Source of the DNA: Nitrosopumilaceae archaeon
GTDB lineage: Archaea; Thermoproteota; Nitrososphaeria; Nitrososphaerales; Nitrosopumilaceae
Length of the DNA stretch: 49,312 nt
Assembly (NCBI GenBank): GCA_011523285.1
Contig: WTHC01000054.1
Span: 1-49,312 of the forward strand
Direction: 5' to 3'
Both the position numbers and the translations under genes were made by a program. The notes under the pieces are model-generated. The model was not told the origin of the DNA and ran no database searches. It worked only from the letters and a program-made list of their open reading frames with translations. Below, one piece after another: positions 1 to 49,312 of this stretch (position 1 is the first letter of the stretch; every line of letters begins with the position of its first letter).

Positions 1-778
1 TTTTATAAATTTCTTGTGCTTGATATTGCGCTATGTCATCAAAATGATTTGCATCATATGAATTATTCCATACATTTAGAAATATTTTTAGCATCAGATT
101 ATTCAATATTATATCATAATGAAATATGGCAGAAGTTTTAACTTTATTATCTATCAGTAATAATTCCGAATCGTCAAAAATAAAACAATTTTGAGATATA
201 TCTGAAATATGTATTTTAATACCGTCTGGAATTGTTTTAAATTGATTTGTGGCAATAGCATTAGGCGGAACAATGATTTGTATGAGTATATCTTTTTTTA
301 TTGATATAATAAGCTGTTTTTTACATTTCGTTAATATGTTCATTCCATCACAATCTACCATTATTTTAATAGATGATTTTACATTATCAAATAACTGGTT
401 AATTTTAGTAAAATTATTATCTACATTAATGTGATGATAGATTTTTTCGTCTACTGTGTTATGTTTGCTATTTAGATTAATTTCTTTTAAATTATCAATA
501 ATTGTGTTCATTGTATCTACTTTGTTGATTTGTTTTTGTAGAATTGAATTAAATGCATTTTCAGGTCCTATTGCAGTACATGTAATTGGTTTACTTCTTG
601 ACAAAATTACCAATCGTTTTTTTGCTAATTTTAATAATACAGAATATATTTTAGTTCTTGGTATTGCAGAATAATATGCTAGATCGCTTGCAGATGTAGC
701 ACCTTTCGATATTAATGTTAAGTAGGCATTACTTTCATATTTACTCAAGCCAAATTCTTCTAAGCTTATTACCAACAT
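1..778 (-). CDS. TrmB-family transcriptional regulator (C-terminus cut by window edge)
   Basis: Reading the minus strand from the ATG at 778 gives 259 codons open to the left edge, so the 3' end is missing. The first 75 or so residues form a winged helix-turn-helix of TrmB type: FGLSKYESNAYL, then a GATSASDLA helix and the IPRTKIYSVL recognition helix. A helical linker follows, then a beta-rich effector part. TrmB proteins are DNA-binding regulators, often of sugar or central metabolism; the ligand cannot be read here. It diverges from cdvC across about 230 nt of AT-rich DNA. Confidence 0.8.
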   Translation of the reverse strand, partial: MLVISLEEFGLSKYESNAYLTLISKGATSASDLAYYSAIPRTKIYSVLLKLAKKRLVILSRSKPITCTAIGPENAFNSILQKQINKVDTMNTIIDNLKEINLNSKHNTVDEKIYHHINVDNNFTKINQLFDNVKSSIKIMVDCDGMNILTKCKKQLIISIKKDILIQIIVPPNAIATNQFKTIPDGIKIHISDISQNCFIFDDSELLLIDNKVKTSAIFHYDIILNNLMLKIFLNVWNNSYDANHFDDIAQYQAQEIYK

Positions 779-1008
779 AGATAATTAATACACAAATGTA
801 TTTAACTTAGAATAATCTAATTTACCACGTATAAAGAAAACCAATTAATTTTTGTGAAATATAATAAGATATAATGTTATTTACTGCGCTGATTTTATTT
901 AAAGATTATGTATGTATAATATTAGTATAATTTTTTTAACAAAGTTTTCGATACCTGTTTACATCATAGAATAGGTACACAAATATCGTATTGTAATCGG
1001 TAGATTAT
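779..1008. other. Intergenic spacer between divergent trmB-like gene and cdvC
   Basis: AT-rich non-coding DNA that must carry both divergent promoters. An A/T run (aaatat, 981-986) lies about 25 nt before the cdvC ATG and may be its TATA element. An imperfect inverted repeat, tacct at 952-956 and aggta at 973-977, is too short to interpret. No RNA gene was recognised. Confidence 0.4.
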
Positions 1009-2178
1009 ATGAGTTTGGCTTCACAGGAATTAGAAAATAGCGCAAGCAAATATGCATCAGAAGCTATAAAATCAGATTCTAATGGATCTTATGGTGTAGC
1101 AATAACAAATTATCAAAAAGCAGTAGATTCTCTAATGAAATTGATGAAATGCTATCCAAATAATAAATTAAATAGAATATATATAGAAAGAAGGGCATCA
1201 TATAAAAATAGAATAAAATTATTACAAATGACATCGTCTGTAGAACTTAATTCAGAGAAGAAAGCAGATAATACGGCGGATCTAAGCAATGATTTTAACA
1301 ATTTAATTATGACAGAAAAACCCCAAATAAATTGGGAAGAAGTAATAGGTTTGGATGACGCAAAAAATGCATTACGTGAATCTATAGTATATCCTACAAA
1401 GAGGCCCGATTTATTTCCATTAGGTTGGCCACGTGGAATATTGCTATATGGGCCTCCAGGATGTGGTAAAACTGTGTTAGCAGCTGCAACAGCGAATGAA
1501 ATCGATGGTTATTTTTTTAATGTGGATGCGGCATCAATGATGAGTAAATGGCTCGGCGAAGCAGAAAAGAACGTATCTAAATTATTCAACATAGCTAGAT
1601 CATATGCTGAAAAGCAAATCAAACCAGTGATTTTATTCATAGATGAAGTTGATTCATTACTTGGTACTAGAAATAGTGAAGTTGGAGGCGAAATACGAGC
1701 TAGAAATCAATTTTTGATAGAAATGGATGGTGTTAACACCAAACACAAAGAGCTGAAGATGTATGTTATAGGTGCAACCAATAAACCTTGGAGCCTAGAT
1801 TGGCCATTTTTGAGAAGATTCCAAAAAAGGATATCGGCATCATTGCCAGATATTAAATCTAGAGTAAGTTTATTTGATTTATACAGTATACCACTAAAAA
1901 TAGATGATAAAGTTAAATCTACAGAATTGGCGAAAATATCTAATGGATATAGTGCTAGTGACATCAGAGATATATGTCAAGCAGCTCAATTAAAAGCCGT
2001 TAATGAATTATTCAATTCGAATGAGTATACAGAGCCTATAGATGGAGAAGATTTACCTCAACCAAAAAATTTAACGATGATTGATTTTAAAGAGATAATG
2101 AATAGAAGAAAACCTAGCGTTTCAACAGAAATGGTAAAAGCGTATTATAAATGGGGAGAAGAATTCAAAGCGTTATAA
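1009..2178 (+). CDS. cdvC: Cell division ATPase CdvC (Vps4-like AAA protein)
   Basis: A 389-residue AAA ATPase. An N-terminal MIT-like helical domain (about residues 5-75) would bind the ESCRT-III-like CdvB. A linker is followed by the AAA module with Walker A GPPGCGKT (148-155), Walker B ILFIDEVDSL (208-217) and sensor-1 IGATNKP. By family knowledge, CdvC disassembles CdvB filaments at mid-cell during division in Thermoproteota and Nitrososphaerota. The ATG at 1009 fits a leaderless start. The gene is monocistronic here; cdvA and cdvB are not in the window. A divergent FtsZ-like gene lies at 47432-48391. Confidence 0.93.
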   Translation: MSLASQELENSASKYASEAIKSDSNGSYGVAITNYQKAVDSLMKLMKCYPNNKLNRIYIERRASYKNRIKLLQMTSSVELNSEKKADNTADLSNDFNNLIMTEKPQINWEEVIGLDDAKNALRESIVYPTKRPDLFPLGWPRGILLYGPPGCGKTVLAAATANEIDGYFFNVDAASMMSKWLGEAEKNVSKLFNIARSYAEKQIKPVILFIDEVDSLLGTRNSEVGGEIRARNQFLIEMDGVNTKHKELKMYVIGATNKPWSLDWPFLRRFQKRISASLPDIKSRVSLFDLYSIPLKIDDKVKSTELAKISNGYSASDIRDICQAAQLKAVNELFNSNEYTEPIDGEDLPQPKNLTMIDFKEIMNRRKPSVSTEMVKAYYKWGEEFKAL

Positions 2179-2293
2179 AAATTAAATTCAATCATATAAG
2201 AATATGATTAATATTTTGAATACATTATTTTGTATATGGTTGTAAAAATATAAAAATTTAAATCGTCAGAACGATGATGTATAGAGGGTAATA

Positions 2294-3454
2294 ACGTTCA
2301 TAAAAAATTCAACACACGTCAATAAATTTGCAAAAATAATATTTGATGATGGTACAATAATTAATGGTATAGGATTTGGATATCCTAAAACTGTATTTGG
2401 AGAGATGGTATTCAATACAGGAATGGTAGGCTATGTAGAATCTATGACAGATCCATCTTATAATGGACAAATTCTCACCTTCACATACCCACTTATAGGT
2501 AATTATGGAGTTCCTAATATTAGTACAAAAGATGAAAATGGGATTGAAAAACATATAGAATCAGATAGAATTCAAGTAAAAGGAATAGTCATACACGATT
2601 TGTCTTTAGTTTCCAATCATTGGAGTTCAGTTATGACATTAGACGAATGGTTGTATAAAGAACAAATTCCAGGAATATATAATGTAGATACAAGAAAATT
2701 AACAAAAAAACTCAGGGAAGATGGCGTGACGATGTGTGCTTTAGTTGTTAGTGATTCAGATAATGTAAATATTGAAGACATACAAACCAAATTAAAAAAA
2801 ACTGTGAATTACAACAACAAAAATTTTATGGAGTATGTTTCCACTAAAAAAATACAAATCATTGGAGACACAAACTCAAATGTTGTTATAATCGATACAG
2901 GAACAAAAAATTCTATTTTGAGAAACATAATAGACATAAAATATGGAATTATAAAGATGCCATGGAATACAAAAGTTGAAAAGATTTTATCGTACAAACC
3001 AAATGGTGTCATCATAAGTAACGGGCCTGGAGATCCAAAAATATGTGCAGATACCATAAAAACAGCTAATATTTTGTTGGAATACAATATGCCAGTTCTA
3101 GGAATTTGTCTAGGCGCTCAAATTTTAGCTTTAGCTGACCATGCCAAAACATATAAATTGAAATATGGTCACAGAAGCCAAAATAAACCTTGTATAAATA
3201 TAGATGATTCGCGTACATATATCACAAGTCAAAACCATGGATACTGTATAGATCGTGAATCTTTAAAAAATTCTGAATTCAGATTATGGTTTATTAATGC
3301 AGATGATAAAACAGTAGAGGGGATAAAACATAAAAAAAATAAATCTATCGCAGTACAATTTCATCCAGAAGCTGCACCAGGACCTTATGATTGTAAATAT
3401 ATTTTTGATACATTCAAAAAAATTATGGAGGAAAATAAAAACTGTCCAAAATAA
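2294..3454 (+). CDS. carA: Carbamoyl-phosphate synthase small subunit; start codon unclear
   Basis: Glutaminase subunit that supplies ammonia to CarB for carbamoyl phosphate (pyrimidine and arginine synthesis). The N-terminal small-subunit domain (FDDGT, GEMVFNTGMVGY, LTFTYPLIGNYG) is followed by a class I amidotransferase domain with oxyanion motif GPGDPK, nucleophile motif GICLGAQ and the FHPEA His-Glu pair, so the catalytic residues are present. Homology clearly starts upstream of the first ATG (2405), yet no ATG, GTG or TTG lies between the in-frame TAG at 2282 and that ATG. The coordinate given is an ACG six nt after GAGG (2284-2287); ATA at 2291 is another candidate. A TATA-like ATTTAAAT lies at 2256-2263. 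Confidence 0.9.
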   Translation, partial: TFIKNSTHVNKFAKIIFDDGTIINGIGFGYPKTVFGEMVFNTGMVGYVESMTDPSYNGQILTFTYPLIGNYGVPNISTKDENGIEKHIESDRIQVKGIVIHDLSLVSNHWSSVMTLDEWLYKEQIPGIYNVDTRKLTKKLREDGVTMCALVVSDSDNVNIEDIQTKLKKTVNYNNKNFMEYVSTKKIQIIGDTNSNVVIIDTGTKNSILRNIIDIKYGIIKMPWNTKVEKILSYKPNGVIISNGPGDPKICADTIKTANILLEYNMPVLGICLGAQILALADHAKTYKLKYGHRSQNKPCINIDDSRTYITSQNHGYCIDRESLKNSEFRLWFINADDKTVEGIKHKKNKSIAVQFHPEAAPGPYDCKYIFDTFKKIMEENKNCPK

Positions 3455-6400
3455 AAAATATTAAAAAAATACTAGTGCTAGGCAGTGGGGCAATTAAAAT
3501 CGGAGAAGCTGGCGAAAGTCATTAAGGTGGCCGTCAATTCGATTACTCCGGTAGTCAATGCCTCAAGGCAATAATAGAAGATGGAATAAAAACAGTGTTA
3601 GTCAATCCAAACATTGCAACAATCCAAACAGATGCAAAATTTGCTGATAAAATATACTTATTACCAGTGACAACAGAATATGTAAATCGAGTGATAGAAA
3701 AAGAAAGACCAGATGGAGTAATGCTAGGTTTTGGAGGTCAAACTGCTTTAAATTGCGGTGTAAATCTTTCAGATTGTGGATCTATAAAAAAATACGGCAT
3801 CAATGTACTAGGCACTAAAATAGATAGTATCAAAATTAGTGAAGATAGACAACTTTTCAAAGAAGCTATGTCCAATTGCAATGTGCCAACTCTTGAAAGT
3901 GAAGCCGTGGAATCATTTCAAGATGCTAAAATTGTAGCCAAGAGATTAAACTATCCAGTTATCATAAGAGTAGCATATACATTAGGAGGACGAGGTGGCG
4001 GAGTTGCACGAAATGAAATAGAACTATACGAGATAGTAAATAGAGGAATAAATGCAAGTATGGTAGGCCAAGTGTTAATAGAGAAATACATTGGAAATTG
4101 GAAGCAGATAGAATACGAAATAATGAGAGACAGTAACAAAAATAGTATAACTATTTGTAATATGGAGAATATTTTGGCTATGAAAGTGCATACTGGAGAT
4201 AATATAGTAGTAGCTCCATCACAGACAATAAATAATTCAGAATATCATTTACTAAGATCTGCATCTATACGTGCAGCAGATCATGTAAATATTATTGGAG
4301 AATGTAATGTTCAATTTGCATTAGATACACATTCTTCAAAATATGTAGCAATAGAAATGAACCCAAGATTATCACGTTCCTCAGCACTTGCTAGTAAAGC
4401 TACTGGATATCCTATTGCATATATGTCTGCAAAAATTAATTTAGGATATACTTTAGATGAACTACAAAATAACATTACTAAAAAAACTACTGCATGTTTT
4501 GAACCATCACTAGATTATATAGTTTGTAAACATCCACGTTGGGATTTTAATAAATTTGAATTTGCAAGTAAAAAGCTTGGGACCACCATGAAATCCACTG
4601 GAGAAGTTATGTCTATAGGCAGAACATTTGAAGAAGCTTTACAAAAAGCAATAAGAATGCTCGATATAAATAAAGACGGATTAGTACTTAACAAATATGA
4701 CAAAGATATTGACGACGAAGAAGATATAGAAAACCATTTGATGAATCCAGATAATTCTATATTATATTATATTGCTGCTGCAATTAAGAAAAAAATACCA
4801 ATAGAAAAAATTTCAAGACTATCATCAGTGGATCCATGGTTTATAAATAAAATTAAAAATATTGTAGAGTTAGAGAATAAATTAATTCGTAACAAACTTG
4901 ATATGAAGTTACTACGTGAAGTCAAAAAACGTGGTTTTTCAGACAGACAAATAGCCAGAGCAACTAACATAAGTGAGTATAATGTAAGACAAACTAGAAA
5001 ACAAATCGGAGTTGTACCAGTAGTAAAACGAATAGATACATTATCAGCAGAATGGCCTACTCAAACAAATTACTTATATTTAACATATGGGGGGGACAAA
5101 AATGATTTTCAAATAACAAATGGTGGAAGTATAATAGTTTTAGGTGCAGGTCCATACAGGATTGGAAGTAGTGTAGAATTTGACTGGGGCACTGTAAATA
5201 TGGTGTTTGGTTTACAAGAAAATGGTGAAAAAAATGTCAGTGTTATAAATTGCAATCCAGAAACTGTGTCAACTGATTATGATATATGTGAACGCCTTTA
5301 TTTTGAAGAATTAACAATAGAAAGAATTTTAGACATAATAGAATTTGAAAAATCGAAAGGAGTCGTAACATCTGTAGGAGGTCAAATTGCAAACAACTTA
5401 ACTTTACAACTGCATAAAAATGATGTTAATATAATAGGCACAGAGCCTATTAATATAGATAAAGCTGAAGATAGATCTAAATTTAGTAGCATTCTAGATA
5501 GATTAAATATATTACAACCAGCTTGGAAAAAGTTTTCAGATTTGGAAGAGTCTCTAGAATTTGCAAAATTTGTCAAATATCCAATAATCGCACGTCCATC
5601 ATACGTTTTGAGTGGCGCATCTATGAAAGTAGTATGGTCTGAAAACGATTTAAAAAAATATTTTAAGCAAGCTGTGATTTCATTAGAGTATCCTGTGGTA
5701 ATTTCTAAATATATTACTAATGCATTAGAAGTAGATGTAGATGGAGTTTCAGATACAAAAAATGTCATAATTGGATCAATTATCGAACATGTAGATAATG
5801 CAGGCATACATTCTGGAGATGCTATGATGTGCATACCACCAAGAAGGCTAGACAAAATAACAATTGATAAGATTATTCAACATACAAAAAATATAGCAAT
5901 AGAATTCAAAGTTAAAGGTCCATTTAATATACAATTCATTGTTATCAACAAATTAGTATACGTAATAGAATTAAATATAAGGGCGTCAAGATCAATGCCA
6001 TTTGTATCAAAATTAAAGAATATTAATTTAGTAAAACTTGCAGCACAAGCCATTTTGAATAAGCCGTTACAAGAAATAACATGCAAAAATAATAACAAAA
6101 ATTTTGAATTCGGTGTCAAAATACCACAATTTTCATTCATGCAATTAGACGGAGCGGATATAACATTGGGTGTAGAAATGCAATCTACAGGAGAAGTAGC
6201 ATGTTTAGGACATAGTTTTTATGATGCAATATCAAAAGGGTTAATTGCTGCAGGATATAAATTACCAAAAAATGGTTGCGTCATAGTGATTATGGATCAT
6301 AACAATATTAAAGATGAGAGAATTCTAAAATCCATAATGATATTACATGATATTGGCTTTACTATATTAACTACAAGAATAATTAGAAAAATTTTATTAC

Positions 6401-6696
6401 AGAAGCTAAATGATGATAGAAATGATAATATAAAAGATTTGGATATCCAACAACATAACGTAATAGAATTATTGTATCAGAAAAAAATAGACATGGTAAT
6501 TAATATATCAAATACAATGCAAACAACAAGAAATGATAAAATCATCAATGAAGAATATCAAATTAGACGTAAAGCTTTAGAATTAGGCATTCCTGTGTTA
6601 ACTACAATTCAAATTATGGAAGTATTTATAAAGACATTGCAGTGGAGAAATAAGAAGAAAAAAACCTCGATACAGCCATTGAACTTTGAAATATAG
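3442..6696 (+). CDS. carB: Carbamoyl-phosphate synthase large subunit, with in-frame TAA in a 21-nt insertion
   Basis: Forms carbamoyl phosphate from bicarbonate, ATP and ammonia with CarA. Two ATP-grasp halves (first IIRVAYTLGGRGGG, second IIARPSYVLSGASM), the oligomerisation linker and a C-terminal MGS-like allosteric domain are present. The N-terminal LGSGAIKIGEAGE lies in frame upstream and is interrupted at 3517-3537 by seven extra codons containing TAA (3523-3525) before FDYSGSQ resumes. Downstream, the frame is open for about 1050 codons with no sign of decay. No ATG, GTG or TTG fits the true N-terminus. The CTG at 3442, ten nt after GGAGG (3427-3431), is the best guess and overlaps the carA end. 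A downstream GTG (3595) would delete the first nucleotide-binding segment. Confidence 0.85.
3517..3537 (+). other. 21-nt in-frame insertion with stop codon inside carB
   Basis: Between GGC GAA and TTC GAT TAC, which are adjacent in the CarB family (GEFDYSG), seven extra codons read S-H-stop-G-G-R-Q. Nearly half the bases are G or C (10 of 21), well above the surroundings. The segment carries an imperfect direct repeat, GTCATT near its left end and GTCAATT across its right end. Removing it restores a continuous frame. Confidence 0.75.
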
Positions 6697-6930
6697 AATC
6701 ATATAACATTATTTATTATTGTTTCATCACCTATTATTGTTCCATCTAATGATACGATTTTAGCTGATAAGTATTTAGTTCGTCTTAAAATTGGTGAATT
6801 AGATTTACGATTAAATTTTCGAGATACATTACGAAAATATTTATTGAAAGATGGGATAATAGTTATTTCCAAAAGTCCAGACATAGAAGGGAATAGACAA
6901 TCTTTATTAGTTTTTATAGAGACCCAAACT
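6586..6930. repeat. Tandem duplication, copy 1 (345 bp)
   Basis: Copy 1 holds the last 37 codons of carB including the stop, the 2-bp gap, and the antisense C-terminal part of the neighbouring phosphoesterase. It appears identical base for base to 6931-7275. Both copies begin with GGCATTCC, and the same 8 bp recur just after copy 2 (7276-7283), as expected from duplication between short homologies. Confidence 0.95.
6699..6930 (-). pseudogene. Duplicated C-terminal fragment of the metallophosphoesterase
   Basis: Antisense reading of copy 1 gives the last 77 codons of the phosphoesterase encoded at 7044-7781, without its catalytic motifs. It arose from the 345-bp tandem duplication. An ATG at the junction (6935) could in principle start a 78-residue peptide, but nothing suggests that this is expressed. 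Confidence 0.85.
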
Positions 6931-7041
6931 GGCATTCCTGTGTTAACTACAATTCAAATTATGGAAGTATTTATAAAGACATTGCAGTGGAGAAATAAGA
7001 AGAAAAAAACCTCGATACAGCCATTGAACTTTGAAATATAG
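6931..7041 (+). pseudogene. Duplicated C-terminal tail of carB
   Basis: Copy 2 repeats the last 36 residues and stop of CarB (from GIPVLTTIQ onward). It is fused in frame only to antisense phosphoesterase sequence upstream, so it is a by-product of the tandem duplication and not a gene. Confidence 0.85.
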
Positions 7042-7275
7042 AATCATATAACATTATTTATTATTGTTTCATCACCTATTATTGTTCCATCTAATGATAC
7101 GATTTTAGCTGATAAGTATTTAGTTCGTCTTAAAATTGGTGAATTAGATTTACGATTAAATTTTCGAGATACATTACGAAAATATTTATTGAAAGATGGG
7201 ATAATAGTTATTTCCAAAAGTCCAGACATAGAAGGGAATAGACAATCTTTATTAGTTTTTATAGAGACCCAAACT
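6931..7275. repeat. Tandem duplication, copy 2 (345 bp)
   Basis: Second copy, directly abutting the first, with no difference seen. It carries a spare carB tail (6931-7041), while its antisense strand supplies the C-terminus of the intact phosphoesterase. Because the segment spans the ends of two convergent genes, neither full-length gene is disrupted. Confidence 0.95.
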
Positions 7276-7781
7276 GGCATTCCATTTAAGATAGATTTGT
7301 CACTAAAAAATGTAGGATGTATGTGACCCATAATAATTTTGTCTACATTTAGATTTGTAGATGGTTTGACATGGCCATGCGTCAATAATATTTTATCTAT
7401 TATTAGTCCCATAGAGCTTGTTACAGTTATTTCTCGAGGTAACAAATTTTGTATGTTACCATCATGGTTTCCAGGTATTAGTATGACGTTAGTTTTTTTT
7501 GTTATTTTCTCAAAAAAAAAAGCTATATCATTTTGTTCATTTGTAGATATATCATATATACTAGATTTGACATCACCTAATATTATTAATGAATTTGGTT
7601 TTGTGTCATTAATTATGTTTTCAACATCTTGAGTTATATCTTTTATAGCTCTAGATATATGATCGTTATTTGCTATAAATGCATTTTCAAATCCAATATG
7701 TAGATCAGAAATAATTAATTTTTTTTTACTCCCTTCCAAAATTAGTGCAGGTTTAAATGGAACTATTCTTAATTCATACAT
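7044..7781 (-). CDS. Calcineurin-like metallophosphoesterase
   Basis: About 245 residues with the two-metal phosphoesterase motif set in order: SDLHIG, LGDVK, PGNHDG, THGH and MGHIHP. This resembles the archaeal MJ0037-like phosphoesterases, of unknown substrate, probably a nucleotide or nucleic acid. I chose the ATG at 7781 (MYELRIV) over one six codons upstream because a TATA-like TAATTTAA (7802-7809) is centred about 25 nt before it. The C-terminal 77 codons lie inside duplication copy 2. It converges on carB and diverges from the SWIM gene through a symmetrical promoter. Confidence 0.82.
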   Translation of the reverse strand: MYELRIVPFKPALILEGSKKKLIISDLHIGFENAFIANNDHISRAIKDITQDVENIINDTKPNSLIILGDVKSSIYDISTNEQNDIAFFFEKITKKTNVILIPGNHDGNIQNLLPREITVTSSMGLIIDKILLTHGHVKPSTNLNVDKIIMGHIHPTFFSDKSILNGMPVWVSIKTNKDCLFPSMSGLLEITIIPSFNKYFRNVSRKFNRKSNSPILRRTKYLSAKIVSLDGTIIGDETIINNVI

Positions 7782-7826
7782 AATAATATACTTTATCAAT
7801 TAGTTAAATTAGTATGTATGAATTAA
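7769..7826. promoter_or_regulatory. Divergent promoter flanked by a 14-bp inverted repeat
   Basis: The arms at 7769-7782 and 7813-7826 are perfect inverted copies of tATGTATGAATTAA. Each arm contains the start codon of one divergent gene, so both proteins begin Met-Tyr-Glu-Leu. The 30-bp core holds two TATA-like boxes, ataatata (7783-7790) for the plus-strand gene and TAATTTAA (7802-7809, minus strand) for the other, each about 25-27 nt from its start. This fits two leaderless transcripts and possible co-regulation. Confidence 0.65.
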
Positions 7827-8125
7827 ATAAAATTAATTTAATATTAACTGAGAATAGAATAAAAGTACATGTATTTAATCCTAGTAAAAGAAAGATTTGG
7901 TGCGTAGTTGGAGAACAAAATGAATATTGGCTAGATCAAAGTTTGAATTTTTGCTCTTGTAAAGGTTACTATTTTACTAGATTGAACCAAAAAATGTCAT
8001 GTTATCATCTTAAATCTGTGGAGATTGCATATAAAAACAAAAATAAAAATATAGATATTGTGGAGTTTACAGATGAAGAATATGACGGTTTTTTATTAAG
8101 TGTAATTTACAACTTGTATGATTGA
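7814..8125 (+). CDS. Small SWIM zinc-finger protein
   Basis: A 103-residue protein with a SWIM-type zinc-binding pattern, CxC then CxH (Cys47, Cys49, Cys63, His65), in the usual setting of an N-terminal beta strand pair. SWIM domains bind DNA or protein, for example in Rad51 paralogue partners and transposases. No enzymatic domain is attached, and I do not know its specific role. ATG 7814 lies 27 nt after a TATA-like box. It is paired divergently with the phosphoesterase and faces the unknown gene at 8133-8435. Confidence 0.7.
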   Translation: MYELNKINLILTENRIKVHVFNPSKRKIWCVVGEQNEYWLDQSLNFCSCKGYYFTRLNQKMSCYHLKSVEIAYKNKNKNIDIVEFTDEEYDGFLLSVIYNLYD

Positions 8126-8132
8126 GCGTTGT

Positions 8133-8435
8133 TCAATCGTCTAAATCTATCGTAAATAACTCATTCTTCGTGACTCCAGCCCATAGACCCATAATGCCAC
8201 CATCTGATGTTAGTGGCGATATAGAAGATATTTGTTGTATTTTGATATGTGTAGGAGAATTAGGGAACCATAGCATAGCCATGTAGTCTCCTACATTTCC
8301 CACTTTATTTGGTGTGGCTAATACAATTTTGTTTGTATCAAATCCATTTTTGGTTAATGCGTTGATTGATTTTTGTTTAAGACCTAGTTTTCCATGCAAA
8401 AAAACATAGATATTTTTATTTTTATCAATTTGCAT
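8133..8435 (-). CDS. Unrecognised 100-residue protein
   Basis: I do not recognise this family. The sequence looks like a compact alpha/beta protein: a beta strand (IYVFLHGKLG), an amphipathic helix, then LATPNKVGN and a C-terminal part rich in Gly and Ile. There is no signal peptide, membrane segment or cysteine pair. It converges on the SWIM gene (7-nt gap) and diverges from the ATPase subunit F-like gene. Coding status is supported by length, ATG start and tight fit between neighbours. Confidence 0.6.
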   Translation of the reverse strand: MQIDKNKNIYVFLHGKLGLKQKSINALTKNGFDTNKIVLATPNKVGNVGDYMAMLWFPNSPTHIKIQQISSISPLTSDGGIMGLWAGVTKNELFTIDLDD

Positions 8436-8513
8436 AGATTATGCAATGTTTTAACATAGATTAACTTTTAAAATGTGGAAAAAAGTTAAATTCATTTATA
8501 ACAGATAGTATCT

Positions 8514-8804
8514 GTGAAAATTATAACGATAGGAAATAAAATTTTTGTAACTGTTTTTCAGTTAGCTGGTATACAAGGTAAAATGGTAGAGAATTCCAAA
8601 CAGGCTTTATCTGAAATAAATAAAGTAATAAATGAAAAAGTAGGATTAATTTTGATGAGTGATGATGTAGCAAAGCCTATTGATGATCAATTAACTAAAT
8701 TAAGAGCTAAGAAATCTATTTTAGTATTTTCATTACCTCATTCTAATAGTCAGAAAGAAAATGTAGACTACAGAGTTATGCTTAAAAAAATACTAGGAGT
8801 ATAA
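8514..8804 (+). CDS. A/V-type ATP synthase subunit F-like protein
   Basis: A 96-residue protein resembling archaeal AtpF (V-ATPase subunit F): an N-terminal strand IITIGNKIFVTVFQLAGI, the LILMSDDVA strand and a C-terminal segment with ILVFSLP. Subunit F sits in the central stalk with subunit D and couples catalytic-head rotation to the membrane rotor. The start is GTG. No other ATPase subunit gene adjoins it, unlike the usual operon, so it may be a relocated subunit or a paralogue. Confidence 0.72.
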   Translation: MKIITIGNKIFVTVFQLAGIQGKMVENSKQALSEINKVINEKVGLILMSDDVAKPIDDQLTKLRAKKSILVFSLPHSNSQKENVDYRVMLKKILGV

Positions 8805-8870
8805 GTATTAAGAAATAGATAATGTGGCATATTTATCCAGACTAAAATTAATTCAACTTCACTACGATCA

Positions 8871-8876
8871 TTTAAA
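8871..8876 (+). promoter_or_regulatory. TATA-like box for the alcohol dehydrogenase gene
   Basis: TTTAAA is centred about 26 nt before the ATG at 8900. This spacing predicts transcription beginning at that ATG, not at the ATG seven codons upstream (8879), which almost touches the box. Confidence 0.55.
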
Positions 8877-8899
8877 TTATGTTTCTGTATTTTGCATAC

Positions 8900-9919
8900 A
8901 TGAAAGCTGTATTTTATTATAAAAATGATGTTGTTCTAAAAGAAGTTGATATGCCTCAGGTTGGATCTGAAGATGTATTAGTCGAAATGAATGCCTGTGG
9001 AATTTGTGGATCTGACATAGAAAAAGTATTTGGAGAATATAGTAAATCTTCAATGCGTTTAGGTCATGAACCGTCTGGAACAATTATTAAGATAGGCGAC
9101 AAGATATCTGAATTTAAAATAGGCGACAGAGTGTTTGTACACCATCATGTTCCTTGTTATACATGTCATTTTTGTATCAACAATAATGAAACAATGTGCC
9201 CAAAGTATGAAAAAAGCAATATACATCCATGTGGCCTATCAGAAATTTTTCTGGTACCGTCTTGGAATATAAAACATGGTGGAGTTATCAAGATTCCAGA
9301 TAGTATGACATTTGATCAAGCTGCCATGATAGAACCTTTAGCATGTTGTATACGAACATGGAAAAAATTTTCGTATAATAAAACTTGTTCGATTATTGTA
9401 TTTGGAGCTGGATCTACTGGTTTAATGCATATAATGTTAGCAAAAAATAATGGAATTAATAGGATTATGTGTATAGATATAAATGATTTTAGATTAAGTT
9501 TTGCAGAAAAAATTGGCGCGGTCACAATAAATTATAATGATAGAAAAATGAAAGAAAAAGCTGTACAATACAATCCAGATGGAGCAGATATAATTATAAT
9601 TGCAACTAGTAATCAAAATGTTTTTCTTGAAGCTATAGATCTTGTGAGACGTGGTGGAAAAATTGTGCTGTTTGGAGTTCCACCTAAACACACTATGGTA
9701 AATATCAATATCAGTACTATCTATTCTAAAGAAATATCAATAATTACAAGTTATGCAGCCTCTGATTATGATACACAAGATGCATTTCATCTTATAACCA
9801 ATTCGAAAATGAATATAGACAAATTAATAACTCATAAATATTCCCTATCTGATTCGAAAACAGCGTTAAAACATGCTAGAGATGGCAAAGATGCTATAAA
9901 AATAATGATCACAAAATAA
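8900..9919 (+). CDS. Zinc-dependent alcohol/polyol dehydrogenase (MDR family)
   Basis: A medium-chain dehydrogenase of the sorbitol/threonine dehydrogenase group, about 339 residues. Catalytic zinc ligands sit in GICGSD (Cys36) and GHE (His56, Glu57). A structural zinc site is formed by Cys86, Cys89, Cys92 and Cys100. The Rossmann motif is VFGAGSTGLMH. It oxidises a secondary alcohol or reduces the ketone with NAD(P); the substrate is not visible. The next gene, an LsrF-like aldolase, starts 26 nt downstream, so the two may act on the same phosphorylated or keto-sugar intermediate. Confidence 0.85.
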   Translation: MKAVFYYKNDVVLKEVDMPQVGSEDVLVEMNACGICGSDIEKVFGEYSKSSMRLGHEPSGTIIKIGDKISEFKIGDRVFVHHHVPCYTCHFCINNNETMCPKYEKSNIHPCGLSEIFLVPSWNIKHGGVIKIPDSMTFDQAAMIEPLACCIRTWKKFSYNKTCSIIVFGAGSTGLMHIMLAKNNGINRIMCIDINDFRLSFAEKIGAVTINYNDRKMKEKAVQYNPDGADIIIIATSNQNVFLEAIDLVRRGGKIVLFGVPPKHTMVNINISTIYSKEISIITSYAASDYDTQDAFHLITNSKMNIDKLITHKYSLSDSKTALKHARDGKDAIKIMITK

Positions 9920-9945
9920 ATAATACGATATTATTATGTGATTGC

Positions 9946-10734
9946 ATGGATTGGGGATTAAAAAATAGAATATCTAGAATTATCAAACCTCATGATGGTA
10001 AAACTGTCATGCTAGCTATAGATCATGGTTATTTTTTAGGGCCTACAGACAAATTAGAAGATCCTAAAAAAACAGTAAACAAATTAGAAAAATTTTGTGA
10101 TTCAATTATGCTAACAAGAGGAATATTGAGAACGTCCATGAATGCTAAATTTGCCACACCAATAGTATTACGTATATCTGGAGGTAGTAGCATTATTAGT
10201 AATGACTTATCAAATGAGAAAATCACAACAAGTGTGAAAGAAGCTTTACGTTTAAATGCTAGTGCTGTTGCTATGTCCATTTTTGTAGGTGCAAAATATG
10301 AACATAATTCTTTGATAAGTTTAGGCAACGTGATTAACGAAGCTGAAGAATTTGGAATGCCAGTACTAGCTGTAACTGCAGTTGGCAAAGAGCTTGAAAA
10401 AAGAGATGCAAGATATTTGTCTTTGGCATGTAGAATAGCTTCTGAGTTTGGATCTCACATAGTAAAAACATATTATTGCGATGAATTTGAAAAAGTAATA
10501 AATTCGTGCCCAATACCTATTATAATTGCAGGAGGTCCTAAGCTAGATGAACAAAAAGCTTTACAATTAACTTATGATGCTATTAATGCAGGGGCAGCAG
10601 GAGTAGACATGGGGAGAAATATATGGCAATCAGAACATCCAATAGAAATGATCAAAGCAGTAAGATCAATAGTACACGGAAATAAAAACTCTAACGAAGC
10701 ATATACAGATTTTAAATTAGCCATCAAAAAATAA
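9946..10734 (+). CDS. LsrF-like class I aldolase/thiolase (DeoC/FbaB superfamily)
   Basis: A 262-residue TIM-barrel protein that closely follows LsrF, the 3-hydroxy-5-phosphonooxypentane-2,4-dione thiolase: DWGLKNRISRI, GKTVMLAIDHGYF, LTRGILR, KTYYCDE and GAAGVDMGRNI. The Schiff-base lysine is probably Lys174 (IVKTYY). Archaeal relatives also include FbaB aldolases and the DHNA-type synthases of aromatic biosynthesis, so the substrate is open. It follows the zinc dehydrogenase in the same direction. No lsr transport or LuxS gene is nearby, so an autoinducer role is unlikely. Confidence 0.82.
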   Translation: MDWGLKNRISRIIKPHDGKTVMLAIDHGYFLGPTDKLEDPKKTVNKLEKFCDSIMLTRGILRTSMNAKFATPIVLRISGGSSIISNDLSNEKITTSVKEALRLNASAVAMSIFVGAKYEHNSLISLGNVINEAEEFGMPVLAVTAVGKELEKRDARYLSLACRIASEFGSHIVKTYYCDEFEKVINSCPIPIIIAGGPKLDEQKALQLTYDAINAGAAGVDMGRNIWQSEHPIEMIKAVRSIVHGNKNSNEAYTDFKLAIKK

Positions 10735-10735
10735 A

Positions 10736-11134
10736 TTAAAAGTTAGACATATGCATATGTATTATTTTCCACGTAGGTTTTTTAAAAAACACAAATGTGG
10801 ACCTCGTATGAGATGAAATTTTTTTACAGCTATAAATAGTATTGTTGATCAATAATCCATGTTGATATAATTCAAATGCAGCTATTGCAAAATTATCTAA
10901 TAACTCGATCTTTAAATTTTGAATTTCATAGTCATAATCTGAAATACCAACAAATCTCAATTCTTCTAAGGCGATAGTAGTTGTGAAATCTTTTAAGTCG
11001 TGTGGCGGTATATCGCTGAAGCTAGAAAAAGCAGAATCTTGAGCTTGGATATCATATAAAGCGCGTAAGTTTTTAGTTTTGCCTATATCAAAAAATGTTT
11101 TAATTATTTCAAATAATTGTTCTTTATCGTTCAA
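10736..11134 (-). CDS. SnoaL/NTF2-like fold protein
   Basis: A 132-residue protein with the layout of the SnoaL/ketosteroid-isomerase-like fold: an N-terminal helix (LFEIIKTFFDIGKTKNLRALY), a strand-rich middle with FAIAAFELYQHG, and a closing FFKKPTWKIIHMHMS pair of strands. Members bind small hydrophobic ligands or act as isomerases, and the specific function is unknown. The start appears to be TTG at 11134, with a TATA-like run about 26 nt upstream (11158-11165). It converges on the aldolase with a 1-nt gap. Confidence 0.7.
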   Translation of the reverse strand: MNDKEQLFEIIKTFFDIGKTKNLRALYDIQAQDSAFSSFSDIPPHDLKDFTTTIALEELRFVGISDYDYEIQNLKIELLDNFAIAAFELYQHGLLINNTIYSCKKISSHTRSTFVFFKKPTWKIIHMHMSNF

Positions 11135-11255
11135 TGTGTTTTTAATAAGTAAATCTAATTTTTAATGTTTATTTTCACAAAATACAATACTAATGTCAAT
11201 TTATTGGTTTGATGAAATGTATTAATAGTTAAAATTATGATTTATTTTGGTAACA

Positions 11256-12944
11256 ATGAACAATATGTCTGGCGCTAAATCACTTATGTTAGCATTAGAA
11301 GAGCAAGGAGTAAAACAAGTTTTTGGATTACCAGGAGGAGCCAATTTACCTATGTATGATGAATTATTTAAGAGTGATATACGACATATTTTGGTACGCC
11401 ATGAACAATCAGCTTCTCATATGGCTGATGGTTTTGGTAGAGTAAGTAGGAAAGCTGGAGTTTGTTTTGCTACATCAGGTCCTGGTGCCACAAATATATT
11501 AACCGGCATAGCTACAGCACAAGCAGATTCTGTCCCAATGATAGCAATAACTGGTCAAGTACCAGTAAATATGATTGGTAAAGATGCATTTCAAGAAAGC
11601 GATATAATAGGAATGTCAAACCCAGTTGTCAAATATTCATTTCAACCAAGACATGCATCAGAAATTCCACTTACAGTAAAAAAAAGTTTTTACATAGCCG
11701 AAACCGGCAGGCCTGGACCAGTATTAATAGATATACCAAAAGATGTACAACAAAATGAATCTAAGATGGATTTTACATCCAAATTCAAGATAAAAGGATA
11801 CAACCCATGGACTATACCAGATGTTACACAAATAGAAAAAGCAATAGATATGATAATCTCATCTACAAAACCAATGATTTTGGCAGGAGGAGGAGTTATT
11901 ATATCATCGTCTTTTGCAGAATTACAATCAATTGCAGAGTTATTAAATATACCCGTAGTTACAACATTTAAAGGAAAAGGATCATTTCCGGAAGATCACC
12001 CATTATCATTAGGACCGATAGGAATGCATGGACATGCAGAAGCGAATAAACTCATGACAGAAGTTGATTGTGTGTTAGCTATAGGTACTAGATTTTCAGA
12101 TCGTTCAGTAGGAACATTTGACGAATTTGAAAAAAAGCTAAAAATAATACATATGGATATAGACCCAGCAGAAATAGGTAAAAATCAGACTACCAATATA
12201 GCAGTAGTTGGGAATGTGCAGACATCGTTAAGAATGATGATCAAATTAATACTACAAAAAAAATTAAAAAAAGTAATAAACAGTGAATGGATGAAACATG
12301 TAAAAGAAGTAAAAGAATATTGGAGAGACAATCTGAAGATTCATCCTGGCGAAATGAGCGCAGCACGAATTTTAAGAAAATTACGTAACACATTACCGAA
12401 AAAGTCAATAATTACTACAGAAGTAGGTCAACATCAAATGTGGGCGTCACTATTTTTTGATGTTATAGAGCCAGGAACTTTCTTTAGTTCTACTGGATTA
12501 GGCACTATGGGATGGGGTTTCCCAGCAGCCATTGGAGCAAAAATAGCTGCGCCAAATGTGCCAGTTGTAGACATAGCTGGAGATGGAAGTTTCAACATGA
12601 CAGAAAATTCTTTGGCTACATCAGTGTTGGAAGATATTCCTGTGATAGTATTTTTAATAAATAATTTTTCATTAGGTATGGTAGCTCAATGGCAAAGAAC
12701 ATTTTATAATAGGCGTATGATAGGAGTAGATCTGAAGAACTGTCCAGATTATATAAAGTTAGCCGAATCATACGGAGCTCAAGGAATAAGAGTTCAATCG
12801 CTAGACCAATTAGAAAAAGCAATAAAAACAGCAATTAAAAGTAATGTTGCAACTGTGATTGACATACCAATAGACCCAGAAGAAGATGTGCTACCATTTG
12901 TGGCACCAGGAACATCGTTGAAAGATATGATATTACCGTCATAA
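11256..12944 (+). CDS. ilvB: Acetolactate synthase, catalytic subunit
   Basis: About 562 residues. A ThDP-dependent enzyme that condenses pyruvate with pyruvate or 2-oxobutyrate, the first step to valine, leucine and isoleucine. The N-terminal Pyr domain shows GLPGG and the catalytic RHEQSASHMADG glutamate. The C-terminal PP domain has the ThDP motif GDGSFNM ending at INN. A TATA-like AAAATTAT near 11231 favours ATG 11256, although ATG 11265 is possible. First gene of ilvB-ilvN-leuA-leuB; ilvN follows after 5 nt. Confidence 0.95.
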   Translation: MNNMSGAKSLMLALEEQGVKQVFGLPGGANLPMYDELFKSDIRHILVRHEQSASHMADGFGRVSRKAGVCFATSGPGATNILTGIATAQADSVPMIAITGQVPVNMIGKDAFQESDIIGMSNPVVKYSFQPRHASEIPLTVKKSFYIAETGRPGPVLIDIPKDVQQNESKMDFTSKFKIKGYNPWTIPDVTQIEKAIDMIISSTKPMILAGGGVIISSSFAELQSIAELLNIPVVTTFKGKGSFPEDHPLSLGPIGMHGHAEANKLMTEVDCVLAIGTRFSDRSVGTFDEFEKKLKIIHMDIDPAEIGKNQTTNIAVVGNVQTSLRMMIKLILQKKLKKVINSEWMKHVKEVKEYWRDNLKIHPGEMSAARILRKLRNTLPKKSIITTEVGQHQMWASLFFDVIEPGTFFSSTGLGTMGWGFPAAIGAKIAAPNVPVVDIAGDGSFNMTENSLATSVLEDIPVIVFLINNFSLGMVAQWQRTFYNRRMIGVDLKNCPDYIKLAESYGAQGIRVQSLDQLEKAIKTAIKSNVATVIDIPIDPEEDVLPFVAPGTSLKDMILPS

Positions 12945-12949
12945 AGAAA

Positions 12950-13418
12950 ATGTATGCAATTTTATCAATATTAGTAGAAAACAAACCAGGTATTTTGTTC
13001 AAGATTACTCATTTATTCAGATCTAGGAATTTCAATATAGAAAATATTTCCGTGGGAGTTACAATGGATCATGATTATTCAAGAATAACTATCGCAACAA
13101 ATTGTAACGAAAAACAAATTCAGCAATTAGTAAAACAAATTAACAAGATGATAGATACTATCGAAGTTAAAAGATTGAATCAAAACAAAAGTGTATATAA
13201 AGAAACTATTTTATTTAAAATACTGAAAAGCAAGAAATCTGATCTAGTTGAATTAAATAAATTATGTGATACATACAATGGTAAAATTTATGAAGGTAAT
13301 AATTCAATAATAATTGAATTAACAGAAGAGCCTAACAAGATAAGTTCTTTTGAAAAAGAAATAAAAATACATAAAATTTTAGAGACTGCACGAACTGGAA
13401 TAGTAGCTTTAGAGAACA

Positions 13419-13429
<11 letters not shown>
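12950..13429 (+). CDS. ilvN: Acetolactate synthase, regulatory subunit
   Basis: A 159-residue protein with an N-terminal ACT domain (ILVENKPGILFKITHLF, FNIENISVG) and the C-terminal ALS_ss domain. It raises IlvB activity and gives valine feedback inhibition in the family. The length is typical. Its 3' end overlaps leuA by 11 nt, which suggests translational coupling. Confidence 0.93.
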
Positions 13430-14924
<1,495 letters not shown>

Positions 14925-14928
14925 TTCA

Positions 14929-15957
14929 ATGTATGATATTGCATTAATAATGGGAGACGGTATTGGACCTGAAATTTCAGAATCTGCAGTATCAGTATTA
15001 GAAATAATAAATGATAGATTCAAATTAAAATTTTCCATAAATAGAGTAGAAGCTGGCGATAAAGCTCTAAATGAAACTGGTTATGCATTACCCGCTGAAA
15101 CTTTATCTTCCATTAAAAAATCAACTGCATGCTTAAAAGCACCTGTAGGTGAAAGTGCATCAGATGTAATTGTATTTTTACGGCGAAGCCTGAATTTATA
15201 TGCAAATGTTAGACCGATCAAATCATATCCCAATATGTCGGCATTAAAAAATAATATCGATTTTGTAATTGTGAGGGAAAATACTGAAGATCTGTACATA
15301 GGAAATGAATTTGATATAAATGATGACGCATCTATAGCAATAAGACTTATTTCTAAAAAAGCGTCCAAACAAATTGCATCTTATGCATGTAACACTGCCA
15401 AATATAGAAATATATTAAATAAAGTAACTTGCGTTCATAAATCCAATGTAATGAAAAAAACAGACGGTTTATTTCTCAAAACGTGTGAGATGGTGTCTAA
15501 AACATATAGCAATATAAAATTTGAATCTATGTACGTAGATGCATGTGCTATGAACATTATACGGAATCCTGAAAAATTCGATGTCATAGTAACAACGAAT
15601 ATGTTTGGAGACATATTATCAGATGAAGCCGCACAAATTTCTGGTAGTTTAGGGATAGCACCAAGCGCAAATATTGGAGACAAATATGCTATATTTGAAC
15701 CCATACACGGAGCTGCGTTTGATATAGCTGGTAAAAAAATTGCAAACCCAATATCAATCATACTATCAATAAAAATGATGCTAGATTGGATTGGTATTAA
15801 ATATAATGATAATGAAGCCAGTGCTGTGTCCAAAGTGGTGGAAAATGCAGTGTATAATACTATAAACAAAAATATAAAAACAAAAGATATAGGTGGTAAT
15901 TACACAACAAATGAATTTACCAAAGAAGTAATTAATAGAATTCAATTAATGCAATAA
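14929..15957 (+). CDS. leuB: 3-isopropylmalate dehydrogenase-family enzyme
   Basis: A 342-residue beta-decarboxylating dehydrogenase: GDGIGPEI, substrate loop VRENTEDLYIG, metal/active-site VDACAMNI, TNMFGDILSDEAA and the NAD site EPIHGAAFDIAGKKIANP. The operon position after leuA supports isopropylmalate as substrate. ENTEDLY is also seen in isocitrate and homoisocitrate dehydrogenases, so an isocitrate-like activity remains possible. leuC and leuD are not in the window. The gene converges on aspS. Confidence 0.82.
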   Translation: MYDIALIMGDGIGPEISESAVSVLEIINDRFKLKFSINRVEAGDKALNETGYALPAETLSSIKKSTACLKAPVGESASDVIVFLRRSLNLYANVRPIKSYPNMSALKNNIDFVIVRENTEDLYIGNEFDINDDASIAIRLISKKASKQIASYACNTAKYRNILNKVTCVHKSNVMKKTDGLFLKTCEMVSKTYSNIKFESMYVDACAMNIIRNPEKFDVIVTTNMFGDILSDEAAQISGSLGIAPSANIGDKYAIFEPIHGAAFDIAGKKIANPISIILSIKMMLDWIGIKYNDNEASAVSKVVENAVYNTINKNIKTKDIGGNYTTNEFTKEVINRIQLMQ

Positions 15958-15978
15958 ATCATATTGCAACAAAAATTA

Positions 15979-17295
15979 TCACGGATGTAGTCTATTAGGA
16001 TCTCTAGGATATAATACAGTTTCACGTATATTTTTTGTATTGAGTAATACCATCATCAATCTATCTAGACCTATTCCACATCCTGCATGTGGAGGCATGC
16101 CCCAATTAAACACATTTAAATGATTAATAAAGTCAGTATAATCTAACCCTTGGCTAGTCATTCGATTTTTTATTTTTTGTGCATCATATAATCTAGTACC
16201 CCCAGACGAGATCTCAACGTCAGCATATTGAAAATCAAAAGATTGCGACAGTTCTTCGCATTCATCTTTTTCATGAATATAAAATGGTTTTAGCGATAAT
16301 GGCCAATCTATGATAAAATAAAATTCGGTGTGCATATTTCCAATTAATTTAAGATGCGAATCTAATAGATCGTCACCGAATTCTATTTTGATATCATTAT
16401 CTTGTAGCTTTTCCAAGATTTTTGCATAAGTGAATTTCTTAAAAGGAATATGTTGCAAGTTTTGTAATTTTGGATTCACAAGATCAGTATCATGTTTACA
16501 ATTATCAATAATAGATTGATATATTTTTTTGATCAGTGATTCTATTAAATTCATGATATCATAATAATCAACGAATGCTGCTTCGAAGTCCACACTAGTA
16601 AATTCACTAAGATGTTTTAACGTATGAGATTTTTCAGCTCTATAAAATGTAGAGATCTCAAAAACACGATCAAATCCTAACATCATTTGTTCTTTGTATA
16701 ATTGAGGACTTTGAGCTAAGTATGCATTATTATTAAAATATTTCAGAGTAAATAAATTAGCGCCACCCTCAGTAGCATTACCAATAATTTTTGGCGTGGT
16801 TATTTCTAAAAATTTTTGCGTTATCAAAAAATTTCTAATAGATTGAATCACATTATGACGTATTTTAAATATAGATGCTGTTTTTGGATTACGCATATCT
16901 AAAGCTCTAGAATTTAATCTGGTGTCCAAATGACTAATGTTACTACGTAAATCTAATGGAGAATGTAGTGTTGCTTTCGAAATAACTGCAATAGACTTTG
17001 AATTCAATTCAAAATTAAATTCATGCGATTCAGATTTCTGTAGAATGCCACTTACTTGTATTATGCTATTCTTTGTTACTTCTGTCGAATTTAGAATTTG
17101 GTTTTTTAGTATTACTTGCAACATACCAGTATTATCACAAACTACCACAAACGTTAATTTTTTCAATTTGATAACGCGTTCTATCCATCCACAAATAACT
17201 AAATATTGGCCTAACAGTTTTGACGAGATATCACATATAAAATGTGTTCTGCTAAATTTATTTTTGTTTTCTAGATTCTTCAAATTCAATTTCAA
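15979..17295 (-). CDS. aspS: Aspartyl-tRNA synthetase, archaeal type
   Basis: A 438-residue class IIb synthetase. The N-terminal OB-fold anticodon-binding domain (residues about 15-110, WIERVIKLKKLTFVVV) precedes the catalytic core: motif 1 region EITTPKIIG, motif 2 FEISTFYRAEKS, and motif 3 GCGIGLDRLMMVLL near the C-terminus. It lacks the bacterial insertion domain, as in archaea and eukaryotes. Whether it also charges tRNA-Asn cannot be decided by eye. Its start lies inside the preceding gene (38-nt overlap at 17258-17295), so the two are co-transcribed. Confidence 0.94.
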   Translation of the reverse strand: MKLNLKNLENKNKFSRTHFICDISSKLLGQYLVICGWIERVIKLKKLTFVVVCDNTGMLQVILKNQILNSTEVTKNSIIQVSGILQKSESHEFNFELNSKSIAVISKATLHSPLDLRSNISHLDTRLNSRALDMRNPKTASIFKIRHNVIQSIRNFLITQKFLEITTPKIIGNATEGGANLFTLKYFNNNAYLAQSPQLYKEQMMLGFDRVFEISTFYRAEKSHTLKHLSEFTSVDFEAAFVDYYDIMNLIESLIKKIYQSIIDNCKHDTDLVNPKLQNLQHIPFKKFTYAKILEKLQDNDIKIEFGDDLLDSHLKLIGNMHTEFYFIIDWPLSLKPFYIHEKDECEELSQSFDFQYADVEISSGGTRLYDAQKIKNRMTSQGLDYTDFINHLNVFNWGMPPHAGCGIGLDRLMMVLLNTKNIRETVLYPRDPNRLHP

Positions 17296-17779
17296 TGTCC
17301 AAGTTTTGAACTAATTTGACTATATTGATTACTTTATTGATATTAATTGGAAATCTATTTGTCCAACGTCCAGAGATTATCACACGTGTTTTTTGGATAC
17401 CGCCAGGAACCCAAACAGAATTAATAGATATTATTTTGGTAGGAAAAAAAAGATCTTCAATAAATTTTTTATATGTAGTTTGAGTTTCAACCAACCAAAT
17501 TTTTCCTGTAAAAGAATCTTGAATCAATCTATAAAGTGTTCTACTTTGTCTTATTGCATTTATATCATCTTTAGATAAATATAATAAATAATCATCATCT
17601 AGTTTTTGGCATTTTGTTAATGTAAATTTATCTATTTGTGTATTAGTTTTTCCTAATTGTGCTAATTTAATAGATGCATCTACATCAGACCTTGTAATTT
17701 TACCAGAGTCCAGTCTAGATTCGCACTGTGGGCATAGAATTGCATTTTTTGCGTCGAATCCGCATATTGGTAGCTGCAT
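17258..17779 (-). CDS. KH-like RNA-binding protein with degenerate zinc finger
   Basis: A 173-residue protein upstream of, and overlapping, aspS. The N-terminus resembles an archaeal family with a four-cysteine CxxC...CxxC ribbon, but here only Cys6, Cys16 and Cys19 remain and the residue expected to be the fourth Cys is Asp9. The C-terminal half (SVWVPGGIQKTRVIISG, then a helix-strand) looks like a NusA-type KH fold. A role in RNA or transcription is inferred. The family assignment is moderate. Confidence 0.6.
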   Translation of the reverse strand: MQLPICGFDAKNAILCPQCESRLDSGKITRSDVDASIKLAQLGKTNTQIDKFTLTKCQKLDDDYLLYLSKDDINAIRQSRTLYRLIQDSFTGKIWLVETQTTYKKFIEDLFFPTKIISINSVWVPGGIQKTRVIISGRWTNRFPININKVINIVKLVQNLDIEIEFEESRKQK

Positions 17780-17973
17780 ATATTAAAATTATTATCATAT
17801 AAAGTTGAATATATCCTTTCGTAAATATGATTGTCATATAGATTACAATATTGAAAATATTTAGATCATAATCCATATTATAATTACATATGATTTTTAT
17901 GATGATGTAATCTAATATGTTGTTTATTAATACAAAATTTGTATATAATAGTTTTAATTAAATAATACAATAT

Positions 17974-18618
17974 GTGAATCAGATTGTGAGTTTTCTTGAT
18001 TTATTTCCACTGCTTCACGATGTAGGTTATGTGGGTCTAGCAATGATTAGTTTTTTTGGTTCATTGATACCATTTGTTCCAATCCCATCATTTTTGCTTT
18101 TGGCTACCATGGCTACCGGAAATCATTTTGATCTTAATATATTAGCCATTTTGTCTGCGATTACAGCATCTATTGCTAAGCAAATAATTTTTTATGCGAG
18201 CTATGGTGGAAGAAAAATCATCAATGAAAAGATAAGAAAAAGAATGCGTCCATTTGAACGTCTTGTGAAAAGATATGGTGCAGTCGCTGCGTTTATAGCA
18301 GCTGCATCTCCAATTCCTGACGATTTGATATACATACCTTTGGGGTTAGCTAGATACAATCCATTAAAATTTTTTATAGCTACATTTACTGGTAAAATTG
18401 TTCTAAGCTACACAGTAGTATTGATTTCTCATTTTTTTGGATATTCCATATTAGATCCCATTATAGAAAACACAGACAATACTAATGTTATTTATTTTGG
18501 TGTGTTTTCATTTATATTTTTACTGTCAATTTCTATTGTACTTATTTTGAAGTTGGATTGGTCTAGAATACTTGGTAAAATTGCACCTTGGACATTAAAC
18601 AAAGATGATGAAGATTAA
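17974..18618 (+). CDS. VTT/DedA-like membrane protein
   Basis: A 214-residue integral membrane protein of the VTT (SNARE-associated, YqaA/DedA-like) family. Hydrophobic segments fall near residues 15-35, 40-65, 100-125, 135-155 and 170-195. The family's conserved Gly/Arg-containing re-entrant region appears as AAASPIPDDLIYIPLGLARY. Relatives act in lipid transport or membrane homeostasis. The start is GTG, 27 nt after tatataat (17942-17949). It overlaps the convergent glycosylase gene by 4 nt. Confidence 0.78.
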   Translation: MNQIVSFLDLFPLLHDVGYVGLAMISFFGSLIPFVPIPSFLLLATMATGNHFDLNILAILSAITASIAKQIIFYASYGGRKIINEKIRKRMRPFERLVKRYGAVAAFIAAASPIPDDLIYIPLGLARYNPLKFFIATFTGKIVLSYTVVLISHFFGYSILDPIIENTDNTNVIYFGVFSFIFLLSISIVLILKLDWSRILGKIAPWTLNKDDED

Positions 18619-19181
18619 TTTACATGAATTTTAAAATTCCATAATTTATCTAGGCCTGTTTTTACCCCTATTCTATTACTTTTTAGTATTTTAATATTTT
18701 TTATGTTTGTATTTAATAGATAAAGACTGTTCGAGGTTACTAGATCTGTGCCATACTGTTCTATATTTATTTGTAATGCCTGTGTTATTTTACCAGGGCC
18801 ATTAACTAGATTATATGAATTATCTTCTTTATGTCTATTATACATCATCTTATTTATTCCGTTAATTGGATTTAATGATCTAATTAATACTGCACCTGCT
18901 AAGCAATCATTATTTCTAGCCACAACATTGACGCAGTAATACATTCCATATATCATGTATATATAAGCTATTCCAATCTGTCCAAACATAGCACGATTAC
19001 GTTTTGTGATACCACAATATGCATGACTTGCAGGATCATCATTTTCTTTGTAAGCTTCAGTTTCAGTGATAATGCCAGATATTATGCTGCCATTAATATT
19101 ACGAACCAATTTTTTTCCCAGTAAATCTTTTGCCACATCTACTGTATCTCTAGAATAAAAATTACGAGGTAATTTATTCAA
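18615..19181 (-). CDS. 3-methyladenine DNA glycosylase (AAG/MPG type)
   Basis: A 188-residue glycosylase that removes alkylated purines, the first step of base excision repair. It matches the AAG fold: RDTVDVAKDLLGKKLV at the N-terminus, the catalytic-base region IITETEAYKENDDPASHAY, the intercalating-loop tyrosine IYMIYGMYYCVNVV, and GAVLIRSLNPI with NGPGKITQAL. The length is typical. Sixteen nt separate it from the uracil-DNA glycosylase gene upstream, so the two repair genes may form one transcript. Confidence 0.92.
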   Translation of the reverse strand: MNKLPRNFYSRDTVDVAKDLLGKKLVRNINGSIISGIITETEAYKENDDPASHAYCGITKRNRAMFGQIGIAYIYMIYGMYYCVNVVARNNDCLAGAVLIRSLNPINGINKMMYNRHKEDNSYNLVNGPGKITQALQINIEQYGTDLVTSNSLYLLNTNIKNIKILKSNRIGVKTGLDKLWNFKIHVN

Positions 19182-19197
19182 CAGAATATAACATAAT

Positions 19198-19749
19198 TCA
19201 GCTTAATATTTGTGATGACAAATAAAATACTTGTTTAATATCTGATTTAAGAACATCAAATAATTTGGCGTTATATATCGTAGCTGCAGGATGGATTGTT
19301 AAGAAATAATATTGATGTCGGTGTTTAATTAGTTTTCCACGGTTTTTTGTTATTTGTTTTCCTCCAAGTATTGCATTATATGCAGTATTACCCATTATAC
19401 ATATAATTTTTGGGTTAATTAAATCGATTTCTAGCATTAAATATTTTTTACATTCATCAATTTCATTTTTGGTAGGGAGACGATTATGAGGTGGTTTACA
19501 TTTAACTATATTGGTTATATATATAGAAGATCTATTTATGCCATTATAGTTTAGTACGTTGGATAAAATTTTACCAGCACGTCCTACAAATGGGGTGCCA
19601 GATTTATCTTCGCATGTTCCAGGAGCTTCGCCAATCAACATCACATTAGAATTGATATTACCAGCTCCAGGAACTGCATTTATCCTACATTTATGTAAAT
19701 TACATTTTTTACAAAATATTACTTGATCAGAAATTGTATTTTTATCCAT
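19198..19749 (-). CDS. Family 4 uracil-DNA glycosylase (Fe-S)
   Basis: A 183-residue thermophile-type uracil-DNA glycosylase. The four iron-sulfur cysteines are Cys13, Cys16, Cys84 and Cys100. Motif A is GEAPG (40-44), followed by [10 protein letters not shown], and motif B is the HPAA region. It excises uracil from deaminated cytosine, a task likely to matter in a DNA this AT-rich. It is the first gene of a probable pair with the alkyladenine glycosylase. Confidence 0.92.
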
Positions 19750-19830
19750 ATTTTTAATGTCTAAAAATATAAGATAATCATGATATAAAAATTATTTTAT
19801 AGCAATCACTATAAATAGATAGAAAAGAAT

Positions 19831-19983
19831 CTATGATGTTCCAGGCAACGTATAATAAAACTCATCTTCAAAATCATAGTCATGTTTATTATGCTGACGT
19901 AAAGAATTAAAATACAAATTACAATTTGCATAAAATTCATAATTATACTTCGATTTCTTTTTTTGCAACATTATTATCATCAT
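19831..19983 (-). CDS. Possible small protein, 50 residues
   Basis: This lies in the 353-nt gap between the uracil glycosylase and tsr3. An ATG-started frame on the minus strand encodes a basic N-terminus (LQKKKSKY) followed by an aromatic, acidic C-terminal half (HDYDFEDEFYYTLPG). Family unknown. Its composition is protein-like and unlike random AT-rich translation, but nothing else supports it; the rest of the gap looks like plain promoter DNA. Confidence 0.3.
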   Translation of the reverse strand: MMIIMLQKKKSKYNYEFYANCNLYFNSLRQHNKHDYDFEDEFYYTLPGTS

Positions 19984-20072
19984 TAATGATTAATAATTTG
20001 TAGAGTGTGATCAAATATTTTTATCATATTGATTATAATTATTATACATATTTTTACAATTATTTTGTTCAA

Positions 20073-20080
20073 TATAAATA
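20073..20080 (+). promoter_or_regulatory. TATA-like box for tsr3
   Basis: TATAAATA is centred 26-27 nt before the TTG at 20103, with no ribosome binding site between. This supports the TTG as a leaderless start. Confidence 0.5.
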
Positions 20081-20102
20081 ATAGATATGATGTTTTCATG
20101 TA

Positions 20103-20597
20103 TTGAAGGTTAATTTGATAATATACAGGCAAGATGATCCTCGAAAATGCACCGCATTAAAATTAATCAGATTTAAATTAGCTAATCAGATTAAAAAAAC
20201 TAGTCCTCATTGTTTAATTTTAAATCCATTTGCAAAAAAAATGTTGCTATCTACTGATACATATATTAAATCTATAACTGCCATTGATTGTTCTTGGAAC
20301 AAAATAGCCAGAGTACATATCAAAAAATTCATAGGAATTCATAGGAAACTGCCGCCTTTATTTGCTGGAAATCCTATAAACTACTCCAAACTGAATAAAC
20401 TCACAACGGCAGAAGCTATTACTGCAGCTTTATTTATTTTAGGATATTATGAAATTGGTAAAAAAATTATAAGTAAATTTAATTGGGGGCATTCTTTTAT
20501 TGAATTAAATCATAATTTACTTGATGATTATTCAAAACTAAAGTCGGTAGAAGAAATAGATAAGATATTGAATGATTATGGTATAAATAAAAACTAA
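20103..20597 (+). CDS. tsr3: Tsr3, 18S/16S rRNA aminocarboxypropyltransferase
   Basis: A 164-residue DUF367/Tsr3 protein: DDPRKCTALKL near the N-terminus, then IDCSWNK, RKLPPLFAGNPINYSKLNKLTTAEA and ALFILGYYEIGKKIISKFNWG. Tsr3 transfers the 3-amino-3-carboxypropyl group of SAM to a small-subunit rRNA pseudouridine or uridine late in ribosome assembly. TTG start chosen from the upstream TATA spacing and from family length. An RNase P RNA gene follows 74 nt downstream on the same strand. Confidence 0.93.
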   Translation: MKVNLIIYRQDDPRKCTALKLIRFKLANQIKKTSPHCLILNPFAKKMLLSTDTYIKSITAIDCSWNKIARVHIKKFIGIHRKLPPLFAGNPINYSKLNKLTTAEAITAALFILGYYEIGKKIISKFNWGHSFIELNHNLLDDYSKLKSVEEIDKILNDYGINKN

Positions 20598-20646
20598 TTC
20601 AATTATAATTATAACGTAGCATTTTGCAAGCTAATAAAAATATTCA

Positions 20647-20656
20647 TATTAAATAA
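20647..20656 (+). promoter_or_regulatory. TATA-like box for RNase P RNA
   Basis: TATTAAATAA is centred about 20 nt before the predicted 5' end of the RNA; the exact 5' end could lie a few bases further downstream. Confidence 0.4.
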
Positions 20657-20671
20657 AATGATGTAAATAAT

Positions 20672-20955
20672 GTGAGTTGGTGTACGATTACTGTTACGAC
20701 AGAGGAAACTCCTCCCTTCATACAGGATATGTGATCTGGAGATAGATAATCAGAGATGGTTGGCAACAGCATAGAAAAATAATTCGATCTAACATGTACT
20801 GTGAGGATGTAAGAGTCTGAGGTTGTTAGTGGAGAAATGGAAAAGCTGTCCCACATGAAGCAAAGCCGAACAAAACAATAAGTTCCTGTACTCAGTTTAG
20901 GTAGGCTGCAAAGTTAAATATCGTAAAAACAGAAGGAGGGTTACTACCAACACAC
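20672..20955 (+). ncRNA. rnpB: RNase P RNA
   Basis: The RNA subunit of RNase P, which cuts the 5' leader from tRNA precursors. The 5' part contains GAGGAAACTCCTCCC, resembling conserved region I. The 3' part has ACAGAAGGAGGGTTACTACC, resembling conserved regions IV-V. The ends gtgagttggt (20672-20681) and accaacacac (20946-20955) pair as helix P1 with one mismatch. The segment is clearly more GC-rich than the flanks and has no open reading frame. Its length of about 284 nt is plausible for archaea. It ends 13 nt before the convergent gene's stop. Confidence 0.85.
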
Positions 20956-20968
20956 ATTAGCATAATTA

Positions 20969-22198
20969 TTATGGTTTCCAGCCTTTAGGCATGGAACCTC
21001 TATTATTAGAAGCGTCTGACATATTATTATTATTATTTTCATCAGCAATATATGCTTCACCTCTAACAGTTTGATAACCTCCAGCTTCTGAGCTAGTAGA
21101 TCGAGCACGTAGACGAGAAGGATCTATACCTTGTTGCCCCTGTCCTGCTTCTTTTTTTAATTGTCTACTACTAAAAAACAGTATTGCAATTGCTCCAATA
21201 CCAGCCATACCTGCCATACCATAAATTATCATTACAGGAAATCCTCCTGTAGAAGTAGTAGCATATCCTTCAGGAGATTGAGGACTTACTCCAAATACTT
21301 CCCCGCTATCTACTTTATCTACAGCTGCAAATCCCACAACAAACACATTGCCAGAATCGGCAGATTCAATAGATCGAATAGCATATTCTTCATCTAATTT
21401 AATCAAATTCTCAAAAACTTTCTCGACTTGTCTTCCTTCTCGAATACTACTTTCTCCCATTGTGAAAGAAGAGACAACAAATCCACTTATTTCGTCTGCC
21501 AAACCAAATGTAGAAGCATCTACATTAATACCTGTAGGATCAAATAAGAAATGCCAATTTGTCAGTGGTTGATTTTTTATACCATCAGCGTTTATTATAG
21601 GTGTTGATAATAATTCCATAGCAGTAGTATTAGATAACAGATTATATACATTGTTTACGTTGTTTTGTAGAAATGATATTGGCATATTAATTTCAACATC
21701 ACCAAATTCTGACGTATTGATAACAATAGGCGCTTCAGTAGTCAGCCCTCTCCAACTTATATCAACAAGAGCGGGAGAATTATCAGAATATTCACGTATC
21801 AAGAAATTATGTATAGTAGCAATTAAATTAATTTTATAATCTACAGATGCGTTTAAGTTTCTTCCTGTGAGATGAGCATCATATTCTACATCTAAATATT
21901 TAATTCGTGTAACACTGCCAGTATCAGAAAGTTTCTGATTTAATATATTCATAAGTGAAATAACACCAGGATTGTTCCTATCAGCAGTAAAAGACGTTGT
22001 AAATTCTTTATTTTTAAGTAAGTTGGCTATATTACCTCCATTTTCATATTCTATAAAAATTGTTCTTTGATATCTCATATTAACTGTAGCATCATCTTTA
22101 GCTGGATTTAATCTAACGTCCAATTGAGCTGCAAAAGCTGGAGTTACACAGCTAGTCAAAACGACAAACAATAATGCATAATAACTAATATTACTCAC
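20969..22198 (-). CDS. Secreted, membrane-anchored protein of unknown function
   Basis: A 409-residue protein. A signal peptide ends near AFA-AQ (about residue 23). An extracellular beta-rich domain of about 290 residues follows, then one transmembrane helix (about 318-342, VMIIYGMAGMAGIGAIAILFF), then a cytosolic, Gln/Ser/Asn-rich tail of about 65 residues with an Asn run and a C-terminal GWKP. Topology is therefore N-out, C-in. I do not recognise the ectodomain. The start is GTG, with taataaat (22221-22228) about 26 nt upstream. Codon use is somewhat richer in Gly and Ala than in its neighbours. Confidence 0.8.
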   Translation of the reverse strand: MSNISYYALLFVVLTSCVTPAFAAQLDVRLNPAKDDATVNMRYQRTIFIEYENGGNIANLLKNKEFTTSFTADRNNPGVISLMNILNQKLSDTGSVTRIKYLDVEYDAHLTGRNLNASVDYKINLIATIHNFLIREYSDNSPALVDISWRGLTTEAPIVINTSEFGDVEINMPISFLQNNVNNVYNLLSNTTAMELLSTPIINADGIKNQPLTNWHFLFDPTGINVDASTFGLADEISGFVVSSFTMGESSIREGRQVEKVFENLIKLDEEYAIRSIESADSGNVFVVGFAAVDKVDSGEVFGVSPQSPEGYATTSTGGFPVMIIYGMAGMAGIGAIAILFFSSRQLKKEAGQGQQGIDPSRLRARSTSSEAGGYQTVRGEAYIADENNNNNMSDASNNRGSMPKGWKP

Positions 22199-22302
22199 AA
22201 AATTATCGATTTCAACACAGTAATAAATCTATCTCCATTAGAAAATTTAAATTAGAATGATTGATTATAATATTGATCTATGATTGGTTTGGCGATTGTG
22301 AC

Positions 22303-23232
22303 TTGAAAAAAAGAATTACTATATTAGCTGGTGGCACAGGCTCTATAAAACTTGTTAGAGGCTTAGCTTCACAAACTAATGATATTAATGTAATCTGTAA
22401 TGTTGGAGATAATTATTGGCTTTATGGATTATACGTTTGTCCAGACATAGATACTATAGTGTATGGATTAGCAGACTTATTAGATTATGATAGGGGTTGG
22501 GGCATAAAAAAAGATACTTATAATTTTTTACGTCAGATGGAGATATTTGGAGAAGAAACATGGTTGATGGTTGGAGATAGGGACACAGCTACTCACCTAA
22601 TTCGTACAAATATGCTAAAAAACGGTAAAAACTTAAGCGATATTACAAAATGGATGTGTGAAAAATTTGCTATTAGTGTAAATGTAATACCAGTAACAGA
22701 TAACAATATCGAAACTCGCATCAGTACCAATAAAGGCGAGCTTCATTTACAAGAATTCTGGGTAAAATATAGAGGTAAAGACAAAGTAGAGGGGATACAG
22801 TATATAGGAGCTGACAAAGCACGCCCCAATCCTGAAGCAATAAATGCCATTCATGATTCAGATTTGGTGGTTATTGCTCCTGGGAATCCTCTGACCAGCA
22901 TAGGGCCAATGTTACAAATTAAAGGAATACGAAAAGAACTGTTAAAATTGAAAAAAAAAGTAGTTGCAGTAAGTCCATTGGTAGGAAATAAGACTTTTAG
23001 TGGTCCGGCAGCTAAGTATATGGAGGCTGCAGGCATAGAGGTTTCTTCATATGGGTTAGCTAAGATGTATTCTGATGTATGCTCCAATTTGATCATAGAC
23101 TCGCAAGATAAAAAATTAGTTAATAATATTAAAAATTTAGATATGAACGTGTATGATACAAAAATTACCATGTCTAATAAAAAAGATGAACAAGTTTTAG
23201 CATCTTTCATATTAAAGCAGATAAGAATATAG
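22303..23232 (+). CDS. cofD: 2-phospho-L-lactate transferase (F420 synthesis)
   Basis: CofD joins a phospholactyl/phosphoenolpyruvyl group to Fo, making F420-0. Family motifs seen are LAGGTGSIKLVRGL at the N-terminus, CNVGDN, then VVIAPGNPLTSIGPML and AVSPLVGNKTFSGPAAKYM. The TTG at 22303 matches the family's N-terminus. A TATA-like ATTTAAAT (22245-22252) is 26 nt before another in-frame TTG (22273), which would add ten residues. cofC starts at the next base after the stop. Confidence 0.92.
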   Translation: MKKRITILAGGTGSIKLVRGLASQTNDINVICNVGDNYWLYGLYVCPDIDTIVYGLADLLDYDRGWGIKKDTYNFLRQMEIFGEETWLMVGDRDTATHLIRTNMLKNGKNLSDITKWMCEKFAISVNVIPVTDNNIETRISTNKGELHLQEFWVKYRGKDKVEGIQYIGADKARPNPEAINAIHDSDLVVIAPGNPLTSIGPMLQIKGIRKELLKLKKKVVAVSPLVGNKTFSGPAAKYMEAAGIEVSSYGLAKMYSDVCSNLIIDSQDKKLVNNIKNLDMNVYDTKITMSNKKDEQVLASFILKQIRI

Positions 23233-23862
23233 TTGAAGATTGCAGCCATCATACCAGTAAAAACATTTTCAAAAGCCAAATCACGATTAGATATACCAGC
23301 ATCGAAGAAAATATCAATTTGTAGAATAATGTTTGCCGAAATAGTTAAAACGATAACAGAATCAAAAATGGTTGATAAAATAATAGTAGTATCTAAAAAT
23401 AATGACATAATATCAGATGAAATGACAAATACTATTCATCTGTATGACGAATATGAAAGTGGAGTTAATAATGCAATTTCAATAGCCGACAAATACATTT
23501 GTAATAATAAGTTTGATGCTTCTGTAATTTTTCCACAGGATATACCATTAATAAAATCTAGCGATATAAAATTTTTATTAAGCTTTAATAGTTCAAGACT
23601 GGTTTTTGTAGTTCCATCAAAGCGTTTTGATGGTACAAATGCATTAGTAAGAACACCAACAGATTTAATGGAAACACATTATGATGAAGATAGCTATAAA
23701 ATTCATTTACGCGTTGGTAAAAAACATACTAATAATACATCGCTTGTTTTAATAAAAAGAATTATGTTTGATATAGACAATTATCAAGATCTAAAATTAT
23801 TATTAAAACAAAATGAAAAGCCAGATGTATGTAAAATGATTCAAAAGATAGCATATTCGTGA
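23233..23862 (+). CDS. cofC: 2-phospho-L-lactate guanylyltransferase (F420 synthesis)
   Basis: A 209-residue nucleotidyltransferase with a GT-A-like fold that activates phospholactate (or PEP) with GTP for CofD. Seen: the N-terminal IIPVKTFSKAKSRLD (nucleotide-binding, PVK-x5-KSRL), FPQDIPLI (metal/substrate) and the DGTNAL loop. TTG start directly abutting the cofD stop, so translation is probably coupled. Together the two genes make the core of F420 assembly; cofE and cofG/H are not in the window. Confidence 0.92.
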   Translation: MKIAAIIPVKTFSKAKSRLDIPASKKISICRIMFAEIVKTITESKMVDKIIVVSKNNDIISDEMTNTIHLYDEYESGVNNAISIADKYICNNKFDASVIFPQDIPLIKSSDIKFLLSFNSSRLVFVVPSKRFDGTNALVRTPTDLMETHYDEDSYKIHLRVGKKHTNNTSLVLIKRIMFDIDNYQDLKLLLKQNEKPDVCKMIQKIAYS

Positions 23863-23963
23863 ACGAATCATACAATAAAACATAATACATTTCATTTAAA
23901 CATATAAAATATAATTTGATATAACATCATATTGTGATGTTTGTATCAACATATGATAAGCGA

Positions 23964-24884
23964 TTACTTTTGTTTAAAATAATTCGTAGCTAATATACAA
24001 ATAGAAATGATTCCAGAAATCATGAATAATATTTCCAAAATGTTTATGAATGGATGAGAGATAGCTTCTTGTATATGTAAATTAGTAATATATGATGTTA
24101 AAAATATGTAAGCGAATACAAAATAATTAATTGACCAATGTATTAACACAGATACAATAAATCCATATCTGAAATAAGTCCATCCTAATATAATTCCGCT
24201 AATAGTAGCTTGGGCCAATTTGCTTATGTCCCAAAATTCATTAAATAATACGTGCAACAAACCAAACAATATTCCAGAGATTATTATCAATAGGAGATAA
24301 TGTATTTTTTGTACGTCGATATGACTTGGACGATATAGTGTTTTTAAAAAATATCTGATAGATTTTGTTGAATGTAATAGGAATATTGGTAGCCCAATTA
24401 AGCTGACTCTAAAACCGATTTCTTCTATTATGGGTGCTTTTGAAACATCAAAAAAATTGAGTAACGTATCAAAATTTGGAGTATTTCCAAACATACCAAT
24501 TTGCTCTTGAATGAAATTTATAGTTCCTGATAAAAATACCAATATCACAAACCAGTAAATAATAGTTCTTACAATATTCGGATGGTTATCAAGGTCAGTA
24601 AATTTGAATAGATTACGTCTTGACATTAAAATAGCAATAATAAATAAAGTTAGTAAAATACACCATAATACTATGAACGCATAACCGAGATCCATTTGCA
24701 CTAAATGAGAACCAATTAATGGTAAACGTAAACGAAATTCTAAATTATGATCAAAATTAATATTTTCATTATTGCCATAATCAATAATAAGATACAATCC
24801 AATTGGAAATGATGCAGTCATTAAAACAAAGATTATCCCAAATGATAATTTCTGCAGAACAATTAATAGTGTTAATTTATTCAA
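23964..24884 (-). CDS. CPBP-family intramembrane protease
   Basis: A 306-residue polytopic membrane protein with the glutamic-protease motif set of the CPBP/Rce1 family: EEIGFR (motif 1), FGLLHVLFNEFWD (motif 2) and a later SVLIHWSIN (motif 3). About seven or eight hydrophobic segments are visible. Eukaryotic Rce1 trims CAAX proteins; archaeal substrates are unknown. It follows aIF1 after 8 nt on the same strand, so they are probably co-transcribed, although no functional link is apparent. Confidence 0.85.
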   Translation of the reverse strand: MNKLTLLIVLQKLSFGIIFVLMTASFPIGLYLIIDYGNNENINFDHNLEFRLRLPLIGSHLVQMDLGYAFIVLWCILLTLFIIAILMSRRNLFKFTDLDNHPNIVRTIIYWFVILVFLSGTINFIQEQIGMFGNTPNFDTLLNFFDVSKAPIIEEIGFRVSLIGLPIFLLHSTKSIRYFLKTLYRPSHIDVQKIHYLLLIIISGILFGLLHVLFNEFWDISKLAQATISGIILGWTYFRYGFIVSVLIHWSINYFVFAYIFLTSYITNLHIQEAISHPFINILEILFMISGIISICILATNYFKQK

Positions 24885-24892
24885 TACATATT

Positions 24893-25201
24893 CTAATGCA
24901 ATTCAATAGAGGATTCTGAGAAACCAAGATTAATCAAAGAATCTTTCATAGTGTCACGATGATCCCCTTGTAAAAATATATAGCCGTCTTTAGCTGTTCC
25001 ACCACAAGCGTATTTAGCTTTTAGTTCTTTAGCAACTTTTTCAAGATTATTAAGTTTAGGGTCCATACCTTCTATCATTGTTCCTTTCTTTTTAAATCGT
25101 CTAGTTTCTAATCGTACTATTATTTTAGTGCTGTCTTTAGCAAGATCACCACACGCACACAGATCATCAGGAAGTCCGCATATATTACAAATTACTGCCA
25201 T
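24893..25201 (-). CDS. Translation initiation factor aIF1 (SUI1)
   Basis: A 102-residue SUI1-domain protein with an N-terminal zinc motif (Cys5, Cys8, Cys15, Cys17), then KIIVRLETRRFKKKGTMIEG, the KYACGGTAKDGYIFLQGDH core and a closing helix. It checks start-codon selection on the small ribosomal subunit. This is notable here because many genes in the window use TTG or GTG and some have no visible ordinary start. It diverges from the zinc protein at 25288. Confidence 0.95.
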   Translation of the reverse strand: MAVICNICGLPDDLCACGDLAKDSTKIIVRLETRRFKKKGTMIEGMDPKLNNLEKVAKELKAKYACGGTAKDGYIFLQGDHRDTMKDSLINLGFSESSIELH

Positions 25202-25287
25202 TAATCATTTGGAGTTTCATCGACACACTATTAAACTTTTTTTATATATGACATACAATAAAATTCGAGTGAGTGATATATTTGGTA

Positions 25288-25638
25288 ATGACGAAAAAAG
25301 CACTCCACAATGAAGCCATAAAGATGCTATTAGGAGGTGCTACGCTTACGAATGAACCTTGTCCATATTGCCATGGAGTCAGAGTTATCAAAGATGGATA
25401 TGCGTTATGCATCAAATGCGGGCAAAAACCAACTATCAAATACCACAAACAACCAAACAATACAAACATAGAAAATACAAAAAATCAAATAGACGAAAAT
25501 AAAAATATAAAATTGATTTTAAATAAAAAGCTTGAAGAATTATTCAATATATTAGGGGATGAAAAAGATTATGAAAAACAATATAAAATATTATGTATTG
25601 CAAATATAATATTGGAGATTTTAGCTAAATTTAAATAA
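25288..25638 (+). CDS. Zinc-binding protein, Sjogren/scleroderma autoantigen 1 (p27) family
   Basis: About 116 residues with a four-cysteine zinc ribbon CPYC...CIKC (Cys25, Cys28, Cys41, Cys44) preceded by MLLGGATLTNEP, typical of the archaeal p27/SSSCA1-like family. The C-terminus is a charged, helical segment. Function is unknown. ATG 25288 matches the family's N-terminus, but an in-frame GTG at 25273 lies closer to the expected distance from TTTATATA (25241-25248) and could be the true start. Confidence 0.75.
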   Translation: MTKKALHNEAIKMLLGGATLTNEPCPYCHGVRVIKDGYALCIKCGQKPTIKYHKQPNNTNIENTKNQIDENKNIKLILNKKLEELFNILGDEKDYEKQYKILCIANIILEILAKFK

Positions 25639-25680
25639 TAAAGTTTTTATTCGCTTGAGAAGAACTTAACATAATCACAT

Positions 25681-25842
25681 ATGAGCAAAAAAAAAGGTGC
25701 GCCGTTACCTGCATCAAGTGCAGGTTTATTACGATTCTTTGAGGATGACACAAAAGGGTTTAGGTTAGATCCAAGGCTCGTGGTATCAATACCTTCAAGT
25801 ATAATTGTAATATCATGGATACTTGATATATTATCTACGTAA
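25681..25842 (+). CDS. Preprotein translocase Sec61-beta/SecG
   Basis: A 53-residue protein: basic N-terminus MSKKKGAPLP, conserved SSAGLLRFFEDD, LDPRLVVSIP, then a single transmembrane helix (SSIIVISWILDIL). It is the small beta subunit of the SecYE-beta protein-conducting channel. TTTTTAT at 25644-25650 may be its TATA box. The DUF2070 gene starts 6 nt downstream and is probably co-transcribed. Confidence 0.92.
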   Translation: MSKKKGAPLPASSAGLLRFFEDDTKGFRLDPRLVVSIPSSIIVISWILDILST

Positions 25843-25848
25843 CATAAA

Positions 25849-27594
25849 TTGACTACTCCAATTGACGATGTAACTAAAATACATCGTAGATATTCATTGA
25901 CTCTAATAAATCCATCATCTTTTTATCATTCATTAATTATTTCAATAGTAGTAACAACATTATTAGTTGTTCTAACCAATATTTATTATTTTAATGAAAA
26001 ATACGATATTGGTTTTGGTCTAATAAAAGTTGTGATAGCATTATTAGTAACACAATATATAGATTCACGATTTACCAAGAACAAAGAATATTCTAAATCT
26101 ATACATATGTCTTTATTTGGCAATTCATTATGGCTCATAACCATAATATCTGGTCTAATTTTTGCAAACATATTTGATAAAATCATTTCAATCACATATA
26201 TAATAGAAGGCATGTTCTTATTTTCCAGTTTTAGAATAGGTATTTTTACTACTACATTAGGATTACGAATTAAAAAAAGTTGGATCGTATGTTTTATTCA
26301 GCCAATAGCTATGCTGCTAGCATTATTACCAAACAACTTGTGGGGATATATTTTTGAAGATATAACATCAATCATATACGGGATTATATTTCTTGTGATT
26401 GCTACTACATGGTCTATATTGACAGATAGAGCTGGAAGACCATATATGAAGAGCACACATGAATTAATTCAGGCATATCTATCATCAATATCTAAAAATG
26501 ATCCACATGAAGTAGAATCCATAATAGAAAAACAATCAAAGACAGCTACTGTATCTACATATCAATTAAGATTATATGAAAAACATAATGAATTTAGATT
26601 AATATTACCAGAAATTCATCCTGGACCGTATAATCCAATAGGTGGAAGCAATATACCATTTTTGATATACAAAAACATGAAATCATCAGCTATGATTATG
26701 CATAGTGTTTCTGATCACTCATTAAACTTACCATCAAAATCAGAAGTTAACAAATATCTTGAAAATTTAAATGAAAATATAATTTCAGCTGCTGGCAAAA
26801 AATGTACAGAGCCAGTCATTACACAGATTAATAGAGCTAGAACAACAGGATTTATATTTGATGACACTGCGATTTTATTTTTGTCATTATCGCCATATGG
26901 ATCTGAAGATTTTCCAAGTTCCATCAAAAATAAATTAGAGATTTTTGCTAAAAACTACAATTTAGAACATATACTAATAATTGATTGTCATAATGCAATG
27001 GGCAAACATATTTCAAATGAAGATGAAAATGATTTATTAGAATCAGCTAAGAAAAATTTGCTAGCATTAACTAATAAAGAAAAATATAATTTTGAGTTTG
27101 GTTACGCAAATTCTGATAATATGAACTTACAAACTACAGATCTTGGTTGTTCTGGTATAGGCATATTATATTTATCTATAAACTCAAAAAAATATTTTGT
27201 CGGGTGGGCAGATTCCAACAATATGGAAAATGGCGTTAGAGAAAAAATAGTCAATAAATTTATAGAAAATGGATATAATTTACTAGAAATTTGTACATCT
27301 GATACTCATTACACAACAAGAAGTGTGAGGAATAAGAATGGGTATTACCAATTTGGAGCTACTACTAGTTATGCAAATATTGAAAGATGGTATCTTCAGA
27401 TTGCCAAGAGAGCATTAATGAAAACTACAAATACAGACTCATGTTTTGAGATATTGCAAAATAAAACTAAAGTTAAAGTTATGGGCTCTACAATATATAA
27501 AAAATATTCACAGGCAGTAGATAATTCTATAATTATCACAAAAATCTTTTTGATTTTAAGTGTAGGTTTCTTTTTTTTCACTATGATATACTGA
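25849..27594 (+). CDS. DUF2070-family membrane protein
   Basis: A 581-residue protein. The first 190 residues carry about six hydrophobic segments; a large soluble domain follows with conserved EIHPGPYNPIGGSNIPF, IIDCHNAMG and ICTSDTHYTTRS; a last hydrophobic helix closes the C-terminus. His, Asp and Cys in these motifs suggest a metal-dependent enzyme, but DUF2070 has no known activity. TTG start 6 nt after the Sec61-beta stop, as is common in archaeal gene order. It overlaps the convergent nuclease gene by 14 nt. Confidence 0.85.
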   Translation: MTTPIDDVTKIHRRYSLTLINPSSFYHSLIISIVVTTLLVVLTNIYYFNEKYDIGFGLIKVVIALLVTQYIDSRFTKNKEYSKSIHMSLFGNSLWLITIISGLIFANIFDKIISITYIIEGMFLFSSFRIGIFTTTLGLRIKKSWIVCFIQPIAMLLALLPNNLWGYIFEDITSIIYGIIFLVIATTWSILTDRAGRPYMKSTHELIQAYLSSISKNDPHEVESIIEKQSKTATVSTYQLRLYEKHNEFRLILPEIHPGPYNPIGGSNIPFLIYKNMKSSAMIMHSVSDHSLNLPSKSEVNKYLENLNENIISAAGKKCTEPVITQINRARTTGFIFDDTAILFLSLSPYGSEDFPSSIKNKLEIFAKNYNLEHILIIDCHNAMGKHISNEDENDLLESAKKNLLALTNKEKYNFEFGYANSDNMNLQTTDLGCSGIGILYLSINSKKYFVGWADSNNMENGVREKIVNKFIENGYNLLEICTSDTHYTTRSVRNKNGYYQFGATTSYANIERWYLQIAKRALMKTTNTDSCFEILQNKTKVKVMGSTIYKKYSQAVDNSIIITKIFLILSVGFFFFTMIY

Positions 27595-28051
27595 TTGTTT
27601 TAATTTTATCAAGGTAATCATAGAACTCATTTATGAATGACGCAAATCTTGAAATTGGAACTATGGGCACATTGTCAATAAAATGAATGCCAGTGTCATA
27701 TAATGTAACAATCATTGGTATTCCTATGATCGAATTATGAATACGAATATATCTTTCAGATCTTATGATTTGTTTTTTGACAGATTTTTTTAATTGATGA
27801 TTATTATATTTTTTCCAATGTTTGCAATCGATTAATAATGATATTCCCAAACGAGTCCCAATTACATCTATTTCCATCCTCGGTTTTGTGAATATAAGGT
27901 TTTGGATTATGCTAAAATTATAACTATATAATATTTCAGTTACAATATTTTCAAAATTTTGCCAACTAATATTTTTAGAAATTAGATCTACCGGTAGGCC
28001 AGATTTTACCATTTCAATTGTATTAATTAATTCTTCGTTATTTTTATTCAA
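27581..28051 (-). CDS. PD-(D/E)XK nuclease-fold protein (Mrr-like)
   Basis: A 156-residue protein. The nuclease core reads as IxW-QNFENIVTEIL (helix), MEIDVIGTRLG (Glu60/Asp62) and LLIDCKHWKK (Asp75, Lys77), the D...(D/E)xK pattern of restriction-endonuclease-like folds. No methylase-specificity partner is adjacent, although a class I methyltransferase is upstream on the same strand. It may be a repair nuclease or a remnant of a type IV restriction enzyme. The start is TTG. Confidence 0.72.
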   Translation of the reverse strand: MNKNNEELINTIEMVKSGLPVDLISKNISWQNFENIVTEILYSYNFSIIQNLIFTKPRMEIDVIGTRLGISLLIDCKHWKKYNNHQLKKSVKKQIIRSERYIRIHNSIIGIPMIVTLYDTGIHFIDNVPIVPISRFASFINEFYDYLDKIKTISIS

Positions 28052-28087
28052 TAATAAATACCCAATAGCATATTGTTCAATTAATTT

Positions 28088-28726
28088 TTATTTTTTTCCA
28101 ATGATAAATAAAGTCCCTATTTCTCTTCTCCACTCAGTTGGGTCGAATTCATCTGTCACTTGTTTAATTTGTGTTTTAAATCCAATATTACGAAACATTT
28201 TATACCATTCATTTTTAGAACGTAGATCCATGTTTAGATTCATCTTAACTGGCCAATTAATAGATTCAGAATTTTCACTGTAAAAATCAGTTCCACAAAA
28301 AAATACTCCGTGTGGTTTTAATAATTCATATACTATATGCAATATTTTCTCCATTGGAACAATATAATAAAGAGATTCTATTGAGAAAATGTAATCAAAT
28401 TTCATTCTAAAATCATATGTTAGAATATCACCTACAACATAATTTTCTTTTGTGGATTTTTTTTTATTTAGTGCATTTTGGATCATGTTATGACTGTTAT
28501 CTATTCCGATTGAATTTTTACAATTTCTAGATTTAGAAATTTCTCTTAACAACCACCCATTACCACATCCAATATCCAAAAATGTAAAATGTTCATTAAA
28601 TTTTATCTTTTGTAAAAATTTAATCGTAGTTTTTTTATGTTCAATTTCCATATATTCACTTTGTCCGTTTTTTGCCCATGTATTAAAAATATAATGATTA
28701 TCCACGTATGAAGATTGTTTATCCAT
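28088..28726 (-). CDS. Class I SAM-dependent methyltransferase
   Basis: A 212-residue methyltransferase with motif I FLDIGCGNGWLL, the acidic motif II strand (IGIDNS), GDILTYDF and the post-motif FDYIFSIESLYYI. The substrate cannot be told; small-molecule and tRNA/RNA methylases share this outline. It lies between the pyrophosphatase and the nuclease on the same strand, with gaps of 71 and 36 nt. Confidence 0.82.
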   Translation of the reverse strand: MDKQSSYVDNHYIFNTWAKNGQSEYMEIEHKKTTIKFLQKIKFNEHFTFLDIGCGNGWLLREISKSRNCKNSIGIDNSHNMIQNALNKKKSTKENYVVGDILTYDFRMKFDYIFSIESLYYIVPMEKILHIVYELLKPHGVFFCGTDFYSENSESINWPVKMNLNMDLRSKNEWYKMFRNIGFKTQIKQVTDEFDPTEWRREIGTLFIIGKK

Positions 28727-28797
28727 TATGAAATACTACAAATTACAAAAATATATTTTAATATATACAAATATTGTATGTGATTTTAATTATATAC

Positions 28798-30828
28798 TTA
28801 AATCGAAATAATGCCGAAAAATATCGAAACGAACACAATAGCAATAGTATTCAACAATTTAATTACTGTGTTTAATGCAGGTCCAGCAGTATCTTTATAT
28901 GGATCACCTATAATGTCACCTACAACAGCTACTTTATGTTCTTCAGTGCCTTTATTTCCTTTCATTTCTATCAGTTTTTTAGCATTATCCCATGCTCCTC
29001 CAGTGTTTGCTAAATGATAAGCTAAGAAGATTCCAGTTACAACAGCTCCCATTAATAATCCAGCTACAGATTCTGGTCCTAATAACAGACCCAAAAGAAT
29101 TGGAGATGCAATTACAATAAATGCAGATTTCCATAACTCTTTGAGTGATGCTAGAGTAGATATATCGACACATTTAGCATAATCGGGAGTTGATTTACCA
29201 GCAAGGATATCAGGATTGTTTTTAAATTGAGATCTAACTTCGTCTACCATTTTAGAGGCAGCTCTAGAAACACCATCAATTAGTTGACTTGTTATAAAAA
29301 ATGGTATTAATCCACCTACTAATAACCCTATTATTACAGATGGGTTAGTAAGGCTATAATCAAATTGTTCATTAAATACTTCAGACGCTTCAAATTGAAA
29401 TGCTTGTAGCATAGCAAGAGCAGCAAGAGCGGCGCTTGCAATTGCGAATCCTTTTGTTACAGCTTTAGTTGTGTTCCCTACCGCGTCGATTTCATCAGTA
29501 ACTTCACGGTTTTTTTTTCCCATAGCCGTCATTTCAACAATACCACCTGCATTATCAGCTATGGGACCGAATGCATCTATACTCAATACAATACCTGCAA
29601 GACTCAACATAGACATAGCAGTTAACGATGTGCCAAAAATACCATACAATAAAGATTGAGAGTTGTCAGGGGCAGAGTTAGAGGATATTATAAATGAGAT
29701 CATTATGGCAATGATCAATGCGACAACCATAGGCCCAGTTGATTGTAACCCTTTAATTATTCCAGTTAAAGTTAATGATGCATAACCCCATTTTGCAGAA
29801 TCAGATATATCTCTAACAGGTTTAAATTTATGGTTAGTGTAATGGTCTGTAATTTTTTGTATTATTGGCACCAATAAAACTCCTATCACAGTAGTACCAA
29901 ATAATGCATACGCTAAGTTTGTTTGCCCCAGATAGAAATATGTCAAAATAAAATTTAATCCAATTGCAATAGATGCAGACACATAAAATGATTTGTTAAG
30001 TGGCTTCATCACATCTGTGTTATTTGGTCGTGTTATTAAAACTCCAAATATAGATGCAATCATTCCAGATATTCCAATTAAAATAGGATAAAGCAAATTA
30101 CTTTCTAATCCTATTAATGAAGCTATTAGTATGGATGCAAGCATTGTCACAATATATGATTCATAAATGTCAGATCCCATACCAGCTGCGTCACCTACAT
30201 TATCACCAACGTTATCTGCAATAGTAGCAGGATTTCGCGGATCGTCTTCAGGAATGTTGGCTTCAACTTTACCAACTAAGTCAGCACCCATATCAGCAGC
30301 TTTAGTAAAAATTCCACCGCCTATTCTTATAAATAGTGCTATGAGACTTGCACCTATTCCTACTCCTGCAATTGTTATTGGATCAGGAAATAATGAATAG
30401 AGAATAGCTATCGCCAATATTGCCATGGCTGGTACTGCCAACCCTACAGTAGATCCACCTCGAAATGCCAGAATGAAAGTTTTTCCCAATCCACTATGAG
30501 TAGAATTTGCTGCACGAACAGCAGTTTTGACAGTTATTTTGAGTGATAAAAACCCAGCGAGAGCTGATAATGCAGCACCCATTGCAAAAGCTATTCCATT
30601 TGTATATCCTATAAAATACGAGATGGCGATAGAAATAATGACCGAAATAGGGATAATTATTTTCATTTCGCGTTTTAAGAATGCTGCTGCTCCAGCTTTC
30701 ACAGCTTCTGAAATTTCTATCATATGTTTAGTTCCTTTATTTTGTTTGGAAATCCATAATACAAAAATTCCAGAAATAGCTAACGCAATAGACGGTACGG
30801 CCAAGGCTAAAATAATTAACATATTCAT
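28798..30828 (-). CDS. hppA: Membrane proton-pumping pyrophosphatase, K+-independent type
   Basis: A 676-residue protein with about 16 membrane segments. It couples pyrophosphate hydrolysis to ion export. The catalytic acidic loops are present (DPRNPATIADNVGDNVGDAAG, residues about 196-215, and DAFGPIADNAGGI, 418-430). The sequence GNTTKA places Lys at 455, a residue that marks K+-independent proton pumps; K+-dependent enzymes have Ala there. A TATA-like element (tttata on the minus strand, about 30855-30862) precedes it. Confidence 0.95.
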   Translation of the reverse strand: MNMLIILALAVPSIALAISGIFVLWISKQNKGTKHMIEISEAVKAGAAAFLKREMKIIIPISVIISIAISYFIGYTNGIAFAMGAALSALAGFLSLKITVKTAVRAANSTHSGLGKTFILAFRGGSTVGLAVPAMAILAIAILYSLFPDPITIAGVGIGASLIALFIRIGGGIFTKAADMGADLVGKVEANIPEDDPRNPATIADNVGDNVGDAAGMGSDIYESYIVTMLASILIASLIGLESNLLYPILIGISGMIASIFGVLITRPNNTDVMKPLNKSFYVSASIAIGLNFILTYFYLGQTNLAYALFGTTVIGVLLVPIIQKITDHYTNHKFKPVRDISDSAKWGYASLTLTGIIKGLQSTGPMVVALIIAIMISFIISSNSAPDNSQSLLYGIFGTSLTAMSMLSLAGIVLSIDAFGPIADNAGGIVEMTAMGKKNREVTDEIDAVGNTTKAVTKGFAIASAALAALAMLQAFQFEASEVFNEQFDYSLTNPSVIIGLLVGGLIPFFITSQLIDGVSRAASKMVDEVRSQFKNNPDILAGKSTPDYAKCVDISTLASLKELWKSAFIVIASPILLGLLLGPESVAGLLMGAVVTGIFLAYHLANTGGAWDNAKKLIEMKGNKGTEEHKVAVVGDIIGDPYKDTAGPALNTVIKLLNTIAIVFVSIFFGIISI

Positions 30829-30981
30829 TTATGTATGCATGCCGAATTGTGGGAAATATAAATCATTGATTATGTTTATCAAACTAAATAAACTAACACA
30901 AAAAAATATTTAATATATCAATTTTTTTATAATTTGTAATTTTAATCAAGGTCAGAATTTTTGTTTTAATCATTTAATCAT

Positions 30982-31506
30982 TCAGCCACCTATTTCATCA
31001 TACCCTTGATTCATATATTTTATTAATGACAAAACTTTTTTTCGTATTTTGTTATTAACTTTAACTATGACTAAACCTTTGTCCGGTTGTCCATATAACA
31101 CGATCGAATTATCAGGGGCATGAATACAAACTGGTATTGTGAGTAAATCTTCTTCCCCGTCCACTGTTATTCTAATAGGTTTTTCCAGTCTAAATGCAAT
31201 TTTGATAGTTCGAATACTATCTTCTGTTATTTGCCCTGGAGGATTATTACAATGTAAATTAAATTTTTGGTTGTTAGTTAGCATAGGTTTTGCAGGTATT
31301 CTTTTTTCTTTATTATCTATGATTTGTATTGCAGGTAGTAAATTCAAACTCAATAATTTAGCTGTCGTAGTATCTCCTACAGATACTATGAGAGAATCAT
31401 TTAAAAAATGTTTAATTGTATTTTTGTTAGTTTGATTTTCTTTTAATAATATACCTAATGGATTTGCAAATATCTGCCTATGTTTTGCAGGGAGATAAAA
31501 ATACAT
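30982..31506 (-). CDS. GTP-dependent dephospho-CoA kinase (DUF359)
   Basis: A 174-residue DUF359 protein that performs the last step of archaeal coenzyme A synthesis. Family motifs seen in order are IVSVGDTTTAKLL, a basic IIDNKEKR, NPPGQIT, VDGEEDLLTIP, and VLYGQPDKGLVIV. It follows Mrp on the same strand after 15 nt. CoA demand is high in archaea that fix carbon through CoA esters, but that cannot be shown from this window. Confidence 0.9.
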   Translation of the reverse strand: MYFYLPAKHRQIFANPLGILLKENQTNKNTIKHFLNDSLIVSVGDTTTAKLLSLNLLPAIQIIDNKEKRIPAKPMLTNNQKFNLHCNNPPGQITEDSIRTIKIAFRLEKPIRITVDGEEDLLTIPVCIHAPDNSIVLYGQPDKGLVIVKVNNKIRKKVLSLIKYMNQGYDEIGG

Positions 31507-31521
31507 GTAAATATTTTAAAT

Positions 31522-32601
31522 TTATTGATTTAATTTAGTTTTATTCTCATCTTGAATTTTACTAGCTAATATACTGCATTGCGCAGCTATATTTTTGGCG
31601 GCAGAATCAAAAGCAGTAGCAGTCACAGTTGCAATATTTTCTAAAACAACAGGTTTGCCAATATCAGACCCTTGCATGATAGAAGTGTTTAGAGGTATTT
31701 CACCAACAAATGGTATTTGATATTTCTCACTTATTTTTTTAGCCCCACCGTCTCCAAATATATAATGTTTGGTGTCACAATTAGAACAAATAAAATAACT
31801 CATATTTTCTACTACGCCGAGAATAGGTATATTTAATTTATTGAACATACCGATGGCTTTTACTGCCACATTACTTGCCATATCTTGAGGAGTAGTAACA
31901 ACTAGGATTCCAGTTATCGGTATAGTTTGTGCCAGAGTTAGAGGTATGTCTCCAGTGCCTGGAGGCAAGTCTACAATTAAATAATCAAGATCGTTCCAAT
32001 TGGTATCTACTAAAAATTGTTTTAATATTCCAGAAATTATAGGGCCTCTATAAATTGCTGCTTGATGTTCTTTTTCAGCAAAAAATCCAAATGAAACCAC
32101 TTGAATACCATGAGACGACATAGGCTGCAATTTATTATTATCTACTTCCATATATGCTTGCTTGATTCCAAGCATTAATGGGATACTGGGACCATATATA
32201 TCAGCGTCCAATAAACCAACCTTAGCGCCTGTTTTTGATAATGCTAATGCCAAATTAAGAGATATTGTAGATTTGCCAACTCCACCTTTACCACTTGCCA
32301 CACCAATAATATTTTTAACTGTAGACAAAGCAGCGTCTTCTAATGAACGTCCTTCCATAACTTTGGCGGTCACTGCAAGATCAAATTTTTTGATACCATC
32401 AAGTGAGTTTATAGCATTTCGAACGTCTTCTTCTATTTCAGAGTTAAAAGGACAAGCTGGAGTAGTTAATTCTAATGTAAATTTAAGATTACCGTCATTA
32501 AGTTCTAAGTTTTTTATCATGCCCATAGAAACAATGTCTTTTTTAAGATCTGGATCAATGACTGTGCTTAATTTAGCAAATACCTGATCAACACCAACCA
32601 T
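31522..32601 (-). CDS. Mrp/NBP35-type Fe-S cluster carrier ATPase
   Basis: About 359 residues. An N-terminal MIP18/DUF59 domain (residues 1-85) is fused to a deviant-Walker P-loop ATPase: GKGGVGKSTISLNLA, DADIYGPSIP, DLPPGTGDIPLT, and a C-terminal CxxC (CSNC) that holds a transferable Fe-S cluster. I chose the ATG at 32601 (MVGVDQ) over 32616, because TTTAAATA (32623-32630) is centred 25-26 nt before it and too close to the other. It diverges from rpo7. Confidence 0.9.
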   Translation of the reverse strand: MVGVDQVFAKLSTVIDPDLKKDIVSMGMIKNLELNDGNLKFTLELTTPACPFNSEIEEDVRNAINSLDGIKKFDLAVTAKVMEGRSLEDAALSTVKNIIGVASGKGGVGKSTISLNLALALSKTGAKVGLLDADIYGPSIPLMLGIKQAYMEVDNNKLQPMSSHGIQVVSFGFFAEKEHQAAIYRGPIISGILKQFLVDTNWNDLDYLIVDLPPGTGDIPLTLAQTIPITGILVVTTPQDMASNVAVKAIGMFNKLNIPILGVVENMSYFICSNCDTKHYIFGDGGAKKISEKYQIPFVGEIPLNTSIMQGSDIGKPVVLENIATVTATAFDSAAKNIAAQCSILASKIQDENKTKLNQ

Positions 32602-32622
32602 ACAATAGAACTTCATAGAGGG

Positions 32623-32630
32623 TATTTAAA
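32623..32630 (-). promoter_or_regulatory. TATA-like box for the Mrp gene
   Basis: On the minus strand this reads TTTAAATA. Its spacing (25-26 nt) decides the Mrp start at 32601. Confidence 0.55.
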
Positions 32631-32677
32631 GCTAGAGTGATCCATAGTAAAACTAATTATTACAAATACAAAGATTC

Positions 32678-32685
32678 ATAAATTA
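32678..32685 (+). promoter_or_regulatory. TATA-like box for rpo7
   Basis: ATAAATTA is centred 25-26 nt before the TTG at 32707, supporting a leaderless start at that unusual codon. Confidence 0.5.
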
Positions 32686-32706
32686 AACAAACATTAATTT
32701 GTTTAG

Positions 32707-33309
32707 TTGTTTTCTATATCTACATTAGTTGATGTTGTACGAATACCCCCAAGTATGTTTAATAATGATCTTAAAAAAGCAGCTACTTCAATCTTAAAAG
32801 AAAAATACGAAAGTATGATTAATTCAGAGCTTGGATATATAATTATGATTATGAATACCAATATAGAACCAACTGGTAAAATGATAACTGGAGATGGTGG
32901 AACATATCATAAAGTAGAATTTGATGCTTTAACATTTTATCCTAAACTACAAGAAATAGTAAATGGCGAAATAGTAGATATTACAGATTTTGGAGCTTTT
33001 GTTAGAATTGGGCCCACAGATGCATTATTACATTTATCACAAGTAATGGATGATTATTTACGTAGCGATGTAAAATCTGGCATAATTCTAGCTAACCAAA
33101 GCGAGAGAACATTGAAAATTGGATCTACTATAAGAGCTAGAATCACTGCAGTATCACTTGGTAAAGCTACAACAATGGGTAAAATAGGCATAACATGCAG
33201 ACAACCATTTTTAGGCACCGATGAATGGATAACTGAAGAATTAAAAAAAATAGAATCGAATCAAAAAGATAACGATAAAAAAGAAAAGATCAAAATCAAA
33301 AAGAATTGA
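32707..33309 (+). CDS. rpo7: RNA polymerase subunit Rpo7 (RpoE')
   Basis: A 200-residue polymerase stalk subunit. The N-terminal RNP-like domain (VVRIPPSMF, then LGYIIMIMNT and GDGGTYHKVEFDALTFYP) precedes an S1/OB domain (GEIVDITDFGAFVRIGP, LLHLSQVMDD). With Rpo4 it binds emerging RNA and aids open-complex formation. TTG start chosen from the TATA spacing. A lysine-rich tail ends it; spt4 follows after 2 nt, and rpo4 is not adjacent. Confidence 0.95.
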   Translation: MFSISTLVDVVRIPPSMFNNDLKKAATSILKEKYESMINSELGYIIMIMNTNIEPTGKMITGDGGTYHKVEFDALTFYPKLQEIVNGEIVDITDFGAFVRIGPTDALLHLSQVMDDYLRSDVKSGIILANQSERTLKIGSTIRARITAVSLGKATTMGKIGITCRQPFLGTDEWITEELKKIESNQKDNDKKEKIKIKKN

Positions 33310-33311
33310 AA

Positions 33312-33500
33312 ATGGCCAGAGAAGTTGCCTGTAGAAAATGTAAATTTATCACAATGAGTAAAATATGTGGAAATTGCAAATCTTCAGATCTTACACCAGA
33401 TTGGAGAGGTATTGTGCTTATTATAGATCCACAAAATTCAAAAATAGCTAATACATTAACAATTACTAAGAAAGGAAAATATGCATTAAAAGTAACTTGA
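33312..33500 (+). CDS. spt4: Transcription elongation factor Spt4 (RpoE'')
   Basis: A 62-residue zinc protein: Cys7, Cys10, Cys19 and Cys22 bind zinc, then the conserved SSDLTPDWRGIVLIIDP strand pair that contacts Spt5. The complex keeps the polymerase clamp closed during elongation. ATG 33312 gives the normal family N-terminus (MAREVAC). The stop TGA overlaps the nadC TTG start by 4 nt. Confidence 0.94.
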   Translation: MAREVACRKCKFITMSKICGNCKSSDLTPDWRGIVLIIDPQNSKIANTLTITKKGKYALKVT

Positions 33501-34327
33501 CAGTAAATGTAGAATCCAAATTAGAAGAATTCCTAAAAGAGGATATTGGGGCGGGGGATATAAGCAGTAGCTTGTTACCAGAAAAATATGTACGCGCAAA
33601 AATAATTAGTAAGCAAGACGCCGTAATTGCAGGTGTTAAATTTGCGGAGACTATTTTTAATATACATAAATGCGATGTGCAAATTTTGAAAAATGATGGT
33701 GAGAAAATAAAAGCTGGAGGATGCTTATTAATTATTAATGGGATAGCACCAACAATACTATCATGTGAAAGGACTATACTCAACCTATTATCTAGAATGA
33801 GTGGAATAGCAACGTATACTAACAAGTTAGTACAAGTTACTAAACGAATAAATCCTAAAATTTCAGTGTGTGCAACTAGAAAAACAGCACCTGGATTACG
33901 TTATTTTGACAAGATTGCAGTTGAACTTGGCGGCGGCATTAGACATAGAATGGATTTGAATGAATTTGTAATATTAAAGGATAACCATATAGCAGTATAT
34001 GGATCGATAGAAAATTTAATTAAACAAGCAAAATCAAAATATAAAATAATTGAAACAGAAGTAGATAGCTTGAGCGATGCGCTGTTAGCTGCGAAGGCAG
34101 GTTCTGATGTAATTATGCTAGACAATTTTTCTACAGAAGTTATTAATTCTACAATTCATGAATTAACTAAGCTTGGTATTCGCAAAAAGATAAAAATTGA
34201 GATTTCAGGTGGTATAAATATTAAAAATATAAGTAAATATGCAAAAACAACAGCAGATTGGATATCTATCGGCGCCATAACAAATTCTGTGAGCGGTATA
34301 GATTTTAGTCTTGACGTCATATCATAG
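33497..34327 (+). CDS. nadC: Quinolinate phosphoribosyltransferase (NAD synthesis)
   Basis: A 276-residue type II phosphoribosyltransferase that turns quinolinate and PRPP into nicotinate mononucleotide. Seen: EDIGAGDIS at the N-terminus, the GIATYTN helix, TRKTAPGLRYFDK, GGGIRHRMDL and the barrel motifs LKDNH, EVDS, MLDNF and ISGGI. TTG start overlapping the spt4 stop. It faces nadA and nadX on the other strand, so the whole aspartate-to-NaMN route is clustered. Confidence 0.94.
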   Translation: MTVNVESKLEEFLKEDIGAGDISSSLLPEKYVRAKIISKQDAVIAGVKFAETIFNIHKCDVQILKNDGEKIKAGGCLLIINGIAPTILSCERTILNLLSRMSGIATYTNKLVQVTKRINPKISVCATRKTAPGLRYFDKIAVELGGGIRHRMDLNEFVILKDNHIAVYGSIENLIKQAKSKYKIIETEVDSLSDALLAAKAGSDVIMLDNFSTEVINSTIHELTKLGIRKKIKIEISGGINIKNISKYAKTTADWISIGAITNSVSGIDFSLDVIS

Positions 34328-34358
34328 AACCATAATTGTGAATGATTGTAGTATGTAA

Positions 34359-35294
34359 TTATTTTATTGATAGCATTCTTTGTATAGGTAATTTAGCTTT
34401 ATGAGATATTTCTGGCGGTACCTTTACTTCATATTTTTCTTCCAACAACGATTTGTAAACTTTCTCTGCTGTAATCATTTTCATATATTGGCATTCAGCT
34501 TTTTCTGAAGCTGGTATAAATGTTTTATTTGGGTTTTGTTTTTTTAGTTTATATAATATGCCTGTTTCAGTAGCAACAACGAATTTTTTTGCAGAAGAAA
34601 TTTTTGCTCTTTCCATCATTCCTTCCGTGGATAGAATTTTCACATCATGGTTATCATAATCACCAGCAGAAAGGTCATAGAGTATCGAAGTCGTACAACC
34701 ACATTCAGGATGTATCATAAGTTCAGAATTTGATAAGTTATTTAGTTTTTTAATAATGTCTTTAGACGTTATGCCAGCATGTACATGACATTCGCCAGCC
34801 CAAATAAACATATTTTGTCTTTTTGTCAATCTAGATATGTAAGAGCCTAAAAACATGTCAGGTAAAAATAATATATCTTTAGTTAATGGTATTGAATTTA
34901 CAATTTCAACAGCATTAGATGAGGTACAACAATAATCTAGCTCCGATTTTATTTCTGCAGTAGTATTAATATAACCAACTGTAATAGCATCAGGATGTTC
35001 TTTTTTCCAGTTTCGTAATTCATCTATAGTGATAGAATTTGACAAAGAACATCCAGCTTCTAGATCTGGTATTAGTACTTTTTTATGAGGGTTTAGTATA
35101 GCAGCCGTTTCAGCCATAAAGTGAACGCCACAGAAAAGAATTATTTTATTTTTAATTTGTGAGGCATATCTAGCAAGTTTTAATGAATCACCAATCATAT
35201 CTGCTACATCTTGTACCTCAGGTATTTGATAATTATGTGCAAGTATTATTGCGTCTTTTTCTTTTTTTAATCTGTTTATTTTATTCTGCAACAT
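34359..35294 (-). CDS. nadA: Quinolinate synthase
   Basis: About 311 residues. A [4Fe-4S] enzyme that condenses iminoaspartate with dihydroxyacetone phosphate. The three cluster cysteines lie in LFCGVHFMAETA, AGECHVHAG and HPECGC. I start it at ATG 35294 (MLQNKINRLKKEK), which gives the family's usual N-terminus; an upstream ATG (35384), which abuts the nadX stop, would add 30 unfamily-like residues. ATTTAAAT (35319-35326) lies about 28 nt before 35294, suggesting its own leaderless promoter. Confidence 0.93.
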   Translation of the reverse strand: MLQNKINRLKKEKDAIILAHNYQIPEVQDVADMIGDSLKLARYASQIKNKIILFCGVHFMAETAAILNPHKKVLIPDLEAGCSLSNSITIDELRNWKKEHPDAITVGYINTTAEIKSELDYCCTSSNAVEIVNSIPLTKDILFLPDMFLGSYISRLTKRQNMFIWAGECHVHAGITSKDIIKKLNNLSNSELMIHPECGCTTSILYDLSAGDYDNHDVKILSTEGMMERAKISSAKKFVVATETGILYKLKKQNPNKTFIPASEKAECQYMKMITAEKVYKSLLEEKYEVKVPPEISHKAKLPIQRMLSIK

Positions 35295-35318
35295 TATACT
35301 AATAGTATCAAGAACGGA

Positions 35319-35326
35319 ATTTAAAT
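35319..35326 (-). promoter_or_regulatory. TATA-like box for nadA
   Basis: ATTTAAAT lies in the 90-nt nadX-nadA gap, centred about 28 nt before the preferred nadA start at 35294. It would allow nadA to be transcribed apart from nadX. Confidence 0.45.
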
Positions 35327-35384
35327 AGTAACAATATACACATAGAAATTCATTATTTGTTATGTTGACGGTAATTTTTGCCAT

Positions 35385-36203
35385 TTATGTTCCTAGTGAG
35401 ATGTTACCTGAACATATAGATTTTAAACATGATATTGCAGATAATATTGCCAACATACTTGTTTTTGGATTAGATGAAATTTCATTTTCTATCTCCACAT
35501 ATATTTTTCCAAATAAGCCTTCGGCTTTGATAATATGTATGTTTTTATCTAATTCAGGGTCTGCAACGATTTGAACATTAGTTTTATCAAAACCTACACC
35601 AGCCAAGCTTAATAAAGCTGCAACATTGATGTTTTGTGGAAAAAGATGTATTGCTTGACGAGCTTTACCATTGAATAAGATAGTTGATGTTTTGATATCT
35701 TGTATGTTAATATTGCTATTCTCAAAAAATGGTGCTCCCAAAAAAGATTGAGGATTTTTCTTGGTGATTAATGTGACAGATTCTAATTCATTTTTTAGTG
35801 ATTTTATTCCATCTAGTCCAACTATAGCACCTGACGGTATGAATAGTCTAGTACCAAATTTTGCACATGCGTCTGTAAGTACGTCAAAAATTGATTCGTC
35901 TCCAAGTGCACCAACACTCAATATTAGTAGATCTTTTCTGTTTTGGATTATTATGAGGCCGATATCTTTAATGGCTTGTTGAGAAGCAGCTTCAACTACT
36001 AAATCAATAGGAGATGTTGCTAACAATGCCGCATTATCAACCACGATGGGCATGGTTTTTAATTGTGACATTAATTGATGCGAATGTTTTACATTTTGGT
36101 CATAAATATGAGTTAAAATTGCATCATGTATTTCACCTTTGTCAATTGCTAAAGCTATTTTAGTGCCAATAGAACCGCATCCCAAGAGTCCAATCTTTTT
36201 CAA
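35385..36203 (-). CDS. nadX: L-aspartate dehydrogenase (NAD synthesis)
   Basis: A 272-residue NAD(P)-dependent enzyme that makes iminoaspartate for NadA, replacing the oxygen-dependent oxidase NadB. Seen: Rossmann motif GLLGCGSIGTKIA, VEAASQQAI, LSVGAL, FIPSGAIVGLDGI and the C-terminal NINVAALLSLAGVGFDKT. The start is TTG at 36203. It is immediately upstream of nadA, with nadC convergent. Confidence 0.92.
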   Translation of the reverse strand: MKKIGLLGCGSIGTKIALAIDKGEIHDAILTHIYDQNVKHSHQLMSQLKTMPIVVDNAALLATSPIDLVVEAASQQAIKDIGLIIIQNRKDLLILSVGALGDESIFDVLTDACAKFGTRLFIPSGAIVGLDGIKSLKNELESVTLITKKNPQSFLGAPFFENSNINIQDIKTSTILFNGKARQAIHLFPQNINVAALLSLAGVGFDKTNVQIVADPELDKNIHIIKAEGLFGKIYVEIENEISSNPKTSMLAILSAISCLKSICSGNISLGT

Positions 36204-36309
36204 TTAATTAGATGTATGTGAATATATTGTATAAATTAATTTCTAGCTATCATTTAGCTAATAAAGAGCTCAACCCAAAGATTTTATCTATATATGTGAA
36301 AACAACGTT

Positions 36310-37149
36310 ATGTTAAATACGATTTATAGAGACGCTGTAAAAAAACGAAATGATATGTTACTAAGTATAAAAGGACCTAATTTCGATCATATTTTAGAAC
36401 AAGCTCGAAAGAATTGGATAGAATACACACCAAGAAAAAAAAATGTGGCAATAGCTGGCATAGACAGTAGTTTTAATTGTGTCAAATTTCAGGGATTAGA
36501 ATTATGGGTAGTCACTGCAATTTCAGCTGCTTCAGATGGCGAGATAATTGCAGATTTACATGATCATGGAATTGGATATGCAAGTAATTCATTATCTTCT
36601 CTAGCTGCCAAAATGGAAATTAAAGCATGTGAAATGAGTGTAGATAAAACAGATTTAGTGTTAGTAGATGGATCTTTATATTCTCAATTTATGACACGGC
36701 AAAAAAAATTATCATTGCCTATAACTAACATTATGAAAAAAAATCAAAATGTTATTTTTATTTCAAAAACATCCAATACGAGAACGCAATTTATTGGGTT
36801 AAAATCAAACGCTAGTGATATATTTTATTATAATCATGCAACAAAAAAACCAGGGTTCAGTGCAATTTTTACAGATAGTAGATATGGAAAAGATAAATTA
36901 ATTTCTTCTATTTTTGTCAGATTAAGTGAATCTACACCAATAATAAAACTAGAATTTTTTGGGAACATACATTCTGAAAACGATGTTAAACAAACAATAG
37001 ACAAAATTTATAAAAATAGCATCTGTGGATATCCATATGCATTGAAATTAGCTCATCAGAAATGTAAAATTAGTAATAATGATCTTGCAAAACTTGTTAG
37101 TTTATATGGATTAAGTAATGAAATTGGTTCACGTGAAGTTTTAGAATGA
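36310..37149 (+). CDS. nurA: NurA 5'-3' nuclease
   Basis: A 279-residue nuclease with an RNase H-like fold. Metal-binding acids are visible in IAGIDSSFN and LVDGSLYSQF, with a third group near the C-terminus (GYPYALKLAH region). With HerA it forms a complex that resects DNA ends after Mre11-Rad50 acts. The first gene of the end-resection operon; ATTTTATCTATATA about 25 nt upstream (36281-36294) is a likely promoter. herA overlaps it by 4 nt (ATGA). Confidence 0.93.
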   Translation: MLNTIYRDAVKKRNDMLLSIKGPNFDHILEQARKNWIEYTPRKKNVAIAGIDSSFNCVKFQGLELWVVTAISAASDGEIIADLHDHGIGYASNSLSSLAAKMEIKACEMSVDKTDLVLVDGSLYSQFMTRQKKLSLPITNIMKKNQNVIFISKTSNTRTQFIGLKSNASDIFYYNHATKKPGFSAIFTDSRYGKDKLISSIFVRLSESTPIIKLEFFGNIHSENDVKQTIDKIYKNSICGYPYALKLAHQKCKISNNDLAKLVSLYGLSNEIGSREVLE

Positions 37150-38663
37150 TAATAGGATTTGTTATAGGCGAGTCTAAACCCACATCTATTTCTGCACAAA
37201 CATCAAGACCACTTGCAGTTGGCGAATATATAATAATAGATTCTGAAGAAAATAGGCTTTTAGGATTGGTAGAAAAAACTATTGTGTCAAGTGCGGCATT
37301 AACTGATGTTCATAATTATGACGAAGCTGTAGAAAGTAAAGAAATAGCTGATATAAATTCCAGGGACAAGAGTTTTACTACCAAGATCATGATTTTAGGA
37401 TCTTTATCAAGTTTAAAAAAAGGAGTTGTTGTAATTCCTGCAATACCTCCATTTCCTGGAACACCAATATTAGAAGCTAGCAAAAAAGATCTCGAAAGTG
37501 TTTTCAATCCATCAAATTCTTCATGGTCCAAGATAGGAACGCTGCTACGAAATCCACAAATAGAATTGAAGATTAACATTAACAAGATAGTAACAAGGCA
37601 TTTTGGAATATTAGCTATGACAGGGATGGGAAAGAGTAATTTAGTGGCCATAATTGCTAAAGAAATAGCAAAACTTAATGGAACATTAATAATATTTGAT
37701 TATCATAATGATTATGATAATTTAAACATTAAAAAAATGAATGTAATGGACGCTAAGATAAATCCAAGATTATTGGATGCAAATACATTAGCAGATGTTT
37801 TAGAAATAAGAGAAAATGCAGATGTGCAACAAAGAATTCTACGTTTGGCACTTACACAAAATGTCAAAGAGTCAAAGGAGTTTTGGGATGAATTATATAA
37901 ACAAGTTGAATTTGTAGGTGCAAACCCAGAAAGAAAAGAAGACAGGCATTCTGCAGATAGAGTATGCGATAAAATAGATGATGCACGTCATAGATTTGCA
38001 GATATATTGGATCCAGATATCATAGATCCTATTAGTTTAATCAAAGAATTTAGAATAAACATTCTGAACATATCAGAATTCAGTGAAAAACAAGCTAATG
38101 TTGTTTTAGCTTATTATTTGCAAGAGTTGTTAACTGATAAAAAATTATCTACTATAACTAAAAATTCCAAAAATAAACGCAAAAAATATAGATTTAATTC
38201 TCCAGTTTTTGTTATAATTGAAGAAGCACATGTATTTATCCCAAAATTTGAAGATACGCATGCAAAGTACTGGGCGTCAAAAATAGCTAGAGAAGGTAGA
38301 AAATTTGGCTTAGGTATAGGCATAGTATCTCAACGTCCAAGAAACATAGACTCTAATGTATTAAGTCAAATAGGGTCATTTGCAATAATGAAAATAATTC
38401 AAGAAGACGATCAAAGACAAATAGCGTATGCAGTAGAATCAATAAGCAAGGATTTGATATCACAATTAACATCGTTAAATGTAGGAGATGCTGTATTAGT
38501 AGGTCAATGTGTGAATTTGCCAACTTTAATACACATAGATGAAGCCAAAGAAAAAATAATCGGCTCTGATCCAAATGCAGTTGAAGAATGGAAGAAAATG
38601 ATGTTATTTAATAACACAACTATGGACTCTCGAGAATTGGTAAACAAAGATTTGTTGCTTTAA
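37146..38663 (+). CDS. herA: HerA bipolar DNA helicase/translocase
   Basis: A 505-residue hexameric ATPase of the FtsK-HerA group. An N-terminal HAS-barrel (about residues 1-150), Walker A MTGMGKSNL, Walker B FVIIEEAHVFIP, and the sensor segment GIVSQRPRNIDSNVLSQ. It pumps DNA through the NurA nuclease. Walker A has Met where TGSGKS is usual, which is compatible with ATP binding. ATGA overlap with nurA and a 3-nt gap to mre11 show one operon. Confidence 0.95.
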   Translation: MIIGFVIGESKPTSISAQTSRPLAVGEYIIIDSEENRLLGLVEKTIVSSAALTDVHNYDEAVESKEIADINSRDKSFTTKIMILGSLSSLKKGVVVIPAIPPFPGTPILEASKKDLESVFNPSNSSWSKIGTLLRNPQIELKININKIVTRHFGILAMTGMGKSNLVAIIAKEIAKLNGTLIIFDYHNDYDNLNIKKMNVMDAKINPRLLDANTLADVLEIRENADVQQRILRLALTQNVKESKEFWDELYKQVEFVGANPERKEDRHSADRVCDKIDDARHRFADILDPDIIDPISLIKEFRINILNISEFSEKQANVVLAYYLQELLTDKKLSTITKNSKNKRKKYRFNSPVFVIIEEAHVFIPKFEDTHAKYWASKIAREGRKFGLGIGIVSQRPRNIDSNVLSQIGSFAIMKIIQEDDQRQIAYAVESISKDLISQLTSLNVGDAVLVGQCVNLPTLIHIDEAKEKIIGSDPNAVEEWKKMMLFNNTTMDSRELVNKDLLL

Positions 38664-38666
38664 AAA

Positions 38667-39818
38667 TTGTTATTTTCACATATTTCAGATTTACATTTAG
38701 GTTTCATGCAATATGGGTCTAGGGAGAGAGAAAATGACATATATAATTCATTTCAACAAGCTATAGATATATCTATTAAAGATCATGTAGATTTTATAAT
38801 TTTTTCTGGAGATATTTTTCACATGCCAAGTGCAACAGGAAATGCCATAATTCATTTAGCAAACGAACTCAAAAAATTGAAACAAAATAATATAATATCT
38901 TTTTTTATTTTGGGCGAACATGATATAAGTAGAATTCGTTCTACTCCAATACCATTCGTTTATAATAATTTAGGGTTTTCTAGATATATTGGAAATGGCG
39001 TACCAATATATTATAACGATATAATGCTAGCTGGATTTGATAAAATTAGAAAAAACGATATGGAATTTTATGAACAAAAATTTAAAGACGTAGATACAAT
39101 TGCTTCGAAATATAATGGTCACAAAATATTAGTGATGCATCAAGCTATAAATGAAATTAACAAATTTGCTGGTGAATTAAATTCAACAGATCTTCCAAAA
39201 AATTTTACATATTATGCAATGGGCCATTTACACGACAAAGATATCAGAAACTACAGTCATCTAAATGGACCTGTGTCATATCCAGGTTCTATAGAATTAA
39301 CAAACAGCGAAGGAATAAAAGATACAACTAAAGGGTTTTATGAAGTGGACATATCAAATAAAGAAACCAAAGTAAATTGGTTGAAATTAGATATAAGACA
39401 ACAAAAATCTTTCAATATAAAATATGAAGAATTAGAACATTCTATAATGAAGATAATTCAAGGAATCAAAAATGTGAAATTGAAACCAATCATCGAATTA
39501 AAAATAACAGGAGAAAATATAGAAACAGACACTATACAAACATACACGTCAAAAATTTTTGAATATGCGCTATTTTGTTTCTGGAAAATAATAGAAAAAC
39601 AAAAAAATACAATTGTCTATAGCTGTAAACCAGCTAAGATAGACGATGAATTATTAAAATTAGCCATCAATTCAATTAATAGTGAAACTGCTAGCTTTGC
39701 CATAAAAGAATTATTACCATTATTATCATCCAATCAAATAAATGAAGCACAAGTATTAATATCAGAGAATTTTACAAAATTCAAAATAAACAATGATACA
39801 AACAATAGAGTTAAATAA
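38667..39818 (+). CDS. mre11: Mre11 DNA double-strand break nuclease, with GEHD in motif III
   Basis: A 383-residue phosphoesterase. Metal ligands appear in SDLHLG (Asp8, His10), SGDIFH (Asp49), LGEHD (83-87), VMHQ and MGHLHDKD. The third motif is normally GNHD or GNHE, where Asn binds metal; here Glu84 takes its place, and His85 is kept. A cap domain follows, then a C-terminal Rad50-binding helix region. TTG start 3 nt after herA. The last 26 nt overlap rad50. Confidence 0.92.
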   Translation: MLFSHISDLHLGFMQYGSRERENDIYNSFQQAIDISIKDHVDFIIFSGDIFHMPSATGNAIIHLANELKKLKQNNIISFFILGEHDISRIRSTPIPFVYNNLGFSRYIGNGVPIYYNDIMLAGFDKIRKNDMEFYEQKFKDVDTIASKYNGHKILVMHQAINEINKFAGELNSTDLPKNFTYYAMGHLHDKDIRNYSHLNGPVSYPGSIELTNSEGIKDTTKGFYEVDISNKETKVNWLKLDIRQQKSFNIKYEELEHSIMKIIQGIKNVKLKPIIELKITGENIETDTIQTYTSKIFEYALFCFWKIIEKQKNTIVYSCKPAKIDDELLKLAINSINSETASFAIKELLPLLSSNQINEAQVLISENFTKFKINNDTNNRVK

Positions 39819-41883
39819 TTTTCTGTCACATTCATTTACTAAATTAGATTTTGATGATGATGGTGTTACGATATTCATAGGTCACAACGGATCTGGAAAA
39901 TCAAGTATAATAGACGCAATAACATTTGTATTATTTGGAAAACATAATCGTAAATCAAATAGAAGTTTGATTAAAAAAGGTAGTAATCAAGCTTATGTCA
40001 AAATAAGATTTTCAGTCAATAAAAAACAATACGAAGCTATAAGGAGGATAGATAGAAACGGAAATATGTATTCACATTTAGTTGAAATCAAAATCAATGG
40101 AGAATCTACATTACTTGTATCTGGAGAAAGAAAACAATTTGGAGAATCAATGACAAAACAAATTGAGGATATAATTGGTGTAGATTTCAGTAAATTAAAA
40201 ATCACATCAATAGTCCAACAAGGCGAATTAAACGCAATAATCAAATCCAAACCCAAAGAATTTAAAGAAATAATTAATGCATTAATAGGAATAGATAGAT
40301 TAGACACAGCAGCTGCAGCTATGAACTTAATCAAAAAAAAATTTAGAATTGAAATACAAAATAAAAACGGTTATGATGATACACATATCAATATACTCAA
40401 TCAAAAAAAAATAGATCTTACTAATCTGATTAAAAAATTAGAACCGTTACAAAAATCATTAGCTAGTAAAAAATTGGAATATGAAAAAGACATACGAGGA
40501 ATACAAGAAACTATAGAAAATGAGACTTATAAAATCACCAAATTTCATGAAGTAGAAAGCAGAAAAATTGAATTAACAAATTATGCAAAAACACTACTCA
40601 TATCCATACAAGAAAAAATTCGAAACGAAAAACAAAAGATAGAAATATGTGATAATTATTTAAAACAGATAGCTGATAAATATAAGATAGAAGCTATTGT
40701 TATTCATACAAATAATATATTAGAAAAACTAATTCAAAAAATTCAACAATATAATACTAAAATAAACATATTCGATGAACATCTACATCTAACTAAAAAA
40801 TTAAAATTAACTAATAATAAGTGTCCAATCTGTTATTCAACAATAAAAAAATTGAATCCATTATTTCATGAAGAATACATAAATCAAGAAATTACTAAAT
40901 TAAAAAATTTGATCGGACTTTTAAATGCGAAGAAAAATGAATATGATGAAAATAACAATAAAAATAAAATTAAATTACAAATGATAACTAATGCAGAAGC
41001 AGTGTTATCAACTCATTCAATAACAAATGAAACAGATATAGAAAATATCAAGAATGAATGTAAAATATACCATGATCAAGTCAATATGATTCAACGTGTA
41101 TTAGAATTACATGAGCTAGACAAGATTGCGTCTATTGACTCTCATGCTCAACAGCTATACTCCAAAATAAAATATTTAGAAACTCAAATACTAGGATTTG
41201 ACTCAAAAAAATTTTCACGTTTAAAAGATGCATATATGCAAAAGCAATCTCAATTAAACAACATTAATCAAGAATTGGGAGCAGCTAGATCAAGATTGAG
41301 TACTACCATTACAGATACAAATGAAATGAATAGATTACTGAATGAACTTAGCAATGTTAAAGAATACATACACATACTAGATCAAATACAAGATAAAATA
41401 TTCAATAGAGATGGAATAGTTGCAACTAGTTTAAGATCTTGGGTTCTAGAAATGATATCAAAAAAAACATCTGAATATTTAGCTCTATTAAATACCAGTG
41501 TAAACAGAATCATGATCACGGAAAAAGTTAGAGAAATGTCAATCACATGTTATTCAAAAAACATAGCTTTAGAAATAGATTCTCTTAGCGGTGGAGAACA
41601 AATAGGTGTATCTGTGGCATTGAGACTTGCCATAATGGATATGCTAGGAATATCAAATTTGAATTGTGTCATATTAGATGAACCTACAGTTCATTTAGAT
41701 GAAGAGCGCCGCAAATCACTAGTAGATATATTTTCTCAATTATCAGAACCAACTAACAGAGTAAGAAGATCTATACAATTAATAATAATTACACACGATA
41801 GTGAAATATTTGATAATTCCGAAATAAATAAAATTTATAAATTTTCAAAAGATCCACATGGCTCAAAAGTAGTTGCACTTTAG
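39793..41883 (+). CDS. rad50: Rad50 SMC-like ATPase, short coiled coil
   Basis: A 696-residue partner of Mre11. Walker A GHNGSGKSS (30-38) and the VQQGELNAII Q-loop at the N-terminus; coiled coil broken by the zinc hook CPIC; then the ABC signature LSGGEQIGVSVALRLA, Walker B CVILDEPTVHLDEE and the H-loop ITHDS. It is shorter than the roughly 880 residues of Pyrococcus Rad50 because of shorter coiled-coil arms. It overlaps mre11 by 26 nt and the convergent HEAT gene by 4 nt. Confidence 0.95.
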   Translation: MIQTIELNNFLSHSFTKLDFDDDGVTIFIGHNGSGKSSIIDAITFVLFGKHNRKSNRSLIKKGSNQAYVKIRFSVNKKQYEAIRRIDRNGNMYSHLVEIKINGESTLLVSGERKQFGESMTKQIEDIIGVDFSKLKITSIVQQGELNAIIKSKPKEFKEIINALIGIDRLDTAAAAMNLIKKKFRIEIQNKNGYDDTHINILNQKKIDLTNLIKKLEPLQKSLASKKLEYEKDIRGIQETIENETYKITKFHEVESRKIELTNYAKTLLISIQEKIRNEKQKIEICDNYLKQIADKYKIEAIVIHTNNILEKLIQKIQQYNTKINIFDEHLHLTKKLKLTNNKCPICYSTIKKLNPLFHEEYINQEITKLKNLIGLLNAKKNEYDENNNKNKIKLQMITNAEAVLSTHSITNETDIENIKNECKIYHDQVNMIQRVLELHELDKIASIDSHAQQLYSKIKYLETQILGFDSKKFSRLKDAYMQKQSQLNNINQELGAARSRLSTTITDTNEMNRLLNELSNVKEYIHILDQIQDKIFNRDGIVATSLRSWVLEMISKKTSEYLALLNTSVNRIMITEKVREMSITCYSKNIALEIDSLSGGEQIGVSVALRLAIMDMLGISNLNCVILDEPTVHLDEERRKSLVDIFSQLSEPTNRVRRSIQLIIITHDSEIFDNSEINKIYKFSKDPHGSKVVAL

Positions 41884-42359
41884 CCACCTGTAAGCCTAGC
41901 AAATTTTTTGGCATTATGAGATTTTTCAATATAATCTATATTCGATAATGCTATAATGGCAGATTGTCGTACTGAATTTTTTTTATCTTTTAGAGCTTTC
42001 AATAATGTATTTTTAGCAAGCGTAGATCCAATTACTCCAAGCGCTATTGCAGCTTCATGTCTAACAAACTCACTACAATCATTCTCAGTTGCATGTTGTA
42101 AATATTTTATTGCACTTGTGAAAGATAATTGTCCGAGTGAAAAAGCAGCTTCATGTCTTACTAATTCATTAGGATCATTTTGCAGAACATCTGCAATTGG
42201 TTCAATAAAATCTTGTGAGCCAAAATCAGCTAGTATACATGTAGCTCGTGTCCGTATCACATAATCATCATGCTTTAGTAACTCTATAAAATATTTTGTG
42301 TCTTTAATGTTATATTTTAGTTCCATATCACGAAGTATTTCAAATCGTGTATTTGTCAT
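41880..42359 (-). CDS. HEAT-repeat protein (PBS-lyase-like repeats)
   Basis: A 159-residue protein built of about four HEAT-like repeats of about 31 residues: DYVIRTRATCILADFGS, NELVRHEAAFSLGQLSF, SEFVRHEAAIALGVIGS and KNSVRQSAIIALSNIDY. Such solenoids are protein-binding scaffolds; E-Z/PBS-lyase-type repeats also occur in deoxyhypusine hydroxylase, but its metal-binding HE pairs are not clearly arranged here. Divergent from the thioredoxin-like gene, convergent with rad50. Confidence 0.82.
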   Translation of the reverse strand: MTNTRFEILRDMELKYNIKDTKYFIELLKHDDYVIRTRATCILADFGSQDFIEPIADVLQNDPNELVRHEAAFSLGQLSFTSAIKYLQHATENDCSEFVRHEAAIALGVIGSTLAKNTLLKALKDKKNSVRQSAIIALSNIDYIEKSHNAKKFARLTGG

Positions 42360-42427
42360 TTGTATAGACCATGTTTTAGATCAGCATTTTAAGTTATCTT
42401 TTTAAAATATTCAATCTAATAATACAT

Positions 42428-43093
42428 GTGTTTGCACAAATCGGTAAAAAAGCACCAAATTTCAAAGTGTCTTCATGGGTTCAAGGAATTCCAACAAATA
42501 TAGATATAGAAAAAGACAAAATAATCATAATAGAAGTTTTTCAAGTTAATTGCCCAGGATGTTTTATATATGGCATACCTAGTGTTATTGATGTTTATAA
42601 TAAATATAAACTCGACGGCGTTACAGTATTAGGAATTGCAACTGCATTTGAAGATTATGATAAAAATACATTAGAGAATCTAAAACTATTATTAAAAAGT
42701 AATGTTGTCATCGGAGAAACGAGAAAAATTTTAGGCCAATACAATTATCTTGATGACAATAAAAAGCTAAAATACAAAATACCATTTCCAGTAGCTATGG
42801 ATTCATTAATAAAACATGAAACAAACAATATAGATAATCAGAGAATAATGAATTTTATTTATAATCAGATTCCAGATTTTGATTCACGTAATAATGACTA
42901 CCAGAATAAGATTAAGTCCAATGTTATAACATATTTGAAATCTAAAGAATATATTACTGAAACATTTGAATTGTTTTCATTACAAGGGACGCCTTCAACT
43001 ATAATAATTGACAGAAAAGGAATATTACGAGATGTGATATTTGGTCAAGGCTACAATTTGGAAATGCGAGTAAAAGATTTAATAAATGAATGA
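42428..43093 (+). CDS. Thioredoxin-fold protein with CPGC motif
   Basis: A 221-residue protein of the TlpA/AhpC-like group. It begins IGKKAPNFKVSSW, has the redox pair CPGC (Cys42, Cys45) after IEVFQVN, and the cis-proline loop QGTPSTIIIDRKG near residue 190. About 80 extra residues lie between the IATAF strand and the cis-Pro region, longer than in common TlpA proteins. There is no signal peptide, so it is probably cytosolic. GTG start placed 24 nt after TTTAAAATAT (42401-42410). Confidence 0.82.
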   Translation: MFAQIGKKAPNFKVSSWVQGIPTNIDIEKDKIIIIEVFQVNCPGCFIYGIPSVIDVYNKYKLDGVTVLGIATAFEDYDKNTLENLKLLLKSNVVIGETRKILGQYNYLDDNKKLKYKIPFPVAMDSLIKHETNNIDNQRIMNFIYNQIPDFDSRNNDYQNKIKSNVITYLKSKEYITETFELFSLQGTPSTIIIDRKGILRDVIFGQGYNLEMRVKDLINE

Positions 43094-43145
43094 TACAATT
43101 TATTCATCACACATATAATATTAGAATTTAGTTACATTGTCATAG

Positions 43146-43583
43146 TTATTTGATTTGAGTCATTACATTTTGGAGTACATTATGATTGTATTTATCAGCT
43201 AATATTATTTCATACCAATAATGTAGAGAATCGCCGTATACGAAATAAGAACCAAGAATTGTCATATTACAATATCTTTGAGCTACTCTATTTTCAGCTA
43301 CTTGTTTCATATTTGTACTGCTTTTTATTCTACTTACACCTAAATGTTTAGGTCGTCTGCCGCCTTTAGGTCTATGTTTACGCATACCGCCAGCTCCAAC
43401 ACGCATTCGAATGGTTATAATTCCAGGTTTAGCTTTATATCCTAATTGATGCGCACGTTTTATTCTACTAGGTTTATCTATTTTAATTAATGATTGTTGT
43501 TTTCTCCAAAGTACTGCTTTCTTTCGTATCTCAGAATGGTTTTCTTTACATAATTTCAACCAACTTAAATCTTGGTATTTCAT
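43146..43583 (-). CDS. rpl15e: Ribosomal protein L15e
   Basis: A 145-residue basic large-subunit protein found only in archaea and eukaryotes: MKYQDLSWLKLCKEN, SRIKRAHQLGYKAKPGI, RVGAGGMRKHRPKGGRRPK and VLGSYFVYGD-like TILGSYFVYGDS. An in-frame ATG at 43607 exists, but the family N-terminus and TAAATATG (43605-43612, minus strand) 25 nt upstream point to ATG 43583. Confidence 0.95.
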   Translation of the reverse strand: MKYQDLSWLKLCKENHSEIRKKAVLWRKQQSLIKIDKPSRIKRAHQLGYKAKPGIITIRMRVGAGGMRKHRPKGGRRPKHLGVSRIKSSTNMKQVAENRVAQRYCNMTILGSYFVYGDSLHYWYEIILADKYNHNVLQNVMTQIK

Positions 43584-43691
43584 TATGTAAGTTAAATATA
43601 GATACATATTTAGAATTTTGGATACGAATTTGTAGTATTTAGTTGAAAATGATCACTTTAATTATATAATAAAAAGATTATTATTAATTAT

Positions 43692-44630
43692 TTATTTTAT
43701 GCCCATAGTTCTAAGATGGTATATGATTTTTTCTGCAATCACATTAGCAGCTAATGATTGTGCTTCTTTAGTTTGTGCACCTATGTGAGGAGTCAATATA
43801 ACATTGGTTAGTTCTGTTAATTTATTTTCTAAGGCAGGTTCTTGTTCGAATACATCTAGGGCAGCTCCTGCAATATTACCATCTTTAATAGAATGATAAA
43901 GTGATTCTTCATCAACTATTCCGCCTCTCGAAGTATTGATAAGAATTGCTGTGTTTTTCATCAGATCTAATTTATTTTTATTTATTAGATGATATGTTGA
44001 ATCTGCCAATGGCACATGTATTGATATATAATCAGAACTTTTTAATAATGTGTTAAGATCTGTTTTGATCAAGCCTACTTCTTTAGAAAAAGCATCATCA
44101 ATTGGGTTAATGTCATATCCAATAATATTCATATTTAATCCACGAGCTAATCTAGATAACCTTTTTCCAATATTACCAAGACCTATTATACCAAGATATT
44201 TTCCTTTAAGTTCTGAACCTAATAATTCTTTTTTCAACCATTTATTATTTTGTATGCCGTTATTAGCTTTGATTATTTGTCTAGATATAGCTAATAATAA
44301 ACATAAAACTAATTCTGCAACAGCAGTAGATGCACTTTCAGCAGAGTTAATGACTTTAATGTGTTTGTTATTTGCCGCTTTTAGATCTATATTATCTAAT
44401 CCAACTCCAACACGTGCAATAATCAAACACTTATTGGTTTTTTCAATAAGATCTTTAGTTAGTTTGGTCCTTCCTCTGATTACTATTATATTAAAATCTT
44501 GTATAATGTTATATAATTCATCATATGTGACAGTAGGATTGTATGTGATATTCAATCCATTATCTTTTAATATTTTTTGCAATATGGGATCTACCGGATC
44601 GCATATTAATACAGATTTATTAAAACTCAT
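43692..44630 (-). CDS. serA: D-3-phosphoglycerate dehydrogenase-like (short form)
   Basis: A 312-residue D-2-hydroxyacid dehydrogenase. NAD site GIIGLGNIGKRLSRL; catalytic Arg in LINTSRGGIVDEESL, Glu in FEQEPA and His in LTPHIGAQT. The N-terminus (DPVDPILQKILKDNG) is of SerA type. It lacks the C-terminal ACT regulatory domain, so it would not show classical serine feedback inhibition. Other 2-hydroxyacid substrates are possible. Divergent from the lyase gene. Confidence 0.85.
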   Translation of the reverse strand: MSFNKSVLICDPVDPILQKILKDNGLNITYNPTVTYDELYNIIQDFNIIVIRGRTKLTKDLIEKTNKCLIIARVGVGLDNIDLKAANNKHIKVINSAESASTAVAELVLCLLLAISRQIIKANNGIQNNKWLKKELLGSELKGKYLGIIGLGNIGKRLSRLARGLNMNIIGYDINPIDDAFSKEVGLIKTDLNTLLKSSDYISIHVPLADSTYHLINKNKLDLMKNTAILINTSRGGIVDEESLYHSIKDGNIAGAALDVFEQEPALENKLTELTNVILTPHIGAQTKEAQSLAANVIAEKIIYHLRTMGIK

Positions 44631-44724
44631 GAAACAAACATTTGTTAGAATAATATAACTTTAATGCAAAAAGACTATCAACACTTATTAATTATATATA
44701 TATCTCTGTAATGATTCATTAAGA

Positions 44725-46101
44725 TTGCAAAAAATTAATAACAAGATGCGAATAGATGTAGATTCATTAGGTCAAATAGATGTACCTAAAGATGCGTATT
44801 ATGGTCCATTTACAGTTAGGGCTATGAAGCAATATCACACAACAGAAACTAAATCTCACAAAGAATTAGTTAAAGCATTTATAATGATAAAACAAGCTGC
44901 TGCAATAGCTAATATGAATACAACACTAGATGATGAAATTGGCAACGCGATAATAAAAGCTTGTAAAATACTCCATACTGGAAAACACATGGATCAAATT
45001 GTAATTGATTCTATAAATTCTGGAGCTGGCACTGCACTTCATATGAACGTTAATGAAGTAATAACAAATATATCACTTGAAATATTGGGTAAGAAAAAAG
45101 GCCAATATGAATACATAAGTCCCAATGATCATGTAAACATGTCTCAATCAAGTAATGATACTTTTCCTACTGCCATGAATATAGCAATATTAAATGATTT
45201 AAAATTATGTTTACCACATATAATCGAATTAAAAAAAATATTAACAAAAAAAGCTAAACAGCTTTCAACTATCAAAAAAATAGGTCGCACTCATTTGATG
45301 GATGCAGTACCAGTAACATTAGGAAGTGAATTTGGAGCATATGCAATAGCAGTTGAAAAATCATTACATTACATAGTTAATGCAAGCAAAGAGCTAGAAA
45401 ACATTGCGTTAGGAGGCACTGCAGTAGGAACAAGCGCCAATGCAAATAAAAAATACTTAGAAAAAGTAGTCTACGAATTAAAAAAAATATCTAAATTAAA
45501 TTTACGAGCCGAGAAGAATTTACAATATGCTACTCAAAGTAGATTTTCGATCTCGAATTTATCATCGTCTATTAAAAACTTTGTATTGGAAATCAACAGA
45601 ATTGCTAATGACATTAGATTGATGGCTTCTGGTCCGATAGCAGGTTTAGGAGAGATTATCATACCTACAGTACATGCAGGTTCTTCAATAATGCCAGGAA
45701 AAGTCAACCCCTCACTTGCAGAATGTATGAACATGATCTGTTTTAAAATAATTGGTAATGATACAACAATATCGCATTCAGTACAAAATGGACAATTAGA
45801 ACTCAATGTGATGATGCCAATCATGGCCAAATGTATTTTAGAATCAATAGATATACTAACTAATTTTTTGCCTATATTTTCATCAAATTTGATAGACGGA
45901 ATACAAGCAAATGAAAAAAATTTAAAAAAATATATAGAAAATAGTCCAGTTATAATTACTTTATTAACACCAAAAATAGGATATAACAAAGCGTCTGAGT
46001 TGTTTAAAAAATCATTAAGTGAAAATATATCTATTAAAACATTAATCATAAATGAAAAAATATTAACGGAGAAAGAATTTAATTTGTTAATGAATAAATA
46101 A
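44725..46101 (+). CDS. Aspartase/fumarase-family lyase
   Basis: A 458-residue protein of the fumarase/aspartase superfamily. Signature GSSIMPGKVNP, GTAVGTSANA, SQSSNDTFPTAMN and the IGRTHLMDAVP region. The N-terminus (RIDVDSLGQIDVPKDAYYG) and IGNDTTISHSVQNGQLELNVMMP are closer to aspartate ammonia-lyase than to fumarase C, but archaeal class II fumarases have been hard to tell apart by sequence. TTG 44725 fits TATA spacing; ATG 44746 (MRIDVD) is the alternative. The next gene starts within its stop (TAATG). Confidence 0.85.
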   Translation: MQKINNKMRIDVDSLGQIDVPKDAYYGPFTVRAMKQYHTTETKSHKELVKAFIMIKQAAAIANMNTTLDDEIGNAIIKACKILHTGKHMDQIVIDSINSGAGTALHMNVNEVITNISLEILGKKKGQYEYISPNDHVNMSQSSNDTFPTAMNIAILNDLKLCLPHIIELKKILTKKAKQLSTIKKIGRTHLMDAVPVTLGSEFGAYAIAVEKSLHYIVNASKELENIALGGTAVGTSANANKKYLEKVVYELKKISKLNLRAEKNLQYATQSRFSISNLSSSIKNFVLEINRIANDIRLMASGPIAGLGEIIIPTVHAGSSIMPGKVNPSLAECMNMICFKIIGNDTTISHSVQNGQLELNVMMPIMAKCILESIDILTNFLPIFSSNLIDGIQANEKNLKKYIENSPVIITLLTPKIGYNKASELFKKSLSENISIKTLIINEKILTEKEFNLLMNK

Positions 46102-47369
46102 TGGCCAATGTTTGGATAGAATCTTATGGATGTTCTGCAAGTTTCGCGGATTCTGAAATAATTTCTGGAATGATATTAAATGGCGGGCATAAATTAGTAA
46201 AAAATATAGAAGATTCGGATTTGAATGTAATTGTAACTTGTTCAGTAAAAGATGCAACATTTAATAAAATGATAAACCGCATAAAGAAGTTAAAAAATAA
46301 ACCATTAGTTGTTGCTGGTTGTTTACCAAAAACAGAGAAAAACACTATTGAGAAATTTGCAATAGATGCTAGTTTATTAGGACCTAATTCATTGATGAAG
46401 ACCAATGAGATTATAAATTCAACTTTAAATGGTAAAAAACAGATCGAATTACATGATTTAGACAAAACCAAATTAAATCTTCCAAAAATTAGATTAAATC
46501 CAGCTATAGGAATAATTGAAATAGGCAAAGGATGTATGAATCAATGTACATTTTGTCAAACAAAAATTTCGAAAGGAGATTTATATAGTTATAGAATTGG
46601 AGATATAGTTAGACAAGTAAAAAATGAGATCAGTGATGGTTGTAAAGAGATTTGGCTTACATCTACAGATAATGGTTGTTATGGTTTTGACATAGGCTGC
46701 GATTTACCAATGTTAATCAACACAATAACAGACATACAAAATGATTTCATGATAAGAATAGGAATGATGAATCCTATGCATGTACCTAAAATATGCAATG
46801 ATTTGATAAAATCGTATGAAGATAAAAAAGTATTTAAATTTATACATATCCCAGTCCAGAGTGGAAATAATAATGTTTTGAAAGACATGAAAAGAGGTCA
46901 TACTTCAGAAATTTTTATGGATGTTGTAAAAAAGTTAAGGGACAAATTCCACAGATTCACAATATCTACCGACATAATAGTTGGGTTTCCTACTGAAAGT
47001 GAAGAGCAATTCTTAGACACAATCAAACTAATTAAAAAAATAAAACCAGATATTATTAATTTGTCTAAATATAGCAGAAGACGAGGAACTAAATCATTTA
47101 ATTTAGAACAAATAAACGATAACGAGATTAAACGTAGAAGCAGGATTGCGTATAAAGTAGCAAATGAACTTTCGTTGGAAAACAATAACAAATGGATCGG
47201 TTGGAAAGGAGAAGTATTATTCGATGAAAATACAGATAGAGGGCTCAGAGGTAGAAATTTTGCCTATAAACCAATACTTATCAAAGACCATACTGCAAAA
47301 GTTGGGCAGACTGCCAATGTCAAAATAACACATGCTACATGTCATTGCCTAATAGCAGAAATTAATTAA
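46101..47369 (+). CDS. tRNA t6A37 methylthiotransferase (MtaB/CDKAL1 type)
   Basis: A 422-residue radical-SAM enzyme that adds a methylthio group to t6A37 in tRNAs reading ANN codons. N-terminal domain cysteines Cys11, Cys47 and Cys74 hold one cluster. CMNQCTFC (Cys145, Cys149, Cys152) holds the radical-SAM cluster. HIPVQSGNNNVLKDMKRG and DIIVGFPTE are typical, with a C-terminal TRAM-like domain (GLRGRNFAYKPI). It overlaps the preceding lyase by 1 nt. Confidence 0.9.
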   Translation: MANVWIESYGCSASFADSEIISGMILNGGHKLVKNIEDSDLNVIVTCSVKDATFNKMINRIKKLKNKPLVVAGCLPKTEKNTIEKFAIDASLLGPNSLMKTNEIINSTLNGKKQIELHDLDKTKLNLPKIRLNPAIGIIEIGKGCMNQCTFCQTKISKGDLYSYRIGDIVRQVKNEISDGCKEIWLTSTDNGCYGFDIGCDLPMLINTITDIQNDFMIRIGMMNPMHVPKICNDLIKSYEDKKVFKFIHIPVQSGNNNVLKDMKRGHTSEIFMDVVKKLRDKFHRFTISTDIIVGFPTESEEQFLDTIKLIKKIKPDIINLSKYSRRRGTKSFNLEQINDNEIKRRSRIAYKVANELSLENNNKWIGWKGEVLFDENTDRGLRGRNFAYKPILIKDHTAKVGQTANVKITHATCHCLIAEIN

Positions 47370-47431
47370 ATTTTTATATACATCATGAAACTTGTAACAA
47401 AGTTTTTTATTGATGTCATCAAATTCACAAC

Positions 47432-48391
47432 ATGGAATTAAGTGTTATGAAACCAATTTTGGTTATTGGTATAGGCGGATCCGGATCAAAGATAGCTACA
47501 AGCATATATAAGAAGCTTGACTCCGAATGTCTATTAATAAGTACGCATGAAGAAGATTTAAAGAATGTTGTAAAATCAATAAAAATTACTACAGATCAAA
47601 TTATCAACCCGTCTATAAATACAATTAAGTCATATACATACAAGACCAAAGATAAAATAAAAAAAATTATAGACAAATATAACACAATAGTAATTATAGC
47701 TAACTTATCCGGTAACAACGGGAATGGCATAGCTCCAATATTATCTCAAATATGCCATGGTGCAAAAAAAAATATTGTGTCATTAGTCATCATGCCATTC
47801 GGTTTTGAGAAAAATAGATTATTTATATCAAATGTTTCATTAAAACATTTAAGAAGAAATTCAGACTGCATGATGATATTTGATAATAATGCTCTATTAG
47901 ATAGCAATCCAAATTTAACTGCATCAGAATGTCATGAAATATCTTCAGATACAATGAATAAAATAATACATCTATTAAAATCACCAGAATTATCTCGAGA
48001 TACAAATTTAGTAACAACAAGCAAAAATATGAATAGTTTTGAACTGATGCTCACAGATTCACTCAAGATGCTTTATAAAAATGTCAAACCTGAAAATGTT
48101 ACACAAACAATTGTACATGTTTTACTATCTAAAAACAGTAAATTACTAGACGTTAATTATATTTCAAACGTAATTGAAAATATCTATAATTGTAATAATG
48201 TAGTCACAGCCTCATATTCCAAATCAACAAATATGCCGAAAATTATTTTAGTAGCTGCTATTAAAAATAATCACTATATGAATTTTAATAAATACGACCC
48301 ACTAGAATCAATACCTACTAGTAACAAAATAGATTGCAACGATATGGAATATAATACAAATTGTAAGTTACCACTATATCAGCTAGAATAA
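47432..48391 (+). CDS. Divergent FtsZ-like protein with degenerate GTP-binding loop
   Basis: A 319-residue tubulin/FtsZ-superfamily protein. The N-terminal GIGGSGSK (13-20) fits the first nucleotide loop, and VIMPFGFEKNRLF...LKHLRRNSDCMMIFDNNALL matches the FtsZ stretch after the T4 loop. The T4 glycine loop itself, GGGTGTG in FtsZ, is SGNNGNG (93-99) here, and the catalytic T7 segment is not recognisable. It probably retains the fold without normal GTPase-driven polymerisation. Division is more likely run by CdvC in this lineage. ATG 47432 lies about 27 nt after TTTTTTAT. Confidence 0.82.
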   Translation: MELSVMKPILVIGIGGSGSKIATSIYKKLDSECLLISTHEEDLKNVVKSIKITTDQIINPSINTIKSYTYKTKDKIKKIIDKYNTIVIIANLSGNNGNGIAPILSQICHGAKKNIVSLVIMPFGFEKNRLFISNVSLKHLRRNSDCMMIFDNNALLDSNPNLTASECHEISSDTMNKIIHLLKSPELSRDTNLVTTSKNMNSFELMLTDSLKMLYKNVKPENVTQTIVHVLLSKNSKLLDVNYISNVIENIYNCNNVVTASYSKSTNMPKIILVAAIKNNHYMNFNKYDPLESIPTSNKIDCNDMEYNTNCKLPLYQLE

Positions 48392-48410
48392 TAATCATCC
48401 TTCCACCACA

Positions 48411-48725
48411 TCATTTAGTTTTATCTGGAGTAGTTTTATCGTTCTTATTATTTTCCACTGTAGAATTTTTCATATATTGAGTGACAAGGATATTTCCGTT
48501 ATCTGTATTTGACATTTTAACTTTGATTCTTCTAGGTGGGTTTCGGATACCATTTTTCCATATATACTGATTTAAATCCTCATGGATTTTGATTATGTCA
48601 TTATGAGTATGTTTAATTGCGAATTCTCGTATCATATTGATCGCTCTTTTAGATCTACGATTTGTAGGTGACAATAAGACTTTGCTTAAATTAATTGTGT
48701 ATATACGTTCAAACTCCTGGGACAT
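48411..48725 (-). CDS. rpl31e: Ribosomal protein L31e
   Basis: A 104-residue archaeal/eukaryotic large-subunit protein near the peptide exit tunnel: IYTINLSKVLLSPTNRRSKRA, AINMIREFAIKH, YIWKNGIRNPPRRIKVKM. The C-terminal tail is longer than usual, about 20 polar residues rich in Asn, Lys and Thr. Its ATG immediately follows the L39e stop. Confidence 0.94.
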   Translation of the reverse strand: MSQEFERIYTINLSKVLLSPTNRRSKRAINMIREFAIKHTHNDIIKIHEDLNQYIWKNGIRNPPRRIKVKMSNTDNGNILVTQYMKNSTVENNKNDKTTPDKTK

Positions 48726-48884
48726 TTAACCTACTTCCACATCTGTTCTTCTCCAAGCACGTCGTTTTGGATTTGTTCTAACAGCTCTTTTTGTCTTCAA
48801 GATTATCCAAGCTGGTACAGGTGATGATTGTTTTTGTTTTTTTAGCAAACGTATCTTTCTAGAAGTAGATTTGTGCGAAGACAT
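48726..48884 (-). CDS. rpl39e: Ribosomal protein L39e
   Basis: A 52-residue, highly basic exit-tunnel protein: MSSHKSTSRKIRLLKKQ at the start, VPAWIILKTKR, and the closing NPKRRAWRRTDVEVG. The standard L39e length is about 51. Its stop (TAA) directly abuts the L31e ATG, giving the classic archaeal rpl39e-rpl31e pair. aIF6, often next in other archaea, is not adjacent; a Nudix gene is upstream. Confidence 0.95.
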   Translation of the reverse strand: MSSHKSTSRKIRLLKKQKQSSPVPAWIILKTKRAVRTNPKRRAWRRTDVEVG

Positions 48885-48918
48885 AAAATAATATAAACGA
48901 GGCCTTTTTTAAATTAAT

Positions 48919-49312
48919 CTAACTTGATTTATTTAAAATATCATATAATTGCTTCAAAATACGTGCAGATGCGCCCCAGATAATATTATTTTGATACTCA
49001 AATACACATGAATTGGTATTTGAATTTTTAAATTTAATTGTTTGAAAAAACGAAAATAATGGAATGTTGAATATAGTATCTACTTCGTTATAATTAGCTC
49101 GAAGATCTGAGATATTATTTACAATAGTAACAAATGGAAATATTGTGAATCCAGTAGATGTATGAACTGGGTTTAATTTAGTTGTAATTTGTGTTTTTGA
49201 AATATTTAAGTTTATTTCTTCTTTGGTTTCTCTAATGGCAGTGTCTAAAATATCACCATCATGATAATCACATTTACCTCCTGGAAACGCCATTTCTCCA
49301 CCATGTATACGC
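48919..49312 (-). CDS. Nudix hydrolase, CoA-pyrophosphatase type (N-terminus cut by window edge)
   Basis: The minus-strand frame runs through the right edge, so the start is outside. An internal Met sits in HGGEMAFPGGK and is not the true start. The Nudix box is present as GGKCDYHDGDILDTAIRETKEEI. The FPGGK-x-D spacing and TALRE-like ending resemble CoA/ADP-sugar pyrophosphatases of the NudL group. The C-terminal part (FEYQNNIIWGASARILKQL) is also typical. It hydrolyses a nucleoside diphosphate linked to another moiety; the substrate is inferred only from the family. Confidence 0.85.
   Translation of the reverse strand, partial: RIHGGEMAFPGGKCDYHDGDILDTAIRETKEEINLNISKTQITTKLNPVHTSTGFTIFPFVTIVNNISDLRANYNEVDTIFNIPLFSFFQTIKFKNSNTNSCVFEYQNNIIWGASARILKQLYDILNKSS

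Follow-up and report, generated by a model that had tools for sequence, protein, structure and literature searches.

How a full-length large subunit of carbamoyl-phosphate synthase can be produced from a gene that is closed by a stop codon shortly after its start is the question raised by the carB locus of a Nitrosopumilaceae archaeon. In the stretch of DNA analysed here (the window; 49,312 nt of contig WTHC01000054.1), carB is interrupted by 21 nt at positions 3517-3537, with an in-frame TAA at 3523-3525, such that the frame reads ...LVLGSGAIKIGEAGE, SH(stop)GGRQ, FDYSGSQCLKAI.... The initial annotation of the locus had listed four explanations without choosing among them, of which removal from the mRNA has stood, whereas strain-level disruption, assembly error and general readthrough of the stop have fallen. 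In all likelihood, judging from comparative sequence analysis, this insert is a pre-mRNA intron of the archaeal bulge-helix-bulge (BHB) kind, excised by the tRNA-splicing machinery. The features of the region are compiled in the table.

Features of the carA-carB region (window positions); cut sites and structural elements are predicted
Feature	Position	Strand	Remarks
carA, small subunit	2405..3454	+	directly 5' of carB; first ATG 2405
carB exon 1	3442..3516	+	25 codons, LSKIKNIKKILVLGSGAIKIGEAGE; predicted start at CTG 3442
Outer helix, exon-1 strand (AUCGGAG, AG)	3499..3508	+	
BHB central helix, 5' strand, GGCG, exon 1	3511..3514	+	pairs with 3532-3535
Bulge 1, AAA	3515..3517	+	predicted 5' cut between 3516 and 3517
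carB intron (BHB), probable	3517..3537	+	21 nt, AGTCATTAAGGTGGCCGTCAA; conserved site, variable length, covarying stem, 257 loci
Intron stem, 5' strand GUCAU	3518..3522	+	pairs with 3527-3531 GUGGC
In-frame TAA within carB intron	3523..3525	+	
Intron stem, 3' strand GUGGC	3527..3531	+	
BHB central helix, 3' strand, CGTC, intron 3' end	3532..3535	+	
Bulge 2, AAT	3536..3538	+	predicted 3' cut between 3537 and 3538
carB exon 2	3538..6696	+	1,052 codons and stop; carbamoyl-phosphate synthase large subunit
Outer helix, exon-2 strand (UU, CUCCGGU)	3543..3552	+	

Apart from the insert, the gene appears sound. Its GC content is 30%, compared with 10 of 21 nt in the insert, in line with the higher GC reported initially. 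The more than 1000 open and conserved codons first noted downstream amount to 1,052, reaching to the stop at 6696, and hold all CarB domains (Pfam CPSase_L_D2, 1.7e-101; CPSase_L_D1, 1e-63; CPSase_L_D3; ATP-grasp; MGS), while the 25-residue piece encoded by exon 1 matches positions 2-20 of CPSase_L_D1. Alignment of CarB from relatives, the check proposed with the initial annotation, bears out that the flanks are contiguous in the family: the codons on either side of the insert are adjacent in intron-free relatives (GEAGEFDYSGSQ), joining GEAGE to FDYSGSQ, and other relatives carry an insert at the same site. The boundary is ambiguous by 2 nt, the removal of 3515-3535, 3516-3536 or 3517-3537 yielding an identical product; 3517-3537 was chosen because, by the BHB rule, each bulge is cut after its second nucleotide.

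The 5' end of carB overlaps the end of carA; a GGAGG at 3427-3431 is followed 10 nt on by the CTG at 3442. Relatives show L/M-PK(N/D)ES(L/I)KK at this place, with CTG or ATG as the first codon (CTG in most of the intron-bearing relatives shown, ATG in some), and the carB start seems to be a conserved non-AUG start. In carA, Pfam recognises GATase and CPSase_sm_chain; residue 1 already aligns with position 24 of the profile, and the homology begins upstream of the first ATG. The carA frame is open and conserved-looking over approximately 2327-2405, where it holds no ATG, GTG or TTG, and carA may have a non-standard start, too.

The window belongs to a small-genome relative of Nitrosopumilaceae (0.83-Mb assembly, 54 contigs, 93.7% complete), with 'Nitrosopumilaceae archaeon MEX2-MAG6' and 'Thaumarchaeota archaeon COS1_bin_11' as the closest named records. 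An exact 300-nt direct duplication (6586-6885 and 6931-7230, start-to-start 345 nt) covers the 3' end of carB together with a portion of the neighbouring minus-strand gene at 7044-7799 (metallophosphoesterase-like); so perfect a copy points to an artefact of assembly or to a duplication that is very recent. With this duplication at the end of carB and a MAG in 54 contigs, an assembly error or a decayed gene in this strain may come to mind. The insert is, however, shared by both same-genus genomes and recurs at the same site in 257 carB loci, far above chance, and the 1,052-codon remainder is intact. The hundreds of independent assemblies with the same insert confirm it as real and exclude strain-level disruption as well as assembly error; taken together with decay, this explanation retains a negligible probability.

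The 257 intron-bearing loci (loci rather than species, the same genome sometimes having been reached by two routes) comprise 111 distinct introns of 20-40 nt in seven families of the order; 51 carB loci in the same set are without intron. Most relatives carry it, among them Nitrosarchaeum, Nitrosotenuis, marine group I and part of Nitrosopumilus. A covariance model of the junction gave strong matches throughout the order (families f1, f3, f5, f8, f10, f11 and f12); in the rest of the phylum it found only 48-nt matches, i.e., exons without insert. A Blast search of the junction against plasmid records gave a single partial match, which is unrelated.

The lengths of these introns bear directly on decoding. 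Readthrough or reassignment of the stop, by which the seven codons would be translated as an extra loop, would suit the window insert, which is 21 nt long and in frame, but homologous inserts of 20, 22, 23, 25, 26, 28, 32, 34 and 40 nt shift the frame of an intact gene. In total, 65 of the 111 distinct introns interrupt otherwise intact genes with a length that is not a multiple of three, and simple readthrough or reassignment is therefore no general answer for CarB; it is excluded as a general explanation and next to impossible as an account of the locus. The earlier point that a TAA argues against decoding as selenocysteine or pyrrolysine was correct, but it has become moot.

What the inserts have in common is a structure. 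A central helix of 4 bp (GGCG/CGYN across the bearers) forms between the end of exon 1 and the end of the intron; bulge 1 comprises 3 nt (ARA) throughout and separates the central helix from the intron stem, and bulge 2 (AAT) is relaxed on its outer side, with more than 3 unpaired nt in many species. At least three of the four central pairs are present in all 257 loci, and the intron stem has four of four pairs in 252 of 257. A single-sequence fold of the window junction is not unusually stable (z = -1.1), and the minimum-energy fold departs from the BHB outside the core; because this z-score is weak, covariation was relied on. In 36 distinct aligned sequences the four core pairs of the intron stem are 100% paired, and three of the four have changed on both sides; the whole structure is 96.4% paired, as compared to 18-55% when the partners are slid by 1-3 columns as a control. 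More distant families have stems such as GTCTG/CAGAC, GCCAG/CTGGC, GCTG/CAGC or GTTAG/CTAAC, a wholesale change of letters with pairing kept. The exons join at GGCG-AR/A and CGYN-AA/T, i.e., between the second and third bulge nucleotides, which is where cbf5 pre-mRNA is cut (PMC2738675). The carB insert has the sequence features of a BHB pre-mRNA intron: its removal restores the protein, bulge, 4-bp helix and bulge follow one another, and the join lies at the position seen in cbf5. The motif is too degenerate for a meaningful pattern search over 49 kb. Group I and group II self-splicing introns were also considered; a core of either kind is impossible because the insert has only 21 nt, and the window holds no Rfam match to one. 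The sole Rfam match is the archaeal RNase P RNA at 20672-20955 (RF00373, 168 bits).

The exons appear to be constrained by the structure as well. At the synonymous codons involved in it (ATC, GGA, GGC, GAC, TAC and TCC), 81-88 of 89 distinct intron-bearing sequences use the structure's codon, as opposed to 1-13 of 46 intron-free ones: GGC of the central helix in 88 versus 2, ATC and GGA of the exon-1 strand of the outer helix in 87 versus 11 and 86 versus 7, and TAC and TCC of the exon-2 strand in 83 versus 13 and 81 versus 1. Several unpaired codons show no such contrast; positions -10, +8 and +9 are unpaired yet differ, and the contrast may for that reason be partly compositional, ancestral or clade-linked. 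The window genome has 30% GC, yet the paired GC-rich codons are kept; ATC and TCC, both used in the BHB exons, are rarely used elsewhere in its carB.

Two further explanations leave the insert in the mRNA. In translational hopping of the T4 gene 60 type, the peptidyl-tRNA would jump from GAA to just before TTC; a stop soon past the take-off codon and a hairpin in the gap are found here as in known bypass elements, and frame-shifting insert lengths would be compatible with it. Translational bypass requires matching take-off and landing codons. The take-off codon is GAR, yet a terminal GAR is missing from all 111 distinct introns, and the pairing between intron end and exon 1 would be left without a role, which makes hopping very unlikely. 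Alternatively, CarB may start internally (GTG 3595 or similar), with exon 1 and the intron forming a small regulatory ORF or attenuator: exon 1 has its own GGAGG and start, and the intron stop closes a short ORF. However, 134 of the 140 distinct sequences upstream of the insert encode GAIKIGEAGE and vary synonymously where codons are unpaired, the exon 1 peptide is fused to FDYSGSQ in intron-free relatives, the first part of the pre-ATP-grasp domain would go missing, and intron losses are exact to the codon; an internal start is hence extremely unlikely. Removal from the mRNA, by contrast, is strongly supported by the BHB core, the covariation and the frame-shifting lengths, from which we infer splicing itself.

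The cleavage and ligation of the carB intron would proceed in the following manner: Within the carAB transcript, the intron would pair with the end of exon 1 to give the BHB; a heterotetrameric (alpha-beta)2 tRNA-splicing endonuclease would then cut after 3516 and after 3537, and the RtcB ligase would join the exons, restoring GAA/TTC (Glu-Phe) and full-length CarB with the junction peptide IGEAGEFDYSGSQ. Unspliced mRNA would lead to an immediate stop or a frame shift, and full-length CarB is therefore expected only from spliced mRNA. RtcB is encoded in the window's genome. The MAG has one splicing-endonuclease protein (PF01974/PF02778), which is a beta-like subunit; an alpha-type (catalytic-type) subunit was not found in this 93.7% complete assembly, most simply owing to an assembly gap. 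Two PF01974 proteins over the cut-off are present in 28 of 30 relatives searched, both same-genus genomes included. The stronger one (in G006 and L355) matches the crenarchaeal EndA structures 2cv8 and 3p1z; that of the window genome is of the weaker type and, by our reading, is without the usual histidine where L355 has DHAPYLV. Two proteins per relative fit an alpha2beta2 enzyme, as stated for Thaumarchaeota (PMC4090602), and it is this enzyme type that has been associated with relaxed motifs and with the splicing of cbf5 (PMC2738675).

Only a short distance separates the intron from the carB start, and in all its versions unspliced mRNA would be unable to yield CarB. A regulatory gate, in which ribosomes halted within the intron hairpin or close to it would compete with BHB folding and CarB output (pyrimidine and arginine supply) would depend on the endonuclease and RtcB, is a speculative and rather unlikely extension of the splicing model.

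On a tree built from 302 downstream CarB residues, the distribution of the intron requires 10 changes, and well-supported branches make at least 5 of these unavoidable; the outgroups are without intron. Most simply, the intron was gained once within the order and lost repeatedly thereafter, in some cases recently. In marine group I, one locus (L084) lost the intron inside a clade of close bearers; its exons retain much of the wording of intron-bearing genes. The carB on one further contig (L086, JAIQZO010000065.1) is of the Nitrosopumilus type, although the record is assigned to a planctomycete MAG (Anammoxibacter); the contig is probably mis-binned. Second introns were considered at other carB interruptions (TGA in L030, TAG in L052, an N run in L013) and discarded, these being point substitutions or gaps with no insert. 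The single in-frame stops at L030:3193-3195 (TGA) and L052:5887-5889 (TAG) replace ordinary codons of carB and have the look of point errors or of mutations that arose recently.

A second finding, which is likely but unproven, is that introns with a length divisible by three carry a stop. An in-frame stop is present in all 46 distinct introns of this kind, as compared to 38 of the 65 of other lengths (Fisher 3.7e-8 on raw counts of introns that are related); the 27 stop-less introns are all frame-shifting. In tree-aware independent pairs, the direction of the rule is never contradicted, the differing pairs being too few for significance. The stop itself varies: it is TAA, TAG or TGA at codon 3, or TAG at codon 2 in part of family f8, and in three Nitrosotenuis loci (L049, L030 and L217) the loop stop has been lost and the last intron codon is TAA.

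In the literature searched, where subscription journals are poorly covered and priority is accordingly not certain, there is no report of an intron in carB or in a thaumarchaeal mRNA, and BHB introns in coding sequence are reported only from cbf5 of Crenarchaeota. A 2020 paper counts one coding archaeal BHB mRNA in addition to its own 5'UTR case (PMC7714728); Yokobori et al. mention earlier predictions of further introns, including some of 12 bp in an archaeal virus, with splicing not shown (PMC2738675). We read carB as a new gene for a kind of intron reported only from cbf5 and one 5'UTR. If true, archaeal mRNA splicing would be neither exclusively crenarchaeal nor an oddity of one gene: the second coding gene would encode a central biosynthetic enzyme and would have its intron through most of an order to which ammonia-oxidising archaea belong. 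In hundreds of genomes, carB would be truncated or frameshifted by gene callers, and its junction peptide (IGEAGEFDYSGSQCLK) would be overlooked in proteomic searches. Since the intron is present in some genera and lost from their close relatives, its gain, its loss and the rule on translatable introns would become testable in archaea.

Several known systems invite comparison: (i) the tiny spliceosomal introns of Paramecium (20-34 nt), among which translatable introns, i.e., stop-less ones with a length divisible by three, are avoided (PMC11334263), as is likely in carB; this is an analogy only, with a spliceosome and nonsense-mediated decay there and a BHB here; (ii) archaeal BHB tRNA introns (11-175 nt, PMC2738675), which are alike in motif, predicted cut sites, enzymes and comparable size, whereas carB offers no tRNA context and its flanking helices are protein-coding exon sequence; (iii) the BHB intron in the 5'UTR of Haloferax volcanii HVO_1309 (PMC7714728), where the archaeal splicing endonuclease likewise acts on an mRNA, as it is predicted to do in carB, but in a euryarchaeon and outside the coding sequence; and (iv) the cbf5 pre-mRNA intron of the crenarchaeal Desulfurococcales and Sulfolobales (Watanabe 2002, Yoshinari 2006, Yokobori 2009, PMC2738675). 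The carB intron is not a member of the cbf5 family at the cbf5 site, since it lies in carB and the cbf5 frame of the window genome is uninterrupted. It differs from the cbf5 intron in gene and lineage (Nitrososphaerota/Thaumarchaeota), in being known here from sequence alone and in the stop found in every carB intron of a length divisible by three. Both, however, have a BHB at the border, often relaxed, and a cut, predicted in carB, that follows the second nucleotide of the bulge; both are short (16-44 nt in cbf5, 20-40 nt in carB), both point to one ancient gain with lineage-specific losses, and both occur in lineages for which a hetero-oligomeric endonuclease is stated.

Follow-up and report, generated by a model that had tools for sequence, protein, structure and literature searches.

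We identified a perfect tandem duplication of 345 bp in the genome assembly of an uncultured Nitrosopumilaceae archaeon, at the point where the 3' ends of carB and a metallophosphoesterase gene converge. The duplication lies in contig WTHC01000054.1 (C11 in our numbering), whose whole length of 49,312 nucleotides was analyzed and is referred to here as the window. It is probably a small and recent tandem duplication, formed between two direct repeats of 8 bp and carried by all or most of the archaeal cells sampled. From the sequences described below we infer its presence in real cells, a copy number of two and a polymerase-slip mechanism. The features of the locus are as follows (window coordinates):

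3454..6696, plus strand: carB, carbamoyl-phosphate synthase large subunit (TIGR01369, 1311 bits; start position approximate)
6586..6593: left homology GGCATTCC, encoding Gly-Ile-Pro of carB
6586..6930: copy 1 of the 345-bp unit, with the carB 3' end, a 2-bp intergenic gap and the phosphoesterase 3' end
6699..6935, minus strand: orphan phosphoesterase tail, a 78-aa frame
6931..6938: GGCATTCC at the novel junction
6931..7041, plus strand: orphan carB tail, part of a 65-aa frame at 6844-7041
6931..7275: second copy of the 345-bp unit, matching the first at every base
7044..7787, minus strand: metallophosphoesterase (PF00149), with its whole 3' end from copy 2
7276..7283: right homology GGCATTCC, encoding Gly-Met-Pro of the phosphoesterase on the minus strand
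Junction sequence diagnostic of the duplication: AAACTGGCATTCCTGTG
Flank sequences (window 6400-7500): TTAGGCATTCCTGTG and AAACTGGCATTCCATTT

Structure of the duplication

The two copies adjoin head-to-tail, without spacer, and are followed by a third GGCATTCC, so that the same word is common to the left edge, the junction and the right edge. An exact-repeat script found positions 6586-6938 to be identical to 6931-7283 (353 bp at a distance of 345), and Tandem Repeats Finder reported 6586-7283 with period 345, 2.0 copies, 100% matches and no indels. The coordinates given in a preliminary description of this DNA were thus exact, including the return of the 8-bp homology at 7276, and its reading of the two words in the proteins was also right: the left one encodes the G-I-P of ALELGIPV in carB, and the right one, on the minus strand, the G-M-P of LNGMPVW in the phosphoesterase. 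A search of the organism's own genome (826,649 bp in 54 contigs) found the 345-bp unit at these two places only. The 353-bp match is the longest exact direct repeat in the 621,042 bases of this genome examined, and chance cannot produce a repeat of this length.

The runner-up in the same bases is a 294-bp exact direct repeat in contig C48 (L171; 4151-4444 and 5072-5365, 921 bp apart). It corresponds to the shared 3' ends of two neighbouring genes with differing 5' parts, and their sequences point to a recent conversion or partial duplication.

Junction homology and proposed mechanism

The preliminary description had noted an 8-bp homology at the junction, and the statistics support an event at short homology. 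When breakpoint pairs 100-1000 bp apart were drawn at random on a single-copy form derived from the window, 0.05% of 200,000 draws shared at least 8 bp (P ~5e-4). The surroundings of the locus contain 80 direct repeats of at least 8 bp at 100-1000 bp spacing, among which GGCATTCC is the sole one with a G+C content of at least 0.5 (the G+C content of the window is 0.297). Such a G+C-rich, strongly pairing word in A+T-rich sequence argues that the junction formed by base pairing, whether in the cell or in the tube, rather than by a random join.

We propose that, in the course of replication or repair, a 3' end lying at the right-hand GGCATTCC would have paired with the left-hand GGCATTCC 345 bp upstream, slipping or switching template from one short direct repeat to the other, and that the segment would then have been copied a second time. 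Loss of recombination genes was considered as a cause and rejected, as RadA and NurA were found in all three genomes of the genus; with both present, later expansion or loss of the duplication by recombination would be possible. A scan of viral contigs for the junction pattern gave 0 matches, a result of little weight. Insertion of a mobile element with target-site duplication was also rejected, since the repeated segment consists of host gene ends and contains no foreign insert.

The locus in related genomes

A search of 60 relatives yielded two genomes of the same genus (G001 and G002) and no second strain of the species. The locus is single-copy in both, where assembled: the carB tail runs into the phosphoesterase tail once in L024, and once, in the reverse direction, in L023. 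In a wider set of 80 related loci from GTDB genomes, the phosphoesterase was found in 67, always convergent with carB, the gap between the two stops having a median of 13 bp and being at most 60 bp in 54 of the 67. The other 13 loci had no phosphoesterase match, some of them because the locus ends soon after carB. An additional match to the carB tail or to the phosphoesterase tail was found in none of the 80. The ancestral state is therefore a single copy. Judged from these sequences, the convergent arrangement is shared across the family and the duplication is seen in this assembly only; we rejected the possibility that it is a conserved feature of the locus. Together with the zero divergence between copies, the single copy in both same-genus genomes and the lack of extra tails in the related loci support the earlier suggestion of a recent event.

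Contigs of both same-genus assemblies end near this place. Contig C3 of G001 ends inside the phosphoesterase gene, at approximately window position 7413, and overlaps C4 by exactly 55 bp; contig C59 of G002 ends at approximately 6564. The first 209 bases of another G002 contig, C21 (L144, L038), are unrelated: the carB homology leaves at approximately window position 6376, and the carB tail is on C59, reflecting either a rearrangement or a misassembly. A genus-wide break-prone hotspot was set aside as an explanation for these contig ends, given that the places differ, that G002 is in many pieces and that the coincidence was noticed post hoc.

Assembly features and alternative origins of the second copy

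The assembly carrying the duplication is short-read-like: exact repeats of 55 bp occur at its contig ends and next to 100-N gaps, and it looks like the product of a de Bruijn assembler with k = 55. A two-copy repeat of 345 bp is consequently resolved only indirectly. Most of the exact 55-bp repeats are natural protein repeats (contigs C2, C22, C35, C36 and C40, classed by reading the sequences and their translations). Three are not of this kind and are left as direct self-loops, each located at a contig end or next to a 100-N gap, in genes without internal repeats:

C6 (L129), 891-1208: period 263 bp
C39 (L162), 1-550, inside ilvC: period 495 bp
C45 (L168), 17668-18413: period 691 bp

Judging from the translations, the C45 loop reaches from the end of a gene resembling inositol-phosphate synthase into the start of one resembling SMC. 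The C45 locus has one match each in G001 and G002; the C39 locus has one match in G001 and none found in G002, and the C6 query matched once over its full length in both genomes, with several further short partial matches. The homology at the C6 loop, read from the sequence, is 1 bp; for C39 and C45, comparison with relatives suggests at most 9 and 7 bp, respectively. We infer that these are loops as left by a tandem duplication that the assembler cannot unroll, and they fit real tandem duplications. Another contig of the same genome, C5 (L128), ends in a perfect 54-bp palindrome (2953-3006).

As a control, exact direct repeats of at least 40 bp, at least 100 bp apart, were collected from G001 (10 stretches, 167,207 bases), G002 (18 stretches with sequence out of 22, 128,999 bases) and 79 related loci (748,392 bases). 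Read by eye, they were protein or low-complexity repeats with the exception of L112, although these samples have fewer contig ends than the genome under study and the comparison is loose. In L112 (UYNY03000093.1, 3377-3648), a 10-N gap separates two copies of a 131-bp stretch of carB, a false duplication created where scaffolds were joined.

Base pairing in the tube would produce the same kind of junction if the second copy were an amplification or library chimera, made by a template switch at GGCATTCC (for example during phi29 multiple displacement amplification) and kept by the assembler. In the available text of PMC4595205, phi29 chimeras have overlaps of 5-8 nt and distances that peak at 250-300 nt, measured on inverted chimeras; the 8-bp overlap and the 345-bp distance seen here are similar, within or near these ranges, and the several direct loops in the same assembly could be read in the same way. 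However, the chimeras described there are mostly inverted, so that inverted junctions should prevail if phi29 were responsible, whereas the 90 contig ends gave three direct self-matches, including one natural protein repeat, against one inverted match, a 54-bp palindrome (the numbers are small). We consider a chimera unlikely.

A pure assembly error, in which the segment was doubled by the assembler or scaffolder and no read crosses the junction, seems quite unlikely. The 55-bp repeats and 100-N gaps of this assembly speak for it, as do false duplications in related assemblies such as L112, which is likewise an exact repeat within the carB of a related archaeon. However, the copies in L112 are split by an N gap, whereas the window contains no N, and hence none at the join, and the edges of the duplication coincide with an 8-bp direct repeat, which random breakpoints would rarely do. 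The junction homology is also far shorter than the apparent k of 55, and a de Bruijn assembler should need junction-crossing reads when the homology is far below k.

A selected or functional duplication is highly improbable: the stops are close in most relatives and the duplication puts 345 bp between them, so that it could separate overlapping convergent transcripts or create new small proteins from fused frames, but neither small frame has a Pfam match, none of the related loci has the duplication and the identical copies give no sign of selection.

Consequences for carB and the phosphoesterase

carB runs rightward into copy 1, where it stops at 6696, and the phosphoesterase runs leftward into copy 2, where it stops at 7044; in the single-copy form the two stops are 2 bp apart. 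Both 3' ends are whole because any tandem duplication spanning a convergent gene junction leaves one for each gene. The preliminary description had both genes intact, which holds for the 3' ends (carB through copy 1 and the phosphoesterase through copy 2 align with the single-copy L024 and L023) but not for carB as one frame, which is interrupted near its 5' end by a 21-nt insertion with an in-frame stop. The longest carB frame starts at 3595, and the N-terminal part lies upstream of the in-frame stop, at 3523-3525. The phosphoesterase also matches TIGR00024 (SbcD_rel_arch) with 77.5 bits, below the cut-off of 115.2.

The two gene fragments expected from the earlier description are present between the genes, one tail on each strand, and no Pfam match was found for either the 78-aa frame or the 65-aa frame. 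The duplication has no evident function and probably has none; at most, the tail fragments serve to space the two converging transcripts further apart.

A putative intron in carB

The carB insertion (window 3517-3537, plus strand) contains a TAA and lies inside a conserved GEAGE/FDYSGSQ motif, giving GEAGE-SH*GGRQ-FDYSGSQ. An insertion at the identical point of carB was found in 39 of 81 loci (the window and L044-L123; for example L044, L045 and L047), while 35 read straight through without it and 7 could not be judged. The insertion is 21 nt long in 33 loci, 22 nt in 5 and 23 nt in 1, and each of those read carries a stop or shifts the frame.

In the structure that we propose, the exon sequence GGCG is matched by CGTC, CGCC or CGCT close to the insertion's 3' end, and a separate hairpin is formed by the insertion itself. 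It was scored on 23 of the 39 insertion sequences (20 distinct), the same from which it had been drawn by eye: 95.0% of cells pair, compared to a mean of 92.4 in shuffled sequences, none of 500 shuffles reaching 95.0%. Four pairs are changed on both sides, a number reached by 5 of 500 shuffles, and sliding the partner brings pairing down to 22-53%. One pair out of 14 fails to form in 14 of the 20 distinct sequences, and the fold of the window's own stretch alone is unremarkable (z -1.55). With a 3-nt bulge on one side and a larger internal loop on the other, the motif is relaxed rather than a canonical bulge-helix-bulge. If each side were cut behind its second nucleotide, carB would be back in frame; the same cut rule is described in the accessible part of PMC2738675 for cbf5, an archaeal mRNA intron of 16-44 bp with documented splicing. 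All three genomes of the genus encode the splicing endonuclease EndA. From sequence and predicted pairing, the carB insertion is probably an archaeal BHB-like pre-mRNA intron, and this putative intron is probably of more interest than the tandem duplication.

Comparison with known duplications and implications

The duplication is a known kind of event, an ordinary structural variant. Like the spontaneous tandem duplications of bacteria, it consists of head-to-tail copies with direct-repeat homology at the ends: passages of PMC3411829 report short direct repeats at the ends of spontaneous Salmonella duplications, including candidate junctions of 7 and 9 bp, which are unverified there (the deduced cut-off is 11 bp). 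It differs in size, 345 bp in contrast to the 2.6 to 497 kb of the engineered duplications in the text seen of PMC12607827, and in setting, an assembly from an uncultured archaeon as opposed to a passaged culture. According to the same portion of PMC12607827, short duplications, of 2.6-3.3 kb, disappear very slowly, and short-read assemblies make tandem duplications difficult to recognize. As far as these excerpts and that of PMC4595205 go, an 8-bp junction is possible, its length alone is no proof that a duplication is real, and a short duplication could persist.

A broader reading would put several loci (carB/phosphoesterase, ilvC, INO1-SMC and the 263-bp loop of C6) in copy-number flux at once, in a small-genome lineage that makes or keeps short duplications between 7-9-bp repeats at an unusually high rate; we regard this as decidedly improbable. 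Read support is needed for short tandem copies in metagenome-derived genomes, and the carB/phosphoesterase locus offers one clean junction with which to study the frequency of short duplications between 8-bp repeats in uncultured archaea.
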